Shown piece after piece: positions 1 through 64,000 of a stretch of DNA of 64,000 nucleotides. The first letter of the stretch is position 1. Each line of letters begins with the position of its first letter. Source of the DNA: Burkholderiaceae bacterium (lineage in GTDB: Bacteria; Pseudomonadota; Gammaproteobacteria; Burkholderiales; Burkholderiaceae_D). The DNA lies in NCBI GenBank assembly GCA_018261755.1, contig JAGTRJ010000022.1, positions 1 to 64,000 on the forward strand. The letters are read 5' to 3'. The position numbers and the translations under genes were made by a program. The notes under the pieces are model-generated. The model searched no databases, had not been told where the DNA came from, and worked only from the letters and a program-made list of their open reading frames with translations.

Positions 1-196
<196 letters not shown>

Positions 197-231
197 CTAC
201 AAATTTTGCAGGACGAGGGGAAATGGCTGTG

Positions 232-1071
232 TCAGCATGCGCGTACATAAATTGGTGCCAGCGGTTCCGCCTGGGTGATTTCAACCAGATTTTCCTTGGC
301 AAGTTCGAGCAGCGCGATGAAATTCACGATTACGATTTGCACGCCGCGGCCGGCATCGAACAGTTCGGAAAATTCGACGAAACCGACTGATTGCAGGTGT
401 GACAGGATGGCCGACATGTGTTCGCGCACCGAAAGTTCCTCGCGCGTGATGACGTGTTTCGCGCTCAGTTGCGCGCGCCGGATCACGGCTTCCAGCGCCG
501 CCTGCAAATCGGTTAGGCTGACGTCCGGCCAGCGCGGCGCGGCGGATTGCATGACGGACGCCTGAGCATGCAGGTAATCGCGTCCGAGTTGCGGCAAGGC
601 GTCGATCTGTTGCGCGGCCAGTTTCATGCGTTCGTATTCGAGCAGGCGGCGCACCAATTCCGCGCGCGGGTCGTTCGTTTCGTCATCCTTGCTGTTCCTC
701 TTGGGCGGCAGCAGCATGCGCGACTTGATTTCAATCAGCATCGCCGCCATCAGCAGGTATTCGGCCGCCAGTTCCAGATTGCGTTCGCGGATCTGGTCAA
801 CGTATTTCAGGTATTGGCCGGTGACTTCCGCCATTGGGATGTCGAGGATGTTGAAATGCTGCTTGCGGATTAGGTACAGCAGCAGGTCAAGCGGCCCTTC
901 GAACGCTTCCAGAAAAATTTCGAGCGCATCCGGCGGGATGTACAGGTCGGTTGGCATCTGGAACAGCGGCTCGCCGTAAAGCTTGGCGAACGCGACGCTA
1001 TCGATCAGCTCGCTTTGCATTTCAGCGGGCAAGACGGACGGCATTTCCTGAGACGAAACCGATGAGTCCAT
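232..1071 (-). CDS. scpA: Segregation and condensation protein A (ScpA)
   Basis: Kleisin subunit of the SMC-ScpA-ScpB condensin, which organises and segregates the chromosome. The 279-residue protein has the family core EAFEGPLDLLLYLIRKQHFNILDIP, AEYLLMAAMLIEIKSRMLLP, and a C-terminal winged-helix region ending near VEITQAEPLAPIYV. The open frame runs further upstream, to 1266, but the extra residues are low-complexity and overlap the DUF3460 gene. The ATG at 1071 (MDSSVSSQ) is preferred because it lies 7 bases after the upstream stop. It sits in a minus-strand run GNAT-DUF3460-scpA-panC and is probably cotranscribed. scpB is not in the window. Confidence 0.93.
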   Translation of the reverse strand: MDSSVSSQEMPSVLPAEMQSELIDSVAFAKLYGEPLFQMPTDLYIPPDALEIFLEAFEGPLDLLLYLIRKQHFNILDIPMAEVTGQYLKYVDQIRERNLELAAEYLLMAAMLIEIKSRMLLPPKRNSKDDETNDPRAELVRRLLEYERMKLAAQQIDALPQLGRDYLHAQASVMQSAAPRWPDVSLTDLQAALEAVIRRAQLSAKHVITREELSVREHMSAILSHLQSVGFVEFSELFDAGRGVQIVIVNFIALLELAKENLVEITQAEPLAPIYVRAC

Positions 1072-1078
1072 TCCAGTG

Positions 1079-1276
1079 TCAATCGTAAACGTAGGATTTG
1101 CGGCGAACCTGCGACGCAGCCGCGCGCTGGGCGCGCTCTGGTTCTTGCTGCGGCCTGTTCCACAGCAGTGCGCGGCCTGCGGTCTGGCGTTCGGCCACGC
1201 CGGGATCGCGGGCCTTCCATTGGTCGATGAACAGCGTGAATTCGGAGCGGTATTCCGGTTTTGCAAACAGGTTCAT
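1079..1276 (-). CDS. DUF3460 family small protein
   Basis: A 65-residue protein of the DUF3460 type, a small family found in Burkholderiales. Recognisable features are a charged N-terminus (NLFAKPEYRSEFT), a central ARDPGVAERQTAGRALLW block with the conserved G-R-A-L-x-W, and a short C-terminus ending SYVYD. No function is known. The ATG at 1276 is preceded by a strong GGAGG six bases upstream; two in-frame GTG codons before it overlap that ribosome site and are unlikely starts. The gene ends 7 bases before scpA and begins 10 bases after the GNAT gene, so it is almost certainly in the same operon. Confidence 0.85.
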   Translation of the reverse strand: MNLFAKPEYRSEFTLFIDQWKARDPGVAERQTAGRALLWNRPQQEPERAQRAAASQVRRKSYVYD

Positions 1277-1286
1277 CACCACCTCC

Positions 1287-1790
1287 CTAGCGGTTGAATG
1301 TGCGGCGCATCATGATGGGCGCCGACTCGCCATGCATGTCGTGCGGATATTCCAGTTCTGGTGCCAGTTCGAAACCGAAGGCGGCGTAGAAATCAACCAG
1401 CCGCGGCTGGTCGGCGCGCACGCCCAGGCGCAGTTCATGCACATCGGCCGACAGTGTGCGGTGAATCACGGCTTCGAGCAGATATTGTGACAGATTCCGG
1501 CTACGGTACATCGGCATCACGCCCATCCGGCGCACTTCCCACACGCCGCTTTCGCCATCGACCGGTAGCCAGCGCACCGAGCCGGACGGTGTGTCGTTGA
1601 CGAGCAGAATGAAAGCACCGCCGCGTTGCAGATCGGCCCGCACCAGTTCGGCGGTTTCGCGGTGACCGCTGGATGTCGGATTGACCTTGTCAGCCCAGGA
1701 GGCTCGCGTCAGTTCCGCGATCAATTGCGCGTCGTTAATCGACGCTTCGCTTATCAGGATGTTCAGGTCGTTGCCTATGTCGTCACTCAT
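1287..1790 (-). CDS. GNAT-family N-acetyltransferase
   Basis: A 167-residue protein with GNAT fold features: an N-terminal beta-alpha unit (LISEASINDAQLIAELTRASW), a central strand pair (GSVRWLPV, GVWEVRRMGVMPMYR) and motif A at about residues 88-110. The acetyl-CoA loop there reads R-S-R-N-L-S rather than the usual Q/R-x-x-G-x-G/A, so cofactor binding may be atypical. A C-terminal VDFYAAFGFEL segment is the usual GNAT motif B. The substrate cannot be predicted. It lies between metG and DUF3460 on the same strand. The family call is good; the function is unknown. Confidence 0.8.
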   Translation of the reverse strand: MSDDIGNDLNILISEASINDAQLIAELTRASWADKVNPTSSGHRETAELVRADLQRGGAFILLVNDTPSGSVRWLPVDGESGVWEVRRMGVMPMYRSRNLSQYLLEAVIHRTLSADVHELRLGVRADQPRLVDFYAAFGFELAPELEYPHDMHGESAPIMMRRTFNR

Positions 1791-1797
1791 ATAAGCT

Positions 1798-1820
1798 CAC
1801 TGCCGGATTGGCCGGCAGTG
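1798..1820 (-). terminator. Stem-loop after metG (weak terminator candidate)
   Basis: A perfect 9-bp stem (CACTGCCGG / CCGGCAGTG) with a 5-base loop lies between the metG stop and the GNAT start. There is no T-run on the minus-strand side, so it could be a pause or processing hairpin rather than a true Rho-independent terminator. Confidence 0.4.
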
Positions 1821-1836
1821 CGTGGTTGAGAATTCC

Positions 1837-3921
1837 TTACCGGATTCGCATGCCGGGTTCGGCGCCGGGCCACGGGTTCAGGATATAGATGCCCGGTTTC
1901 GCCTTTTCATCTTTGGCCGAAGCTGCCAGCACCATCCCTTCGGACAGGCCGAATTTCATCTTGCGCGGCGCGAGGTTCGCGACCATCACCGTCAGCTTGC
2001 CAATTAGTTCTTGCGGTTGGTACGCGGACTTGATGCCGGCGAACACGTTGCGCGTACTGCTTTCGCCGATGTCCAGCGTCAGTCGCAGCAAGCGGTCCGA
2101 GCCTTCGACCAGTTCAGCGTTCACGATCCTGGCGATGCGCAAATCTATTTTGGCGAAATCGTCGATGGTGATCGTCGGTGCGATTTCTTCGATTTCGTTC
2201 GCCGTAGTAGGGGCGGAGGTCGATGTTTCGGCTGCCGCAGGCGCATCGAACAGCGCATCCAGCATTTTCGGTTCGACCCGCTGCATCAGGTGCGAGTAAG
2301 CGTTGACTACATGGCCGTCCGGCAACGGTTGGTTGATGTCGCTCCAGACCATCGGCGGCAGGTTCAGCAGGGCTTCAACCTGTGCGGCCAGTGCGGGCAG
2401 CACAGGCTTCAGGTAAATCGTCAGCACGCGGAACGCTTCCAGCAGCGTGCTGCACACTTCATGCAGCGCCGGTTCGGCCGCAGGGTCTTTCGCCAGCACC
2501 CACGGTTTGTGCTGGTCGACGTAGGCGTTGATGATGTCGGCCTGATGCATGATCGCGCGCAGCGCGCGGCCATATTCGCGTGCCTGGTAATCCTTCGCGA
2601 TTTCATCGGCGGCGGCGCGCACCGTTTCGAGGAAACCGGCGTTTTCCGGCGCGAGTCTGGCCGTGATCTTGCCGCCGAATCGCTTGGCGATGAAGCCGGC
2701 CGAGCGGCTGGCGATGTTGACGTACTTGCCGATCAAATCGGAATTCACGCGTGCGACGAAATCTTCCGGGTTGAAATCGACGTCCTCGACGTGCGAGTTC
2801 AGCTTGGCCGCAATGTAGTAGCGCAGCCACTCCGGATTCATGCCGAGGTCGAGATAGCGCAGCGGCGAAATGCCGGTGCCGCGCGACTTGGACATCTTCT
2901 CGCCCGAAACGGTGATGAAACCATGCACGAACACGTTGTTCGGCACGCGCATGCCGGAAAATTTCAGCATCGCCGGCCAGAACAGCGTGTGGAAATAGGT
3001 GATGTCCTTGCCGATGAAGTGGTATTGCTCGGTTTCGGGATCAGCCATGAATGCATCGTAATCCCGGCCGGTCTTGCCGAAATAGTTTTTCAGTGACGCC
3101 AGATAGCCGACTGGCGCATCGAGCCAGACATAGAAATATTTACCCGGTTCGTCCGGAATTTCGATGCCGAAATACGGTGCGTCACGGCTGATGTCCCAGT
3201 CGCCCAGGCCTTCACTTTCGTCGCCGAGCCACTCGCGCGCTTTGTTCGCCACTTCCGGCTGCAGGCGTGGCACGCCATCGACGTCGCCCAATGCCCAGTT
3301 TTTCAGGAAGGCGACGCATTGCGGGTCGGACAGCTTGAAGAAGAAATGTTCGGACGTTTTCATCACCGGCGCGGCGCCGGTCAGGGTCGAATACGGATTT
3401 TTCAGCTCGGTCGGCGCATATACCGCGCCACAGGCTTCGCACGAATCGCCATATTGGTCGGCCGCGCCGCATTTCGGGCACGCACCCTTGATGTAGCGAT
3501 CCGGCAGGAACATGTTTTTCACCGGATCGTAGAACTGTTCGATCGTCTTGGTCGAGATGAAGCCGGCCGCTTTCAGGTTGCGGTAAATCGTTTGCGACAG
3601 TTCGTGGTTTTCCGCGCCGTCGGTCGAATGCCAGTTGTCGAACGAGATATGGAAGCCGTCCAGATACTGCTTGCGACCAGCGGCGATCTTGCCGACGAAT
3701 TCCTGCGGCGTGACGCCGGCCTTTTCCGCCGCGATCATGATCGGTGCGCCATGCGCATCGTCGGCGCAGACGAAATGCACCTCGCGCTGCTGGCCTTCAT
3801 CCCGCTGCATTCGCTGGAAGCGCACCCAGATGTCGGCCTGGATGTATTCCATGATGTGGCCGATGTGGAACGGACCGTTGGCGTAGGGCAGGGCAGTGGT
3901 AACGAACAGCTTGCGGGTCAT
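1837..3921 (-). CDS. metG: Methionyl-tRNA synthetase
   Basis: Charges tRNA-Met with methionine; class I aminoacyl-tRNA synthetase of 694 residues, the long form. Visible features: the HIGH motif at about residues 12-22 ([11 protein letters not shown]), a four-cysteine zinc knuckle (C148, C151, C161, C164), WLDAP in the catalytic core, KMSKS at 342-346, an anticodon-binding helical domain, and a C-terminal EMAP/Trbp-type tRNA-binding domain (about 590-694, [12 protein letters not shown]...[12 protein letters not shown]) that also dimerises the enzyme. It is divergent from mrp with about 120 bases between them, a common betaproteobacterial arrangement. Complete and unremarkable. Confidence 0.98.
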
Positions 3922-4042
3922 GACTCAGGCAATGAAAAAAGAGGGAATTCCCATTTTACCAGCCGATGGCCGTCAGGCGAATAGGGACATGCTGCCAGCC
4001 GCCGCTTTTTGGGCTAGACTCCTCGGATTACGGGAGCGAAGC

Positions 4043-5134
4043 ATGACTATCACCAACGAACATATCAATCAGGTGCTGGCTGGCGTCATCGATCCGGATC
4101 TTGGCCGGGATTACGTGGCGGCCAGGGCGGTCAAGCGCATCGAGATCAACGGCACCGATGTGTCGCTGACGATCGAACTTGGTTATCCGGCGCGCAGTCG
4201 GTTCGAAGCAATCCGGCAGCAGGTTGAGGCCGCGCTGACGGGCATTGATGGCATCGGCAAGGTCAAGGTTTCCGTGGCGGAGAATATCGTGCCGCACGCG
4301 GTGCAGGGTGGCACACGGCCGCTGAAGAACGTCAAGAACGTGATTGCGGTCGCGTCCGGCAAGGGCGGCGTCGGCAAATCGACCACTGCGGTCAATCTGG
4401 CGCTGGCGCTGGCGGCAGAGGGGGCGAGAGTCGGATTGCTCGATGCCGACATCTACGGCCCGTCGCAGCCGGCGATGATGGGGCTGGCCGGCCAGAAACC
4501 GCTGACGAAGGATGGCCAGACGATGGAGCCGCTGGAGAATTACGGCGTGCAGGTGTCGTCGGTCGGCTTCATGATCGATCCGGACGAGCCGATGATCTGG
4601 CGCGGGCCGATGGTGTCGCAGGCGCTGCAGCAACTGGTGACGCAGACCAACTGGCACGAGCTCGATTATCTGATTATCGACATGCCGCCCGGCACTGGCG
4701 ATATCCAGCTGACGCTGGCGCAAAAGGTGCCGGTGACCGGCGCGGTGATCGTCACCACGCCGCAGGATATCGCGCTGCTGGATGCAAAAAAAGGTTTGAA
4801 GATGTTCGAAAAAGTTGGCATTCCGATCCTCGGCATCGTCGAAAACATGAGCGTGCATGTCTGTTCGAATTGCGGTCATGCGGAGCCGGTTTTCGGTACT
4901 GGCGGCGGCGAGAAGATGTGTGCCGAATACGGCGTCGATTTCCTTGGCGCGCTGCCGCTGGCGCTGGCGATTCGCGAGCAGACCGATGCCGGCAAGCCGA
5001 CAGTGGTGGCCGAGCCGGATGGCGCGGCGGCCAAAATCTACCGCCAGATTGCGCGGCGGATGACGGCGAAGGTCGCATTGAGACCGAAGGATTTGTCGGG
5101 CAAGCTGCCGCCGGTGGTGGTCGCGCCGGCCTGA
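4043..5134 (+). CDS. mrp: Mrp/ApbC iron-sulfur cluster carrier ATPase
   Basis: Cytoplasmic P-loop NTPase that carries and transfers Fe-S clusters to apoproteins. The 363-residue protein starts with a MIP18/DUF59-like domain (residues 1-85), followed by the deviant Walker A SGKGGVGKST at 105-114, a DADIYGPSQP switch, DMPPGTGD, and the cluster-ligating CxxC at C274/C277 (VCSNCGH). The open frame extends 49 codons further upstream, but the ATG at 4043 has a GGGAG site nine bases upstream and matches the family N-terminus. Divergent from metG. It may supply Fe-S clusters to formate dehydrogenase and aconitase, but that is inference. Confidence 0.95.
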   Translation: MTITNEHINQVLAGVIDPDLGRDYVAARAVKRIEINGTDVSLTIELGYPARSRFEAIRQQVEAALTGIDGIGKVKVSVAENIVPHAVQGGTRPLKNVKNVIAVASGKGGVGKSTTAVNLALALAAEGARVGLLDADIYGPSQPAMMGLAGQKPLTKDGQTMEPLENYGVQVSSVGFMIDPDEPMIWRGPMVSQALQQLVTQTNWHELDYLIIDMPPGTGDIQLTLAQKVPVTGAVIVTTPQDIALLDAKKGLKMFEKVGIPILGIVENMSVHVCSNCGHAEPVFGTGGGEKMCAEYGVDFLGALPLALAIREQTDAGKPTVVAEPDGAAAKIYRQIARRMTAKVALRPKDLSGKLPPVVVAPA

Positions 5135-5172
5135 CCGTTCGTCAACCGGTCAGCGCGGGCTTCTGACGGGCC

Positions 5173-5196
5173 GAAAAATACTGGCGGGAGTATTTT
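5173..5196 (+). repeat. Dispersed intergenic repeat, copy A (hairpin part only)
   Basis: Holds the hairpin module of the repeat family: AAAATACT, six bases, then AGTATTTT. The 5' GGGGTAT and GGCCAC blocks of the full element are absent. It lies between the convergent mrp and regulator genes and may double as a bidirectional terminator. Confidence 0.6.
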
Positions 5197-5248
5197 CAGA
5201 GGGCCGCGGAAGTCGGGGCCGAACAGTACCTTTGGCGGGATTACTCCG

Positions 5249-6325
5249 TCATGGGCGGGGCTGGAAAGCCGTTTCGAGTGTCAGGACGCGGCCAGTATCG
5301 GTCGCGTCGTAACCGATCAGATGACTTACGCGCTCGCGGAAATCGTCGCTTTGCAGGATGTCGAGCACATTGCGTAGCGGCGCCCTGCGCAGTGCTTCCT
5401 TTTCGGCGGCGAAGAAATACCGCTCGCGCACCAGCGGGATGAAATCGAGGTTGAATTGCCGTGCGGCGGTTTCGACGCCGAAACCGGCATTCGCCATGCC
5501 GCTGGCGATGTAGGCGGCAATGGCTGAATGCGTGAATTCCTCGGTCTGGAAACCGTTGATCGATTCTTTCGCAATGCCGGCACGTGCCAGCAGCGTTTCG
5601 AGCAGGATGCGCGTGCCGGAACCGGCCTGGCGGTTGACGAAGCGGATGTCAGGGCGCGTCAGGTCGGTTAGCGCGTGGATGCCCTTCGGGTTGCCGTGCG
5701 CGATCAGCAAGCCCTGATTCATCACCGCCAGATGGATCAGGCAATGCCTTTCCGGATCGAGCCACGGTGAATAGCGGGCGATGGTTTCCGCTTCGAATTC
5801 GCCCAGCGGAATGCGGAATCCGGCCAGATCGCATTCCTGCCGTGCCAGCGCGGTCACTGCTCCGGTGCTGCTCAGGTAGCGCAGTTCTATCGGCAAACCT
5901 TCCGCGTTCAGGCGTCTGACCAATTCTTCGACCGCAAAGCCATGTCGCGCAATCAACCGTACGTTGTTGCGTTCGGTCATCATGCTTTTGCTTAGTTCGA
6001 TTTCCAGTTCGGATGACAGGCTTTCCAGCGTCGGCGACAAGCGCGCTGCAATGCGTTTGTCGGCCCACAGCAGCGTGGTGGCCAGATGGGTCAGGCGTGT
6101 GCCTCGGCCACGTTGTTTTTTCAGCAGTTCGCCGCCGAAAATGGTTTCAGCTTCGCGCAGCATTCCCCATGCGTGACGATATGACAGATGGACCGTTTTG
6201 GCCGCCTGAAGAATGGCGCCTTCAGTCTGGATGGCTGATAACAAACGCAGCAGCATTGCAGTGTCCATGGCAGCGTTGTTGCCATATGCGATGCGCCAGT
6301 GTGGTTCGATGGAAACTTTGTACAT
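5249..6325 (-). CDS. ModE/LysR-type HTH regulator with substrate-binding domain (FdsR-like)
   Basis: A 358-residue transcription regulator. Residues 20-95 form a ModE/LysR-type winged helix (MDTAMLLRLLSAIQTEGAI, LSYRHAWGMLREAE, then RGRGTRLT), and residues 110-340 form a periplasmic-binding-protein-like effector domain (VRLIARHG..., VNRQAGSGTRILLETLL, GMANAGFGVET). This architecture matches regulators of formate dehydrogenase operons in Cupriavidus (FdsR) and molybdate-type regulators. Transcribed divergently from the OFA transporter, with fdhD just beyond, so formate, oxalate or molybdate sensing is a reasonable inference. Start chosen at 6325 (MYKVSIEPHW); an alternative 6 codons upstream exists and no strong ribosome site is visible for either. 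Confidence 0.75.
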   Translation of the reverse strand: MYKVSIEPHWRIAYGNNAAMDTAMLLRLLSAIQTEGAILQAAKTVHLSYRHAWGMLREAETIFGGELLKKQRGRGTRLTHLATTLLWADKRIAARLSPTLESLSSELEIELSKSMMTERNNVRLIARHGFAVEELVRRLNAEGLPIELRYLSSTGAVTALARQECDLAGFRIPLGEFEAETIARYSPWLDPERHCLIHLAVMNQGLLIAHGNPKGIHALTDLTRPDIRFVNRQAGSGTRILLETLLARAGIAKESINGFQTEEFTHSAIAAYIASGMANAGFGVETAARQFNLDFIPLVRERYFFAAEKEALRRAPLRNVLDILQSDDFRERVSHLIGYDATDTGRVLTLETAFQPRP

Positions 6326-6440
6326 GCGGCATTGTAGCGACAACTTATTGCATGTGCAAAAAAAAGCATATAGCCCTTGCTTTTTTCCGATGGTAATATC
6401 GTTGATGGAGATTTTGTGTTGTAGTGCATGAGGGCCATAA

Positions 6441-6485
6441 ATGTGGAGTTGGAGAGCACCACATGTGGGGTTGGGAGAACACCAC
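6441..6485 (+). promoter_or_regulatory. Tandem near-identical repeats upstream of the OFA transporter
   Basis: Two adjacent units of 22 and 23 bases (6441-6462 and 6463-6485) share ATGTGG-x-GTTGG...ACACCAC/GCACCAC. Each unit is itself an imperfect inverted repeat with GTGG at one end and CCAC at the other. They lie 36 bases before the transporter start, between it and the divergent FdsR-like regulator. A pair of operator sites or an RNA leader hairpin would both fit. Confidence 0.6.
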
Positions 6486-6521
6486 TTTTGCGGCCTTCGA
6501 TTAAATTAAAGGAGAGTATGT

Positions 6522-8192
6522 ATGTCTGCGTTCAAGCGTCTAGGCAAGGAGTACACTATTGGCGGGGAGGGATTTAACCGCTGGATGGTGCCTGCATCAG
6601 CGTTGATGATTCACCTTTGCGTCGGTATGGGTTACGGCATGTCCGTGTTCTGGCTGCCGATGTCCCGTCTGGTTGGCGTTCAGCAAGGTCTTGGCAAGTC
6701 CTTGGTCTGTCCGTCCGACATGAGCATTTTCGCCCAACTGTTCACCACCAGCTGCGACTGGAAAGTCGTGATGTGCAGTGTCGTATTCGGCATTCTGTTT
6801 TTCATGCTGGGCACGACCACCGCAATTCTGGGTAACTGGCTTGAGCATGTTGGCCCGCGCAAATGCGCCGTCGTATCGTGCATCTGCTGGTGTACCTTCC
6901 TGCTGGTCGCTACCGTCGGCACATTCACCCACCAGCTGTGGCTGATGTGGCTGGGTGCCGTGATTGGCGGTGTGGGCCTGGGTCTGGGTTATATCACCCC
7001 CGTGTCCACGTTGATCAAATGGTTCCCGGATCGCGTCGGCATGGCAACCGGTTTCGCTGTCGGCGGTTTTGGCGGCGGCGCAATGGTTGGCGCACCGTTC
7101 GCGCAGGCGCTGATGGGCATGTATGCGACCCCGACTTCCGTCGGCCTGTGGCAGACCTTCCTCACGATGGCTATCGTTTACTGCGCTTTCATGTTGTGCG
7201 GTGCGTTCTCCATCCGTGTGTCTCCTCCGGGATATATGCCGGCCGGCTATGTGCCGAAGGCGACGGGCAACATGGTTGACGACGGTCACGGCGGCCTGAT
7301 CGAGGCTTCCGCGTTCAACGTTGAAACCAGCCGAGCAATGAGAACGCCGCAATTCTGGTTCTGCTGGGGCATGTTGTTCCTGAACATCGCGGCAGGTATC
7401 GGCGTCATTTCGATGGCTTCGCCGCTGCTGCAAGAGGTATTCGCAGGTAACCTGATCGGCCTGCCGGGCGTGGGCTTCGACCAGCTGACTGATGCGCAAA
7501 AAGGTCAGGTGGCGGTGATTGCCGCAGGCTTCACCGGTCTGCTGTCGCTGTTCAACATCGCAGGCCGCCTGTGCTGGGCTACGCTGTCCGATTTCCTGGG
7601 CCGCAAGAACACGTATTACATCTTCTTCGTCGTCGGCGCGATTCTGTACGCGACCATCCCGACGCTGGCTTCGTCGCTGAACCTGATGCTGTTCCTGGTA
7701 GCGGTCTGCATCTGTCTGACCTTCTACGGCGGCGGCTTTGCCACCATTCCGGCCTATCTGGCTGACCTGTTCGGCACCCAGTTCGTCGGCGCGATTCACG
7801 GCCGTCTGCTGACCGCATGGTCCACCGCCGGTCTGACCAGCCCGCTGTTGATCAACGTTATCCGCGACATGCAGATCAACGCTGGCGTACCGCGCGCACA
7901 AGCCTACAGCGTCACGCTGTACATCATGGCCTGCTTCCTGGTTGTTGGCGGCCTGTGTGCGGTGTTCATCCGTCCGGTAGCACAGAAATTCTGGATGACT
8001 GACGATGAGCTGAAGGCCGTTCAAGCCAAGCTGAACGACAAGATTGCCCACGCTGCCGAATCCGGTGATATTCCGGTCAAGAAGCCGACCTCGACCGGCA
8101 AGCTGATTGGTGCATGGCTGGTTGTCGGCATTCCGCTGGCATATGGTATCTATGAAACCATTCTGCAAACGGCGAAGATGTTCGTGAAATAA
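6522..8192 (+). CDS. OFA-family (oxalate:formate antiporter-like) MFS transporter
   Basis: A 556-residue polytopic inner-membrane protein of the major facilitator superfamily, OFA family, whose type member OxlT exchanges oxalate for formate. Visible: an N-terminal cytoplasmic stretch, about 12 hydrophobic helices, the GxGLGYITPVSTLIKWFPDRVGMATG signature typical of OFA proteins (about residues 147-173), a central hydrophilic loop (about 230-275) and SDFLGRKNTYY between the halves of the second bundle. It is longer than classical OxlT (about 420 residues); the extra length includes a cysteine-containing insert after helix 1 (VCPSDM...TTSCDW) and a C-terminal region with one more hydrophobic helix. 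A strong ribosome site AAAGGAGAG precedes the ATG. Context (FdsR-like regulator, fdhD) points to formate/oxalate, though lactate or other monocarboxylates cannot be excluded. Confidence 0.85.
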   Translation: MSAFKRLGKEYTIGGEGFNRWMVPASALMIHLCVGMGYGMSVFWLPMSRLVGVQQGLGKSLVCPSDMSIFAQLFTTSCDWKVVMCSVVFGILFFMLGTTTAILGNWLEHVGPRKCAVVSCICWCTFLLVATVGTFTHQLWLMWLGAVIGGVGLGLGYITPVSTLIKWFPDRVGMATGFAVGGFGGGAMVGAPFAQALMGMYATPTSVGLWQTFLTMAIVYCAFMLCGAFSIRVSPPGYMPAGYVPKATGNMVDDGHGGLIEASAFNVETSRAMRTPQFWFCWGMLFLNIAAGIGVISMASPLLQEVFAGNLIGLPGVGFDQLTDAQKGQVAVIAAGFTGLLSLFNIAGRLCWATLSDFLGRKNTYYIFFVVGAILYATIPTLASSLNLMLFLVAVCICLTFYGGGFATIPAYLADLFGTQFVGAIHGRLLTAWSTAGLTSPLLINVIRDMQINAGVPRAQAYSVTLYIMACFLVVGGLCAVFIRPVAQKFWMTDDELKAVQAKLNDKIAHAAESGDIPVKKPTSTGKLIGAWLVVGIPLAYGIYETILQTAKMFVK

Positions 8193-8218
8193 TCGCCCGC
8201 CGTCATTCGGCAAGCGAC

Positions 8219-8251
8219 AAAACGCCCGCGGTTCGACCCGCGGGCGTTTTT
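8219..8251 (+). terminator. Rho-independent terminator after the OFA transporter
   Basis: A perfect GC-rich stem (AACGCCCGCGG / CCGCGGGCGTT) with a short loop is followed by a T-run. It separates the transporter from fdhD, implying that fdhD has its own promoter or depends on read-through. Confidence 0.9.
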
Positions 8252-8273
8252 CATTCCGCGGTACAATTTCCGC

Positions 8274-9101
8274 ATGTCAAAACCACTCATTTCCCAATCC
8301 TCTGCGCCGCTGATCGCCGAAATCGACGTGGTCGATGAACGTGGCCGCCATAGCAGCATCAACATTCCCGCCGAGCGTCCGCTGACGGTGTATCTGGACA
8401 AGCGCGAACTGGTGACGCTGATGACGATGGGCGGTTGGCCGGAAGCGCTGGTGCTCGGTTATCTGCGCAACCAGCGGCTGGTGCGTTCGCTGGATGAAAT
8501 TGCATCGGTGCAGGTTGACTGGGAAGTCGAATCGGCTGCTGTCACCACGCATGGCGGCGTGGATCGGATCGAGGAGCGCACGGCGAAAAAGGTGGTCACC
8601 ACCGGTTGCGGGCAGGGCACGGTGTTCGGCGGACTGATGGACGAAATAGAATCGGTCATGCTGCCGCCAGATGCGCGCATCAGCCAGCAGGTGATTTACC
8701 GCATCGTGGATGCGATCCGCAACCAGTCGTCGATTTACAAGCAGGCCGGTTCGGTGCATGCGTGCGCATTGTTTTCGCGCCAGGGCGAGCTGATTTATTT
8801 CATAGAGGATATCGGTCGGCACAATGCGGTCGATGCCATCGCCGGTAGCATGTGGCTTGACGGCATGGATGGCGGCGACAAGATTTTCTACACCACCGGC
8901 CGGCTGACGTCGGAAATGGTGATCAAGGGCGCGCAGATGGGCATTCCGTTTCTGATGTCGCGCTCTGGCACGACGCAGATGGGACACGCGGTGGCGAGCC
9001 AGGTTGGCGCAACCCTCATCGGGCGCTGCAGCGGCCGGCATTTCCTCGCGCTGGCCGGCGCAGCTCGGATTGATTTCGACGCCGAGTTGCAGCAAGCCTG
9101 A
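8274..9101 (+). CDS. fdhD: Formate dehydrogenase accessory sulfurtransferase FdhD
   Basis: FdhD passes sulfur from IscS to the molybdenum/bis-MGD cofactor, an essential step for active formate dehydrogenase. The 275-residue protein has the family blocks RPLTVYLDKRELVTLMTMG, EALVLGYLRNQRLV, the GSVHACALFS strand, ED(I)GRHNAVDAIAG at about residues 180-193 and TTGRLTSEMVIKGAQMGIPFLMSRS. The catalytic loop near residue 112 reads TTGCGQGT: only the first cysteine of the CxxC found in E. coli FdhD is present. It is preceded by the transporter and by the FdsR-like regulator on the opposite strand; no formate dehydrogenase subunits lie in the window. Confidence 0.93.
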   Translation: MSKPLISQSSAPLIAEIDVVDERGRHSSINIPAERPLTVYLDKRELVTLMTMGGWPEALVLGYLRNQRLVRSLDEIASVQVDWEVESAAVTTHGGVDRIEERTAKKVVTTGCGQGTVFGGLMDEIESVMLPPDARISQQVIYRIVDAIRNQSSIYKQAGSVHACALFSRQGELIYFIEDIGRHNAVDAIAGSMWLDGMDGGDKIFYTTGRLTSEMVIKGAQMGIPFLMSRSGTTQMGHAVASQVGATLIGRCSGRHFLALAGAARIDFDAELQQA

Positions 9102-9119
9102 CAAAAAGGCCATTTCGTT

Positions 9120-9195
9120 GGGGGTATGTGGCCAAATGTGGTTTCTGGGCCACTAATTCTGCGGTGGTTTGAAAATACTCTGGGTAGTATTTTTC
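9120..9195 (+). repeat. Dispersed intergenic repeat, copy B
   Basis: Full-length core: GGGGGTATGTGGCC, a second GGGCCAC, then the hairpin GAAAATACT...AGTATTTTTC. It occupies the fdhD-gltX gap, in the same orientation as both genes. The remaining bases to gltX show no other feature. Confidence 0.75.
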
Positions 9196-9339
9196 TGATA
9201 GCTGAGGCATGTTTTTTCGTCCGGCGGCAGGCTCGCGCTGGCGCATGGCTTGCATGACGGCCGGATATTTCAAGCCAGGGTGAGAAAGCGGTAAAATCTC
9301 GTTTTTGATTCCTGCGGCTTGCCCGCCTCGTTGATTGCC

Positions 9340-10731
9340 ATGACTGTTCGCACCCGTTTCGCACCCAGCCCGACCGGCTTCCTCCATCTCGGCGGCGCGC
9401 GTACCGCGCTTTATTCGTGGGCCTATGCGCGCCACTTCGGTGGCCAGTTCATCCTGCGCATCGAGGATACAGACGTCGAGCGCTCGACACCGGAAGCGGT
9501 GCAGGCAATCATCGACGGCATGCAATGGCTCGGCCTACAGCACGATGAAGGCCCGTTCTACCAGATGCGCCACATGGATCGCTACCGCGAAGTGATCCAG
9601 CAGATGCTGGCCGAAGGCAGCGCCTATTACTGCTACTGCACGGCGGAAGAGGTCGAAGCGATGCGCGAGCGCCAGCGTCTGGCAGGCGAGAAATGGCGTT
9701 ATGACGGCACCTGGCGTCCTGAGCCGGGCAAGACCCTGCCGCCAATTCCCGAAGGCCGCCAGCCGGTGGTGCGCTTCAAGAATCCGCTGGAGGGCGATGT
9801 CACCTGGACCGACTTGGTGAAAGGCGAGATCACTATTTCGAACCAGGAAATGGACGACCTGATCATCGCCCGTTCCGATGGCACGCCGACCTACAATTTC
9901 TGCGTGGTGGTCGATGACTGGGACATGAAAATCACGCACGTGATTCGCGGTGACGACCACGTGAACAACACTCCGCGCCAGATCAACATCCTGAAAGCGC
10001 TGGGCGCAACGCCGCCGCTGTATGCGCATCTGCCGATGATCCTCGGCGCCGATGGCGAAAAGCTGTCCAAGCGCCATGGCGCGGTCAGCGTGATGGATTA
10101 CCCGGAGCAGGGCTATCTGCCGGAAGCGGTGCTGAATTACCTCGCGCGCCTAGGCTGGAGCCACGGCAATGACGAAATCTTTTCGATGGAACAGTTCTGC
10201 CAGTGGTTCGACCTGGACCATCTGTCCAGTTCCGCCGCGCAGTTCAACATGGAAAAGATGGCGTGGCTGAACAATCACTACATCCGCCAGTCCGACGATG
10301 CGCGCCTTGAGGCGCTGGTGCGGCCGTTCCTGGAGCGCGACGGTGCGGTGTTCGACGGCGCGCCGCCACTGCAACCGGTGCTCGCGCTGCTGAAAGAACG
10401 CGCGAATACGCTGGTCGAACTGGCCGATGCGGCGATGCTGTTCTACCGCGAGCCGAAGCCGGATGCGGCCGCTCTGGCCGGTCACCTGACTGATACGGCG
10501 AAAGCGGCGCTGGCCGAATACGCGCAGCAATGCGCGTCGGTCGAGTGGAGTCGGGAAGCGCTGTCCGGCATGATGAAAGGCGTGCTGGCGAACCACAAGC
10601 TGAAGATGCCGCAGATCGCAATGCCGTTGCGGCTGATGCTGACCGGCCAGTTGCAAACGCCGTCGATTGACGCGGTAGTGCATTTGTTCGGGCGCGAAAC
10701 GGTCGCGCAGCGGCTGGCGAAATACCTGTAA
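9340..10731 (+). CDS. gltX: Glutamyl-tRNA synthetase
   Basis: Charges tRNA-Glu (class I synthetase, 463 residues). Visible: the HIGH-like [13 protein letters not shown] at 10-22, IEDTD at 41-45, [21 protein letters not shown] in the tRNA acceptor-binding region, and KLSKR at 241-245; the C-terminal half is the helical anticodon-binding domain. The ATG at 9340 matches the universal [13 protein letters not shown] start; seven more in-frame codons upstream are not conserved. Two tRNA-Glu genes lie immediately downstream, so the enzyme and its substrate are encoded side by side. Confidence 0.97.
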
Positions 10732-10745
10732 TCGCACAAAAAGCC

Positions 10746-10759
10746 ACGCCGGAAGGCGT
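10746..10759 (+). terminator. Possible weak terminator after gltX
   Basis: A short hairpin (ACGCC / GGCGT with a GGAA loop) is followed by TGTTT. It lies between gltX and the tRNA promoter. Confidence 0.35.
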
Positions 10760-10795
10760 TGTTTGGTCCCAGTTGTACGATTTGCTCGCAGGTGA

Positions 10796-10825
10796 TTTAC
10801 AGCCGGCAGAAAATCTTGTTATAAT
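10796..10825 (+). promoter_or_regulatory. Sigma-70 promoter of the tRNA cluster
   Basis: TTTACA (10796-10801), an 18-base spacer and a perfect TATAAT (10820-10825), 16 bases before the first tRNA nucleotide. One of the best-matched promoters in the window. Confidence 0.8.
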
Positions 10826-10841
10826 CTCGTTTCTGTGTCAC

Positions 10842-10914
<73 letters not shown>

Positions 10915-10916
10915 CA

Positions 10917-10992
10917 GTCCCCATCGTCTAGAGGCCTAGGACATCACCCTTTCACGGTGAATACAGGGGTTCGAATCCCCTTGGGGATGCCA
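10917..10992 (+). tRNA. tRNA-Glu (anticodon TTC), copy 1
   Basis: A 76-base cloverleaf with encoded CCA. Acceptor GTCCCCA pairs with TGGGGAT, the anticodon loop CTTTCAC carries TTC, and the T-arm is AGGGGTTCGAATCCCCT. It begins two bases after the tRNA-Ala discriminator. Confidence 0.98.
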
Positions 10993-11075
10993 GGATTTCA
11001 AAACCCTGAGCAATCAAGGTTAAGCAGTACAAAGGCTGTTGGCGCGGTCGCGATGCCCGCCAGCCGGACAGAAAT

Positions 11076-11151
11076 GTCCCCATCGTCTAGAGGCCTAGGA
11101 CATCACCCTTTCACGGTGAATACAGGGGTTCGAATCCCCTTGGGGATGCCA
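11076..11151 (+). tRNA. tRNA-Glu (anticodon TTC), copy 2
   Basis: Identical over all 76 bases to copy 1 and starting 159 bases after it. The 83-base spacer between the copies is not repeated. The 3' end of a minus-strand gene runs into this copy. Confidence 0.98.
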
Positions 11152-11637
11152 AACAAAAACGCTTGTTGCCCGCTGTGTCAGCAGTTCATTCAGCCTGTGT
11201 TCCCATTCGGTCAGCAATTCCCGGTTTTCCAGCAGAATGATGAGCGGCGTGGTGGAGCTTTTGAGGCTGAGCTCAAGGTTGAAGCGCGTTACCGCGTGCA
11301 GTTCCACGATTCCCGGAGCAGCACCCAACGGACGGCTCCTTTCGATGGTTTCGTGCGCCTTGATCGCTGAAATGTCGGCCAGTGGACAAAATTTCGTCGC
11401 GCCATTGCGGTGCAGCAGCAGACGTTGTTCGCCTTGCCTGAAGGCGATGGCGGTCGAATAAAAGAAGGCAAACCGGGTCGGCACATAGCCTTGCGCCGCC
11501 ATCCATTTTTCGACATTGGCTGAAGTCGCCGTCGCGGCGCGTCTTTTGGCGACCTTGTGCCGGATGGCAACAAGCGCCAGCAATACGGTGACAGCCAGAC
11601 AGCCGATCACCACGAAAGAAACGATCTGGTTTTCCAT
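11095..11637 (-). CDS. Unknown membrane-anchored protein; 3' end runs into tRNA-Glu
   Basis: An unrecognised 180-residue protein. Residues 5-25 form one hydrophobic helix (FVVIGCLAVTVLLALVAI), followed by a basic stretch and a soluble domain. The domain contains FFYSTAIAFRQGEQRLLLHRNG, then strand-rich sequence (IVELHAVTRFNLELSL) and a helix near 140-155. The frame ends inside tRNA-Glu copy 2: the last 17 or so residues (PQGDSNPCIHRERVMS) are simply the antisense of the tRNA. The authentic C-terminus was therefore probably lost or altered when the second tRNA copy arose. A signalling or PH-like role is possible, but nothing identifies a function. Confidence 0.6.
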   Translation of the reverse strand: MENQIVSFVVIGCLAVTVLLALVAIRHKVAKRRAATATSANVEKWMAAQGYVPTRFAFFYSTAIAFRQGEQRLLLHRNGATKFCPLADISAIKAHETIERSRPLGAAPGIVELHAVTRFNLELSLKSSTTPLIILLENRELLTEWEHRLNELLTQRATSVFVWHPQGDSNPCIHRERVMS

Positions 11638-11702
11638 GGGCGCACTCCGTTTGAACCATACGGATTATCCCATACCGGCAGGCGCTTCTTCGAAAAAGCG
11701 GC

Positions 11703-12143
11703 TTATCCCAGGTCGCCGCGAATGTAGTGCTGCAATTGATCGATCAGGAATTCCTGCTCGCAAATGGTGTTCTTGACCAGATCGCCGATGGAAATCAGAC
11801 CGATCAGCTTGCCGTCATCGATCACCGGCAGATGGCGCAGCCGGTTTTCGGTCACCAGCGCCATGCATTCGTCGCGGGTTTGATCCGGGCGCACGTACAT
11901 TACTGGCGACGACATGATTTCGCGCACGCTGGTTTCACTCGAACTGCGGTTCATTGGCACCAGCTTGCGCGCGTAATCGCGTTCGGTCACGATGCCGACG
12001 ATGCGTTCGCCTTCAGTCACCACCAGTCCGCCAACGCTTTTTTCCGCCATCAGCTTGGCTGCATTCAGCGCAGTGCTGTCGGGGGAAATCGTATGGACAG
12101 ATTGATCGCGTTTTGCCGCAAGAATTTTCGCTACCGTTGTCAT
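11703..12143 (-). CDS. Tandem CBS-domain protein
   Basis: A 146-residue soluble protein made of two CBS domains (about residues 5-60 and 72-128), which together form a Bateman module binding adenine nucleotides or SAM-like ligands. Hallmarks are SVGGLVVTEGERIVGIVTERDYARK and LRHLPVIDDGKLIGLISIGDLVK. Stand-alone CBS proteins of this length are common in proteobacteria, usually as stress or energy sensors without a known partner. Start set at 12143 because GGAGG lies six bases upstream; an in-frame start 11 codons earlier lacks a ribosome site. Confidence 0.88.
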   Translation of the reverse strand: MTTVAKILAAKRDQSVHTISPDSTALNAAKLMAEKSVGGLVVTEGERIVGIVTERDYARKLVPMNRSSSETSVREIMSSPVMYVRPDQTRDECMALVTENRLRHLPVIDDGKLIGLISIGDLVKNTICEQEFLIDQLQHYIRGDLG

Positions 12144-12186
12144 GCCAGCCTCCGTTTTTGCGGGTGAAGTTGCCAATAGTGTAGCG

Positions 12187-12207
12187 CCGGCAGGAAAATC
12201 CTGCCGG
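12187..12207 (-). terminator. Stem-loop between the Ca2+-repeat gene and the CBS gene
   Basis: A perfect 9-bp stem CCGGCAGGA / TCCTGCCGG with a 3-base loop and no T-run. A weak terminator or processing site. Confidence 0.35.
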
Positions 12208-12264
12208 TCAGGCTGGTTGCGCGGGCAAAAAACAACAGTCGGTTAGGGTGTTCGTGTTGCCAGA

Positions 12265-13350
12265 TCAGGCCACCAGATCGACTTGCTGGATGCTGCCGGC
12301 GACGCCGTTTTCCGACAGCCAGACGCCGGATGAGCGCACCTGTCCCTGCAACTGGTTGTTGGCATCCTTGAGGTCGAACGGCGAACTGACATTGCCGAGA
12401 AACAGCGCGCCCACATTCGCATCTTTCAGGCTGGTCAGTACATCGACGCCATCACCGCCCTTGGTCCAGATCTGAAGCTGGCTGAAGGCGGCATCGTTTT
12501 CATCGATCCAGCCGTTGCCGTCGCCATCGAGCGCGCCCAGTTCGGCAAAACCGTTGCCGCTTGCAGGGCCGAACAATTCGCTGCCGTCGTTGATCTTGCC
12601 GTCGCCGTTCTTGTCCAGCGCGAGGAAACCGCCGCCACGAACGAATGAGATGTTTTCCTTCGTGCCATCGGCATTCAGGTCGAACGAGAATGTCTGGTCG
12701 GTGAGTTGCGCCGCATTGCCATCGAAGTTGATCACCAGCGGATCGACTTTCTTCCTGCCGTCGCCTGCGCGCAGGCTGACATCGGTCTGCTCCGAATAGC
12801 TGCGTTGCATCGATAGCGACAGGCTGAACTGGATTTCCTTGCCATCGGCGGTGCGGATCACGCCGGAGGTTTCAAACGACATCGATGCGGTTTCGGAATA
12901 GGACGCATGATAATCGTATTCAACGCCGTAGCCGGCGCGCGCCGGCGGCTGCGTTGCCGTCTGCTGGTTCGCCGCTGGAACAGCAACGGCGGCATTGTTC
13001 GGGTTGCCGATGGCGGCCGGGTTGATTACCGTGATTTTCTCGCCGGTCAGAAATTCGATCATCAATTTCAGCAGCCTCATCCTGGGATCGCTGTCGACGG
13101 CATCGTTGATGGCATCGCTGGCGCTGCTGGTGGCTTGCGCTTCGCCCGATTGCGCGGTTTTGCCGGCATCGGACAGGCTGACCTTCGCGCTTGCAGGCGT
13201 GCTCGTCGCCTGAGCATTGGCCGCGGCCTGATTACCTTCGAAATCCGGGCGCGTGTCGCCAACCCACGCGCGCAGCGTTTCACTCATCTGCCGCCGGCTG
13301 CTGGCCGCGCTGGCGGATGACATTACGACATTTGATTCGGCAATCTTCAT
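12265..13350 (-). CDS. Protein with EF-hand-like Ca2+-binding repeats
   Basis: A 361-residue protein with no signal peptide. The N-terminal 150 residues are Ala/Ser/Gln-rich and probably disordered. Residues 160-240 are strand-rich. The C-terminal part holds calcium-loop sequences DLNADG (224-229), DKNGDGKINDGSE (246-258) and DGDGNGWIDEND (275-286), in the pattern DxNxDGxxxDGSE...DxDxNGxIDxxD common in large proteobacterial surface or secreted proteins. The function is unknown; a cytoplasmic or type I-secreted calcium-binding protein would fit. Start at 13350 is supported by GGAGG seven bases upstream; a much longer open frame upstream is not conserved-looking. Confidence 0.7.
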   Translation of the reverse strand: MKIAESNVVMSSASAASSRRQMSETLRAWVGDTRPDFEGNQAAANAQATSTPASAKVSLSDAGKTAQSGEAQATSSASDAINDAVDSDPRMRLLKLMIEFLTGEKITVINPAAIGNPNNAAVAVPAANQQTATQPPARAGYGVEYDYHASYSETASMSFETSGVIRTADGKEIQFSLSLSMQRSYSEQTDVSLRAGDGRKKVDPLVINFDGNAAQLTDQTFSFDLNADGTKENISFVRGGGFLALDKNGDGKINDGSELFGPASGNGFAELGALDGDGNGWIDENDAAFSQLQIWTKGGDGVDVLTSLKDANVGALFLGNVSSPFDLKDANNQLQGQVRSSGVWLSENGVAGSIQQVDLVA

Positions 13351-13500
13351 AAAATCCTCCGGCACCGAACGAATACAGTTTCTTAACGGTAAAACTTGGG
13401 ATTTCTTGATTATTGCAACAAGGAAACACATTTTATCGGTAACATTCCGGGGAAATCGCTGTGCTAGTATTGGCTTGGTGGTAACATTTTCGGAGGCGCA

Positions 13501-13881
13501 ATGAATTTGAAGCGGGGCGGTGTATGTGCGGCAGTGCTGTTTTTCCAGCTGGGCTGTGCGTGGGCGGACGCCGCCATTGCGCGGCAGGAAAAAAATGCGG
13601 ATGGCTACTATATGTGCGTCCGTTCCGACAGGGAAACGGTCAAAAGGTGCGCGCAGCAGGAATGTGAACGGCAAACCGGTCAGCCGTGCAAGGCAGTCAT
13701 GTCATCTGGCAAGCGCGGCTGGCATGCGGTCGCGCGCCACTCTAACGGCAAGAAATCAGGAGGCGTGGCCAGCTTTGGCAACCAGACCGAGCAGCAGGCG
13801 ATCGACGAAGCCTTTGCCAAGTGCTCGCGCAAGGCGCCCGATGGTAATTGCCAGGTCGTGCTGAGCTTCGAGGACATGTAG
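13501..13881 (+). CDS. Small secreted cysteine-containing protein (DUF4189-like?), 3' end at IS
   Basis: A 126-residue protein with an N-terminal signal peptide (about 1-22, ending GCAWADA). The mature part has five cysteines and the pattern W-x-A-V-A...Q-x-x-A-I-D-E-A-F-x-x-C...C-x-V-V. This resembles the DUF4189 type of small exported proteins, but the match is by eye only. GGAGG lies four bases before the ATG. The stop codon lies within the left end of the IS481 element: the last two codons (ATG TAG) are made at the junction, so the original C-terminus may have been slightly longer. Confidence 0.65.
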   Translation: MNLKRGGVCAAVLFFQLGCAWADAAIARQEKNADGYYMCVRSDRETVKRCAQQECERQTGQPCKAVMSSGKRGWHAVARHSNGKKSGGVASFGNQTEQQAIDEAFAKCSRKAPDGNCQVVLSFEDM

Positions 13882-13903
13882 TAGTTCAGACTTGATCTGA
13901 CAG
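13877..13903 (+). repeat. IS481 left terminal inverted repeat
   Basis: TGTA-G-TAGTT then TTGATCTGACAG; matches the reverse complement of 15071-15097 at 23 of 27 positions. Immediately inside lies TTACCCGATTTGA, which also recurs inverted near the other end. Confidence 0.85.
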
Positions 13904-13938
13904 TTACCCGATTTGACGGTGCAATTGTCAGGTCAAGT

Positions 13939-14982
13939 TTAGTTGTTTAATGTGGTGATTTTATCGCGCCACACCTCCTTTCCATCAATCAGTGTTTGCA
14001 TCGGTGTTCTGCCGCAACACATCTTCCCTTGATGCGTGCGGTCATTGTTGTAGTACGCCAGCCATTCGTCGAGGTCATGCTGTAGCTCATCAAGCGAGCG
14101 ATAAATCTTGCGCCGGAAGGTGACTTGGTAGAACTCCTGCAGAATCGTTTTGTGGAATCGTTCGCAGATGCCATTGGTCTGCGGATGGTTCGCCTTGGTT
14201 TTTGTATGCTCGATCTCATTCAAGGCCAGATAGGGCTGGTAGTCATGCGTTTCCGCTTTGCCACAGAATTCCGTACCCCGGTCAGTCAGGATGCGGATGA
14301 TCCCCATGCCTTGCTCCTCAAAGAACGGCAGGACACGATCATTGAGCAAATCGGCGGCGGTAATCGGCGTTTTGGTTGTGTACAGCTTGGCTGCGGCCAA
14401 TTTGGAGTAGGTGTCGACAAAGGTTTGCTGGTAAATGCGGCCAACGCCCTTAATGGTGCCGATATAGAAGGTATCCTGACTGCCAAGGTAACCAGGGTGC
14501 GCCGTCTCGATCTCGCCATGCGCAACATCGTCATCCTGTTTTTTCTCAAGGGCAGTTACCTGGGCTTCGGTGAGTACTTCACCTGTTTCGGCAACGTGGC
14601 GCTCCAGTGCAGATAGACGCTTCTTGAAGGATTCCAGGTTGTGGCGCAGCCAAACCGAGCGTACGCCAGACGGAGAAACGAAGATGCCGCGCTTGCGCAA
14701 CTCGTTAGATACCCTGACTTGTCCAAAGGCCGGCTGTTCGATGGCGAAAGCGGCTACGGCCGATTCCGTCGCATCCTCAACACGGTTACGCAGGTTGTGC
14801 TTCTTGCGATTGGCGTCAATCAGTGCATCAATGCCGCCAGCTTGCATGGCCGACTGATAGCGGTAAAAGGTGTCGCGGGAAAGTCCCATCACCTTGCAGG
14901 CGCGGGACACATTGCCAAGCTCGGCTGCCAGATTCAGCAATCCAACCTTGTGTTTGATGAGATTTTGGGAAACACTGCTCAT
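13939..14982 (-). CDS. IS481-family transposase
   Basis: A 347-residue DDE transposase. The N-terminal helix-turn-helix (LAAELGNVSRACKVMGLSRDTFYRY) is followed by an rve integrase core with the catalytic triad in FVDTYSK, LTDRGTEF and ERFHKTILQEF, and by the usual C-terminal YYNNDRTHQG. The ATG at 14982 has AAGGAG eight bases upstream, whereas the frame extends 27 further codons without a ribosome site. It appears intact, so the element may still be active. Confidence 0.95.
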   Translation of the reverse strand: MSSVSQNLIKHKVGLLNLAAELGNVSRACKVMGLSRDTFYRYQSAMQAGGIDALIDANRKKHNLRNRVEDATESAVAAFAIEQPAFGQVRVSNELRKRGIFVSPSGVRSVWLRHNLESFKKRLSALERHVAETGEVLTEAQVTALEKKQDDDVAHGEIETAHPGYLGSQDTFYIGTIKGVGRIYQQTFVDTYSKLAAAKLYTTKTPITAADLLNDRVLPFFEEQGMGIIRILTDRGTEFCGKAETHDYQPYLALNEIEHTKTKANHPQTNGICERFHKTILQEFYQVTFRRKIYRSLDELQHDLDEWLAYYNNDRTHQGKMCCGRTPMQTLIDGKEVWRDKITTLNN

Positions 14983-15070
14983 GGGGTTACTCCTTTGGCG
15001 CTTTCGCGCTGGTCGATAAAGATTCGCACCTCTATCAAACCGGGTAACCCCACCCTTGGGCAAGGCCTTT

Positions 15071-15097
15071 CTGTCAGATCAAATCGAAACTAGTACA
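15071..15097 (-). repeat. IS481 right terminal inverted repeat
   Basis: Ends ...AACTAGTACA. An inner block GGTAACCC/TCAAACC, homologous to the left inner repeat, is displaced inward by 23 bases on this side, so the two ends are not symmetrical. Confidence 0.85.
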
Positions 15098-15098
15098 C

Positions 15099-16691
15099 CT
15101 AATCTCTGGCAGCAACTGATGCGAGACTAATTCCTTCTGTGCCAAATTGCAGAGAAGTTTGCTCCATATGTAGATTATCTCCCTTAATTGCAATATGACG
15201 ACGGTTGTTGCGTGTTTCAGCGCATTTCTTTAATAATATGCTGCCGATTTTACTCAATTGCTCTTCAAATGCGTCAGACCTGTTCCAGGACATATACCCC
15301 ACACTAGCCGCGGTATCGAAAACCCCCAGTGGAGCATTAGATAAGACAATTGGGATTACAGCTCCAGACTTAAATCTTTGTTTGAACTGATTGGACTCAA
15401 ACTTCGTCCAGATCCTCTTTGGATAGTCTGGCCCAAGAATGCAAATAACAAATTGAGCATCCGATGCATAGATCGGAGCTAAATATTCCTCAACGTCCTG
15501 AGCAAGGATACGATGTTGTTCATTTTTGTCATAAAAAACTTCAAGCTCGTTTTCTGCCAAATGATTGAATATAGCTTCTGCAATATCTCGATCGGATCCG
15601 GAAAATGACAAGGCGAAATCGTAACGCGAAGGGAATTCAAGAGAAATAAAACCAACCTCGTCAGCGAATTGTGGCCATGATAAATTTCTTATGTAGAATA
15701 CAAATTGAGGATCCTGAATTGCTAAGTTGCCACTTGCGTTGTCAAAGTGCAGCACCTTTTGAATATCATCCGAAGATCTAATCAAATCCTCTAAGAATCC
15801 TTTGGTCACAACTTGAGATACGCTGCCTTTTTGCTCAGGATGACGATCCGCTTCTCTTTCTGCATTGATAACCCAGGTTTTGCTTTGACTAAGCCAATAC
15901 AAAAGGTGCAAGTAAGGCGCGCGTCCTTCTCTTCTTAGCTTTGTGCCTCTTGCAAAGTTTATTGCAGTATCATGAAATATTCTGGCTAACGACGTCATAA
16001 CTTGCGACTTAACTGACTCATGGCTTTCCTGGGTTTCGATCAATTCGTTAGGTCGCTTTAATATGCCAGCACGGAGGCATGTGTTATAGGCCAGCATTTG
16101 GGCCAAATAAAAGCTACCTTGCGCGTCTTTTACAATGTCACTCGAAATGTTGATTTTGATATTTAATGCTGCCTCCCCTTTTTGAATTAACTCCTCAATT
16201 TTATACTCCGGATTCGCCTCGAACGGAATAACCTCAATTCTATTTGCTAAATCCTTACCGAAAGAAATCAGCGTTTGCCCTGCATTTGTAATTCCAAGGA
16301 TAATGATCTTGCTGTGGGAGGCTCCCTCATCGGCAAGCGCTTTCATTACATCAGCGATTTGCATTTTTACATCAACTTCGAGGCGATGAAAATCATCTAT
16401 AACTACTATTCCGAAAGGAATTTGCTTAGGTAATTCCTTGATTAGTTCAACTTCATCTTGCTTTCTTGCTGATAATACTAAAACCCTTTCTGATAGACCT
16501 GCATCTTTGATAGAATTTATAACCGCTGTCGTCTTTCCAATCCCTGATGGCCCTTCAACGACAATCCCTCTGCCATTTGTTTTTAGCGCAACTAATAACC
16601 GTGTATACTCGATAGGTTGTACAAAAGTAATCGTTGGAATTCCTGATAAGACGAAAACGTCTTGGAGTTCATGGCCTTGATCAATTTTCAT
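15099..16691 (-). CDS. P-loop ATPase fused to a C-terminal TIR domain (candidate anti-phage defence protein)
   Basis: A 530-residue fusion. Residues 20-210 form an AAA/STAND-like ATPase: Walker A GPSGIGKTT at 47-55, Walker B GIVVIDDF at 94-101, and a sensor-like IIILGITN at 129-136. Residues 210-350 are helical linker. Residues 357-490 are a TIR domain, with YDFALSFSGSDRDIAEAI as box 1, then EVFYDKN and CILGPDYPKRIW. E432 sits four residues after W428, where TIR NADases carry their catalytic glutamate. Known TIR defence proteins deplete NAD+ once a sensor domain detects infection; here the ATPase would be the sensor, which is inference. Codon use is AT-rich compared with neighbours. The gene sits between an IS481 element and a tyrosine integrase, and its stop codon lies two bases from the IS end. 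No clear ribosome site precedes the ATG. Confidence 0.8.
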   Translation of the reverse strand: MKIDQGHELQDVFVLSGIPTITFVQPIEYTRLLVALKTNGRGIVVEGPSGIGKTTAVINSIKDAGLSERVLVLSARKQDEVELIKELPKQIPFGIVVIDDFHRLEVDVKMQIADVMKALADEGASHSKIIILGITNAGQTLISFGKDLANRIEVIPFEANPEYKIEELIQKGEAALNIKINISSDIVKDAQGSFYLAQMLAYNTCLRAGILKRPNELIETQESHESVKSQVMTSLARIFHDTAINFARGTKLRREGRAPYLHLLYWLSQSKTWVINAEREADRHPEQKGSVSQVVTKGFLEDLIRSSDDIQKVLHFDNASGNLAIQDPQFVFYIRNLSWPQFADEVGFISLEFPSRYDFALSFSGSDRDIAEAIFNHLAENELEVFYDKNEQHRILAQDVEEYLAPIYASDAQFVICILGPDYPKRIWTKFESNQFKQRFKSGAVIPIVLSNAPLGVFDTAASVGYMSWNRSDAFEEQLSKIGSILLKKCAETRNNRRHIAIKGDNLHMEQTSLQFGTEGISLASVAARD

Positions 16692-16789
16692 ATTTAATGA
16701 GTCTTAGTAGGTGATCAGAACGAATAGCGGCAACAATACATAAGTTGATTTGACTATCATATACTTAATATCGGCTTCAAGGAACCTTA

Positions 16790-16882
16790 TTGAGGCTAAA
16801 ACCCAATGCGAAGTTCTTTGAACGCATCTGGCGCTACAAGCGCGACCTGCCTTTACGTCCTACTACTGACCGTATTTCCTAG
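16790..16882 (+). pseudogene. Short open fragment in the island (possible gene remnant)
   Basis: The 225-base gap between the ATPase-TIR gene and the integrase contains a 30-codon plus-strand frame from TTG, reading ...KPNAKFFERIWRYKRDLPLRP and ending in TAG. It has no ribosome site and no recognised family, but it reads more like the tail of a former protein than random sequence. No RNA gene or repeat is visible in the rest of the gap. Confidence 0.25.
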
Positions 16883-16916
16883 AAAAGAAGGCACTGATAA
16901 GAGAAACTTGCCGCGA

Positions 16917-17903
16917 TTATCCAAGTTTTAACGCAAGCTCTTCCGCCTTGGGATGGTAATAGCGTCTGAGCATCTGCAAAGACGTGTGACCTGTTACCGA
17001 GGCAAGTTCAATCACGTTCGGCAACTTCTTGGCCATGCGGCTGGCTCCTGTGTGTCGCAGGTCATGAAAATGCAGATTGCCAAGTTCAGCGCGTCTGACG
17101 GCTTTGAGAAAAGCTGCCTCCATCGCGGCGGTGTTGATTGCGAACACTCGGCCGTCGTCCTGCGACCTTGGCAACGAACCGAATGTTTCGATAGCTCGAC
17201 TTGATAACGGTACATATCGAGACAGCCCATTTTTGGTCATCGGCAAGAAGAGAATCCGTCTGTCCAAATGCACATTTTCCCACTGGAGGCTGAGCAGTTC
17301 ACCACGGCGCATGGCGGTCTCAATGGCGATGATTACAAGTGGCTGCATGATGGTGTTCCTGCGTCCGGTTGGTTCGAGTGCGTTCAGCAGCCGAGCTTCC
17401 TCCGTTTCCGATAGCACTCTGTCGCGGCCGGGTGGCATCGATGGCTTGCGAATCATCTCCACCGGATTGGGGATGACGATGCCCCATTCACGCTTTGCAT
17501 GATTGATGATTGACGATAAGACTGCAAGATCGCGGATGACTGTGTTGGCCTTGCATGTGCGCAACCGATCATCTCTGTAGCCGGCAACAGCCTGCGGAGT
17601 AAGGTTCGCCATGCTTAATTTGGCAATGCTGTGTCGTAACGTTGCTTTCAGCCGAAACGTTTCCTCAACGTGACCGCGCTTCTTCGGCGTGATGGTTTCC
17701 ATGTAACGCTGGATAACATCACCAAAAATTGATTGCACTGCGTCTTTACGGCTGACGAATTCACAGCGATCCATCTCACTTTCAATGGTTCGCGCCCAAC
17801 GCTCAGCCTCAAGCTTGGTTGGAAAACTTTTTGTTTGGTCGGGATACCCACGTCGCCGGACACGAGCTTGCCAGCCTCGTCCATACTTGCGGAAAGTTGC
17901 CAT
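16917..17903 (-). CDS. Tyrosine recombinase / phage-type integrase
   Basis: A 328-residue site-specific recombinase. An N-terminal Arm-binding-like segment (TFRKYGRGWQARVRRRGYPDQTKSF) precedes a core-binding domain (60-150) and a catalytic domain with R200 (AMRRGE), H280-x-x-R283 (HDLRH), H306 (GHTS) and Y315 (RRYYH). All catalytic residues are present, so it is probably functional. ATG at 17903 is preceded by GGAG; an in-frame start 13 codons upstream is less likely. It borders the ATPase-TIR gene on one side and moaC on the other and probably mobilised this small island. No tRNA target is adjacent. Confidence 0.95.
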   Translation of the reverse strand: MATFRKYGRGWQARVRRRGYPDQTKSFPTKLEAERWARTIESEMDRCEFVSRKDAVQSIFGDVIQRYMETITPKKRGHVEETFRLKATLRHSIAKLSMANLTPQAVAGYRDDRLRTCKANTVIRDLAVLSSIINHAKREWGIVIPNPVEMIRKPSMPPGRDRVLSETEEARLLNALEPTGRRNTIMQPLVIIAIETAMRRGELLSLQWENVHLDRRILFLPMTKNGLSRYVPLSSRAIETFGSLPRSQDDGRVFAINTAAMEAAFLKAVRRAELGNLHFHDLRHTGASRMAKKLPNVIELASVTGHTSLQMLRRYYHPKAEELALKLG

Positions 17904-17970
17904 CGTTTCTCCTGAAAGGGACAAACGAGGGACAAAAAGCATTTTTCGAGGTTTGCGCTGTCGTTGGTGA

Positions 17971-17994
17971 ACCGAGCTTCGTCAGAGGCTCGGT
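17971..17994. repeat. Inverted repeat between integrase and moaC
   Basis: ACCGAGC / GCTCGGT arms separated by 10 bases. It could be part of a recombination site or a weak terminator of moaC. No matching direct repeat was found at the other end of the island. Confidence 0.35.
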
Positions 17995-18045
17995 GCCTGC
18001 GTCACTTCTCGGTGTCTAAAAATACATCAATAAATCAATGGGTTG

Positions 18046-18555
18046 TCAGGCCCTTACCCAGTCGCCCGACTTTCCGCCGCGTTTTTCCAGCAACCGCACG
18101 TTGGTGATTGTCATGCTGCGGTCGATCGCCTTGCACATGTCGTAAATCGTCAGCAGGCCGATTTGTACCGCCGTCAGTGCTTCCATTTCGACGCCGGTCT
18201 GGCCGACGGTTTCGACTTCGACGATGCAGGCTATAGCCGGTTTTACCTTGTCCGGCATGAAATCCACGTTCACGCGCGTCAGCGCCAGCGGGTGGCACAG
18301 CGGGATCAGGTCGGCGGTACGTTTGGCGGCCATGATGGCGGCGATGCGCGCGATGCCGATGACGTCGCCCTTGCCGGCATTGCCGGCTTCAATCACGGCG
18401 AAGGTTTCCGGCTGCATCAGGATTTCACCGACCGCGACCGCGATGCGGCGGGTTTGCGCCTTGTCGCCAACACCGACCATCCATGCCTGACCGCTTTCAT
18501 CGAAATGGGTCAGACCGGTGCTGTTGGCTTCGTTCATTTTTTTTGCGGATGTCAT
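18046..18555 (-). CDS. moaC: Cyclic pyranopterin monophosphate synthase MoaC
   Basis: Second step of molybdenum cofactor synthesis: converts the 3',8-cyclo-GTP made by MoaA into cyclic pyranopterin monophosphate. The 169-residue protein has the hallmark blocks [13 protein letters not shown] (about 80-92), [35 protein letters not shown] (about 110-145) and the C-terminal GGKSGDW. Usual length and complete. Molybdenum cofactor is needed for formate dehydrogenase, which ties in with fdhD at 8.3 kb, though the genes are not linked. It is a single gene here; no other moa genes are adjacent. Confidence 0.97.
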
Positions 18556-18589
18556 GGCAACGGGATGTGTCAGAAGAATAAGTGAAACC

Positions 18590-18736
18590 TAAGGAAACGC
18601 TGAATAAATGGTTGCGCGGACGATCTGCTGCGTTGCGCGGTGCTCGGAAGCCTCATGTACCTGTATCTACATTCCGGTTCCTGCGCGCCGTGCGCCTTGC
18701 ATCTCATTGCGCTCACCGATTTCTTCTGCGCTCCCT
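18590..18736 (+). repeat. Long imperfect palindrome, probable dispersed repeat
   Basis: A non-coding block between moaC and the M48 gene. It starts GGAAACGCTGAATAAATGG, passes a GGAA...CATGTA / TACAT...TTCC hairpin core near 18646-18682, and continues with inverted GC-rich flanks. The AAACGCTGAATAAAT start is reminiscent of palindromic repeats in other betaproteobacteria, but only one copy is seen in this window. Confidence 0.45.
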
Positions 18737-18780
18737 AAGTGGAGGTATCATATACCGAACCCGTTTTGTTGAGGCGCATG

Positions 18781-20322
18781 ATGAAGCCTGGTCGCATCCT
18801 GTTTCCGTTTGCTTTCGTTTCCCGCAGCGCTTCGGCGCTGCTGCTGGCAGCCGTCTGCGCGGCGTTGGCCATGCCGTTGTCGCCGGCCGTGGCGCAGTCT
18901 AACCTGCCGAATCTGGGCGATACTGCCCGCAGCGGGCTGACGCCGGTGCAGGAACGCAAGCTGGGCGAAGAAGTGATGCAGATGGTTCGGCGCGATCCGG
19001 ATTATCTCGATGATGCGCCGCTGATCGAATATCTGAACGGCCTGGGCAATGGCATGGTCGCGTTGTATCCGGAAGCGCGCGGCGAAACTGGCAACGATTT
19101 CTTTTTCTTCGCCGTGCGCGATTCGAACATCAATGCGTTTGCGTTGCCGGGCGGCTTCATCGGCGTGCATTCGGCGCTGCTCTTGACCGCGCAAAGCGAA
19201 TCCGAGCTGGCATCGGTGATTGCGCACGAAATCGGACACGTCGCGCAGCGACACATCGCGCGCATGATGGGGCAGCAAAGCCAGGACATGCTGATTCCGG
19301 TCGCGGCGGCGGTGCTGGCAGCGGCGGCGGCGCGCAGCAGCAGCGATGCGGCGATGGGTATCATGACCGGCGGGCTGGGGCTGGCGGCGCAGCGACAGAT
19401 CAATTTCACGCGCGAGGCCGAGCGCGAGGCCGACCGCATCGGTTTCCAGATCCTGAAAGCGGGCGGCTACGATCCGGCCGGCATGACCGTGTTTTTCACC
19501 CGGATGCAGACCGCCACGCGCGCCTACAGCGACACCACGCCAGCCTACCTGCGCACTCATCCGGTGACGACCGAGCGGATTGCCGACATTCAGGCGCGCA
19601 TCCGCGAACAGCGTTACCGGCAGCGGGCGGACAGCCTGGATTTCCATCTGGCCAAGGCGCGGCTGCGGGTGCTGCAGGATGAGTCGACGCAAGGGTTGGC
19701 CGATACCACTCGCGCGTTCGAGAACCAGCTTGCAATCAAGACCCGGATGCAGACCATTGCCGCGCATTACGGCCAGGCGCTGGTAGCATTCAAGCGCGGC
19801 GAACTGGCGAAGGCGCGCTCGTTGCTGCAGCAGGCGCGCAGCGAGGCGAAAGATCCGGCGGCATCGCGCAACGTATTCTTTGCCAGCCTGTCGATCGATT
19901 TGCGGCTGGCAGCCGGGCAGCGGGCAGAAGCGGTGAGGGAAGCGAAGCAGGCGCGCAGTGCCTTGCCGCTGTCGCGCGGAATAGCGTTGCAATACGCGGA
20001 AACGCTGTACGCTGCCGGCCGGCTGGAAGAGGCGGCGTCGTATCTGCGCGAGCAGGTATTGAGCTACCGCGAAGAGCCGAAGCTTTACCGGCAACTGGCC
20101 AAGACTTACGCCGCGCAGAACAAGCAGGCGCTGACGCATCTGGCAATGGCACATGCATATGCCATCAACGGCAGCCTGTCATCGGCGCTGGAACAACTGG
20201 TGATTGCGCGTCGTTCGCCGGATGCGAACTTTTACGACCACTCGCTGATCGATGCGCGAGAGCGTGAATGGCAGGCGCTGCGCCGCGAGGAAATCAAGGA
20301 AGGCAAGAAGCCGCAGCAATAA
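18781..20322 (+). CDS. Periplasmic M48 metalloprotease with TPR repeats (BepA-like)
   Basis: A 513-residue exported zinc protease of the BepA/YfgC type, which in E. coli takes part in outer-membrane protein (LptD, BamA) quality control. Visible: a signal peptide (about 1-38, ending SPAVAQS), a zinc-site HEIGHVAQRH at about residue 149, a second metal ligand region in EREADRIGFQILKAGGYDPAGM, and a C-terminal half of TPR-like helical repeats (from about 310). The second of two consecutive ATG codons is chosen because GAGG lies six bases before it. It stands alone, divergent from moaC. Confidence 0.92.
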   Translation: MKPGRILFPFAFVSRSASALLLAAVCAALAMPLSPAVAQSNLPNLGDTARSGLTPVQERKLGEEVMQMVRRDPDYLDDAPLIEYLNGLGNGMVALYPEARGETGNDFFFFAVRDSNINAFALPGGFIGVHSALLLTAQSESELASVIAHEIGHVAQRHIARMMGQQSQDMLIPVAAAVLAAAAARSSSDAAMGIMTGGLGLAAQRQINFTREAEREADRIGFQILKAGGYDPAGMTVFFTRMQTATRAYSDTTPAYLRTHPVTTERIADIQARIREQRYRQRADSLDFHLAKARLRVLQDESTQGLADTTRAFENQLAIKTRMQTIAAHYGQALVAFKRGELAKARSLLQQARSEAKDPAASRNVFFASLSIDLRLAAGQRAEAVREAKQARSALPLSRGIALQYAETLYAAGRLEEAASYLREQVLSYREEPKLYRQLAKTYAAQNKQALTHLAMAHAYAINGSLSSALEQLVIARRSPDANFYDHSLIDAREREWQALRREEIKEGKKPQQ

Positions 20323-20329
20323 ATATTGC

Positions 20330-20450
20330 GGGGGTATATTGCCAAAACATGCAGATGGGCCACATATTTGCTGGCTTATTTTAAATACTGGCGGGAGTAT
20401 ATTTTTGGTCTTATTGACTGAAAAGTCACTTCTGGTCAGTTATTTTGACG
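20330..20450 (+). repeat. Dispersed intergenic repeat, copy C (long form)
   Basis: GGGGGTATATTGCCAAAAC, then GGGCCAC, the hairpin AAATACT...AGTATATTTTT, and the 3' tail with CTGGTCAGTTATTTTGA. It fills most of the 313-base gap between the M48 gene and the PstS-OmpA gene; the remainder holds only the terminator at 20515. Confidence 0.75.
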
Positions 20451-20514
20451 CCGTTGCGACCTGACCGCATTTCAAGCAAAGCCAACTGCAGCGCGTTTCG
20501 GCGGCATGAATGAA

Positions 20515-20554
20515 AAATGCCCGGTTAGGGTATAAGACGGCAAACCGGGCATTT
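20515..20554 (-). terminator. Terminator of the PstS-OmpA gene
   Basis: A perfect 12-bp stem AAATGCCCGGTT / AACCGGGCATTT with a 16-base loop; on the minus strand it runs into TTTTT. It lies 80 bases past the minus-strand stop. Confidence 0.8.
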
Positions 20555-20635
20555 CAAGGCGCAGGAAAGACACGCCGTAATAAATTGCAGGCCACACACG
20601 CACACATGCAATTGGCACGTAGCGGCCCGCGAGTT

Positions 20636-22165
20636 TTACTTTTTCACCCAGATCTCAACCCGGCGGTTCTTGTCGCGCCCTTCCGCGCTCTGGTTGCTGG
20701 CCACCGGCAGCGTGGCGCCGTAGCCGGTAATCGTGTCGATTTTCACGCCGCGCTTGACCAGTTCTTCCGCCACCGCCTTCGCGCGTTCGCGCGACAGGTT
20801 CAGGTTGGCGTTGGCGTCGCCCTGCGAATCGGAGAAGCCGAACAGCATCACGCGCTGGCCCGGCGCATTGCCGAGGAACTCCAGCACGCGGTCGAGGTCG
20901 CGCACCGCCTTGTTATCCAGCCGGTGCGAGCCGGGCATGAAGCGGAAGTTCAGCGACAGACGCTGCGCGCCAGCCGTCAGGCGCGCATATTCGGTCGGCA
21001 TGCCGCTTTGTGGCGCGGCCGCGGCAGCAGTCTTGCTCGATTCGACGTTCAACTCGATGAAACCGTATTGCTTGACGATGTCTTGGCCGGCGCGCGACAG
21101 TGCGAATTCGGCGAACTTGCGCACATGCGGATTCGTGTTCGTGTCCGGCGTGTACAGATACAGCCGGCGCGACAGCGGATAGTCTTCGGTCGCCACCGTC
21201 AGGCGGGTGGCGATCAGCGGCGAGGTGCCGGCATCGGACACCGCCAGCGCCTTGTTGTCCTTCACGAATGGCAGGCCGACGAAGCCGATGGCGTTCACGT
21301 CCTGCGCCACCCTGGTCGAAAGATCATTGCTGTCTTCGAACCGCTTCGCCTGGCCGTCGAGCAGCAGGTTGCCCAGCACGATCGACTTGAAAGTATCCCA
21401 GGTGCCGGATTTTTCGTCGCGCGCGTACAGCGTGATTTTGCCCGGTTTGCGTTTCAGTTCCGCCCAGTCGGTGATCACGCCGGAGAAAATGGCGGCGATC
21501 TGGTCTTTCGACAGCGCGGAAACAGGATTGTCGCGGTTGACGATGACGGCGATGCCGTCGAGCGCCAGCACGTGTTCGCGCGATGCCTGCGTCACGTCGC
21601 CCAGTGGCGCCAGCTTGGTGACTTCATCGCCCTTGATCTTGCGCGAAGACATGCCGATGTCGGCGCTCCGGTCGAGCAGGGCTTTGAATGCGGTGCTGGA
21701 GCCGTGCGATTTGATTTCAATCGCCGCTTCCGGCTTTGCGCTGTCGGCGACAGTGACTTCTTCGGCATCCTTGCCCGGCGTGCGCTTTACCGCGGTTGCG
21801 CCTTCCTTCTTCAGGTAGGCTTCGGCCAGCGCCGGCAGCAGTTCACTGCCGATCGTGTTCGAGCCGGCGAAGCGCAGCATCACATTTGATTTGGCCGGCG
21901 CCGACGCGGCGATGGCTTGCTTGGTCGGGGCGGACGGAGCGGACGAGAAAAAGCTGAACATGCCGAAACCGATTGCCACCAGCGCGAAAATCGCGATCAT
22001 GAGGTTGATCGGATTGCGCCGGCCGGAAATTTCAGGCGACGATTGCAGCGGCTTGCTGCATTCCGGGCAGATGAAGGGCGCGCAAGAGGGAACGATAATC
22101 GGCTTGCTGTTATCGGCGTTGGTGCACGAACCGAGGTTCATGCAGATTCCGCGTTGGTCACTCAT
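20636..22165 (-). CDS. PstS-like phosphate-binding domain fused to an OmpA domain, with N-terminal zinc ribbon
   Basis: A 509-residue protein with an unusual order of parts. Residues 1-40 form a cysteine cluster (C8, C14, C28, C33, C36) resembling a zinc ribbon. A single membrane helix is at about 53-74. Residues 95-350 form a PstS/PBP-like domain (FAGSNTIGSELLPALAEAYL, SHGSSTAFKALLDRSADIGMSSR, SKDQIAAIFSG, EKSGTWDTFKS). The last 110 residues are an OmpA C-terminal peptidoglycan-binding domain (FGFSDSQGDANANLNLSRERAKAV, GYGATLPVASNQ...NRRVEI). The likely topology is zinc ribbon in the cytoplasm, the rest in the periplasm. A strong AAAAGGAG precedes the ATG. No pst transport genes are adjacent, so a sensory or structural role is more likely than classical transport. 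Confidence 0.85.
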   Translation of the reverse strand: MSDQRGICMNLGSCTNADNSKPIIVPSCAPFICPECSKPLQSSPEISGRRNPINLMIAIFALVAIGFGMFSFFSSAPSAPTKQAIAASAPAKSNVMLRFAGSNTIGSELLPALAEAYLKKEGATAVKRTPGKDAEEVTVADSAKPEAAIEIKSHGSSTAFKALLDRSADIGMSSRKIKGDEVTKLAPLGDVTQASREHVLALDGIAVIVNRDNPVSALSKDQIAAIFSGVITDWAELKRKPGKITLYARDEKSGTWDTFKSIVLGNLLLDGQAKRFEDSNDLSTRVAQDVNAIGFVGLPFVKDNKALAVSDAGTSPLIATRLTVATEDYPLSRRLYLYTPDTNTNPHVRKFAEFALSRAGQDIVKQYGFIELNVESSKTAAAAAPQSGMPTEYARLTAGAQRLSLNFRFMPGSHRLDNKAVRDLDRVLEFLGNAPGQRVMLFGFSDSQGDANANLNLSRERAKAVAEELVKRGVKIDTITGYGATLPVASNQSAEGRDKNRRVEIWVKK

Positions 22166-22260
22166 GAGGGACTCCTTTTTATGGTTTCCTTCATGGTGAC
22201 AGATGAATATGACGCAGCCATGACGCTGCTGGCGCGGGTTGCAACGACGGTGGGTGGTGA

Positions 22261-22284
22261 AAGATACTGCCGGTAGTATCTTTG
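22261..22284. repeat. Dispersed intergenic repeat, copy D (hairpin only)
   Basis: A perfect palindrome AAAGATACT / AGTATCTTT around a 6-base centre, the hairpin module of the repeat family with compensating changes in both arms (G for A, C for T), which preserves the stem. Confidence 0.55.
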
Positions 22285-22349
22285 AACTGGCGCTGAATAT
22301 CTGGTTCGCTGTCGGTATTTACGCCTATACCATGCTGTTTGGGTGTAAA

Positions 22350-24386
22350 TCAGGCGTCCGGCGGCGGTTCATTCGCCAGAAACGCCAGTACCTCGTCCAG
22401 TTTTCTGCTGCGCGCGAACGGCGGCAGGCTTTGCCAGATGCGCCGGCCGTAGCGGGCCGTGATCAGCCGCGGGTCGCAGATCATCAGCACGCCGCGGTCG
22501 GTTTCATCACGGATCAGCCGGCCTGCGCCCTGTTTCAGGCTGATGATCGCCTCCGGCAACTGGTAATCCATGAAACCGTTGCCGCCGTGTTTTTCCATCG
22601 TCGCGATGCGTGCCGCCAGCACCGGATCGTCCGGCGGCGCGAACGGCAGCCGGTCGATGATCACCACCGACAGCGCGTCGCCGCGCACGTCCACGCCTTC
22701 CCAGAAGCTCTGGCTGCCGACCAGCACCGCGTTGCCAGCGGCGCGGAAGCGATCCAGCAGTTCGGTGCGGCCGGCGTCGCCCTGCACCAGGAGTGTGTAC
22801 GGCCACCCTCGTTGCGCGAATTCGTCGCGCAGCCGTTCGCCGGCGCGGTTGACCGCGCGCAGCGTGGTGCACAGCACGAACGCGCGCCCGCCGGCCGCTT
22901 CGATCAGCGGCAGCGCGGCGTCGAGCACCGCGTCGGTATAGCCGGCCGAATTTGGCGGCGGCATGTTTTCCGGCGCGTACAGTAGCGCCTGGCGGCCATA
23001 GTCGAACGGGCTGGGCCATGTTTGCGCCGGCTCGTCGGTCAAACCCATTTGCGACGCGAAATGGTGAAAATCGTTTTTCACCGCCAATGTGGCCGAAGTG
23101 AAAATCCATGCGCGCGGCGTGCCTTCGCGCTGCTTGCTGAAGATCGGCGCAATCGACAGCGGTGTCGCGTGCAGTTGCAGCGAGGATGAAAATGCTTCGA
23201 CCCACAGCACCGCTTCGCTTGCTTCGGTTTGGTCGATTTCCTTGTCGCCGCTTTCCGTGCCGTCGCCTTCGGCATGGGCCTTCTTTTTCCACGCTTGCAG
23301 CGCCTCGCCCAGCAGTACCGCGCGGTCGCGGCACAGCGCCAGCGTGTCGGCGCGCTCGGCCTGATTCTCCAGCACCGCCGTCATCGCCGCCAGTTCGGTT
23401 TGCAGTTTTTCCAGCGCCGGGAACAGGCCGCATGACGGCGCGAGCTGGTTCACTGCCAGCCGGGTGAAGTCGTCCGGAATCGTCAACCGCAAGTCGCGCG
23501 CGGCTTTTTCCACCGGCGCGATCACGTCCGGCCATTTCGCGCCGTCGCGCGCGTGGGTCAGCCCTTCGGCCAGCACATCGCGGCACAGTTCAAACACTTG
23601 CGAAGTCGAGACCGATTCGCCGAAGAACAAGGTCGCCGTGTCCGGCAACTGGTGCGCTTCGTCGAAGATCACCGTATTCGCTGTCGGCAGCAGTTCGGCC
23701 ACGCCGGTATCCTTCAACGCCACATCGGCGAAGAACAGGTGATGGTTGACCACCACCACGTCCGCCTGCTGCGCTTCGCGCCGCGCCTTCATCACGAAGC
23801 AATCCTGATAGTGGCCGCATTCGGCGCCGAGGCAGGTGTCGCGGGTCGAGGTCACCAGATTCCAGATCGGCGCGTTTTCCGGCACCGACGACAGTTCGGC
23901 CTTGTCGCCGGTCTGCGTGGTCTTGGCAAAGCGCGAGATCGAGCGCAGGTGGCCGACATCCTCGCGCGACGTTAGCCGGCCGTTTTCCAGCGTGCGCGCC
24001 AGATGGAAGTGGCACAGGTAGTTCGAACGCCCCTTGAGTAGCGCAATCGTCACCGGCACGTTGAGTGCATGACGCACGGTCGGAATGTCGCGCAGGAAAA
24101 GCTGATCCTGCAGGTTCTTGGTGCCGGTCGAGACGACCACCTTGCCGCCCCACAGCAGCGCCGGCACCAGATAGGCGAAGGTCTTGCCGGTGCCGGTGCC
24201 GGCTTCGGCCACCAGTACTTCATTTTTGGCGATCGCGTTTGCAATCGCCTGCGCCATGCCGGTTTGCGACGGGCGCGGGCGGAACGACGCGACCGCCGCC
24301 GCCAGCGGGCCGTCGGCGGCAAACAGCCGTTCTAGCTCGGCGTCGTGTTCGCCGGGGGGAGGGGAATCTGGGGTGGCGTCGCTCAA
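22350..24386 (-). CDS. DinG/YoaA-family ATP-dependent DNA helicase
   Basis: A 678-residue superfamily 2, XPD-like 5'-3' helicase involved in DNA repair. Visible: RPSQTGMAQAIANAI, Walker A EAGTGTGKTFAYL (about 60-73), iron-sulfur cluster cysteines (YLCHFH, then TCLGAECGHYQDC, about 125-200), the DEAH box FDEAHQLPD (about 240), and C-terminal helicase motifs GSQSFWEGVDVRGDALSVVIIDRLPF and QGAGRLIRDETDRGV. Length and lack of an exonuclease domain fit YoaA. Translated convergently with nothing; it follows the PstS-OmpA promoter region on the same strand. Confidence 0.93.
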   Translation of the reverse strand: MSDATPDSPPPGEHDAELERLFAADGPLAAAVASFRPRPSQTGMAQAIANAIAKNEVLVAEAGTGTGKTFAYLVPALLWGGKVVVSTGTKNLQDQLFLRDIPTVRHALNVPVTIALLKGRSNYLCHFHLARTLENGRLTSREDVGHLRSISRFAKTTQTGDKAELSSVPENAPIWNLVTSTRDTCLGAECGHYQDCFVMKARREAQQADVVVVNHHLFFADVALKDTGVAELLPTANTVIFDEAHQLPDTATLFFGESVSTSQVFELCRDVLAEGLTHARDGAKWPDVIAPVEKAARDLRLTIPDDFTRLAVNQLAPSCGLFPALEKLQTELAAMTAVLENQAERADTLALCRDRAVLLGEALQAWKKKAHAEGDGTESGDKEIDQTEASEAVLWVEAFSSSLQLHATPLSIAPIFSKQREGTPRAWIFTSATLAVKNDFHHFASQMGLTDEPAQTWPSPFDYGRQALLYAPENMPPPNSAGYTDAVLDAALPLIEAAGGRAFVLCTTLRAVNRAGERLRDEFAQRGWPYTLLVQGDAGRTELLDRFRAAGNAVLVGSQSFWEGVDVRGDALSVVIIDRLPFAPPDDPVLAARIATMEKHGGNGFMDYQLPEAIISLKQGAGRLIRDETDRGVLMICDPRLITARYGRRIWQSLPPFARSRKLDEVLAFLANEPPPDA

Positions 24387-24459
24387 GGTGGAAACTCGGA
24401 TTGCGGCTGGTTGTGGTCAGCCGCAATGGTACACCACCCGCTTGTCGCCAATGGTCGGT

Positions 24460-27123
24460 TTAGCGATAAATCCAGCCCCGGCGCCGCAGCCATTTTTCGA
24501 TTTCAGCCAGCACGAACACCAGCGACGACAGCAGCAGGCACAGGGCGAGGTCGGCAGCGGACAGCGGTTCGGTGTGTAGCAGCGCGTTCATCCACGGAAC
24601 GTAGATGGTAGCCATTTGCAGCGCAAAGGTGAAGGCGACGGCGCCCAAGAGAGGCAGGTTTGATGACAGCCCTTGTGCGAACAGCGATTCGCGTTCCGAG
24701 CGGATCGTCAGCACATGCCACATCTGCGCCAGTGTCAGCACGGTGAACACCATCGTTTGCCAGTGGGCTGAATTGGTGTGGATGGCCCATGCCTGCGCGA
24801 ACAGGGCAACGGCCGCCATCGTCAATCCGCACCAAAGGATATGCTGCCACATGCCGTGCGCGAAAACCGGTTCGTCCGGCGCGCGCGGAGGGCGCTGCAT
24901 CACGCCTTGTTCCGCTGGTTCGGCCGCCAGCGCCAGCCCGGGCAGGCCATCGGTCAGGAAATTGATCCACAGGATGTGTATCGGCAGCAGCGGGATCGGC
25001 ATGCCGAGAAAGGGCGCGAGAAAGATGGTCAGGATTTTGGCCGAATTGCCGGTCATCGAGTAGCGGATGAACTTGCGGATGTTGTCGAAGATGCGGCGCC
25101 CTTCGCGCACCGCGCCGACGATGGTGGCGAAATTGTCGTCCAGCAGTACCAAACTGGATGCCTCGCGCGCGACATCGGTCCCGCCCTTGCCCATTGCGAC
25201 GCCGATGTCGGAGCGCTTGAGCGCCGGCGCGTCGTTGACGCCATCGCCGGTCATCGCGACGATTTCGCCGCTTGCCTGCAAGGCTTCGACGATGCGGATT
25301 TTCTGCGCCGGATCGACCCGCGCATACACGCGCACCCTGGCCACTTGCCGGCGCAGTTCGTCAGCGCCCATCGCAGACAGTTGAACGCCGGTCAGCACTG
25401 CGCCATCTTCATTGGCGATGCCAAGCTGGCGCGCTATGGCTTTTGCGGTCAGCGGATGGTCGCCGGTGATCATTACCGGCAAGATGCCGGCGCTCTGGCA
25501 CAATGCGACCGCTTGCCGCGCTTCCGGCCGCGGCGGATCGATCAGGCCGGCCAGACCGATGAATGTCAGTTGTGTTTCGATCTCGTCGGGCGTGGCTGAT
25601 GGTGCCGGCAGCGAAGGCCAGCGCCGTTGCGCGAGCGCCAGCACGCGCAAGCCTTCCGCCGCCATTTTGTCCGCGATGGCGAACAGGGCAGCGGCATCAA
25701 TTGGACGCTCGCCGTTTTCAGTCAGCATGGCAGTGCAGCGCGGCAGCACCGATTCGGGCGCGCCTTTGGTGTAGGCGATGATGCCATCCTGCCGCCGGTG
25801 AACTGTAGTCATCCGCTTGCGTTCGGCATCGAATGGCAATTCCTGCACGCGAGGGGCGACTGCGGCCAGCATCGCCTTGTCGTAACCCGCATCGTGCGCG
25901 GCCAGATGAAGCGCGATTTCGGTCGGATCGCCGATCGCCTCGCCATCCGGTTTCCTTTGCGCATCGTTCGACAGCGCCAGTGCCGTCAGCAAGCTGGGCC
26001 ATGGTTCGTCAGCATGCGCAGCTTGTCCGTGTTGCAGCATCCGGCCATCGGCGTGCAACTGCGCCACGTGCATCTTGTTTTGCGTCAGCGTGCCGGTCTT
26101 GTCGGAACAGATGACCGTGACCGAGCCGAGCGTTTCGACCGCTGGCAGGCGCCGGATCAGCGCGTTTTGCCGCACCATCTTGCGCGCGCCGAGCGCCAGT
26201 GAAACCGTGATGATGGCCGGCAACGCTTCGGGAATCGCGGCCACCGCCAGGCTGACCGATGTCATGAACATCAGCACCGCCTTTTCGCCGCGCAGCAGAC
26301 CGACGGCAAATACCAGTGCGCAGATAGCCAGCACCGAGTAGCCGATATGGCGGCCGAATGCCGCCAGCCGCCGTTGCAGTGGCGTTGCCGTTTCGTTGCC
26401 TTCCTCCAGCAGCGCGGCGATTTGGCCGAGTTCGGTCGCCATGCCGGTCGCAACCACGATGCCGGCTGCGCGGCCGTAAGTTGCGGTCGTGCCCTTGAAC
26501 GCCATGTTGATGCGGTCGCCCAATGACAGCCTGGCATCGGGCAATGCGTCGCCATGTTTTTCAGCCGTGATTGCTTCGCCGGTCAGCAGCGATTCATCCA
26601 CCTTGAATTGCGCGATCTCGAGCAGCCGCAGGTCTGCCGGTACGATATTGCCCGCTTCGAGCAGCACGATGTCCCCCGGCACCAGCGCGCTGGACGGAAT
26701 GGTTTGCCGTTCGCCGCCGCGCCGCACCTGCGCCGTTGTTGCCGCCATTTTCCGCAGCGCGGCGAGCGCATGTTGCGCGCGCCGTTCCTGCATGAAGCCG
26801 ATGATGGCGTTCAGCAGTACGATGGCGACGATGGCCAGCGCATCCTTCGCATCGCCGACAAAGCTTGATATCACGGCAGCCACCAGCAATATGGCGATCA
26901 TGAAATCATTGAACTGCCGGATGAAGACCCGCCATGCAGGCTGCGGCGGCTGTTCCCGGATCACATTTTCGCCATGGATTGCCAGACGTTGCGCCGCTAC
27001 TGCCGCTGTCAGGCCTGTGGCGGCATTTACTTCCAGTTGCGTGGCCACACCGGCAGCATCCTGGGTGTGCCATGCGGGCTGCGGGGTGGCATCTGTGGCC
27101 TTGTTGCGGGGGTGATCTGCCAT
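24460..27123 (-). CDS. P2-type cation-transporting ATPase (PacL/Ca2+-ATPase-like)
   Basis: An 887-residue integral membrane pump. Order of parts: N-terminal cation ATPase domain (residues 15-80), TM1-2, actuator domain with [12 protein letters not shown]3-4 with the ion-site sequence AAIPEALPA, phosphorylation motif SDKTGTLT (about 340), nucleotide-binding domain with KGAPE, hinge [11 protein letters not shown], and TM5-10 with [13 protein letters not shown]. The TM4 PEALP and TM6 TDGLP sequences resemble SERCA/PacL calcium pumps; Mn2+ or Na+ transport cannot be excluded. Divergent from the PP2C gene, with repeat copy E between them. Confidence 0.9.
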
Positions 27124-27161
27124 GCGGATAGCCTTTTCAGCGAATAAATATCACGAAAAAC

Positions 27162-27240
27162 GGTCAGAATATACTGGGTGGAGTATTTTTTGATGTCCAG
27201 TGAATATGAGGCCAGGCAGCCAAATTTTCATATATACCCC
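27162..27240 (-). repeat. Dispersed intergenic repeat, copy E (minus orientation)
   Basis: Read on the minus strand: GGGGTATATATG...CTGGCCTCA...AAAAAATACT...AGTATATTCTGACC. It is the only clearly inverted copy and lies upstream of both divergent genes, so it cannot be acting as a terminator there. Confidence 0.7.
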
Positions 27241-27393
27241 ATCATTTTGCGAAAATCTGCGGTGGGCGCAGCTTGTTTTAGCACATTCCGGTTCAAAAAC
27301 GATAGCATTGCGCAAATTAGACAGAATGACATGCGGCAAAAGGCGCGCCTTTTGCTATCATGCGCGTGCTCAAATATTTCTTTTGTAACAAGC

Positions 27394-28155
27394 ATGAATT
27401 TCTACCAAATCGAAGCCGGTACCGGCCAGCATATCGGGGATCGCAAGGAACAGCAGGATCGCGTCGCGCTGCTGGCCGCGCCGAAAGCGCCCGGCTACAT
27501 GCTGGCGGTGCTGGCGGACGGCATGGGGGGCGTGCAGGGCGGAGCGATGGCGGCCGAACAAATCATCCGGACCGCGAAGCAGAATTTCGATGAATTCTCG
27601 CCGCTGACGCACGATGTCGAGACGTTGCTGAAAACCATCGTCGCCGAATCGCACACGATCATCCGGCTGATTGGCATGTCGGAGGAAAGCGATCCGCATA
27701 CGACGGTGGTGGCGCTGGTGCTGACCCCGGATCGCAAGGCCATCTGGGCGCATGCTGGCGATTCACGCCTGTACCGTTTTCGCGGACCGAATTTTGCCGA
27801 GCACACGATAGACCATTCGCTCGTCGAAACGATGGTGGCCAAAGGTGAACTGACGCGCGAGCAGGCGAAAAACCACCGGATGGCGAATCTGCTGGTGAAC
27901 GGGTTGGGCAGCAAGAAGGAACCGTATGTGACCATCGGCCAGTACCAGAACTTGCAGCCGGGCGATTCCTTTCTGCTGTGTTCGGACGGGCTGTGGCACT
28001 ATTTCAGCGAGGCAGAACTCGGAGCTGCGATTGCGATGAACACGCCGCGTCAGGCATCGGAAATGCTGATCGGCAAGGCGCGCGAGCGCGCGCATGGCAA
28101 GGGCGATAATTGTTCGCTGGCCGTGATCAAGCTGGTAGCGCGTAGCACGGCATAA
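27394..28155 (+). CDS. PP2C-type serine/threonine protein phosphatase
   Basis: A 253-residue stand-alone metal-dependent phosphatase of the bacterial Stp/PppA type. Visible metal-binding and signature motifs: GDRKEQQD (about 14-21), VLADGMGG (about 39-46), WAHAGDSRLYRFR (about 120-132), DHSLV, and LLCSDGLWHYF (about 194-204), ending with GKGDNCSLAVI. The longer open frame upstream (to 27178) overlaps repeat copy E and is not conserved-looking; ATG at 27394 gives the normal N-terminus. No partner kinase or FHA gene is adjacent. Confidence 0.9.
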   Translation: MNFYQIEAGTGQHIGDRKEQQDRVALLAAPKAPGYMLAVLADGMGGVQGGAMAAEQIIRTAKQNFDEFSPLTHDVETLLKTIVAESHTIIRLIGMSEESDPHTTVVALVLTPDRKAIWAHAGDSRLYRFRGPNFAEHTIDHSLVETMVAKGELTREQAKNHRMANLLVNGLGSKKEPYVTIGQYQNLQPGDSFLLCSDGLWHYFSEAELGAAIAMNTPRQASEMLIGKARERAHGKGDNCSLAVIKLVARSTA

Positions 28156-28187
28156 TCTGGCCGCAGCGTGATTGCCTCGGGTACGCG

Positions 28188-28937
28188 CTAACGCTTGGTC
28201 GGTTCGATTTGTTGCGGCGGAGATGGCGGTTTGTCTTTATCGGCTTGTGCCTGAACCTTTTTCCGGCGCCTTTCTTCTTTTTTCGTTTTCTTTTCAGCTA
28301 CCTTGCGTTGCCGTTCTTCGGCCTTGCGCAATTTTTCGGCGTATGCGCTTTCGCGCTCATCGCGCTGATTTTCGGTGGTTTGCTGCTTGCGCTGCATTTC
28401 CTGCTGTTTGGCACCCATCTTGCTGGCATGGGCGGCGGCAGACGCTGCGCGCGCTTGCGCGTCGGCCGGTTCCTGCTTGCGTTTTTCAGCCAGCGCCGAG
28501 TCACGCTTGATCACGGCCGCATGGCGCTTGTAACGCTCCGCTTCGATTTGCACTTCGCGTACCTGATTCAGTGCCAGCCGCCGCTGTTCTTTCGCCAGAT
28601 CGCGGCACTTGTTGGCGAAAAATTCCTGCCGGTAGCAGCGTCTCTCTTCGGTCTTGAAACGCGCTTCGATTGCGTTGCGTTCGCTTTTTGCATCGGCAAT
28701 CGCCTTGTCTGCGGTTTCAACCGATGAAATGCTGTCTTTCGGGTAGCGTTGCCGCAGATCAATCGGCGCCGGCAGCGCTTCTGCCTTTGTTGACTGCGCA
28801 GAGGTTTGGGGCGCGGGCGACAAGGCAGGTTTGCCCGGCACCACCTGCTGCGCGCTTGCCGGCGCGGCGAGCGCAGCAACGGTTGTCGCAGTTGCCGCCA
28901 GCAGGCAAGGGCGGGCGAGGAGAGAAAATGTCGTCAT
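28188..28937 (-). CDS. Exported coiled-coil protein of unknown function
   Basis: A 249-residue protein. A signal peptide (about 1-30, ending APASAQ) is followed by a Pro/Ala-rich stretch and then a long, highly charged coiled-coil region (about 75-235) rich in Lys, Glu, Arg and Gln, with two cysteines near RRCYRQEFFANKC. The pattern suggests a periplasmic structural or adaptor protein. It begins 14 bases after the sucB stop on the same strand, where lpdA is often found in related bacteria, so it may be cotranscribed with the 2-oxoglutarate dehydrogenase genes. No family recognised. Confidence 0.65.
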   Translation of the reverse strand: MTTFSLLARPCLLAATATTVAALAAPASAQQVVPGKPALSPAPQTSAQSTKAEALPAPIDLRQRYPKDSISSVETADKAIADAKSERNAIEARFKTEERRCYRQEFFANKCRDLAKEQRRLALNQVREVQIEAERYKRHAAVIKRDSALAEKRKQEPADAQARAASAAAHASKMGAKQQEMQRKQQTTENQRDERESAYAEKLRKAEERQRKVAEKKTKKEERRRKKVQAQADKDKPPSPPQQIEPTKR

Positions 28938-28951
28938 GAGCAATCGTTCCG

Positions 28952-30106
28952 TCAGATGTCGAGCAGCAGACGCGCCGGGTCTTCAAGCGCGTCCTTGATG
29001 GCGACTAGCGCCAGTACGGCTTCGCGGCCGTCAATCAGGCGGTGATCATACGACAGCGCAAGGTAATTCATCGGACGGATCACGATTTGTCCGTTTTCGA
29101 CCACCGGCCTGTCTTTGGTTGCATGGATACCGAGAATGGCCGATTGCGGTGGGTTGATGATCGGCGTGGACAGCATCGAGCCAAACACGCCGCCATTCGA
29201 AATCGAGAACGTGCCGCCGGTAAGATCGTCCAGTGTCAGCCGGCCATCGCGCGCCTGCGTGCCGAACTCGGCGATTTTGCGCTCAATGTCGGCGATCGAC
29301 ATTTGATCCGCGTCGCGCATTACCGGCACCACCAGTCCGCGCGGCGAACTGATTGCTATGCCGATGTCGAAATAGCCGTGATAGACGATGTCATTGCCGT
29401 CGATTGAGGCATTCATGATCGGATATTTCTTCAGCGCTGCTACCGCCGCCTTGACGAAGAACGACATGAAGCCGAGGCGAACATCGTGTTCCTGCTCGAA
29501 TTTGTCCTTGTAGCGGTTGCGCAGGTCGATCACCGGCTGCATGTTGACTTCGTTGAACGTGGTCAGCGAAGCGGTATTCATCTGTGATTCCAGCAGCCGC
29601 TGGGCGATGCGCGCGCGCAGTCGGCTCATCGGCACGCGGTCTTCCGGCCGGTTGGCCAGTTCGGCGTTGATTGGCGCCGCGATCGCGCGTGACGAGGAAA
29701 CCGGCGGTGGCGGCTGCGTGCGCGCCGCCGGCACGATTTCGGTCGATGGCGCAGGCGCGGGGGGCTGCGATGATGCAGACGGTACTGATGGCGCAGAAGG
29801 CGCCGGGGCGCTGACTGCCGACGGCCTCGGTGCCGGTGCGGGCGCCGCCGTTACCGATGCGACCGCTTCGCTGTCGATCAGTGCAATCGTTTCACCGGCG
29901 ACGACACTTTCGCCGTTCCCCTTGATGATTTGCACTAGCACGCCGGATCCCGGCGCGGGCAGTTCCAGCACCACCTTGTCGGTTTCGATATCGACTAGGT
30001 TATCGTCCTGCCTGACGCTTTCGCCAACCTGCTTGCGCCACTGTATCAGTGAGGCTTCGGCAACCGATTCCGACAGTTGCGGAACCTTGACTTCCAGTAC
30101 AGCCAT
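28952..30106 (-). CDS. sucB: Dihydrolipoyl succinyltransferase (E2 of 2-oxoglutarate dehydrogenase)
   Basis: A 384-residue E2 component. It has one lipoyl domain (residues 1-78, lipoylated lysine K44 in [10 protein letters not shown]), an Ala/Pro-rich linker, a peripheral-subunit-binding region (about 145-180), and a catalytic domain with the active-site H355-x-x-x-D359 ([10 protein letters not shown]). It transfers succinyl groups to CoA in the TCA cycle. The gene follows sucA by 22 bases. The E3 gene lpdA is not adjacent; the enzyme must be encoded elsewhere. Confidence 0.97.
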
Positions 30107-30128
30107 TGTTTTTCTCCGGATTCAACGG

Positions 30129-32984
30129 TTATTTGGTAAAAATCACGCCCTTCAGGCGGGCGAATGCCTGCGCCAGCAATTCCTTTTGCTGCGCCGCGTG
30201 TTTGTGGTAGTAGCCAACCGCCGGCGAAGCGCTTGGCGGCCGCCCGGCAAAGCCGAGCTTTTGTCCGCTTTCCATCTGGCCGAGCAGGTTGTGCTGGATC
30301 TGGAACCACGCGCCCTGATTCTGCGGTTCATCCTGCGTCCAGACCACTTCAGCCAGGTTCGGATATTTTTTCAATTCGTCGCCGAAAGTCTTGTGCGGGA
30401 ACGGGTACAACTGTTCGATGCGAACGATGGCGATATCGCTTCGGCCCTGTTCGCGGCGAGCGTGCAGCAGGTCGTAGTAAACCTTGCCGGAGCAGACCAG
30501 CATCCGCTTGACATCATCGGCGCGGATGGTTTCATCAATTTCGCCGATGACGGTCTTGAATCCGCCCTTTGCCAGGTCTGCCAGCGGCGAGCTGGCATCC
30601 TTGTGACGCAACAGCGACTTCGGTGTCAGCACGATCAGCGGCTTGCGGAAGCGGCGGATCATTTGGCGGCGCAGCAGGTGGAATATCTGCGCTGCGCTCG
30701 TCGGCTGCGCGATCTGCATGTTGTTTTCCGCGCACAGTTGCAGGAAGCGTTCGATTCGGGCCGATGAATGTTCCGGTCCCTGGCCTTCGTAGCCGTGCGG
30801 CAGCAGCATCACCAGACCGCAGGCGCGCCCCCATTTGACTTCGCCCGAACTGATGAACTGGTCGATCACGACTTGCGCGCCGTTGGCGAAATCGCCGAAC
30901 TGCGCTTCCCAGATGGTGAGCGTGTTCGGTACTGCGGTCGAGTAGCCGTATTCGAAGCCAAGCGCAGCTTCTTCGGACAGCACCGAATCGATGACGGTGA
31001 AATTCGCTTGCCTGTCAGATACATGTTCCAGCGGCGTATAGGTGCCGACATCCCAGCGTTCGCGATGCTGGTCGTGCAGCACCGCATGACGGTGTGCGAA
31101 CGTGCCGCGTCCTGAATCCTGTCCGGACAGGCGGATCGGATAGCCGGAAGCCAGCAGCGAGGCGAAAGCAAGATGCTCGCCCATGCCCCAGTCGAGCTCG
31201 ATTTCGCCGCGCCCCATCGCGGCGCGATCCTTCAGCACTTTGGCGGCGAGCGGATGCAGTTCGAAATCATCCGGCACGGTGGTGATGCGTTCCGACAGAC
31301 GCATCAACTCTTCGATCGGCATGGCCGTATCGGCCGCGTCGGTCCACTTGCGGTTCAGGAACGGCGCCCAGTCGACTTCGGTCTTGTTCGGGTAGCTGGC
31401 AAAAACCGGGTCGGTATCGAACACGCCGGAATCCATCACCTTGCGGAACGAGGCCGCGACATCTTCTTCCTCGCCTTGCCAGATGATGCCTTGCGCCGCC
31501 AGCCTGCGGCCATATAGCCGGCGCACGCCTTGCTGCTGCGCGATTTTCTGGTACATCAGCGGTTGCGTCAGCGCCGGCGTGTCCTGTTCGTTATGCCCGA
31601 GCTTGCGGTAGCAGACGATGTCGAGCACGATGTCTTTCTTGAACGCCATGCGGAAATCGAGCGCCACCTGCGCTGCGAATACCACCGCTTCCGGGTCGTC
31701 GCCGTTGACATGCAGCACAGGTGCTTCGACCATTTTTGCCACGTCGGTACAGTACAGCGTCGAGCGCGAGTCGCGCGGGTCGGATGTGGTAAAACCGATC
31801 TGGTTGTTGATCACGATATGCACCGTGCCGCCAGTGCTGAAACCACGTGTCTGGCCCAAGTTCAGCGTTTCCATCACCACGCCTTGCGCGGTGAATGCGG
31901 CGTCGCCATGAACCAGCACCGGCAACACTTGTGACCCGTCGAGATCGCCGCGGTGATCCATTCGCGCTCGCGCCGAGCCTTCGACCACCGGATTGACGAT
32001 TTCCAGATGCGACGGGTTGAACGCCAGCGCCAGATGCACCGGCCCGCCGGGTGTCGCCACATCCCGGGTGAAGCCCTGATGGTATTTGACGTCGCCGGAA
32101 GGCAGATCGGCCGCCTGTTTTTCCTCGAATTCGGCAAACAGGTCGCGCGGCAGCTTGCCCATGATGTTGACCAGCACGTTCAGCCGGCCGCGATGCGCCA
32201 TGCCGAGCACGATTTCCTGAATGCCGTTGGCGCCGCCGCGCTGGATCACTTCATCCAGTGCCGCGATGACGCTCTCGCTGCCTTCAAGTGAAAACCGCTT
32301 CTGCCCAACATAGCGCGTGTGCAGGTAGCGCTCCAGCCCTTCCGCCGCCGTGATGCGCTCCAGGATGTGCCGCTTCTGCTCTTCGGTGAAATCCGGTGTC
32401 GCGCGCGTCGATTCGAGCCGCTGCTGCATCCAGCGCTTTTGCGCCTGATCGCTGATGTACATGAATTCGGCGCCGATCGAGCGGCAGTAGGTGTCACGCA
32501 GGAATTGCAGGTGGTCGCGCAGCGTTGCCGTTTCGACGCCGAAGTAGGTGTTGCCGATGTTGAACACCAGATCCATGTCGGCATCGGTGAGTCCGTAAAA
32601 GCTGTGTTCGAGTTCGGGGATATGCGGCCGCTGGTGTCGCTGCAATGGATCCAGATTCGCCCATTGCGAACCGAGGATGCGGTAGGCTGCGGTCAACTGT
32701 TGCGACGCAACCTGCTTGCGTTCCATTTCGGAACTGACCGGCGTGACCACGTTGCGGAACGGGCCGTGCTTCGCACGTTCGGTGAACGATGCAATTACCG
32801 GCGCATGCGCGACATCATGCCGGCTGGATCCATCCGATGCTGGCACATTTTGCATCGCATTGAACCAGTCGCGCCAGTTGTCCGGCACCGAATGGGGGTT
32901 GTTCAGATAGGCTTCGTACAACTGTTCGACATAAGGCGCATTGCCTGCGAACAGGTACGACGTGGAAACGTCTTTCTGCATCAT
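30129..32984 (-). CDS. sucA: 2-Oxoglutarate dehydrogenase E1 component
   Basis: Thiamine-diphosphate-dependent E1 subunit, 951 residues, of normal length. Visible: the N-terminal YVEQLYEAYLNNPHSVPDNWRDWF segment that binds the complex core, the ThDP region with GMAHRGRLNVL and GDAAFTAQGVV, and the C-terminal transketolase-like half with SGQDSGRGTFAHRHAVLHD and LPHGYEGQGPEHSSARIERFL. Catalyses oxidative decarboxylation of 2-oxoglutarate and succinylation of the lipoyl group on SucB. It is separated from gltA by 309 bases that contain repeat copy F and presumably its promoter. Confidence 0.98.
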   Translation of the reverse strand: MMQKDVSTSYLFAGNAPYVEQLYEAYLNNPHSVPDNWRDWFNAMQNVPASDGSSRHDVAHAPVIASFTERAKHGPFRNVVTPVSSEMERKQVASQQLTAAYRILGSQWANLDPLQRHQRPHIPELEHSFYGLTDADMDLVFNIGNTYFGVETATLRDHLQFLRDTYCRSIGAEFMYISDQAQKRWMQQRLESTRATPDFTEEQKRHILERITAAEGLERYLHTRYVGQKRFSLEGSESVIAALDEVIQRGGANGIQEIVLGMAHRGRLNVLVNIMGKLPRDLFAEFEEKQAADLPSGDVKYHQGFTRDVATPGGPVHLALAFNPSHLEIVNPVVEGSARARMDHRGDLDGSQVLPVLVHGDAAFTAQGVVMETLNLGQTRGFSTGGTVHIVINNQIGFTTSDPRDSRSTLYCTDVAKMVEAPVLHVNGDDPEAVVFAAQVALDFRMAFKKDIVLDIVCYRKLGHNEQDTPALTQPLMYQKIAQQQGVRRLYGRRLAAQGIIWQGEEEDVAASFRKVMDSGVFDTDPVFASYPNKTEVDWAPFLNRKWTDAADTAMPIEELMRLSERITTVPDDFELHPLAAKVLKDRAAMGRGEIELDWGMGEHLAFASLLASGYPIRLSGQDSGRGTFAHRHAVLHDQHRERWDVGTYTPLEHVSDRQANFTVIDSVLSEEAALGFEYGYSTAVPNTLTIWEAQFGDFANGAQVVIDQFISSGEVKWGRACGLVMLLPHGYEGQGPEHSSARIERFLQLCAENNMQIAQPTSAAQIFHLLRRQMIRRFRKPLIVLTPKSLLRHKDASSPLADLAKGGFKTVIGEIDETIRADDVKRMLVCSGKVYYDLLHARREQGRSDIAIVRIEQLYPFPHKTFGDELKKYPNLAEVVWTQDEPQNQGAWFQIQHNLLGQMESGQKLGFAGRPPSASPAVGYYHKHAAQQKELLAQAFARLKGVIFTK

Positions 32985-33188
32985 ATTGCCACCTTTCTTC
33001 GCGCTTCGCGAAAATCCGGTTATCCGCCTGCCGGCCTGACCGGTCGGCGGAGTGCATTTTGATTGGAAGTGAGTTTTTTAAGTGAGCTTACTGTATTCGA
33101 TAGTCGTCAGTCCATGCCTGATCGTGTGCAATTATTGTCGCATAACCGTGTGTTGCATGTGGTTATGGCGGACGTTTATCGTTTTTGC

Positions 33189-33271
33189 GGGGGTATGCGG
33201 CAAAAACACAGTGTTTCGCCACTATTTCTGTGGCCCGCTAAAAATACTCTCGCGAGTATATTTTGCGGGCC
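33189..33271 (+). repeat. Dispersed intergenic repeat, copy F
   Basis: GGGGGTATGCGGCAAAAAC, TTCGCCACTATTTC, GTGGCCCG, then AAAAATACTCTCGCGAGTATATTTT. The hairpin loop here is itself palindromic (CTCGCGAG). It lies in the 309-base gltA-sucA gap; I see no other structure there apart from likely promoter sequence near sucA. Confidence 0.7.
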
Positions 33272-33293
33272 GGGATGGCTACGATGAAGCGCT

Positions 33294-34598
33294 TTAGCCG
33301 CGATCTTCGATTGATGGCACTTCGCGCGTGGTTGCGCCGGTGTACAGCTGACGCGGGCGGGCAATCCGGTGTTCCGGATCGGCGATCATTTCTTTCCACT
33401 GCGCGATCCAGCCGGCGGTGCGCGCCATCGCGAAAATACCGGTGAACAGCGAGGTCGGAATGCCCAGAGCGGACTGGACGATGCCGGAGTAGTAGTCCAC
33501 GTTCGGATACAGTTTGCGTGAAACGAAGTAATCATCTTCCAGCGCGTACTTTTCGATTTCCAGTGCAACCTTGAACAGCGGGTGATCCTTCAGCCCCAGT
33601 TCGCCCAGCACTTCATGGCAGGTTTCGCGCATCAGAATGGCGCGCGGGTCGAAATTCTTGTACACGCGGTGACCGAATCCCATCAGCCGCACGCCGCCGG
33701 TGCGGTTTTTTACGTGCTGAATGAATTCAGGCACCTTGTCGACCGTTCCGATTTGTCTGAGCATCGTCAGCGTCGCCTCATTTGCGCCGCCATGCAGCGG
33801 TCCCCACAATGACGCGATGCCGGCCGCGATGCAGGCAAACGGATTTGCGCCGCTGGAGCCAGCAAGGCGCACGGTTGAGGTCGAGGCATTCTGTTCATGA
33901 TCGGCATGCAGGATCATGATGCGGTCGAGCGCGCGCGCCAGCACCGGATTGACCTTGTAATCTTCAGCCGGGGTGGCGAACATCATTCGCAGGAAATTTT
34001 CGCTGTACGACAGGTCGTAGCGCGGATAGACGAACGGCTGGCCGATTGAATATTTGTACGCCATGGCGACCAGCGTCGGCATCTTGGCAATGATGCTCAG
34101 CGCGGATTCCTCGCGATGCTCCGGATCGGCGATGTCGATCGATTCATGATAGAACGCGGATAACGCGCCGACAGTTGCGACCAGCACCGCCATAGGATGC
34201 GCGTCGCGGCGAAAACCGCGGAAGAAAAACTGCATCTGCTCGTGCAGCATCGTCTGATGCTTGAAGGCGTTGACGAAAACATCCTTTTGCGCGGCGGTCG
34301 GCAACTCGCCCTTCAGCAGCAGGAAGCAGGTGTCCATGAAATCACCTTTTACCGCCAGTTGCTCGATCGGATAGCCACGGTACAGCAGGATGCCTTTTTC
34401 GCCATCGATATAGGTGATCGACGAATCGCACGATGCAGTGGACATGAAGCCGGGATCGTAGGAGAGCTTGCCGGTCGTGTTGTATAGCGTGCGGATGTCG
34501 ATCGCATCCGGCCCTATCGATGCCTTGTAAACAGGCAGATCGACTGGCGGTGTGCCATCGGAAAAGGTCAGCGTTACCTTGGTATCGGAGTTTTTCAT
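33294..34598 (-). CDS. gltA: Citrate synthase (type II)
   Basis: A 434-residue hexameric-type citrate synthase condensing oxaloacetate and acetyl-CoA. Visible: the N-terminal domain ([52 protein letters not shown]), the active-site regions [15 protein letters not shown] (about 230) and [15 protein letters not shown] (about 300), and the catalytic aspartate region near NVDYYSGIV. First gene of a gltA-sucA-sucB block on the minus strand; sdh genes, often next to it in related bacteria, are absent here and replaced by a small exported protein and acnA. Confidence 0.98.
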
Positions 34599-34873
34599 TG
34601 ACAGTCCATCAAAAAAACAAAGTGCAGAATCTCGGAATGATAATGTATATCGTACTTTATCGGGTATTAACTTTATCTATTTTGTGCGGTTTTCCGTTGT
34701 CATGCCCGTTCTGCACCGATCGGGTGTAAAGCCGCGCGCGCAACAGGACCTGAAGATTTATCGTCATCCGCGGGCAATGATCGGTTGGTATTTTCGGCAT
34801 CTTGGCGGACACGATTTATAATATAGCGCCAGTATTTTTGCGGGAACCCGCGTTTTGTCGAAGGAGTAATGCC

Positions 34874-35344
34874 ATGCTGAAATTCCTGTCCACCTTTTTG
34901 CTGACCTTTGGTCTGGTATTTGCGTTGCCGCAAGCCAGTGCCGAGACAGCGCCTGCAACCTCAAAAACGACCAAGAAGAAGGTGGCGAAAAAAACCGTCA
35001 AAAAGAAATCTGCCGCGAAAGCAGAAAGTGAGGCCGTTGAACACGATGGCGACGTGCCGGATACCACGGGCTTCACCAGCGTCAGCTATAGCTGTGAGCT
35101 GGGTAACAATCTGACGATTTTCCAGAAAAAAAGCGATGACAAGCAGATCGCGGTTCGCTGGCGCGACCGGCTGCATCGCCTGTTGCGTGTGAATACCACC
35201 ACAGGGGCCGATCGCTATGAAAATGCGAAAAATGGCTTGACCTGGGTTGGCATTCCGGCGAAGGGCATTCTGCTGAATTCGAAGAATGGCAAACAGCTGG
35301 CCAACGAGTGCAAGGATGCGGTGCAACTGAAGCATTCGACCTGA
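34874..35344 (+). CDS. Small exported protein, MliC lysozyme-inhibitor-like
   Basis: A 156-residue protein with a signal peptide (1-23, ending ASAE), a Lys/Ala-rich linker (about 30-58) and a C-terminal domain. The domain, VSYSCELGNNLTIF...TGADRYENAKNGLTWVGIPAKGILL...NECK, resembles MliC/PliC inhibitors of c-type lysozyme: paired cysteines, a G-x-x-Y motif and a late W-x-G-x-x-A strand. There is no lipobox, so it would be periplasmic. AAGGAG lies eight bases before the ATG, and a TATAAT sits at 34817-34822. The inhibitor role is inference from sequence pattern only. Confidence 0.6.
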   Translation: MLKFLSTFLLTFGLVFALPQASAETAPATSKTTKKKVAKKTVKKKSAAKAESEAVEHDGDVPDTTGFTSVSYSCELGNNLTIFQKKSDDKQIAVRWRDRLHRLLRVNTTTGADRYENAKNGLTWVGIPAKGILLNSKNGKQLANECKDAVQLKHST

Positions 35345-35491
35345 TTTTGAATTGATTTGAACCGTTCAGGCGGCGCGGCCTGGTGTCGCGCCGTCGTGAA
35401 TCGTTATGCGGGCGGGGTTCTTGCTTCGTCCGTTTTGTACTTGTTTTGATTTGTTTGATTGCCGGCGACGGCAATCCCTAATGGAGAAGTC

Positions 35492-38215
35492 ATGTCCCGC
35501 AATACCCTGAACACGCTGAAGGATTTCAAGCTTACCGACAGCAAGAAAGGCCGCTTTTATTCGCTTCCCGAACTGGGGAAGAAACTGGGTGTCAACGTTG
35601 AGCGCCTGCCGGTATCAATCCGCATCGTGCTGGAATCAGTGCTGCGCAACTGTGACGGTCAGAAGGTGACCGAGGAGCACGTGCGCCAGTTGGCGAATTG
35701 GCAGCCGAACGCCGATCGTGTCGATGAAATCCCGTTCGTGGTATCGCGCATCGTATTGCAGGACTTCACCGGCGTGCCGCTGTTGGCTGATCTGGCGGCA
35801 ATGCGGAACGTGGCACACAAAATGGGCAAGAACCCGAAGAACATCGAGCCGCTGGTGCCGGTCGATCTGGTGGTTGATCACTCGGTGCAGATTGATCATT
35901 TCCGCGAGAAACGTGCGCTCGATTTGAACATGAAGCTCGAATTTACGCGGAACAACGAACGCTACCAGTTCATGAAGTGGGGCATGCAGGCATTCGATAC
36001 CTTCGGCGTCGTGCCGCCGGGGTTCGGCATCGTGCATCAGGTGAACCTCGAATATCTGGCGCGTGGCGTGCACAAGCAAAAAGCCGACAAGGGCGAGCTG
36101 TACTATCCGGACACGATGGTTGGCACAGATTCGCATACGACGATGATCAACGGTCTGGGCGCCGTGGCATGGGGCGTAGGCGGCATCGAGGCGGAAGCAG
36201 GCATGCTCGGCCAGCCGGTGTATTTCCTGACGCCGGACGTGATTGGTGTGAACCTGACCGGTCATTTGCGTGAAGGCTGCACCGCGACCGATCTGGTGCT
36301 GACGATCACCGAACTGCTGCGCAGGGAAAAAGTAGTCGGCAAGTTTGTCGAATTTTTCGGGCACGGGACCGAATCGTTGTCACTGACGGACCGCGCAACG
36401 ATTGCCAACATGGCGCCGGAATACGGCGCAACGATGGGCTTCTTCCCGGTCGATGACGCGACCGTCGATTACCTGAAGGGCACAGGCCGCACGAAGGCGG
36501 AAATCACGGCGTTCGAAGCGTATTTCAAGGCGCAGAAGATGTTTGGTATCCCGAAATCTGGGCAGATCGATTACACCCGTGTGGTAACGCTCGATCTGGG
36601 TACGGTGGCACCGTCGCTGGCTGGTCCGCGACGTCCTCAGGACAGGATCGAGATCGGCAACGTCAAAAACAATTTTGCCGAACTGTTTTCGAAGCCGGTG
36701 GCCGATGGCGGGTTCAACAAGAAGGCCGACGATCTTGATACGGAATATGAAAATGCCGACGGCGTGAAAGTAAAGAACGGTGATGTGCTGATTGCCGCCA
36801 TCACATCCTGCACCAATACCTCGAACCCGGGCGTGCTGCTCGCTGCTGGTTTGCTGGCAAAGAAGGCGGTCGAGGCTGGCCTGAAGGTTGCGCCGCATAT
36901 CAAGACGTCGATGGCGCCGGGGTCGCGCGTCGTCACCCACTACCTCGAAGCGGCCGGCCTGCTGCCGTATCTGGAAAAACTCGGTTTTGGCGTGACCGCC
37001 TACGGTTGCACCACTTGCATCGGTAACGCGGGCGATTTGACGCCGGCAATGAATGATGCGATCACGAAGAACGACATCGTTGCTGCGGCCGTGCTGTCGG
37101 GCAACCGCAATTTCGAGGCGCGCATTCATCCGAACCTGCGCGCGAACTATCTCGCTTCGCCGCCGCTGGTGGTCGCGTATGCGATCGCCGGCAATGTCGG
37201 GGTCGATCTGATGACGCAACCGGTCGGCAAGGGCAAGGGCGGCAAGGATGTGTATCTAGGCGACATCTGGCCGACCTCGCACGAAATCGCGAAGCTGATG
37301 AAATTCGCGCTGAACGCGAAAGTGTTCAAGGATAACTACGGCGAAGTGAAAACTGCGCCGGGCAAGCTGTGGGAGGGCATCAAGGGCGTGGCCAAGGGTG
37401 ATGTCTACAACTGGCCGAAATCGACCTACATCGCCGAACCGCCTTTCTTTGCCGATTTCACGCAGGAGCCGAAAGCTGCCGCGGGCAACATCACTGGCGC
37501 GCGCGCGCTGGGCGTATTTGGCGATTCGATTACGACCGACCACATCTCGCCGGCTGGCTCGATTGGCGAATCCAGCCCGGCTGGCAAGTGGCTGCTGGCA
37601 AACGGTGTGAGCAAATCGGACTTCAACTCCTACGGCGCGCGTCGCGGCAATCATGAAATCATGATGCGCGGCACGTTCGCCAATGTGCGCATCAAGAACC
37701 TGATGTTGCCGCCGAAGGCAGACGGTTCGCGCGTCGAAGGCGGTTTCACGCTTCACCAGCCGAGCGGCCAGCAGATGGCGATTTACGATGCAGCGATGCA
37801 GTATCAGAAGGACGGCGTACCGACGATGGTGTTTGCCGGCGAGGAATATGGCACCGGTTCGTCGCGCGACTGGGCGGCGAAGGGTACGCAGCTTCTGGGT
37901 GTGAAGGCGGTGATTGCGCGTTCGTTCGAACGCATCCATCGCGCGAACCTGATCGGCATGGGCGTGCTGCCATTGCAGTTTATCGGCAATGACAGCGTGC
38001 AGTCGCTTGGCATAACCGGCCAGGAGAAGTACAGCCTGACCGGACTCGACGGCGAAATCAAGCCGCAACAGAAAGTCATGCTGGTGATTGCGCGCCAGGA
38101 TGGCAGCCAGCAGAAGGTGGAATTGCTGTTGCGCATCGATACGCCGATTGAAGTTGATTACTACCGCCATGGCGGCATTTTGCCGTTCGTGCTGCGGCAG
38201 TTGCTGGCGGACTGA
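35492..38215 (+). CDS. acnA: Aconitate hydratase A
   Basis: A 907-residue 4Fe-4S enzyme interconverting citrate and isocitrate. Visible: [15 protein letters not shown], the substrate-loop [17 protein letters not shown], the first cluster cysteine in [17 protein letters not shown] and the other two in [11 protein letters not shown], and domain 4 [17 protein letters not shown] with [23 protein letters not shown] site precedes the ATG at 35492; eleven earlier in-frame codons are not conserved. Complete. Confidence 0.98.
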
Positions 38216-38235
38216 ACGCGCATCGTATCAAAATG

Positions 38236-38263
38236 AAAAACGCCGGGGAAACCCGGCGTTTTT
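38236..38263. terminator. Bidirectional Rho-independent terminator (acnA / chemosensory operon)
   Basis: Stem AACGCCGGG / CCCGGCGTT with a GAAA loop, an A-run before and a T-run after. It serves the convergent acnA and response-regulator genes. Confidence 0.9.
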
Positions 38264-38281
38264 CATTGCAGGTGCCGCGTA

Positions 38282-38647
38282 TCAGGCTGTGAGCATCTTC
38301 TGGAATGCCGGTAGCACGGCATCGCCCTTGAACGGTTTGACGATCCAGCCCTTGATGCCGGCCGCCTTGCCCCGCTCTTTCATCGACGGCGAATTTTCCG
38401 TGGTCAGCATGATGATATTGACCTTGCTGTTCAGTTCGCTGCGCACTTTTTCGGCCATCGTCAAGCCGTCCATGATTGGCATGTTGACGTCGCACACCAC
38501 CAGCTTGATGCCGGAGTCGCCTTTCAGTTTGCTCAGGCCTTCGCGTCCGTCTGCCGCCAGAGACACGCTCAGGCCGTTTTTGGTCAGGAAATCACTTACT
38601 TCATTGCGGACGGTGCTCGAATCGTCCACTACCAGAATTTGTGCCAT
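38282..38647 (-). CDS. CheY-like single-domain response regulator
   Basis: A 121-residue receiver domain with no output domain. Key residues: acidic pocket DDS near 7-9, the phospho-acceptor aspartate in VVCDVNMPIMDGL (about 53), a conserved Thr/Ser in MLTTENS (about 81-83) and K103 (WIVKPFKGD). Last gene of a minus-strand operon with a CheX-like phosphatase, a short MCP and a membrane CheA-like kinase. It would relay phosphate from that kinase to an unknown target, perhaps a motor. Confidence 0.92.
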   Translation of the reverse strand: MAQILVVDDSSTVRNEVSDFLTKNGLSVSLAADGREGLSKLKGDSGIKLVVCDVNMPIMDGLTMAEKVRSELNSKVNIIMLTTENSPSMKERGKAAGIKGWIVKPFKGDAVLPAFQKMLTA

Positions 38648-38677
38648 GGTTGTTTCTCCAGAAAAGGGTTGAAGTGG

Positions 38678-39232
38678 TTAAAACAGTTCCAGCTCGCCGG
38701 TGCTCGTGTCTTCGGCCTGGGCTTGCACCTGGAAATCCAAGGGGGCGTAGTTGCATACGCCAAGACTGATGTAAAACCGGTAGTCATCGCCGGCATCGAC
38801 CTGAAAATGGGCGGTGTAGCCATAGTTTTGCGCTTCCAGAAAAGAGGAAGATCGGCGGTCGATGAAATTCGGCGTTGACATGCCGACGTACTGAAAAAAC
38901 TGTCCCAGATTGCGATTCAGCGTGCCGCAGCACATGTTTCCATATTCTGCGACGGCGTCGAACAGGCCTTGTTCGGTCATCTCATCGGTCGGCACCCGGC
39001 TGATGCGGGAAAAAAACATTTTTGCGCGTTCGTCCGGTGTGAAATAAATCATCACGGTTGCCCGGAACAGCAATGATGCAATGGTCAGGATGACGATTTT
39101 CTTTTCGTCAATCGCAGACTGATCTGCCAGAATCGTCATGTCGAAGCAATTTTCCAGCGATGAGGACAGGCTGGTTTTGACCGCCTCCTGCAGCAGTTGG
39201 TTGAAACCGTCACGGGCGCTGTGGGTAATCAT
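38678..39232 (-). CDS. CheX-like phosphatase domain protein
   Basis: A 184-residue protein resembling the CheC/CheX/FliY phosphatase fold. The segment FDAVAEYGNMCCGTLNRNLG (about 88-107) matches the CheX/CheC active-site helix pattern E-x-x-N with a following glycine. Flanking strands (KKIVILTIASLLFRATVMIYF, YTAHFQVDAGDDYRFYISLGV) fit the fold. It would dephosphorylate the neighbouring CheY-like protein. It lies 30 bases from that gene and 10 bases from the MCP gene. Assigned by pattern and context. Confidence 0.7.
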   Translation of the reverse strand: MITHSARDGFNQLLQEAVKTSLSSSLENCFDMTILADQSAIDEKKIVILTIASLLFRATVMIYFTPDERAKMFFSRISRVPTDEMTEQGLFDAVAEYGNMCCGTLNRNLGQFFQYVGMSTPNFIDRRSSSFLEAQNYGYTAHFQVDAGDDYRFYISLGVCNYAPLDFQVQAQAEDTSTGELELF

Positions 39233-39242
39233 GGTGCCAGCC

Positions 39243-39977
39243 TCAAGCGGTGAGTGTTTCCCGGGTTTTCCGGTTTGTCTGGGCCAGACTGATGATCGCG
39301 GCGATGATCATCTTGCCGCCAGCCTGCAGATCCTGGAAGGTGGTGGTTGTGATCAGATCGTTCTCATACAGGCTGCTGCGATATTCGCGCGACAGGTTTT
39401 CGGCACGATTGGCCAGCGTGCGCACTTCATTTGCCACTACGGCGAAACCGCTGCCCACTTGGCCAACCCTGGCAGCTTCGATCGAGGCGTTGAGCGCGAC
39501 AATTACCATCTGGCGCACGATCAGCGCAAACTCGTCATTCTTGCGGTGCATCGATTCGTTGTGGGCGATCAGCTGATTCATGTCGCTGTGCCAACGCTCG
39601 AAGGTTCGGCCCAGGCCAAGCAGTTCATCGGCACTGACTTCGAGTGAGTCGCAGCTTTCGATCGCACTGGTGCGGACCTGCTCGCTGTGTTCAGCCAGCT
39701 GACGGACAAGCTGTTCGCTGTCGGCCCGCATCTGCTGAATTCTGATTTCGCTCGCGTACTGCTCTTGCTCCAGTTGCTGCTGATACTGTTCGATGCCTTC
39801 CTGCAGATCATTGACCAGTTGGCGCAACTGGTTTTCGCTGGCTTGCGCCTGTTCGGAATCGATCATGTGCGCACGTGTTTTCTCGATGCGGAAAAAGCGC
39901 CATCCCATGATGAGGCCGCACAAAATCACGCCAGAAATGAAACAGAGAATGTAATCAATCATATCGGTTAACTGCAA
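39243..39977 (-). CDS. Short methyl-accepting chemotaxis-like protein
   Basis: A 244-residue protein. One membrane helix at about 8-26 is followed by a coiled coil (40-110) and an MCP signalling domain ending with the conserved hairpin tip VIVALNASIEAARVGQVGSGFAVVANEVRTLANRA (about 160-195). There is no periplasmic sensor domain, and the hairpin is shorter than in classical chemoreceptors, so it may sense the membrane state or act as a scaffold for the adjacent kinase. In operon with the kinase, CheX-like and CheY-like genes. Confidence 0.85.
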   Translation of the reverse strand: MQLTDMIDYILCFISGVILCGLIMGWRFFRIEKTRAHMIDSEQAQASENQLRQLVNDLQEGIEQYQQQLEQEQYASEIRIQQMRADSEQLVRQLAEHSEQVRTSAIESCDSLEVSADELLGLGRTFERWHSDMNQLIAHNESMHRKNDEFALIVRQMVIVALNASIEAARVGQVGSGFAVVANEVRTLANRAENLSREYRSSLYENDLITTTTFQDLQAGGKMIIAAIISLAQTNRKTRETLTA

Positions 39978-40034
39978 AATTTCATGAAATCAGGGCATGA
40001 GCGGCGGCCATTGTTGTCATGACCGCCGGGTGCG

Positions 40035-42350
40035 TCATGCTGCGCGATAGTTACCATCGTCGCCGGTTTTAGGTTTTTCATCGGACAACTTCTGCGTGCC
40101 ACCCGTTTCCGGCATCGACCTGACCGTTTCATCGGTGAAAACCTGGTCGCCCGCGCCAAGGTTGGCGGCAAAGCTTTCCGGCAGGTAAACGACGACCATG
40201 AATTGCCGGAAATCGGCCCCAACCTGATTGTCGGTGAAGCAAATCTCGATTTTCCCGCCTTCACGCCGCACGAAATCCTGCACCGCATCCATGCCAACGC
40301 CACGGCCTGATACTGCGGTCACTTTCTCGGCGGTCGAGAATCCGGTCAGGAAAATGAAGCGCGCGGTTTCTTCGTCGGTAACCTGTGTGCGTTCGCCCAG
40401 AATGCCCTTATCGATCGCAGCCTTGCGAATGTTGCCCAAGGCCAGACCACGTCCATCGTCATGCAGCCTGAAGCGCAGCATGCCGTTTTCTGAATCCACT
40501 TTTAGCGTGATGATGCCGGCGGCAGGCTTGCCTTTTTCCTGGCGCACGTCCGGCATTTCTATGCCGTGATCGATGGCGTTGCGGAACAGGTGCATGAAGA
40601 CGTTCTTGAGCACGCCGTTGGCCTGGTTGTGCACCACATAACCGTTTTCCTCGATCACAATCGACGGGGCTTCCTTGCCGAGCTCAGCCGCCAGCGATGG
40701 CGTGGAATCGATGATGCTGGCCAGTGTTTCGCCAATTCGTTCGGTGCCGAGTTGGCGCAGCGTCTTGCGTACTGAATTGCGCACCGCGATCAGTTCGTGC
40801 AGGTTGGACGTGTTGACATTTTCCAGGCGCGACAGGGTTTCCTGAATGTGCTTCTTGTCGACCATCAGATAGCGTTCGGCATTGCCGCGACGTCCAGGTC
40901 CCTTGCGTCCCAGGCTGACTTCATTGATCCGTGCGTAACGCTCGATGGCAGAGCGGACGCCGGACAGTTCCGCCATCAGCATTTGCTGATCCCAGGCGAT
41001 ATTCGAATGCGGCTTGCGCAGTTCGTCATAGCTTTGTTCAGCTTCATGCACGATGTTGGTCAGATAGTGCAGGCCATAGGTGCGGCCATTGCCTTTGACC
41101 GTGTGCATGTTGCGGAACAACTTGGTCAATGCGGACGGACTAGCTTCCGAGTGCTGACGGATGAGCAATTCGTTTTCATCGATCAACTTGAGCGAGCCGA
41201 CGATGAATTCGTGGAATTTTTCCTGCGACACAGCCAGGATTTCACCAATCATCTCCAGTTCCCGTTTCTGTTCGTTTGCTTCGGCGGCCAGTTTGCGCAG
41301 TTCAGTTACATCGCGCACGCACAACATCAGGCGCGCAACAGTATTGGTTTCATCAATGATTGGCGACCAGCTCAAGTCGAGAATCTTCGAGCGGCCATCC
41401 GGCATTTTCTTCTCGACTTCGCCCACCATCAAATGCTGGTTGAATTCGAAATTCATCGCATCTTCGCCGATGCAGGCGCCGCTGACGGCTTCGACCTGCG
41501 ACAGAACATCTGCGCCGAGATAGGTGTTGGAGAACACCAGTTCCATCAGGTTTTTGCCGGCGATTTGCTTCGTTTCGAACAGGGTTTCCAGAAAGGCCGA
41601 ATATTCCGGGTGGATCTGGTTGCCATGTACAATCATCAGGATGCCTTGCGGAATATTTTGCAGCATCGACTGGATGTCGGCCGTTTTCTGTTTGAGTTGG
41701 GTCGAGCTTTCCTGGATTTTTTCAATCATGCCGTTGAAGGCGACAATCGAGTGGCCAATTTCGTCCATCCGTCCGACCGGCACGCGACGTGCGAAATCCT
41801 GGCTGGTGGCGATTTCACTCATCATCTGCTGCATGTTGCTAATCGGGTTGGCGATTTGCCGGTAAAGCAGCGCGCCAAGGCCGCCGAGGATGATGGTGGC
41901 GAGAACCGTAACGACGGTGAGAGCCGTCTTGGTACCGGACATGTTGTCATTCAGCGCGGTAATAGCGTTGTCTTTGCTGCGGTCTTTTTCTACCCGCAGC
42001 GTGCCGACGATTTGTTCCAGTTCATTCTGATACTGGACCACATTGCCGAAAAATAGAGCCTGCGCGATTTCCTGCTTGTCGTCGAGCTTTTGCTTGACCG
42101 ACTCATCGATAGCGCCGAAGTAGTTGTCCACGCCTTCCTTGACCTGTTCCACCAGGCCGCGCTGCGCGTCACTGCCGGCATTTTTGAGTTGTGCGTCAAT
42201 CGCGGTCAACAAATGCGCTTTTTTCTCTTTTAATTTGTCACGAGCTTGCGCGGCCAGCCCCTGATCCGGGGCATAAACAACGGACATGGTTTCAAGTTGC
42301 ACGTCTTTCAGTTGCGAAACCAGATCCGCCGATTTCAGCGCGCTAGGCAC
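40035..42350 (-). CDS. Membrane CheA-like histidine kinase (HAMP-PAS-Hpt-HATPase), 5' end uncertain
   Basis: As listed (from a GTG at 42350) a 771-residue protein. Residues 1-140 look like a periplasmic four-helix-type sensor, TM at 142-163, HAMP at 165-215, PAS at 225-350, an Hpt domain with phospho-accepting H416 (MHTVKGNGRTYG), and a CheA-type HATPase with HLFRNAIDHGIE (about 587-598), HDDGRGLA and SGRGVGMDA. A CheW-binding domain is lacking. In the same frame, upstream codons to about 42494 read a membrane-helix-like KTALVSIGGYAIWQS, but there is no ATG, GTG or TTG start. The first membrane helix therefore seems to lack its beginning: frameshift, truncation or unusual start. It heads the four-gene cassette. 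Confidence 0.85.
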   Translation of the reverse strand: MPSALKSADLVSQLKDVQLETMSVVYAPDQGLAAQARDKLKEKKAHLLTAIDAQLKNAGSDAQRGLVEQVKEGVDNYFGAIDESVKQKLDDKQEIAQALFFGNVVQYQNELEQIVGTLRVEKDRSKDNAITALNDNMSGTKTALTVVTVLATIILGGLGALLYRQIANPISNMQQMMSEIATSQDFARRVPVGRMDEIGHSIVAFNGMIEKIQESSTQLKQKTADIQSMLQNIPQGILMIVHGNQIHPEYSAFLETLFETKQIAGKNLMELVFSNTYLGADVLSQVEAVSGACIGEDAMNFEFNQHLMVGEVEKKMPDGRSKILDLSWSPIIDETNTVARLMLCVRDVTELRKLAAEANEQKRELEMIGEILAVSQEKFHEFIVGSLKLIDENELLIRQHSEASPSALTKLFRNMHTVKGNGRTYGLHYLTNIVHEAEQSYDELRKPHSNIAWDQQMLMAELSGVRSAIERYARINEVSLGRKGPGRRGNAERYLMVDKKHIQETLSRLENVNTSNLHELIAVRNSVRKTLRQLGTERIGETLASIIDSTPSLAAELGKEAPSIVIEENGYVVHNQANGVLKNVFMHLFRNAIDHGIEMPDVRQEKGKPAAGIITLKVDSENGMLRFRLHDDGRGLALGNIRKAAIDKGILGERTQVTDEETARFIFLTGFSTAEKVTAVSGRGVGMDAVQDFVRREGGKIEICFTDNQVGADFRQFMVVVYLPESFAANLGAGDQVFTDETVRSMPETGGTQKLSDEKPKTGDDGNYRAA

Positions 42351-42462
42351 GACGCCTTCGGTAACGGTACGTACTTCATTGGCGCTGTTCCTCGATTGCC
42401 AGATGGCATAGCCGCCAATCGAAACAAGCGCGGTCTTTAAAACTCCACGGATGGCAGGCGGG

Positions 42463-42480
42463 AATTGCCCTAGGGCAATT
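42463..42480. promoter_or_regulatory. Perfect 18-bp palindrome upstream of the kinase
   Basis: AATTGCCCTAGGGCAATT is fully symmetrical. It lies in the 342-base gap between the divergent kinase and DUF2863 genes and may be an operator for a dimeric regulator. Confidence 0.5.
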
Positions 42481-42511
42481 ATGTCGAGCGAGAATTACGT
42501 CTCGATGACAT
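42481..42511. promoter_or_regulatory. Inverted repeat next to the palindrome
   Basis: Nested arms ATGTC/GACAT and CGAGA/TCTCG around a 6-base centre, immediately beside the palindrome. The rest of the gap to 42692 shows no gene or repeat. Confidence 0.4.
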
Positions 42512-42692
42512 TGTTGAAGCGTATGCCGCATGGCGGTGTAAACCTGCTCGCCGGTTGGGAAAACGTTGTGAGCGCGACTATTTGCTTGATTCAGTCGCGG
42601 AACAAATGATGGTGGTTGATTTCGCCGGCGGCACGCTGTTATCCGGCAAAATCCTCTAAAATAGGTTCCTTACGCCAAATCAACACATCATC

Positions 42693-43961
42693 ATGCGTCG
42701 TCCATCCAAGAATTCACCGCCCAAGCTCTATCCCGATAGTCAGCGTTTGATTGCGCTTGCCCGCGAAACGGTGAATGCAGCCAGCCGTCTGGAAAAGCGT
42801 GTGTGGGAACACAGCATGGATGCGGTGATCCAGAAGTTGCTGAAGACCGGGCGCCAGGATGCGCTAGATGCGGCGCTCGACCATCTGTTCAAGGATGAAG
42901 TCAACGCCTACGACGCGCTGTTGCAGACGATAGAAGCGGCGAGCGAATCGTGTGAAATCGAACTCGATGGCGTGCTGTATGACGTGCTGCTAGTCGCGGC
43001 GCCGGTACTGGCATGGACGCGGTTTGTGATACCGCACGGACCGATACCGGCAGACATCCAGCAGGCGCTGACAAACCAGCTGACGGCACATGTGCTGGCG
43101 CCGAATGCGCGCACCTTCATCGCGCCACAACTGTTTTCAATCGACCAGTTGCCGTATTCGCATTCACAGACGGCGGCGGTTACGCGGCATCTTGCAAAAA
43201 ACGCATTGAAAGGGGCCGCTTACCGGCCGTTGCAGACGATGCAGGAAACGCCGCCTTTTCTGGCGGATACACGCTATCTGCTGGTGGCTGTTGCAGCGCC
43301 CGCGGGCGAGCCGCTATTCTGCTGGCAGACAGCGCAGAATCCGCTGGCGGCAGCCGAGCTGCGCGATGCTGCGCTGAGCGCATGGCAGGCGCAGGGCGGG
43401 CAGAGCATGGCGCGTCTGTTGCCAGGTTGCGGTGTTGAACTGATGTTGCCGGAATCATTTTTTGCAGCCTGCCGCAAGGCCGATGTGCGAATCAGACCGG
43501 CATCGATTCGCGCCGCGGTTCATTATCTGACTCAGGCGCTGAGCCTCGAACCATCCGGGCTGCGCGCAGTGGTGGCGCCGTTTGGCGAAATGTCGTCGGC
43601 CACGCCGGCGAGCGAGTTCCGGGTCGGTTTTGCGACCAAAGACAGCAGCGACATCATCTACGGTATCGTCTGGCCGCTGTATGGGCAGGAAGAAGCCGGC
43701 GACGATTATGACGTCGGCAATATCATTTCCGATGAAGAGCCGGCTGCTGCGGGATCGACAGGCAAGCAGCAGAATGCGATTGATGAAATTCTCGCGACGC
43801 TGCAAGAGCAGGGCGTCGTGTGCGAAAAACGCCACAACGAGCGCTTCCCGCTTGAATACTGCGATGACTGCGGCGCGCCGCTGTTTGCCGACATCACCGG
43901 CGAACTGGTGCATGCCGAGATGCCGGAAGATGCGCCGCAGGGCGTGGCACGGCTGCATTGA
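42693..43961 (+). CDS. DUF2863 family protein
   Basis: A 422-residue protein of the DUF2863 family, known from Burkholderiales and of unknown function. The sequence is soluble, Ala-rich and mixed alpha/beta, with conserved stretches SCEIELDGVLYDVLLVAAPVLAWTRFVIPHGPI (about 88-120) and GIVWPLYGQEE, and a C-terminal CDDCGAPLF that looks like half of a metal knuckle (C-x-x-C). No signal peptide or membrane helix. It stands alone between the chemosensory cassette and pgi. No good ribosome site precedes the ATG. Confidence 0.85.
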   Translation: MRRPSKNSPPKLYPDSQRLIALARETVNAASRLEKRVWEHSMDAVIQKLLKTGRQDALDAALDHLFKDEVNAYDALLQTIEAASESCEIELDGVLYDVLLVAAPVLAWTRFVIPHGPIPADIQQALTNQLTAHVLAPNARTFIAPQLFSIDQLPYSHSQTAAVTRHLAKNALKGAAYRPLQTMQETPPFLADTRYLLVAVAAPAGEPLFCWQTAQNPLAAAELRDAALSAWQAQGGQSMARLLPGCGVELMLPESFFAACRKADVRIRPASIRAAVHYLTQALSLEPSGLRAVVAPFGEMSSATPASEFRVGFATKDSSDIIYGIVWPLYGQEEAGDDYDVGNIISDEEPAAAGSTGKQQNAIDEILATLQEQGVVCEKRHNERFPLEYCDDCGAPLFADITGELVHAEMPEDAPQGVARLH

Positions 43962-44091
43962 TTCATTGATGTTTGACAGAAGTTCTGCCGATGGCTATTT
44001 TGCGGCTTGATGCAGGATTTATAATTGTCGGGTTTCGTGCGCCTGTGGTTTTTGCACATCCTGTTTCCACCCGACAAAGGATCAAGCCATC

Positions 44092-45741
44092 ATGCAAACG
44101 CCTGCCCTGGCAGTATCTTCCACCTATCGTTCACTGCAAGCTCACGCTCAATCCGTCAGCCAATGGCATTTGCGCGATCTGTTCGCGCAATCGCCGCAGC
44201 GTTTTCCGGCGATGACCGTCGAAGCAGCAGGCCTGTTTCTTGATTATTCGAAAAATCTCGTCAGCGAACAGACATTGCGACTGTTATGCGACCTGGCGCG
44301 CGAACGTGGTGTCGAGGTACGGCGTGCGGCGATGTTTGCCGGCGAGAAAATCAACAGCACGGAAAAACGGGCGGTGCTGCATACCGCACTGCGCGCGCCG
44401 CGCGGTGTGGCGCTGACGGCGGACGGGCAGGATGTCGTCGCCGACATCCACGCCGTGCTTGAACGCGTGAAATCATTTTCCGAACGCGTGCGCAGCGGCG
44501 CATGGCAAGGACACAGCGGCAAGGCGATCACCGACATCGTCAACATCGGCATCGGCGGTTCCGACCTTGGGCCGAAAATGGTTTGCCTCGCGTTGCGTCC
44601 GTTCGTGCAGCCAAGTTTGAAACTGCATTTCGTGTCGAACGTCGACGGGCATGACATGGATGCGGTACTGGCGAAAGTGGAGCCTGCAACCACGCTGTTC
44701 ATCGTTACCTCGAAAACCTTCACCACGATGGAAACGATGCTCAACGCGCACACCGCGCGCAGCTGGTTTTTGCGCCATGCAAGCGAGGCCGCGTTGCCGC
44801 AGCATTTCGTCGCGGTTTCGACCAACGCCGAAGCGGTAGCCGCGTTCGGCATCGACACCAGCAACATGTTCCCTTTCTGGGACTGGGTCGGCGGACGCTA
44901 CTCTGTCTGGTCGGCGGTCGGGTTGCCGATTGCGCTGGCGGTTGGCTACGACCGTTTCGCGGAGTTCCTGGCCGGCGCGCATGCGATGGACAGGCATTTT
45001 TGCGATGCCCCGCTGGAGGCGAACATGCCGGTGGTGCTGGCACTGATTGGCCTTTGGAACCGCAATTTTCTCGGCCATGCCTCGCTGACGATTGCGCCGT
45101 ACCATCAGGATTTGTCACGTTTCCCGGCCTATTTGCAGCAGCTCGACATGGAAAGCAACGGCAAACGCGTGACAAGGGATGGGCGGCCGGTTGGCGTTTC
45201 AACCTGCCCGACAGTCTGGGGCGATTGCGGCACCAATGGCCAGCATGCGTATTTCCAGTTGCTGCATCAGGGAACCGACATCACGCCGATCGACTTCATC
45301 GCCGCACTTTTGCCCAACCACGGTTTGCACGGGCATCATGCGGCGCTGCTGGCGAACTGCTTTGCGCAGGCGGAAGCCTTCATGCGCGGCAAGACTGAAA
45401 ATGAAGTGCGGGTCGAAATGCGGGGGCAAAACATTGCTGACGCCGAAGTCGAGGCGCTGGTGCCGCACCGGACTTTCCCGGGTAACCGGCCCAGCAACAT
45501 GATTCTGATGGACAGGCTGACGCCGGCAACGCTGGGTGCGCTGGTAGCTCTGTACGAACACAAAACCTTTGTTCAGGGCGTGATCTGGAATCTCAACAGC
45601 TTTGACCAGTGGGGTGTCGAACTCGGCAAGGTGCTGGCGAAAAACATCCAGGCCGAACTCGAGGGCCAGACGGTTCCGCAGACGCATGACAGCTCCACCA
45701 GCGGCTTGATTGCGCGAGCACAAAAGGTGGTAATGAAATAG
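44092..45741 (+). CDS. pgi: Glucose-6-phosphate isomerase
   Basis: A 549-residue phosphoglucose isomerase interconverting glucose-6-P and fructose-6-P. Visible: [13 protein letters not shown] (about 155-167), [11 protein letters not shown] (about 205-215), [17 protein letters not shown] (about 263-279), the catalytic glutamate region near [11 protein letters not shown], and a C-terminal [15 protein letters not shown] with the active-site lysine. AAGGA lies about 11 bases before the ATG. It lies upstream of tal on the same strand, so both may serve pentose-phosphate/gluconeogenic carbon flow. Confidence 0.98.
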
Positions 45742-45795
45742 ATTGCAGGGAATGTCATAAAAATACGCTATTTATGCCAGATGTTCTGTGGCAGA

Positions 45796-45818
45796 TTTAA
45801 AATACACCGGGTAGTAAA
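45796..45818 (+). repeat. Dispersed intergenic repeat, copy I (degenerate)
   Basis: TTTAAAATACACCGGGTAGTAAA resembles the hairpin module but the arms no longer pair fully. Located between pgi and tal. Confidence 0.35.
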
Positions 45819-45860
45819 TGTAGTTCTGTTTTTGATAGCCTAATTCGAGAAAGTGCCGCC

Positions 45861-46796
45861 ATGAACCAGCTTGAACAGCTTCGCCAGTACACCACCGTCG
45901 TTGCCGATACCGGCGATTTCCAGTCGATGAAGGCGTTCGCGCCGCGCGATGCGACCACGAATCCGTCGTTGATCCTGAAAGCAGTGCAGAAGGTCGATTA
46001 CCAATCACTGCTGGAACAGGCGGTGCGCGATCACAAGGGCAAATCGACCCAGGCAATTATTGATAATCTGCTGGTGTCGTTCGGGCAGGAAATCCTGAAG
46101 ATTGTACCGGGACGAGTTTCGACTGAAACCGACGCGCGCCTGTCGTTCGATACCGCCGGCACGATTGCAAAAAGCCGCGAACTGATCCGGCTGTACGAAG
46201 CAGCAGGCACGCCACGCGAACGCGTGCTGATCAAGATTGCTTCCACCTGGGAAGGCATCAAGGCGGCCGAAGTGCTGGAAAAGGAAGGCATCCGCTGCAA
46301 TCTGACCTTGCTGTTTTCGCTGCCGCAGGCAATCGCCTGCGCCGAAGCCGGCGTGCAGCTGATTTCGCCGTTCGTCGGCCGGATTTACGACTGGTACAAG
46401 AAATCGACCGGGCAGGAATATGTCGGCGCGGACGACCCGGGCGTGCAGTCGGTCAGGCGCATCTACACCTACTTCCGCAAGTTCGATTACAACACCGAAG
46501 TGATGGGCGCGAGCTTCCGCAACACGTCGCAAATCGTTGAGCTGGCTGGCTGTGACCTGCTGACCATCAGCCCTGAACTGTTGCAAAAGCTGTCCGAATC
46601 CGAGGCGCCGGTGGCGCGCAAGTTGAGTGTCGACGCGGCAAAGGCCGATCCAGCCGAGAAAATTTCACTGGACGAAAAAACGTTCCGCTTGATGGTCAAC
46701 GACGATGCGATGGCGACCGAAAAGCTGGCCGAAGGCATCCGCCTGTTCTGCGCCGATATTGTGCGGCTGGAGCAGATGATCGAAAAATTGAAGTGA
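45861..46796 (+). CDS. tal: Transaldolase
   Basis: A 311-residue class I transaldolase of the non-oxidative pentose phosphate pathway, transferring a dihydroxyacetone unit from sedoheptulose-7-P to glyceraldehyde-3-P. Visible: [10 protein letters not shown] (about 34-43), [12 protein letters not shown] (about 90-101), the Schiff-base lysine in [22 protein letters not shown] (about 125-148) and [14 protein letters not shown] (about 173-186). Full length. Preceded by pgi. Confidence 0.98.
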
Positions 46797-46822
46797 CGGA
46801 GTAACCAGAAACGGGTGGCGAG

Positions 46823-49384
46823 CTAGCGTGGCGCTGGAGTGGCGTTGTATCGGAACAGCCGCATTCCACCGAGCAGCGCCAGCGCGGCACTGGTCAGCGC
46901 CACCGTCAGCGCGACCTGCTGCCATGCGGTTTCGCCGAAATGGAACAGCTGGCTGACTGGTGGCGCGAACAGCGCCAGCAGCAGCATGCCGGTGGCCGCG
47001 GCCAGTACGCCCCACAAGGCGCGATTCGGGCGGACGATGGCTTGCCATGCGGGCTGCGTCCACGAACGGTTCATGAAAATCAGCCAGACATCGCCGACGA
47101 TCATTGCGGTGAACGCCAGTGCGCGGGCCTGATCCGGATCGAGGCCGGCGGTGCGCGCAATGCTGTAAATGCCCAGCAGCAGCAGCAGCAGCGTCAGGCC
47201 CTGACGCACCCCCAGCAGCAGAATCTCGCAGCCGAAGATTTTTTCGTCCGGTTTGCGCGGCGGCCGCGCCATCACGTCCTCCTCCTCGGCTTCCGCTTCG
47301 AACACGATGGAGCAGGTCGGGTCCATCATCAACTCGAAAAACACGATATGCACCGGCAGCAATACCAGCGGCCAGCCGAGCATGACCGGAATCAGCGACA
47401 GGCCGATGATCGGAATATGCGCGCCGATGATGAATGCCACCGCCTTGCGGATGTTGTCGAAGATTCTCCGTCCGAGTCGCACCGCTTTCACAATCGAGGC
47501 GAATTCGTCGTCCAGCAGCACCAGTGCCGCCGATTCGCGCGCGACATCGGTGCCGCGCCTGCCCATCGCGATGCCGATGTGCGCCGCCTTCAGTGCTGGC
47601 GCGTCGTTCACACCATCGCCGGTCATCGCAACGATTTCGCCCGCCGCTTTCAGCGCATTCACCAGCCGCAACTTTTGCTGCGGCGTCACGCGGCAGAAAA
47701 TGTTGACTGTGCCGATGCGGGTTTGCAGCGCCGCATCATCCAGCTTGTCGAGCTCGGTCCCGGTCAGGATGCCGTGGTCGAAGCTGATGCCGGCCTGCCG
47801 CGCGATGTTTTGCGCCGTGGCCGGATAGTCGCCTGTGATCATCACCACGCGGATGCCGGCGGCGCGGCATTCATCGACGGCAGCGCGCACGTTCGCGCGC
47901 AACGGATCGGCCAGTCCGATCAGGCCCAGGAATTCGAATTCGAAATCGTGCTGGATCTGCGGTAGGTCGGCATGGCGGAAAGATGCCTTCGCCACAGCCA
48001 GCACGCGCAGGCCTTGCGCAGCCATCGCATCGACCTGCGCGGTGATGCTGGCGATGGCGGCATCGTCCAGATGGCACAGGTCGAGCACCGCCTCTGGCGC
48101 GCCCTTGGCGGCGATGACGTAATTTTCACGATCGGGCGATTGCCACACGCGCGACATCGCCAGCAACTCGCGTGACAGCGGATATTCCTCCACCAGCGTC
48201 CAGCCATCGTGAATATGTTCGGTGCCATCGAGCACCGCACGGCCGGTCTGCTGGATCGCGCTCTCCATTGGATCGAACGGATCGCGCTGGCTGGAAAGCA
48301 TCGCAAATTCCAGCGTTTCGTGGAAAGTTTCGGCGAAATTCTCCGGTTTTGCTGCGTCGCTGCGGTCGAATGCATGGGTTTGTCCATCGGCCACGATTTG
48401 CGCTAGCGTCATCCGGTTTTCGGTCAGCGTGCCGGTCTTGTCCACGCATAGCACGGTGGCCGAACCGAGCATCTCGATGGCCGGGATGCGCCGCGTCAGC
48501 ACCTGGCTTTGCGCAATGCGCCACGCACCTAGGCCGAGGAAGATCAATAGCACCAGCGGGAATTCGGCCGGCATGATGCCCATCGCCAATGTCAGTCCGG
48601 CCAGGATGCCATTCAGCCAGTCGCCGTGGGTCGCGCCATACCAGAGCGCCAGCACAATCACCAGCGAAATGCTCACCAGCGCGACGCGGCGCACCGCGCG
48701 CGCCGTTTCCGCCTGCACGTTGCTCGGTTCTTCATGTTGCGTTGCCAGCGCCTGGCCGATGCTGCCGAGCGCGGTGTTTTCCGCCGTTGCCAGCACTCGC
48801 GCCACGCCCTTGCCTTGCACCACCATCGTGCCTGAAAAGAGGACCGGCTGGCCGTCGCCGCCAGGCTTGGCCGCATCCGTCAGCATCGGGCAATCAGACG
48901 CCAGTTTTTGCACCGGCACCGATTCGCCGGTCAAGAGCGATTCATCCACATAGAGGTTCAAGCCGTCGAGCAGCAGCGCATCGGCCGGCACGCGGTCGCC
49001 CTCGGACAGCAGGATCAGATCGCCCGTCACCACTTCGCGCCCGGCGATGCGGCGCTCGTTGCCATCGCGGATCACCAGCGCGCGCGGGCTGGACAGGTCG
49101 CGCAGTGCTTCAAGCGTGCGCTCGCATTTGCGCTCCTGGAAAAAGCTCAAGCCCATCACCACCACCACTGAGCCGAGCAGGATGATGGCGTCTTGCAGGT
49201 TGCCGAGGAACAGGTAAATCCCGCCGCAGGTGGAGAGCAGCAGGAACATCGGTTCGCTCACTACGCTCCAGGCAATCGCCAGCAGCGAGCGCGGTTTGGC
49301 CGACGGCAGTTCGTTCGCGCCGTTGGCGTCGAAGCGGCGGCGCGCTTCGGCTTCGCTCAGGCCCTGCTCGATGAATTTGCGCAT
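46823..49384 (-). CDS. P2-type cation-transporting ATPase (second copy)
   Basis: An 853-residue membrane pump of the HAD-superfamily P-type ATPases. Visible: N-terminal cation-ATPase segment (QGLSEAEARRRFDANGANELP), [13 protein letters not shown] in the actuator domain, MGIMPAEFPLVL in TM4, phosphorylation motif CVDKTGTLTENRM (about 310), KGAPEAVLDLC, hinge [21 protein letters not shown] and TM6 FFELMMDPTCSIVFE. The TM4 sequence PAEFP and TM6 MMDPTC differ from the pump at 24.5 kb (PEALP, TDGLP), so the two probably carry different ions; this one is closer to uncharacterised P-type pumps of soil bacteria. Confidence 0.88.
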   Translation of the reverse strand: MRKFIEQGLSEAEARRRFDANGANELPSAKPRSLLAIAWSVVSEPMFLLLSTCGGIYLFLGNLQDAIILLGSVVVVMGLSFFQERKCERTLEALRDLSSPRALVIRDGNERRIAGREVVTGDLILLSEGDRVPADALLLDGLNLYVDESLLTGESVPVQKLASDCPMLTDAAKPGGDGQPVLFSGTMVVQGKGVARVLATAENTALGSIGQALATQHEEPSNVQAETARAVRRVALVSISLVIVLALWYGATHGDWLNGILAGLTLAMGIMPAEFPLVLLIFLGLGAWRIAQSQVLTRRIPAIEMLGSATVLCVDKTGTLTENRMTLAQIVADGQTHAFDRSDAAKPENFAETFHETLEFAMLSSQRDPFDPMESAIQQTGRAVLDGTEHIHDGWTLVEEYPLSRELLAMSRVWQSPDRENYVIAAKGAPEAVLDLCHLDDAAIASITAQVDAMAAQGLRVLAVAKASFRHADLPQIQHDFEFEFLGLIGLADPLRANVRAAVDECRAAGIRVVMITGDYPATAQNIARQAGISFDHGILTGTELDKLDDAALQTRIGTVNIFCRVTPQQKLRLVNALKAAGEIVAMTGDGVNDAPALKAAHIGIAMGRRGTDVARESAALVLLDDEFASIVKAVRLGRRIFDNIRKAVAFIIGAHIPIIGLSLIPVMLGWPLVLLPVHIVFFELMMDPTCSIVFEAEAEEEDVMARPPRKPDEKIFGCEILLLGVRQGLTLLLLLLGIYSIARTAGLDPDQARALAFTAMIVGDVWLIFMNRSWTQPAWQAIVRPNRALWGVLAAATGMLLLALFAPPVSQLFHFGETAWQQVALTVALTSAALALLGGMRLFRYNATPAPR

Positions 49385-49524
49385 GGCAACAGAAGGAGGA
49401 AGGATGGGTTTGCATCAGGCTACCGTTTTCATCATACGCCGCGTTGCGCGAGGTCAAAAGGGGGCTGGATGGCGGTTATTCGGCCCCAAGTGCGTTCATG
49501 TCGCCGAATTTTGAACGTGTGGCG

Positions 49525-49646
49525 GGGGGTATATGGTCAAAACATGTTGCTTGGCCACGATTTTTCTGGGGGTTTAAAAATACAGGAGGGAGTATATTTT
49601 TTGACCTTAATGACCAAAATGGCGGTTTGGGTCAGTTGTTTTTGGT
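49525..49646 (+). repeat. Dispersed intergenic repeat, copy G (long form)
   Basis: GGGGGTATATGGTCAAAAC, TTGGCCACG, TTTAAAAATAC...GAGTATATTTTTTGACC, and a tail with TTTGGGTCAGTTGTTTTTGGTC. Lies between the ATPase start and the tetR stop, upstream of one minus-strand gene and downstream of the other. Confidence 0.75.
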
Positions 49647-49678
49647 CGCTCGCGGGCTTGCCGTGGTGCCGGCGAATG

Positions 49679-50320
49679 TCAGCCGACGGTCTGGCGCAGA
49701 GCTGGGCTGGTGCGCATGCTGTCGAGCTGCGCATCCAGCAGCCGGGTGCCATCTTTGATCAGGTCGAAGTGATCCGGCGTGAGCAGCCAGGTGTTGATCA
49801 TGCCGTCGTAGGCGACATGCATCACGATGCTGGCCATGCGGATGTCGAGTTCAGCTGGCAGCTGTCCTTTTACCTGCGCGTGCGCCAGCGCGCGCTGGGT
49901 CGCTTCGCGGCCATGCAGCAGCCAGTCGCGCTGATATTGCAGGATGGGGTCGTTCGCGTCGAGATATTCGCAGCGGTGGAACAGGATGGTCAGCACCTTG
50001 CGGTAATGCGGATTGTCGATGATTTGCTGGCGGATGCCTAGGCTGCTGGTGCGCATCTGGCCGAGCGGATCAGTCGTTTTTTCGTCGGCAATGGCTTCTA
50101 TTTTTTCCCGGATCGGCGTGCGCACGCGTTCGCACATCGCGTTGAACAGGTCGGCCTTGTTCTTGAAGTGCCAGTAGATTGCGCCGCGGGTGACGCCGGC
50201 TGCCTGAGCGACATCGTTCAACGACGTGTTGGAAACACCCTTGTCGAAAAATACATCTTCCGCCGCATCGAGTATGCGTTCACGGGTTTCCTGCGCCTTT
50301 TCCTTCGTATTGCGAGCCAT
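49679..50320 (-). CDS. TetR/AcrR-family repressor of the RND pump
   Basis: A 213-residue repressor of the AcrR/TtgR type. N-terminal HTH TSLNDVAQAAGVTRGAIYWHFKNKADLF (about 30-57) is very close to the AcrR consensus; the rest is a helical ligand-binding domain (REKIEAIADEKTTDPLGQMRTSSLGI...ILFHRCEY). Start at 50320 (MARNTKEKAQETRERIL) matches AcrR; the frame extends eight codons more upstream. Divergent from the RND operon, with an AcrR-box-like operator between them, so it most likely represses both units and responds to drugs. Confidence 0.92.
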   Translation of the reverse strand: MARNTKEKAQETRERILDAAEDVFFDKGVSNTSLNDVAQAAGVTRGAIYWHFKNKADLFNAMCERVRTPIREKIEAIADEKTTDPLGQMRTSSLGIRQQIIDNPHYRKVLTILFHRCEYLDANDPILQYQRDWLLHGREATQRALAHAQVKGQLPAELDIRMASIVMHVAYDGMINTWLLTPDHFDLIKDGTRLLDAQLDSMRTSPALRQTVG

Positions 50321-50335
50321 GACTTCCTGAAAAAT

Positions 50336-50363
50336 TACATACATTCATGATTGTATGTATAAT
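50336..50363 (+). promoter_or_regulatory. AcrR-box-like operator overlapping the RND promoter
   Basis: A 24-bp palindrome (50336-50359) with perfect TACATACA / TGTATGTA arms, nearly identical to the E. coli AcrR operator. It overlaps a promoter with -35 TTACAT (50335-50340), a 17-base spacer and -10 TATAAT (50358-50363) directed at the pump operon, the classic arrangement for repression. Confidence 0.85.
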
Positions 50364-50482
50364 AGCACCAGTTGCTTCACTAGCGTTAATAAATATCAAA
50401 GCATGCCAATTACGCGTCCGTAAATTGGTCTGACTTTTTAGCCAGCCAATCAGTTTACAACGCCTTCTCTGCCAGAGTCCTC

Positions 50483-51775
50483 ATGAAATCACGTTACCGT
50501 TTAGCTTTGCTTGGCGCAGCCGTCGCCTTCACTTCCCTTCTTGCAGGTTGTGGTGACAAATCCCAGGGCGGACAGCGTCCGCGGACCGAGGTTGCCATCG
50601 TCACGATCGCGCCCGAGCGCATGGGCATCACCAACGAATTGCCAGGCCGGCTGGAGGCGAACCGCGTGGCGCAGGTGCGCGCGCGGGTGGCTGGCATCGT
50701 GCTCAAGCGCATGTTCAAGGAAGGCAGCGAGGTCAAGGAAGGCCAAGTGCTGTTCCAGATCGACCCGGCGCCGTACCAGGCGGCATTGAACAGCGCGAAG
50801 GCGACGCTGGCGAAGGCCGAGGCGAACCTGACGCAAGCCAGCCTGAAGCTGGAGCGTTATGAACCGCTGGTGAAGATCAATGCCATCAGCAAGCAGGAAT
50901 ACGATGAAGTGGTGGCGGCGCACAAGCAAGCCAAGGCGGACGTCGTGGCTGGCAAGGCAGCGGTGACCACGGCCAGCCTGAACCTTGGTTATGCACGCGT
51001 GACCGCGCCGATTTCAGGCCGCATCGGCCGCGCGCTGGTGACCGAGGGCGCGCTGGTCGGGCAGGGTGACGCAACCCCGCTGGCGCTGATCCAGCAGGAC
51101 GACAGGATGTACGTGAACCTGACGCAGACCGGAGCCGAAGTGGCCAAGCTGCGGCAAGCATTGAAGGATGGCAAGCTGAAGGCGGCGTCGAAGAACGAGG
51201 CGCAGGTGAGCCTGGTGCTGGACGATGGCAGCATTTACCAGAAGACCGGCACGCTGCTGTTTTCCGATATCACGGTGGATGAATCGACCGGCACGGTAAC
51301 TTTGCGCGCGATCTTCCCGAATCCGGATCGGGCGCTGATGCCGGGCACGTTCGTTCGCGCGCGCTTGCAGCAGGGGGTAGATGAGCAGGCGCTGGCGGTG
51401 CCGCAGCAGGCGGTGTTGCGCACCAACGAAGGTTCGAGCGTGATGGTGGTGGGCGCGGAAGACAAGGTCGAGTCGCGCACGGTGACAACCGCATCGGCCA
51501 TTGGCGACAAGTGGGTGATCGCGTCCGGCCTGAAGGCGGGCGATCGAGTGATTGTCGAAGGCTTGCAGAAGGTTCGCGTTGGCATGCCGGTCAAGCCGGT
51601 CGAATGGAAACCGGGCGCGAAGGCGGAAGAAAAGCCGGCTGATGCTCCGGCGGACAAGCCAGCCGACAACAAGCCGGCCGGGAAAGCCGCAGAAAAACCG
51701 GCAGAAGCCGCTGCCAGCGCGCCAGCCAAGGCAGCCGGTTCCGCCAGCGCTGCCTCGCAGCCAGCCAAACAGTAA
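50483..51775 (+). CDS. RND efflux periplasmic adaptor (AcrA/MexA type)
   Basis: A 430-residue membrane-fusion lipoprotein linking the inner-membrane pump to the outer-membrane channel. Signal peptide with lipobox LLAGC (C23). Then the biotinyl-lipoyl half-motif RVAGIVLKRMFKEGSEVKEGQVLFQIDPAPYQAAL, an alpha-hairpin (about 110-160), the second lipoyl half APISGRIGRALVTEGALVG and a beta-barrel. The last 60 or so residues are a low-complexity Ala/Pro/Lys tail rarely seen in this family. First gene of a three-gene operon, 15 bases before the pump gene. Confidence 0.95.
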   Translation: MKSRYRLALLGAAVAFTSLLAGCGDKSQGGQRPRTEVAIVTIAPERMGITNELPGRLEANRVAQVRARVAGIVLKRMFKEGSEVKEGQVLFQIDPAPYQAALNSAKATLAKAEANLTQASLKLERYEPLVKINAISKQEYDEVVAAHKQAKADVVAGKAAVTTASLNLGYARVTAPISGRIGRALVTEGALVGQGDATPLALIQQDDRMYVNLTQTGAEVAKLRQALKDGKLKAASKNEAQVSLVLDDGSIYQKTGTLLFSDITVDESTGTVTLRAIFPNPDRALMPGTFVRARLQQGVDEQALAVPQQAVLRTNEGSSVMVVGAEDKVESRTVTTASAIGDKWVIASGLKAGDRVIVEGLQKVRVGMPVKPVEWKPGAKAEEKPADAPADKPADNKPAGKAAEKPAEAAASAPAKAAGSASAASQPAKQ

Positions 51776-51790
51776 GGGAGCCGCAGCATC

Positions 51791-54700
51791 ATGGCAAAAT
51801 TCTTTATCGATCGCCCGGTATTTGCCTGGGTGATCGCGATCTTCATCATGCTCGGCGGCATCCTGTCGATCACGGTGCTGCCGATATCACAGTATCCGCA
51901 GATCGCGCCGCCGCAGGTGACGGTTACCGCTACCTATCCGGGCGCGTCGGCCAAAACGCTGGAAGACAGCGTGACCTCGATCATCGAGCAGGAAATGAAC
52001 GGCGCCGAAGGCTTGCAGTACATGGAGTCGCTCAGCCAGAGCAATGGCCAGGCGCAAATCACCGTCACCTTCAAGGCGGGCGTGAACGTCGAACTGGCGG
52101 CGGTGGACGTACAGAACCGCATCAAGCGGGTCGAGGCGCGTCTGCCGGATTCGGTCCGGCAGCAGGGCGTGCTGGTCAACAAGGCGAATAACAATACGCT
52201 GATGTTCGTAAACATGTATTCGGAGGATGGTGCGCTCGATCCGATTGCACTGGGCGATTACCTGTCGCGCAACGTGATCAACGAGATCAAGCGCGTGCCG
52301 GGCGTGGGCGATATCAACCTGTTCGGCAGCGAAAAGGCGATGCGCATCTGGATCGATCCGGTGAAACTGTCCGGGCTGAAACTGTCGCCGTCGGACGTAA
52401 CTGCCGCGATCAAAGGGCAGAACGCGCAGGTGTCGTCCGGTTCGCTGGCGGCGCTGCCGAATACCGGCAAGGAACCGATCACCGCGACGGTGGTGGTGTC
52501 CGGTCAATTGCAGACGGCGGAACAGTTTGGCAATGTGGTGCTGCGGGCGAACACGGACGGTTCGGTGGTGCGGATGCGTGATGTCGCACGGATTGAACTG
52601 GGCGGGCAGTCGTATGACACGACCGCGCGCTTAAACGGCAAGACGGTTTCCGGTTTTGGCGTGATGCCGACCGCGACCGCCAATGCGCTCGAAACGGCGA
52701 CCGCGGTCAAGGCGAAGATGGATGAACTGTCGAAGTACTTCCCGCCTGGCGTCAAGCATGTGGTGCCGTATGACACCACCAAATTCGTCAATGTGTCGAT
52801 CCATGAAGTGGTGAAGACGCTGCTGGAAGCGGTGGTGCTGGTGTTCATCGTGATGTATCTGTTCCTGCAGAACATTCGCTATACCATCATCCCCACGATT
52901 GCGGTGCCGGTGGCCCTGCTCGGCACGTTCGCGGTGCTGAACGCGCTCGGGTATTCGATCAACGTGCTGACGATGTTCGGCATGGTGTTGGCGATCGGCA
53001 TTCTGGTGGACGATGCGATCGTGGTGGTTGAAAACGTAGAGCGGATCATGGCGACCGAAGGGCTGGGGCCGCGCGAGGCAACGGCAAAGGCGATGGGGCA
53101 GATCACCGGCGCAATTGTCGGCATCACCGTGGTGCTGATCGCGGTGTTCATTCCGATGGCATTCTTCGGTGGCGCGGTCGGTGCGATTTACCGCCAGTTC
53201 TCAGTCTCGATGGTGGCGTCGATGGTATTTTCGGCCATCATCGCGCTGTCGCTGACGCCGGCGCTGTGCGCGACCATCCTGAAGCCGATTCCGCAAGGCG
53301 CGCATCACGAAGCGAAAGGCGTTTTCGGCTGGTTCAACCGCAAATTCAATGCGACCACCGTCGGCTATGAGCGCCTTGTCACCGGCATGCTGGGCAAGCT
53401 GCTGCGCTGGATGCTGGTGTATGGCGCGATTGCGGTCGTGATGGCGCTGCTGTACTGGCGGCTGCCGACCTCGTTCCTGCCGAACGAAGATCAGGGCTAT
53501 ATCCTGACCAACATCCAGTTGCCGCCGGGCGCGTCGGCCAGCCGGACATCCGAAGTGCTAAAGGAAGTCGAGGCGCATTTCGCCAAGGAACCGGGCGTGG
53601 CGGACGTGGTGGCTGTTACCGGCTTCAGCTTCTCCGGCCGAGGGCAGAATGCCGGTCTGGCATTCGTGCCGCTGAAGGACTGGAGCGAACGCGGTTCGAA
53701 CGATTCCGCGCAGGCGATCGTCGGTCGCGCGTTTGGCAAGTTCATGCAGATCCGCGATGCGATGGTATTCCCGGTGAATCCGCCGCCGATCCGCGAACTG
53801 GGCAACGCCACCGGCTTCGTGTTCCGCCTGCAGGATCGCGGCGGCATGGGGAACGATGCGCTGGTGGCGGCGCGCAACCAGCTGCTCGGCATGGCGGCGC
53901 AAAGCAAGGTATTGAAGGGGGTGCGACCAGAAGGGCTGGACGATACGCCGCAGCTTGAAGTGGTGATCGATCGCGACAAGGCGAACGCGCTCGGCGTGAC
54001 CTTTGCCGACATCAACTCGGCGCTGTCGATCGCGCTTGGCTCGTCATATGTGAACGACTTCGACAGCAACGGTCGTCAGCAGCGCGTCATCGTCCAGATT
54101 GATGCGCCGCAGCGGATGCGACCGGAAGACATCAGCAATATTTACGTGCGCAATGCGAAGGGCACGATGGTGCCGTTCTCGGCTTTCTCGAACAGCAAAT
54201 GGAGCACCGGCCCGGTGCAACTGGTGCGCTACAACGGCTATCCGGCGATGCGCATTTCCGGCGAGCCGGCCGCTGGCCAGAGTACCGGCGCGGCGATGGA
54301 AGAGATGGTGGCGCTGATGGCGAAATTGCCGCCGGGCTTCGGCTACGAATGGACCGGCCAGTCGCTGGAGGAAAAAGTCTCCGGCGGACAGGCGCCGATG
54401 CTGTATGCGCTGTCGATGCTGGCGGTGTTCCTGTGCCTGGCGGCGTTGTATGAAAGCACGTCGATTCCGGTAGCGGTGATGCTGGTCGTGCCGCTGGGCG
54501 TGTTCGGTGCGTTGCTGGGGATGACGGTGCGCGGCTTGCCGAACGACGTTTATTTCAAGGTTGGCCTGATTGCGACCATCGGTCTGTCGGCCAAGAACGC
54601 GATCCTGATCATCGAATTCGCGAAGGATCTGGAGGCGCAGGGCAAGGGCTTGATCCGTTCGACGCTGGAAGCGGTGCGATTGCGTTTCCGGCCGATCATC

Positions 54701-54946
54701 ATGACTTCGCTCGCCTTCATTCTCGGTGTGGTGCCGCTGGTGATTTCCACGGGCGCCGGCTCGGCCGCGCAGCACGCGATTGGCACCGGCGTGATGAGCG
54801 GCATGATTGCCGCGACCGTGCTGGCCGTGTTTCTGGTGCCGGTGTTCTTTGTCGTCATTCGTACGGCGTTCAAGGGCAGCGAACGCCAGCGGCGGATGTA
54901 TGCCAAAAATCAGACTCAACAAGAGGAGCCGCAGCGTGAACAGTAA
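51791..54946 (+). CDS. RND multidrug efflux transporter (AcrB/MexB type, HAE1)
   Basis: A 1051-residue inner-membrane proton-drug antiporter. Visible: N-terminal MAKFFIDRPVFAWVIAIFIMLGGI, proton-relay aspartates in GILVDDAIVVVENVERIM (about 402-420), two large periplasmic loops, NVIHVV-type porter segments such as PPPIRELGNATGFVF, and the C-terminal TM bundle with VGLIATIGLSAKNAILIIEFAKDL (about 920-943). Normal length for HAE1 pumps. Preceded by GGGAG; its 3' end overlaps the outer-membrane channel gene by 11 bases. Confidence 0.98.
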   Translation: MAKFFIDRPVFAWVIAIFIMLGGILSITVLPISQYPQIAPPQVTVTATYPGASAKTLEDSVTSIIEQEMNGAEGLQYMESLSQSNGQAQITVTFKAGVNVELAAVDVQNRIKRVEARLPDSVRQQGVLVNKANNNTLMFVNMYSEDGALDPIALGDYLSRNVINEIKRVPGVGDINLFGSEKAMRIWIDPVKLSGLKLSPSDVTAAIKGQNAQVSSGSLAALPNTGKEPITATVVVSGQLQTAEQFGNVVLRANTDGSVVRMRDVARIELGGQSYDTTARLNGKTVSGFGVMPTATANALETATAVKAKMDELSKYFPPGVKHVVPYDTTKFVNVSIHEVVKTLLEAVVLVFIVMYLFLQNIRYTIIPTIAVPVALLGTFAVLNALGYSINVLTMFGMVLAIGILVDDAIVVVENVERIMATEGLGPREATAKAMGQITGAIVGITVVLIAVFIPMAFFGGAVGAIYRQFSVSMVASMVFSAIIALSLTPALCATILKPIPQGAHHEAKGVFGWFNRKFNATTVGYERLVTGMLGKLLRWMLVYGAIAVVMALLYWRLPTSFLPNEDQGYILTNIQLPPGASASRTSEVLKEVEAHFAKEPGVADVVAVTGFSFSGRGQNAGLAFVPLKDWSERGSNDSAQAIVGRAFGKFMQIRDAMVFPVNPPPIRELGNATGFVFRLQDRGGMGNDALVAARNQLLGMAAQSKVLKGVRPEGLDDTPQLEVVIDRDKANALGVTFADINSALSIALGSSYVNDFDSNGRQQRVIVQIDAPQRMRPEDISNIYVRNAKGTMVPFSAFSNSKWSTGPVQLVRYNGYPAMRISGEPAAGQSTGAAMEEMVALMAKLPPGFGYEWTGQSLEEKVSGGQAPMLYALSMLAVFLCLAALYESTSIPVAVMLVVPLGVFGALLGMTVRGLPNDVYFKVGLIATIGLSAKNAILIIEFAKDLEAQGKGLIRSTLEAVRLRFRPIIMTSLAFILGVVPLVISTGAGSAAQHAIGTGVMSGMIAATVLAVFLVPVFFVVIRTAFKGSERQRRMYAKNQTQQEEPQREQ

Positions 54947-56468
54947 GCGCGTGAACCGATTGATCATGGCCATGGTCGCCGCCGGCACCCTGTCGGCGTG
55001 CAGCATGGCGCCGACCTATGAACGCCCGGCGGCGCCAGTGTCGGGCGAATTCCCGGCGCAGGGCAAGACCACCGAACGCCGCGCAACCGACATCGGCTGG
55101 CGCGAGTTCTTCAAGGATGCTCGCCTGCAGGCGCTGATTGCCACCGGGCTGGAACACAACCGCGATTTGCGCGTGGCGGTGCTGCGGATCGAGGAAGCGC
55201 GCGCGCTGTATGGCGTCGCTCGCGCCGACCGGTTGCCGACCATCAACGCCACCGGCACCGGATCACGTGCGCGAACGCCTGCGGATTTGTCCAGCACCGG
55301 CGCGATTCAGACCAGTGCGCGCTACGACGTTGGCGTTACGCTGGCATCGTTTGAAGTCGATCTCTTTGGCCGCGTCAAAAGCCTGAGCGACTCGGCGCTG
55401 GCGAACTACCTTGCAAGCGAGGAAGCGCAGCGCGCGGCCACCATCAGCCTTGTGTCCGAAATTGCCAAGGCGTATCTGGCCGAACGCGCGTATGCCGAAC
55501 AGCTCGAACTTGTGCAGCGCACCTATGATTCGCGTCAGCAAAGTTACCAGCTGGCGAAAATGCGGCACGAAGTCGGCGCCACGTCGAAGCTCGATCTGGT
55601 GCAATATGAATCGCTGCTGCAAGCGGCGAAAGTGTCCCTGGTGACGCTGCAAAGGCAGCGCGCGCAGGCGGAAAACGCGCTGGTGGTATTGATCGGCAAG
55701 CCGCTTGACAGCACGCTGCCGCCGCCGCAACCGTTGTCTGCCCAAGGGGTCCTCAACGATATCCCCGCCGGTCTGCCGTCCGAACTGCTCGCGAACAGGC
55801 CTGATTTGCTGCAGGCCGAGCAGACACTGATGGCTGCCAACGCCAACATCGGCGCCGCGCGCGCAGCGTTCTTCCCGCGCATTGCGCTGACCGCTGGTCG
55901 CGGTACTGCCAGCAGCGAACTCTCCGGTCTGTTCAATGCCGGTTCCGGCGCATGGTCGTTCGCGCCATCGATCGTGCTGCCGATTTTCGATTTTGGCCGC
56001 AACCTGAACAATCTTGATCTGGTCGAGGCACGCAAGAACATCGCGGTCGCGCAGTATGAAAAGGCGGTGCAGGTGGCGTTCCGCGAAGTGGCCGACGCGC
56101 TGATTGCACGCGGATTGCTGGAACAGCAGGTTGAAGCGCAGGCGGCGGTGACGACGGCGGAAACGGAACGGGTGAAACTGTCGCAGGCGCGCTATGACAG
56201 CGGCATCGCCAATTCGCTCGATTTGCTCGACGCGCAACGGCAACTGTTCGCGGCGGAACAGACGCTGGTGCAGACGCGCCTGTTGCGGCTGACGAACGCA
56301 ATCGATCTGTACCGTTCGCTCGGTGGCGGCCTGCTCGAAGGCAAGGCTGAAACCGTGAAAGCCGCTGCGGCACAACCGGCTGGCCAGTCGGCGGCAGTGG
56401 TGGCAAAACCGGCGGACAAACCGACAGACAAATCAGTGGACAAAGCGGTTTCGGCGCCAGTCAAGTGA
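54936..56468 (+). CDS. RND outer-membrane channel lipoprotein (OprM/TolC-like NodT family)
   Basis: A 510-residue outer-membrane factor. GTG start at 54936 with AGAGGAGCC upstream; it overlaps the pump gene by 11 bases, implying translational coupling. A signal peptide ends in a lipobox (TLSACS, C21-22). The body has the duplicated OEP repeats (LQALIATGLEHNRDLRVAVLRIEEARA..., LPSELLANRPDLLQAEQTLMAANANIGAARAAFFPRI) of the NodT/OprM family. The C-terminus carries another Ala/Pro/Lys/Asp-rich tail like that of the adaptor. Completes a tripartite efflux pump. Confidence 0.95.
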   Translation: MNSKRVNRLIMAMVAAGTLSACSMAPTYERPAAPVSGEFPAQGKTTERRATDIGWREFFKDARLQALIATGLEHNRDLRVAVLRIEEARALYGVARADRLPTINATGTGSRARTPADLSSTGAIQTSARYDVGVTLASFEVDLFGRVKSLSDSALANYLASEEAQRAATISLVSEIAKAYLAERAYAEQLELVQRTYDSRQQSYQLAKMRHEVGATSKLDLVQYESLLQAAKVSLVTLQRQRAQAENALVVLIGKPLDSTLPPPQPLSAQGVLNDIPAGLPSELLANRPDLLQAEQTLMAANANIGAARAAFFPRIALTAGRGTASSELSGLFNAGSGAWSFAPSIVLPIFDFGRNLNNLDLVEARKNIAVAQYEKAVQVAFREVADALIARGLLEQQVEAQAAVTTAETERVKLSQARYDSGIANSLDLLDAQRQLFAAEQTLVQTRLLRLTNAIDLYRSLGGGLLEGKAETVKAAAAQPAGQSAAVVAKPADKPTDKSVDKAVSAPVK

Positions 56469-56478
56469 TGAATCGGTA

Positions 56479-56598
56479 GGGGTATGTATCAAAAACATAT
56501 TGCCTGGCCTCAATTTTGCTGGCTGTTTTAAAATACTGCCCCTAGTATATTTTTGACCCTTATTGCACAAAAACGGAGTTTGGGTCAGTTATTTTTGG
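56479..56598 (+). repeat. Dispersed intergenic repeat, copy H (long form)
   Basis: GGGGTATGTATCAAAAAC, CTGGCCTC, TTTTAAAATACT...AGTATATTTTTGACCC, and the tail TTTGGGTCAGTTATTTTTGG. It abuts the truncated toxin remnant. Confidence 0.75.
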
Positions 56599-56783
56599 TT
56601 TGCGCCACGGCAAGGCGGTTGGTTGGATGGAACAGGTCGGCGAAGAACGGTATCGCCAGCCGCCAGTGCCGCGCGTGGTGCGGTCAGGCATCGGGCCAGG
56701 ATTTTCTTGACTTGTGCCTGGATGGTCGCATCCAGCGCCTGCCATTCATTTCACGCCGATTCCTTGAAAAGTCGGCAGGGGAA
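56589..56783 (-). pseudogene. Degraded RelE-like toxin fragment
   Basis: Minus-strand frame reading RLFKESA-stop-NEWQALDATIQAQVKKILARCLTAPR, which matches the RelE-type pattern (F..SAL.EW..LD..I..Q.KK.L...L..P) with an in-frame TGA where a residue such as Leu is usual. Homology stops after about 35 residues, next to repeat copy H. It follows a short frame resembling an antitoxin C-terminus. Probably a dead toxin-antitoxin locus. Confidence 0.45.
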
Positions 56784-56903
56784 TCAGAGTTCATCGAGTG
56801 ATATGCCCATCGACGGCTCCTGCTGGCGGGGGCGTACCGGTTCCGCCAGAGCGAGCTCTTCCAGCCTTTTCATCAGCGCGGCTAGCTGCGTGCCTTGACC
56901 CAT
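56784..56903 (-). pseudogene. Possible antitoxin C-terminal remnant
   Basis: A 39-codon minus-strand frame ([16 protein letters not shown]...SMGISLDEL) overlapping the mtnA 3' end by 22 bases. The ending G-I-S-L-D-E-L is typical of RelB/Phd-like antitoxins, and the toxin-like fragment follows directly. No DNA-binding N-terminus remains. An overlapping small gene of unrelated origin is the alternative. Confidence 0.35.
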
Positions 56904-57946
56904 TCCGCCAGTCCGCCGCGAACCAGCGTGGCTGTGTCGACCACGCCTTTTTCCGTGATCAGGCCGGTGACCAGTTCGGCCGGCGTGACGTCGAACGCAG
57001 GGTTGCGGATCTGCACCCCTTCCGGCGCCCAGCGGCAGTCGCGGAAGCCCTTGACTTCGTCCGGATGGCGTTCTTCGATCGGGATGTCGGCGCCGGTGGC
57101 AAGCGTGAGGTCGATGGTCGACAGCGGGCAGGCGACATAAAACGGAATGCCGTGCCGCGCGGCCAGCACGGCGACCATGTAGGTGCCGATCTTGTTGGCG
57201 ACGTCGCCGTTCGCGGCCACGCGGTCGGTGCCGACCACGACCGCATCAATCTCGCCGCGGCTCATCAGATGGCCGGACATGTTGTCTGAGATCAGTGTTA
57301 CCGGAATGTTTTCCTGCACCATTTCCCACGCGGTCAGCCGCGCGCCTTGCAGGAACGGCCGGGTTTCGTCGGCAATGACCGAGATTTTCTTACCGGCTTC
57401 GACCGCAGAGCGGAACACGCCGAGCGCGGTGCCATGTCCGGCGGTGGCGAGCGCGCCGGCATTGCAGTGCGTGAGCACGCGCACGCCATCGGGCAGCAGC
57501 GCCGCGCCGTGCGCGCCCATCGCGCGGTTGATGCGGATGTCTTCCGCTAGCATTTCGTGCGCTTCGGCCAGCAGGCGCTGCGCTATCTCGGGTTGGCCGG
57601 CGCCGATGCCGCAGGATTCCCATGCGCGGCGCATCCGGGCCAGCGCCCAGAACAGGTTGACCGCGGTCGGACGGCTGGCGGCGAGCAGGCCGAAACCATG
57701 GTTCATCGCGGTGGCGAACACTTCCGGCAGCATGTGCTGCATCCGCAGCGCCTCGAGCGCGACACCATAGGCGGCAGCGACGCCAATCGCCGGCGCGCCG
57801 CGCACCACCATGTCGCGAATCGCCGCGGCAACGCTGGCGGCGGAATCGGCGCTAACGTAGTCGAACGACAGCGGCAGGATGCGCTGGTCGATCATTTCCA
57901 GCCGGCCGTCGCGCCAGCGCATGGTTTCCACTGTGGACGACTGCAT
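56882..57946 (-). CDS. mtnA: S-methyl-5-thioribose-1-phosphate isomerase
   Basis: A 354-residue aldose-ketose isomerase of the eIF-2B-related family. It converts 5-methylthioribose-1-P (and 5-deoxyribose-1-P) to the ribulose-1-P form. Catalytic residues are visible: the cysteine in [20 protein letters not shown] (about 160) and the aspartate in [21 protein letters not shown] (about 237-250); the N-terminal [17 protein letters not shown] is also typical. Last gene of the mtnP-aldolase-apt-mtnA run; starts 4 bases after apt. Confidence 0.96.
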
Positions 57947-57950
57947 TCGT

Positions 57951-58478
57951 TCAATCTCCCTCGAACTCGCACTGCGTGAACACCTTGTAGCCCTTGCCTT
58001 GCAGGCGCGAGTTGCCGCCGATGTCGGGCAGGTCGATCACGAATGCGCATTCGACGACTTCGCCGCCCACGTCTTCGATCAGGCTAGCCGCCGCTTCGGC
58101 CGTACCGCCGGTGGCCAGCAGATCATCGACCAGCAGCACGCGTTCGCCGCGCGAGATGGCATCCATGTGGATCTCGATGCGATCGACGCCATATTCGAGT
58201 TCATAATCCTTGCCGACCGTTTCCGCCGGCAGCTTGCCTTTTTTGCGGATCGGCACGAAGCCGACGCCAAGCAGGTAAGCCAGCGGCGCGCCGATGATGA
58301 AGCCGCGCGATTCGATGCCGGCAACCTTGTCTATTTTCATGTCCTGGTAGCGCGCGGCGAGCTGGTCGATCGCGATGCGCAGGCCGACCGGATCTTTCAG
58401 CAGCGTGGTGATGTCGCGGAACTGAATGCCCTTTTTGGGGTAATCGGGAATAGTACGGATGCGTGAGGTGAGTGGCAT
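57951..58478 (-). CDS. apt: Adenine phosphoribosyltransferase
   Basis: A 175-residue purine salvage enzyme making AMP from adenine and PRPP. Visible: [46 protein letters not shown], and the PRPP loop [17 protein letters not shown] (about 124-140). In this operon it would recycle the adenine released by MtnP. It is 20 bases downstream of the aldolase gene. Confidence 0.97.
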
Positions 58479-58497
58479 GGCGGCTCCTGAAAAGTGG

Positions 58498-59169
58498 TTA
58501 GCTGGACGGCTTGCCGGCCCATTGGCCGTAACTGCCGAATTGTTCGATGACGGCGCGCATCTGCGCGTCGGTCAGGATTTGGGGCGTGCCGATTTGCAGC
58601 ACGCGCCAGTATTGTTCGCACAGCGATTCGACTTCGATCGCGATCGCCAGCGCATCATCGAGGTCGCGGCCAAGCGCGATCATGCCGTGGTGCGCCAGCA
58701 GGCATCCCTTGCGGCCATCGAGCGCAGCCAGCGCGGCATCGGACAGCGCCTGGCTGCCGAACAGCGCATACGGTGCGCAGCGGATGGTATCGCCGCCGGC
58801 GGCGGCAATCATGTAATGGAATGGCGGAATTTCCAGTTGCTGGCAGGCGAGCGTGGTGGCGAAGGTCGAGTGCGCATGCACCACCGCGCCGATTTCCGGC
58901 CGCGCGGCGAGAATGTCGCGATGGATGCGCCATTCGCTGCTGGGTTTAAATTCGCTGTCGGTGTTGCCGTCAAAATCGAGCAGCACCATTGAGTCGGGCG
59001 TCATCGTCTCTGGCGGCAAGCCGGATGGCGTGACCAGTAAACCATCGCTACAGCGCAGGCCGATGTTGCCGGAGGCGCCGCGGTTCAGTCCGAGTGCAAC
59101 CAGCTGGCGCGCTGCGGCCAGCATCGCACCGCGCAGCGCGGTTTCATCCGCTTGCGCTACGGCATTCAT
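58498..59169 (-). CDS. Class II aldolase (Ald2/fuculose-phosphate aldolase type), DHAP shunt candidate
   Basis: A 223-residue zinc aldolase of the FucA/adducin family. Visible: GNIGLR near 35-40, the catalytic acid E79 (SSEW), metal ligands H98 and H100 (VVHAHS) and H160 (LAHHG). By neighbourhood (mtnP, apt, mtnA) it probably cleaves 5-methylthioribulose-1-P or 5-deoxyribulose-1-P into DHAP and a (methylthio)aldehyde, the Ald2 step of the DHAP shunt. MtnB dehydratase belongs to the same family and is the alternative, but none of mtnC, mtnD or mtnE is nearby. Overlaps the mtnP stop by 4 bases (ATGA). Confidence 0.8.
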   Translation of the reverse strand: MNAVAQADETALRGAMLAAARQLVALGLNRGASGNIGLRCSDGLLVTPSGLPPETMTPDSMVLLDFDGNTDSEFKPSSEWRIHRDILAARPEIGAVVHAHSTFATTLACQQLEIPPFHYMIAAAGGDTIRCAPYALFGSQALSDAALAALDGRKGCLLAHHGMIALGRDLDDALAIAIEVESLCEQYWRVLQIGTPQILTDAQMRAVIEQFGSYGQWAGKPSS

Positions 59170-60044
59170 CGGTTCAGCACGCGGCCGGCAACGGCGTCGA
59201 GCTTTGCCACCAGTTCCGGATCGCGCCCCTGCGGACTGGTAATCAGCGCGTGTTCAAGTGCCGAGCGACACGAACAGCCGGCGGCTTCGCCATCCTTTGC
59301 CAGCAGCGGGACGGCGTGGCTGACCAGCGCGCGTGCGCGGTCAGCATTTTCCATCAGCACGGTGATGATTTGCGTGACGGTGACATTGTCGTGATCAGGG
59401 TGCCAGCAGTCGTAATCGGTCACCATTGCCACCGTCGCGTAGCAGATCTCGGCTTCGCGTGCGAGCTTCGCTTCCGGCATGTTGGTCATGCCGATCACGT
59501 CGCACTGCCACTGGCGGTACATTTCCGATTCGGCCAGGCTGGAAAACTGCGGGCCTTCCATCGCCAGATAGGTGCCGCCGCGCACGGCGTTGATGCCCGC
59601 CTGCTTGGCCGCGATTTCAATGTGATCGCCGAGGCGTTTGCAGACCGGATGCGCCATCGACACATGCGCGACGCAGCCGCTGCCGAAAAACGATTTGTTA
59701 CGTGCGAATGTACGGTCGATGAATTGATCGACTATGACAAACATGCCTGGCTGCAAATGCTCGCGCAGCGAACCGACTGCGCCGACCGAGATGATGTCGG
59801 TCACGCCGGCACGTTTCATGGCATCGATGTTGGCGCGATAGTTGATTTCAGACGGCGGCACGCGGTGCGCCCGGCCGTGGCGCGGCAGGAATACGACCTG
59901 CTGGCCGCCAAGTTCTCCGAACAGCAATTCGTCCGATGGTTCGCCAAACGGTGAACTGACCTTTTCCCAGCGCGTGTTGCTCAGTCCGTCGATGTTGTAA
60001 ACGCCACTGCCGCCGATTACGCCGATTACGCCGATTACGCTCAT
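59166..60044 (-). CDS. mtnP: S-methyl-5'-thioadenosine phosphorylase
   Basis: A 292-residue trimeric phosphorylase splitting methylthioadenosine (and probably 5'-deoxyadenosine) into adenine and the ribose-1-P. Visible: phosphate site RHGRAHRVPPSEINYRANI (about 52-70), SVGAVGSLREHLQPGMFVIVDQFIDRT (about 84-110), and the purine site YLAMEGPQFSSLAES...IGMTNMPEAKLAREAE. The N-terminus MSVIGVIGVIGGSGVYN contains an expanded VIG run encoded by a 9-bp tandem repeat. First gene of the salvage operon; translational overlap with the aldolase gene. Confidence 0.95.
   Translation of the reverse strand: MSVIGVIGVIGGSGVYNIDGLSNTRWEKVSSPFGEPSDELLFGELGGQQVVFLPRHGRAHRVPPSEINYRANIDAMKRAGVTDIISVGAVGSLREHLQPGMFVIVDQFIDRTFARNKSFFGSGCVAHVSMAHPVCKRLGDHIEIAAKQAGINAVRGGTYLAMEGPQFSSLAESEMYRQWQCDVIGMTNMPEAKLAREAEICYATVAMVTDYDCWHPDHDNVTVTQIITVLMENADRARALVSHAVPLLAKDGEAAGCSCRSALEHALITSPQGRDPELVAKLDAVAGRVLNR
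60012..60038. repeat. 9-bp tandem repeat inside mtnP
   Basis: Three perfect copies of GCCGATTAC (plus strand), encoding three Val-Ile-Gly units at the protein N-terminus. Copy-number change would keep the frame. Confidence 0.9.
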
Positions 60045-60307
60045 GATGAATGTCCAGATGGTTTGTTGTGTGGCGGACAATCCGCCGGCAGGTGATGAGT
60101 GTAATGGCGCGTTGATGGCGAATGCAAGAGGCGCCTTCGTGGCTCAACCCGATAAAAGCGCCATTTTGTCACCAAAACATCACCCGGTTACAGGTAAAAT
60201 GGCAACTTCTTGCTGGATGGATGCACTGATTCATCCGGACTGGTGGATGTCATCATCTGCAAATTTTCATAATGTAATTCTGCGGCCGGCGGGCAATTCA
60301 TAATGTC

Positions 60308-62173
60308 ATGAGCGATACAACAAACATCCTGGCGAAACAACGCTCGACTCTCCAGCGGATGATGCGGGTATTCCTGCCAGCGGCGCTGTTAATCTGCTTT
60401 TGCGCCTTTTTCATCCATCAGGCCGAAGTCGAGCGGCAGCACGCCGAGCACGCCAGTCGCGAACAGGAAGCGGTTCGCGCTGGTACGGTCGCGATTAACC
60501 GCATGCTGCAGGTGGTCGGACGCGATTTGCTGTATCTCGCCGGACGCCATCAAATTCAGCAACTGGTCGATTCGCCGAGCGAGGAGGCAATGGAAAACCT
60601 TGCGACGCAATGGGCAAGGTTTTCGCAGGCGAACCAGGTGTACAACAAGATCCGCTGGATCGACGAAACCGGCATGGAGCGGCTGCGCATTGATTATGCC
60701 GAGCCGGAACCGCTGGTCGTGCCGAAAGCAAAATTGCAGAACAAGGGCGATCGCTATTTTTTCACCCGCACCAACAAGTTACAGGAAAACGAGATTTTCG
60801 TTTCGCCGCTGGATTTGAACGTCGATAACAACCAGATCGAAGTGCCGCACCATCCGAACATCCGTTTCGGCATGCCTGTGTTCGACAGCAATGGCAAGCG
60901 CCGCGGCATCATTTTGCTGAATTATTCGGCACGCGATTTGCTCAAGCGTTTCGAACAGGAAACCGGCGAGCGCAGCAACCCGACCTGGCTGGTGAATCAG
61001 GATGGCTACTGGCTCAAGGGCGCGAGCCACGATGACGAATATGGCTTCATGTTCAAGCGCGACGACCTGACGATGGGACGGCGTCACGCCGAGGCATGGA
61101 AGCGCATTACCGCCAGCGAAAAGGGGCAGTTTGAAACGCCGGAAGGATTGTGGACTTTTGCCACGGTTTCACCATTGCACGAATGGCAGAACACCAGCAA
61201 TGGCAAATCGCGCGGGTTTTTAATCGTGATCGGCAGCCAGGGACAGGCGGACGAGTACGCATGGAAATCGGTATCGTTGCTGCCGATGGCGGATTACGAC
61301 GCCGGATTGTTGATGTTCAGGCTGACGCTTGGCGGCGGCACGCTGCTGCTTCTGGTGCTGTTTTTTGCCGTTACCTGGCGCATGTCTCACGTCGCTCATG
61401 CAAGGGAGCGCATCCAGAGCGAACTGACTGTCGCGACCGACATTCAGGCCAGCCTGCTGCCACGGCTGTTCCCCGCCTTTCCGGAACGTCCGGAATTCGA
61501 CATCTATGCGCTGATGGAACCGGCGAAGGAAGTCGGCGGCGATTTCTACGATTTCTTTTTCATTGACGACACGCACCTGTGCTTCCTGGTGGCTGATGTT
61601 TCCGACAAGGGAGTGCCGGCGGCACTGTACATGATGGTGGCGAAAACCCTGCTGAAATCCGAAGGGCAGCGTTTGGGCGAGCCGGATCAGATGCTGGCAT
61701 CGGTCAACAACACGCTGGCGGCCGACAATGACCGCTGCATGTTCGTGACCGTGCTGTGCGCGATCCTGAACACGAAAACGGGCGAAGTGCGCATGGCCAA
61801 TGCCGGCCACAATCCGCCGCTGCTGCTTGATTCGCAAGGCGTTCGCTATCTGCATCCGAAGGCGGGCATCGTGCTGGGGCCGATGGCTGACGTCAGGTAT
61901 GAAGCCGAGCGGCTGGTATTGCAGCCGGGCGACACATTGTTTCTTTACACCGACGGCGTGACTGAAGCGAAGAACTGGGAAGATGAACTGTATGGCGAAG
62001 CACGATTGCTGCGGGCATTGCAGCAATGCCCGGATACGGACGTGACCAAAACGATCCATTACATCAGTGCAGACGTTAATCACCATGTGGCTGGCGCGCC
62101 GCAGTCGGATGATGTGACGATGCTGGCGATTACGTATCACGGAATGGCGGTTGAACAGAGGCTGGAAAAATAA
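60308..62173 (+). CDS. Membrane sensor with SpoIIE/RsbU-type PP2C phosphatase
   Basis: A 621-residue two-helix membrane protein. TM1 is at about 20-38; residues 40-325 are a periplasmic Cache-like sensor (WIDETGMERLRIDY, FVSPLDLNV, MPVFDSNGKRRGIILLNYSARDLLKRF); TM2 at about 338-358; then a short HAMP-like linker and the SpoIIE phosphatase domain from about 375. The latter has GGDFYDF, VADVSDKGVPAALYM, NAGHNPPLLL, LYTDGVTEA and SDDVTMLAI. Such proteins dephosphorylate anti-sigma-antagonists in partner-switching pathways. It is two bases upstream of a large substrate-binding lipoprotein gene, suggesting a coupled sensor pair. Confidence 0.9.
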   Translation: MSDTTNILAKQRSTLQRMMRVFLPAALLICFCAFFIHQAEVERQHAEHASREQEAVRAGTVAINRMLQVVGRDLLYLAGRHQIQQLVDSPSEEAMENLATQWARFSQANQVYNKIRWIDETGMERLRIDYAEPEPLVVPKAKLQNKGDRYFFTRTNKLQENEIFVSPLDLNVDNNQIEVPHHPNIRFGMPVFDSNGKRRGIILLNYSARDLLKRFEQETGERSNPTWLVNQDGYWLKGASHDDEYGFMFKRDDLTMGRRHAEAWKRITASEKGQFETPEGLWTFATVSPLHEWQNTSNGKSRGFLIVIGSQGQADEYAWKSVSLLPMADYDAGLLMFRLTLGGGTLLLLVLFFAVTWRMSHVAHARERIQSELTVATDIQASLLPRLFPAFPERPEFDIYALMEPAKEVGGDFYDFFFIDDTHLCFLVADVSDKGVPAALYMMVAKTLLKSEGQRLGEPDQMLASVNNTLAADNDRCMFVTVLCAILNTKTGEVRMANAGHNPPLLLDSQGVRYLHPKAGIVLGPMADVRYEAERLVLQPGDTLFLYTDGVTEAKNWEDELYGEARLLRALQQCPDTDVTKTIHYISADVNHHVAGAPQSDDVTMLAITYHGMAVEQRLEK

Positions 62174-62175
62174 AG

Positions 62176-64000
62176 ATGAAGAGCACGATAAGGCTGGTTT
62201 GGCTTTGCATGATGATGGTGATGGCGCTTGCAGGTTGTGGCAAGGGGGAGAGCGTCATCAGCGTTCCGGATGATGCGCACGACAAGCGCATTGGCGTGAT
62301 GACCGGCGCGATTGGCGAAACGATTGCGAAAACCCGTTTCCCGAGAGCAGAGGTCAAGAGTTTTGACGACATCATGGATGGCGTCGCCGCCATCAAATCG
62401 GGGCAGATCGACGCCATCATCACGGCTTATCCGACGGCAATCAACATAGCGAAAAGAAATGCCGAATTGCAGATGCTGTCCGAACGGATGGGGAACGAGG
62501 ATACCGCAGTTGCGATCAGGAAGGACGACGACCAGTTGCTGGCAGATGTGAACCGGATCATCGCTGAACTGGAGCGCGACGGCACGCTGGCATCGATGCA
62601 AAAACGCTGGCTGAAGACGGATCTGTCGCCGTATGAAGAAATGGACATTGCCGTTCTGACCGAAGGGAAACCGATCAAGGTCGGTGTGAGCGCAACGCGC
62701 GAGCCGCTGAGCTTTGTGGACAGGAATGGCAAGGTTACTGGCCTCGACGGTGAATTGGCGCGATTGATCGGTGCCAAGTTGCAACGGCCGGTGGAATTTC
62801 ACGACATGAAATTCATGGCGCTGATTCCTGCGCTGCAGTCGGGCAAGGTCGACCTGATCATTAGCGGCATGAATGCCACGGCGGAACGGAAAAAAAGCGT
62901 GAATTTTTCGCAAGCCTATTTTGCGAATGCGCAGGTAATGATTGTCAAGAAGCCATCCGGCGAACAGGCGAAGGCAGACGGGGCAGCATCGAAGGATCCC
63001 GCGTCTGGCAATGAACTGGAAATACTCCAGCAGACCGCAGGCAAAAAGATTGCCGTGATGACGGGGTCGACTGGCGAGATGACGGCGACGGCGAAATTCC
63101 CCAAGGCCGATCTCAAGCGTTTTGACGATGCGGCCGATACCGTGGTCGCCGTCAAAACCGGGCAGGCGGATGCGGCGGTCATTTCCTACTCGTCCAAACC
63201 GCTGATTTTGCGGGCGCACCCGGAAATGCGCGTGTTGCCGGATCGTTTGCTGGAAGAACAGATTGCGATGGCGGTCAAGAAGGGCAATGGCGCACTGCTC
63301 AATGACATCAACCGTATCATTGATGAACTGAAGGCGGATGGCACGCTGGCCGCAATGGAAAAACGCTGGATGAAGGATGATTCTTCGGCTTATGAAGCGC
63401 GGGAAATTCCGGCGGTAAAGGAAGGGAATACGCTGCGGGTTGGCGTGACGGCCACGCTTGAGCCATTCATTTTCGTGGATGGCAAAGGGCGGCTTGTCGG
63501 CCACGACGAGGAATTGGCGCGAATTATCGGCATGAAGCTGAAGCGACCGGTGGAATTCATCGACATGAAATTCACGGCGCTGATTCCTGCACTGCAATCC
63601 GGCAAAATCGATGTGATTATCAGTGAGATGACGGCGACCGACGAGCGGCGCAAATCGGTCGATTTTACCCATCCGTACTTTGTCAATACGCAGTTGCTGC
63701 TGGTGAAGAAAGCTGGTGCCCCAGCGGCCACTGCGCCAGCGGAAAAAAGCGCCGGCACTTCTGGGGGCGAGATTGCGAATCTGGCACAAATCAATGGCCG
63801 GCGCATCGGTGTTTTGTCCGGCTCGGCCGGCGATCTGGCTGCGCGCAAGCATTTCCCGCAGGCCAGCTTCCAGGTGATGAATTCAGGGACAGATGCAGCG
63901 CTGGCGCTGAAAACGCACAAGGTCGATGCCTTCGTGTACGACAAAAGCGTGTTGCTCAATCTGGTGGAGAAGAATCCGGAGCTGGTGATTTTGGAACAGC
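62176..64000 (+). CDS. Lipoprotein with tandem SBP-family-3 binding domains (runs off window)
   Basis: An open frame of at least 608 codons, continuing past the window. Signal peptide with lipobox LAGC (C21). The protein is built from alternating half-domains of family-3 solute-binding proteins: a second-lobe half (about 36-148), then a first-lobe half (about 166-258) with a second-lobe half (289-400), then a first-lobe half (420-512) and the start of another second-lobe half (541-). Equivalent positions recur every 252-253 residues (I39, I292, I544; V169, V422), with strong similarity including at DNA level (GACATGAAATTC, GCGCTGATTCCTGC), so the repeats are recent. It begins with half a domain. 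No transporter permease is adjacent; a sensory ligand-binding role with the upstream SpoIIE phosphatase is inferred. Confidence 0.85.
   Translation, partial: MKSTIRLVWLCMMMVMALAGCGKGESVISVPDDAHDKRIGVMTGAIGETIAKTRFPRAEVKSFDDIMDGVAAIKSGQIDAIITAYPTAINIAKRNAELQMLSERMGNEDTAVAIRKDDDQLLADVNRIIAELERDGTLASMQKRWLKTDLSPYEEMDIAVLTEGKPIKVGVSATREPLSFVDRNGKVTGLDGELARLIGAKLQRPVEFHDMKFMALIPALQSGKVDLIISGMNATAERKKSVNFSQAYFANAQVMIVKKPSGEQAKADGAASKDPASGNELEILQQTAGKKIAVMTGSTGEMTATAKFPKADLKRFDDAADTVVAVKTGQADAAVISYSSKPLILRAHPEMRVLPDRLLEEQIAMAVKKGNGALLNDINRIIDELKADGTLAAMEKRWMKDDSSAYEAREIPAVKEGNTLRVGVTATLEPFIFVDGKGRLVGHDEELARIIGMKLKRPVEFIDMKFTALIPALQSGKIDVIISEMTATDERRKSVDFTHPYFVNTQLLLVKKAGAPAATAPAEKSAGTSGGEIANLAQINGRRIGVLSGSAGDLAARKHFPQASFQVMNSGTDAALALKTHKVDAFVYDKSVLLNLVEKNPELVILEQ

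Follow-up and report, generated by a model that had tools for sequence, protein, structure and literature searches.

The last gene of the window, the 64,000-nt stretch of Burkholderiaceae DNA analyzed here, belongs to a set of five genes, which we read, with a probability of about 0.5, as an ABC importer of the polar-amino-acid type that is gated by a partner-switching module. The fuller version of this reading is held more tentatively, at just under even odds; according to it, the importer represents a family found in several phyla, a STAS protein set by SpoIIE and RsbW would dock on a pseudokinase domain of the ATPase, and a permuted array of binding units would feed a single pore. The numbering of the contig (C18) is that of the window, and the contig runs 9.5 kb past the window; the features are as follows:

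60308–62173 (+), SpoIIE-type (PP2C) sensor phosphatase, 621 aa (SpoIIE, E 2.2e-50; HK_sensor_dom_bact, E 5.6e-28)
62176–64000 (+), window part of the binding-permease gene, 608 of 1272 aa
62227–62238 (+), predicted lipobox LAGC, aa 18–21, read directly off the translation rather than with a signal-peptide predictor
62281–62952 (+), unit 1, type A: lobe 2 aa 36–161, lobe 1 aa 165–259; Asp position occupied by Ala
63040–63711 (+), unit 2, type A copy: lobe 2 aa 289–414, lobe 1 aa 418–512; Asp position occupied by Ser
63796–64000 (+), window part of unit 3, type B, in which lobe 2 (aa 541–669) starts; Asp position occupied by Asp
to 64473 (+), rest of unit 3, with lobe 1 (aa 673–766) past the window edge
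64576–65244 (+), unit 4, type C: lobe 2 from aa 801, lobe 1 from aa 928; Asp position occupied by Thr
65296–65991 (+), permease domain, aa 1041–1272, past the window edge
65991–67094 (+), ABC ATPase fused to a degenerate anti-sigma-type domain (tail at 66711–67091)
67091–67447 (+), STAS protein (family match, E 4.7e-19)
67454–67870 (+), RsbW-like kinase (family match, E 6.6e-29)

The SpoIIE gene ends at 62173, two bases ahead of the ATG of the binding-permease gene, which bears out the coupling to a SpoIIE-type phosphatase proposed in an earlier note on this DNA. At two of the gene joints, the neighboring genes share 4 bases, and at the other two they are separated by 2 and 6 bases; such tight joints make co-transcription and coupled translation likely. 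In the phosphatase, an extracytoplasmic sensor region (HK_sensor_dom_bact / weak dCache) is located between two hydrophobic stretches, which were judged by eye, and is followed by the SpoIIE domain, whose catalytic region was aligned. The window locus holds the SpoIIE phosphatase together with an RsbW-like kinase and a STAS protein carrying the phospho-Ser motif YISS(A/S/V)GLR, which is kept in all 23 of the 23 STAS proteins. A promoter and terminator scan 3′ of the last gene returned none, no sigma-factor gene was recognized by eye among the neighboring ORFs, and folding of the leader (60081–60310) gave a z of −2.2. In 4 of the 11 loci viewed, a gene for an NMT1/THI5-family binding protein (E about 1e-40) lies directly 5′ of the SpoIIE gene (L018:6141-7163; L019:3986-5014; L061:12913-13944 (−); L099:11486-12520 (−)), and its product is a candidate periplasmic co-sensor of the phosphatase; at the window locus no such gene directly precedes SpoIIE.

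Followed past the window edge, the ORF opening at 62176 stops at C18:65994 (+) and encodes a lipoprotein of 1272 aa, in which four substrate-binding units are followed by an amino-acid-type ABC permease domain. SBP_bac_3 matched the whole protein in five stretches (E 1.7e-144) and the window part, searched by itself, in three. According to the lobe profiles, lobe 2 starts at aa 36, 289, 541 and 801 (spacing 253, 252 and 260) and lobe 1 at aa 165, 418, 673 and 928. Since the starts alternate and the permease comes directly behind, we conclude that there are four units, each consisting of lobe 2 and then lobe 1. This agrees with the tandem units of a 252–253-residue period and with the half-domain start after the lipobox that the earlier note had described, and supplies the repeat count for which it had proposed to follow the contig. 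The C-terminal permease domain is of the BPD_transp_1, His/Glu/Gln/Arg type (PF00528, 68.7 bits, cut-off 26.4; TIGR01726, 70.9 bits, cut-off 42.2), the family matches covering aa 1061–1265. The note had stated that the gene is coupled to the phosphatase and not to a permease, but the permease domain is part of the same protein and the ATPase is encoded by the next gene, both beyond the window. A downstream permease and ATPase, which the note had named as the mark of an ordinary ABC importer that would refute its reading, are thus present in the letter, yet the importer is far from ordinary. Its hunch of an oddity, the tandem, the half-domain start and the SpoIIE coupling hold, while the missing permease and the recency of the duplication do not, and the evidence does not support binding sites across repeat boundaries; the last two are taken up below.

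As judged by the lobe profiles, the order of lobe 2 and lobe 1 is a circular permutation, the reverse of that in ordinary family-3 binding proteins. Applied to 54 loci, the profiles recognized 74 lobe-bearing proteins: 41 free-standing proteins of one unit, 10 with one unit fused to a permease, 7, 9 and 4 with two, three and four units fused to a permease, and 3 others that are irregular or cut. Lobe 2 comes first in 73 of the 74; the exception (L024) is cut by a contig end, where a remnant of lobe 2 is visible. As a control, we applied the same profiles to five ordinary loci with six annotated binding proteins and found lobe 1 followed by lobe 2 in all five that were recognized, the sixth being without a profile match; E. 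faecalis GlnP in this control reads lobes 1-2-1-2-permease. The canonical topology, with lobe 1 ahead of lobe 2, was not found in the units of the window array and its relatives. The swap is also apparent in a free-standing relative from the window genome (L006, contig C26), which aligned to PDB entry 6svf (T. maritima ArgBP, TmArgBP) in two blocks of exchanged order, i.e. query 164–260 with chain 8–104 and query 34–149 with chain 114–228. The permuted order would be derivable from a canonical tandem by removal of the first lobe 1 and the last lobe 2; for comparison, an E. faecalis match covered 89% of the query in one piece.

The L006 gene (L006:5772-6566 (−)) encodes a fifth, free-standing permuted binding lipoprotein (264 aa) in the window genome, is located far from the permease gene and may provide a lipoprotein feeding the window permease; the ORF about 47 bases ahead of it presumably resembles an aminoacyl-histidine dipeptidase. 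At L061:5559-10132 (−), L086:5104-9599 and L087:5411-9906, a three-unit and a one-unit binding-permease fusion adjoin, and the presence of different fusions side by side suggests a heterodimeric pore.

The earlier note had raised the idea of binding sites across repeat boundaries, but linkers, lobe co-variation and an AlphaFold2 model all favor pairing of the lobes inside the unit. Under cross-boundary pairing, lobe 1 of each unit would close on lobe 2 of the following one, so that the topology would be canonical and an orphan half-domain would be left at either end. Profile matches do run in this register (aa 167–400 on SBP_bac_3 1–131; aa 413–651 on TIGR01096), because it matches the canonical lobe order. 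As proof of canonical domains, we set these boundary-spanning matches aside, since free-standing units show the permuted order only. The 41 free-standing and 10 permease-fused one-unit proteins argue against such pairing, as a protein of one unit has no other intramolecular pairing choice than its own two lobes. The long linkers, moreover, are those at the joints between lobe 1 and the next lobe 2 (18–36 residues, median 23.5, 40 cases), whereas lobe 2 is connected to lobe 1 by 4–18 residues (median 8, 112 cases). Lobe 1 distances co-vary with lobe 2 distances at r 0.93–0.94 in the same unit and at r 0.56 across the boundary, measured on the same 38 junctions.

In the AlphaFold2 model of units 3–4 (20 rows, pLDDT 83.1, pTM 0.50), residues 2–237 superposed on OpuAC (198–214 aligned, 4.3–5.3 Å), residues 5–236 on GlnBP, GluR0 and BvgS (165–168 aligned, 3.2–3.3 Å), and residues 252–495 on MetQ and two similar proteins (173–177 aligned, 3.2–3.5 Å). 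The identity in these whole-unit superpositions is only 7–14%, since each lobe takes the role of the other in the match. The cross-boundary register (about residues 138–340), whose identity of 21–34% reflects sequence homology, gave 14–16 Å rmsd on ordinary binding proteins compared to 3.2–5.3 Å for whole units. The mutual arrangement of units 3 and 4 lies outside what the model predicts, given its pTM of 0.50. Taken together, pairing inside the unit is favored by sequence and model, and we consider cross-boundary pairing very improbable.

A tree of the units distinguishes four types: A heads the arrays, B stands in the middle, C adjoins the permease and S is free-standing; the window array is composed of A, A, B and C. 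Each type spans several phyla, and B and A also occur free-standing. A warning by the tree tool that long branches meet leaves the order of the deep forks unsure. The unit types are older than the phyla, so the duplications are not recent, as the earlier note had called them because of recurring DNA words. In addition, the DNA repeat is weak, with only one pair of direct repeats of at least 30 nt (80 nt, 71% identical, spacing 759), and the closer match to unit 1 of the window is the Methylobacter unit 1, with 65/76% identity of the lobes, as against 46/64% for unit 2 of the window.

With regard to the ligand site, we take Arg to be the holder of the carboxylate and Asp that of the amine, in the roles they have in LAOBP-like proteins. 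Arg is present at the carboxylate position in 112 of 112 units, and Asp at the amine position in 37 of 41 free-standing units. In arrays, this Asp is usually missing in the first unit, mostly kept in the middle and often replaced by Thr or Ser in the last. The window array, with Ala, Ser, Asp and Thr in units 1–4, retains Asp in unit 3 only; at least one unit should thus take amino acids, and the rest would differ in ligand or act as spacers. Alpha-amino acids are the expected ligands of unit 3 and of the free-standing L006 unit.

The ATPase (367 aa) consists of 240 GlnQ-like residues and a tail that matches HATPase_c_2 weakly, under the cut-off of that family (E 2.2e-5). Walker A, signature and Walker B (GPSGTGKST, LSGGQ-QR and LFDEPTS-LDP) are invariant in 9 of 9 fused ATPases. 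An AlphaFold2 model of the tail (51 rows) reached a pLDDT of 90.1 and a pTM of 0.85. With this model, Foldseek returned 16 matches at E ≤ 0.001, all of which are RsbW/SpoIIAB/UsfX chains. The first 11 VIA matches were UsfX, RsbW, SpoIIAB, SiaB and Rv1364c (Z 13.6–11.1), the best being UsfX (Z 13.6, 2.6 Å, 119 residues), followed by LvrC (Z 9.9) and by histidine kinases and others (Z ≤ 7.3). The predicted structure thereby shows that the tail has the SpoIIAB/RsbW anti-sigma HATPase fold. At the level of sequence, a search of the tail against the PDB gave a single match (KWOCA_73, E 0.74) and one against plasmid records gave none.

The N-box Asn is found in 1 of 51 fused tails and the G1 Asp in none of the 51, compared to 18 of 18 separate RsbW-like kinases for either residue. 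Due to the loss of Asn and Asp from the ATP site, the tail is probably not an active kinase. Going by alignment and model, it looks like an anti-sigma-type pseudokinase and, as such, a natural spot for STAS binding. The sole fused tail keeping the N-box Asn (EELVVN) is encoded at L097:4989-6101 (−), where the array units also stand apart in the tree; this locus may be close to the ancestral state.

The tail occurs in 2 of 97 genomes of the window genome's family, i.e. its own and one congener, with one further congener lacking it, and in 1 of 398 of its phylum, again its own (searched with the single sequence and with a nine-row profile, with the same result). A permease-domain scan of genome contigs yielded nine loci (Burkholderiaceae, Geobacteraceae, two Methylobacter, Chlorobiaceae, Nitrotoga, two Ignavibacteria and one Bacteroidetes), and all nine carry the fused ATPase. 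With the tail profile, and with the centre genomes included, matches were obtained in 3 of 247 in the phylum of the Geobacteraceae genome, 6 of 151 in the order of Methylobacter and 38 of 345 in the phylum of the Chlorobiaceae genome, two of the latter having proved to be plain kinases. L104 and L105, which were initially taken as tail loci on the strength of two weak matches, are SpoIIE-STAS-RsbW clusters from the same phylum without an ABC gene, in which the profile had matched the kinase; they represent plain partner switches and were dropped from the counts.

Switch genes were counted within 6 kb at 52 fused-ATPase loci from several phyla, with L009 and L017 (the same locus) counted once and the second of two G572 places left out; L025 and L100 encode cut proteins, and L025 is part of the 52 loci and outside the 51 tails. 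SpoIIE, STAS and RsbW genes were all present at 13 of the 52 loci, or at 14 if the window's own SpoIIE gene, which is located off the extracted piece, is included; after this correction, 8 loci have two of the genes, 2 have one and 28 have none. The 28 belong mostly to the phylum of the Chlorobiaceae genome, and contig ends truncate a few of them; 21 are compact loci made up of genes for the fused ATPase, a permease and a free-standing binding protein. Where a tail is kept without a local switch, it must have another partner or role. In 21 of the 23 STAS-bearing loci, the STAS gene overlaps the ATPase gene or starts at most 86 bases from it. The HATPase/ABC distance ratio is 2.48 in loci without the switch and 2.14 in loci with it, based on pairs that are not independent; this modestly faster divergence of the tail fits relaxed constraint, as weak evidence.

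At four loci (L019:12167-12697 (−), L020:10883-11377 (−), L023:12162-12665 (−) and L099:4589-5083), an RsbW-like gene is located on the strand opposite the operon and encodes a protein of a different subfamily with a longer N-terminus, so the switch kinase seems to have been replaced there; L019 is the corresponding operon of Methylobacter tundripaludum. Near L022, L025, L071, L096 and L098, no kinase gene was found.

In an importer gated by partner switching, the RsbW-like kinase would phosphorylate the STAS protein, and the sensor phosphatase would dephosphorylate it upon an extracytoplasmic signal. Unphosphorylated STAS protein would then bind to the ATPase at its dead kinase domain and alter the activity of the enzyme, with activation being likelier than inhibition by analogy with MlaB-MlaF, and the phosphorylated form would be unable to dock. 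The tethered array would offer several binding sites close to one pore. The main point against a pure partner-switching role is that 28 of the 52 fused-ATPase loci are without any of the three switch genes nearby; the loci with a kinase of another subfamily or with none nearby also count against it.

The same loci, which keep the tail without the three genes, would be expected if the tail were a structural or dimerization module only and SpoIIE, STAS and RsbW an independent switch that is merely co-transcribed, and the loss of the ATP-site residues would fit this as well. However, the fold is the very one that STAS proteins bind, loci from several phyla have the STAS gene immediately after that of the ATPase, and divergence of the tail is somewhat faster in loci lacking the switch, which makes a purely structural tail unlikely in our view. 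Signal flow could also run the other way, with the importer itself as the sensor: as a transceptor, its transport cycle would shift the affinity of the tail for the STAS protein, and nutrient flux would determine how much of the latter is free for the RsbW-like kinase and a client elsewhere. Partner switching classically runs from a sensor to an anti-sigma factor, the RsbW-like kinase of the locus is intact and might serve a client elsewhere, be it a sigma factor or another effector, and several array units without the amine-binding Asp would suit sensing over bulk uptake. Nevertheless, the operon already possesses a dedicated membrane sensor, the SpoIIE protein with its extracytoplasmic domain, and the by-eye survey of neighboring ORFs revealed no sigma-factor gene; we therefore regard a transceptor as a real but minority possibility, and gating of the importer by the switch as the preferred reading.

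If the parts cooperate as in this preferred reading, bacteria could switch an importer directly by means of a switch known mainly from gene control. Post-translational switching of ABC transporters is poorly understood, and the MlaFB study (PMC7367683), which proposed phosphoregulation of the STAS protein, left the control of MlaB open. Here, a STAS protein is encoded together with a docking-type domain and with the enzymes presumed to phosphorylate and dephosphorylate it, so that five genes allow a direct test of STAS phosphoregulation. In turn, the binding units represent a natural experiment in circular permutation of a Venus flytrap, both free-standing and in tandem. They raise the question of whether ligand-driven closing still works with a single covalent hinge crossing in place of two, and are a possible scaffold for sensor design. 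In the open-access literature, outside which most subscription journals lie, we found no description of the combination, of a family-3 permutation or of an anti-sigma-type tail on an ABC ATPase, one precedent for permuted binding proteins, TpMglB-2, and MlaFB for a STAS protein on an ABC transporter.

Partner switches are composed of SpoIIE/RsbU, SpoIIAA/RsbV and SpoIIAB/RsbW, and further include SiaABCD of Pseudomonas, whose client is a diguanylate cyclase. The window locus encodes the same three kinds of protein with the same STAS motif, plus an ATPase tail of anti-sigma fold; its presumed client is the importer ATPase, whereas that of the other switches is a sigma factor or, in Sia, the cyclase. 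In MlaFB, the STAS protein MlaB is bound to the ABC ATPase MlaF (PMC7367683), and thus a STAS protein controls an ABC transporter via its ATPase, a likeness that at the window consists of gene adjacency and a docking-type fold. MlaB binds MlaF itself and, as far as the available text of that study goes, has no known kinase or phosphatase, while the window locus combines genes for a kinase and a phosphatase with a dedicated docking-type domain. ABC transporters and MlaB are not mentioned in the available part of a review of STAS-only proteins (PMC8256260), and an amino-acid ABC locus of Pseudomonas syringae has reportedly been co-opted for signaling (PMC7386598).

GlnPQ of Lactococcus and Enterococcus (PMC8025302) has two binding domains in tandem fused to an amino-acid permease. 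It shares with the window the family-3 domains in tandem before a like permease domain, the ATPase in the next gene and a flexible interdomain linker. GlnP of E. faecalis, however, is arranged as lobe 1-lobe 2-lobe 1-lobe 2-permease, in contrast to the lobe 2-lobe 1 order, with up to four units, of the window array and its relatives, and the E. faecalis GlnPQ ATPase ends at 245 aa without a tail, where the window ATPase continues into its anti-sigma-like domain. The glucose-binding protein TpMglB-2 of Treponema pallidum (Tp0684; PMC4990184) is likewise a natural circular permutation of an ABC binding protein in a tethered lipoprotein and keeps ligand binding; its fold is of the type I sugar-binding kind, with the cut located within the N lobe. 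The window units belong to SBP_bac_3, are cut at the lobe boundary and, unlike TpMglB-2, form tandem arrays fused to a permease. Hence, each ingredient has its precedent, the tandem in GlnPQ, the permutation in TpMglB-2, the STAS protein on an ATPase in MlaFB and the switch itself in the partner switches.
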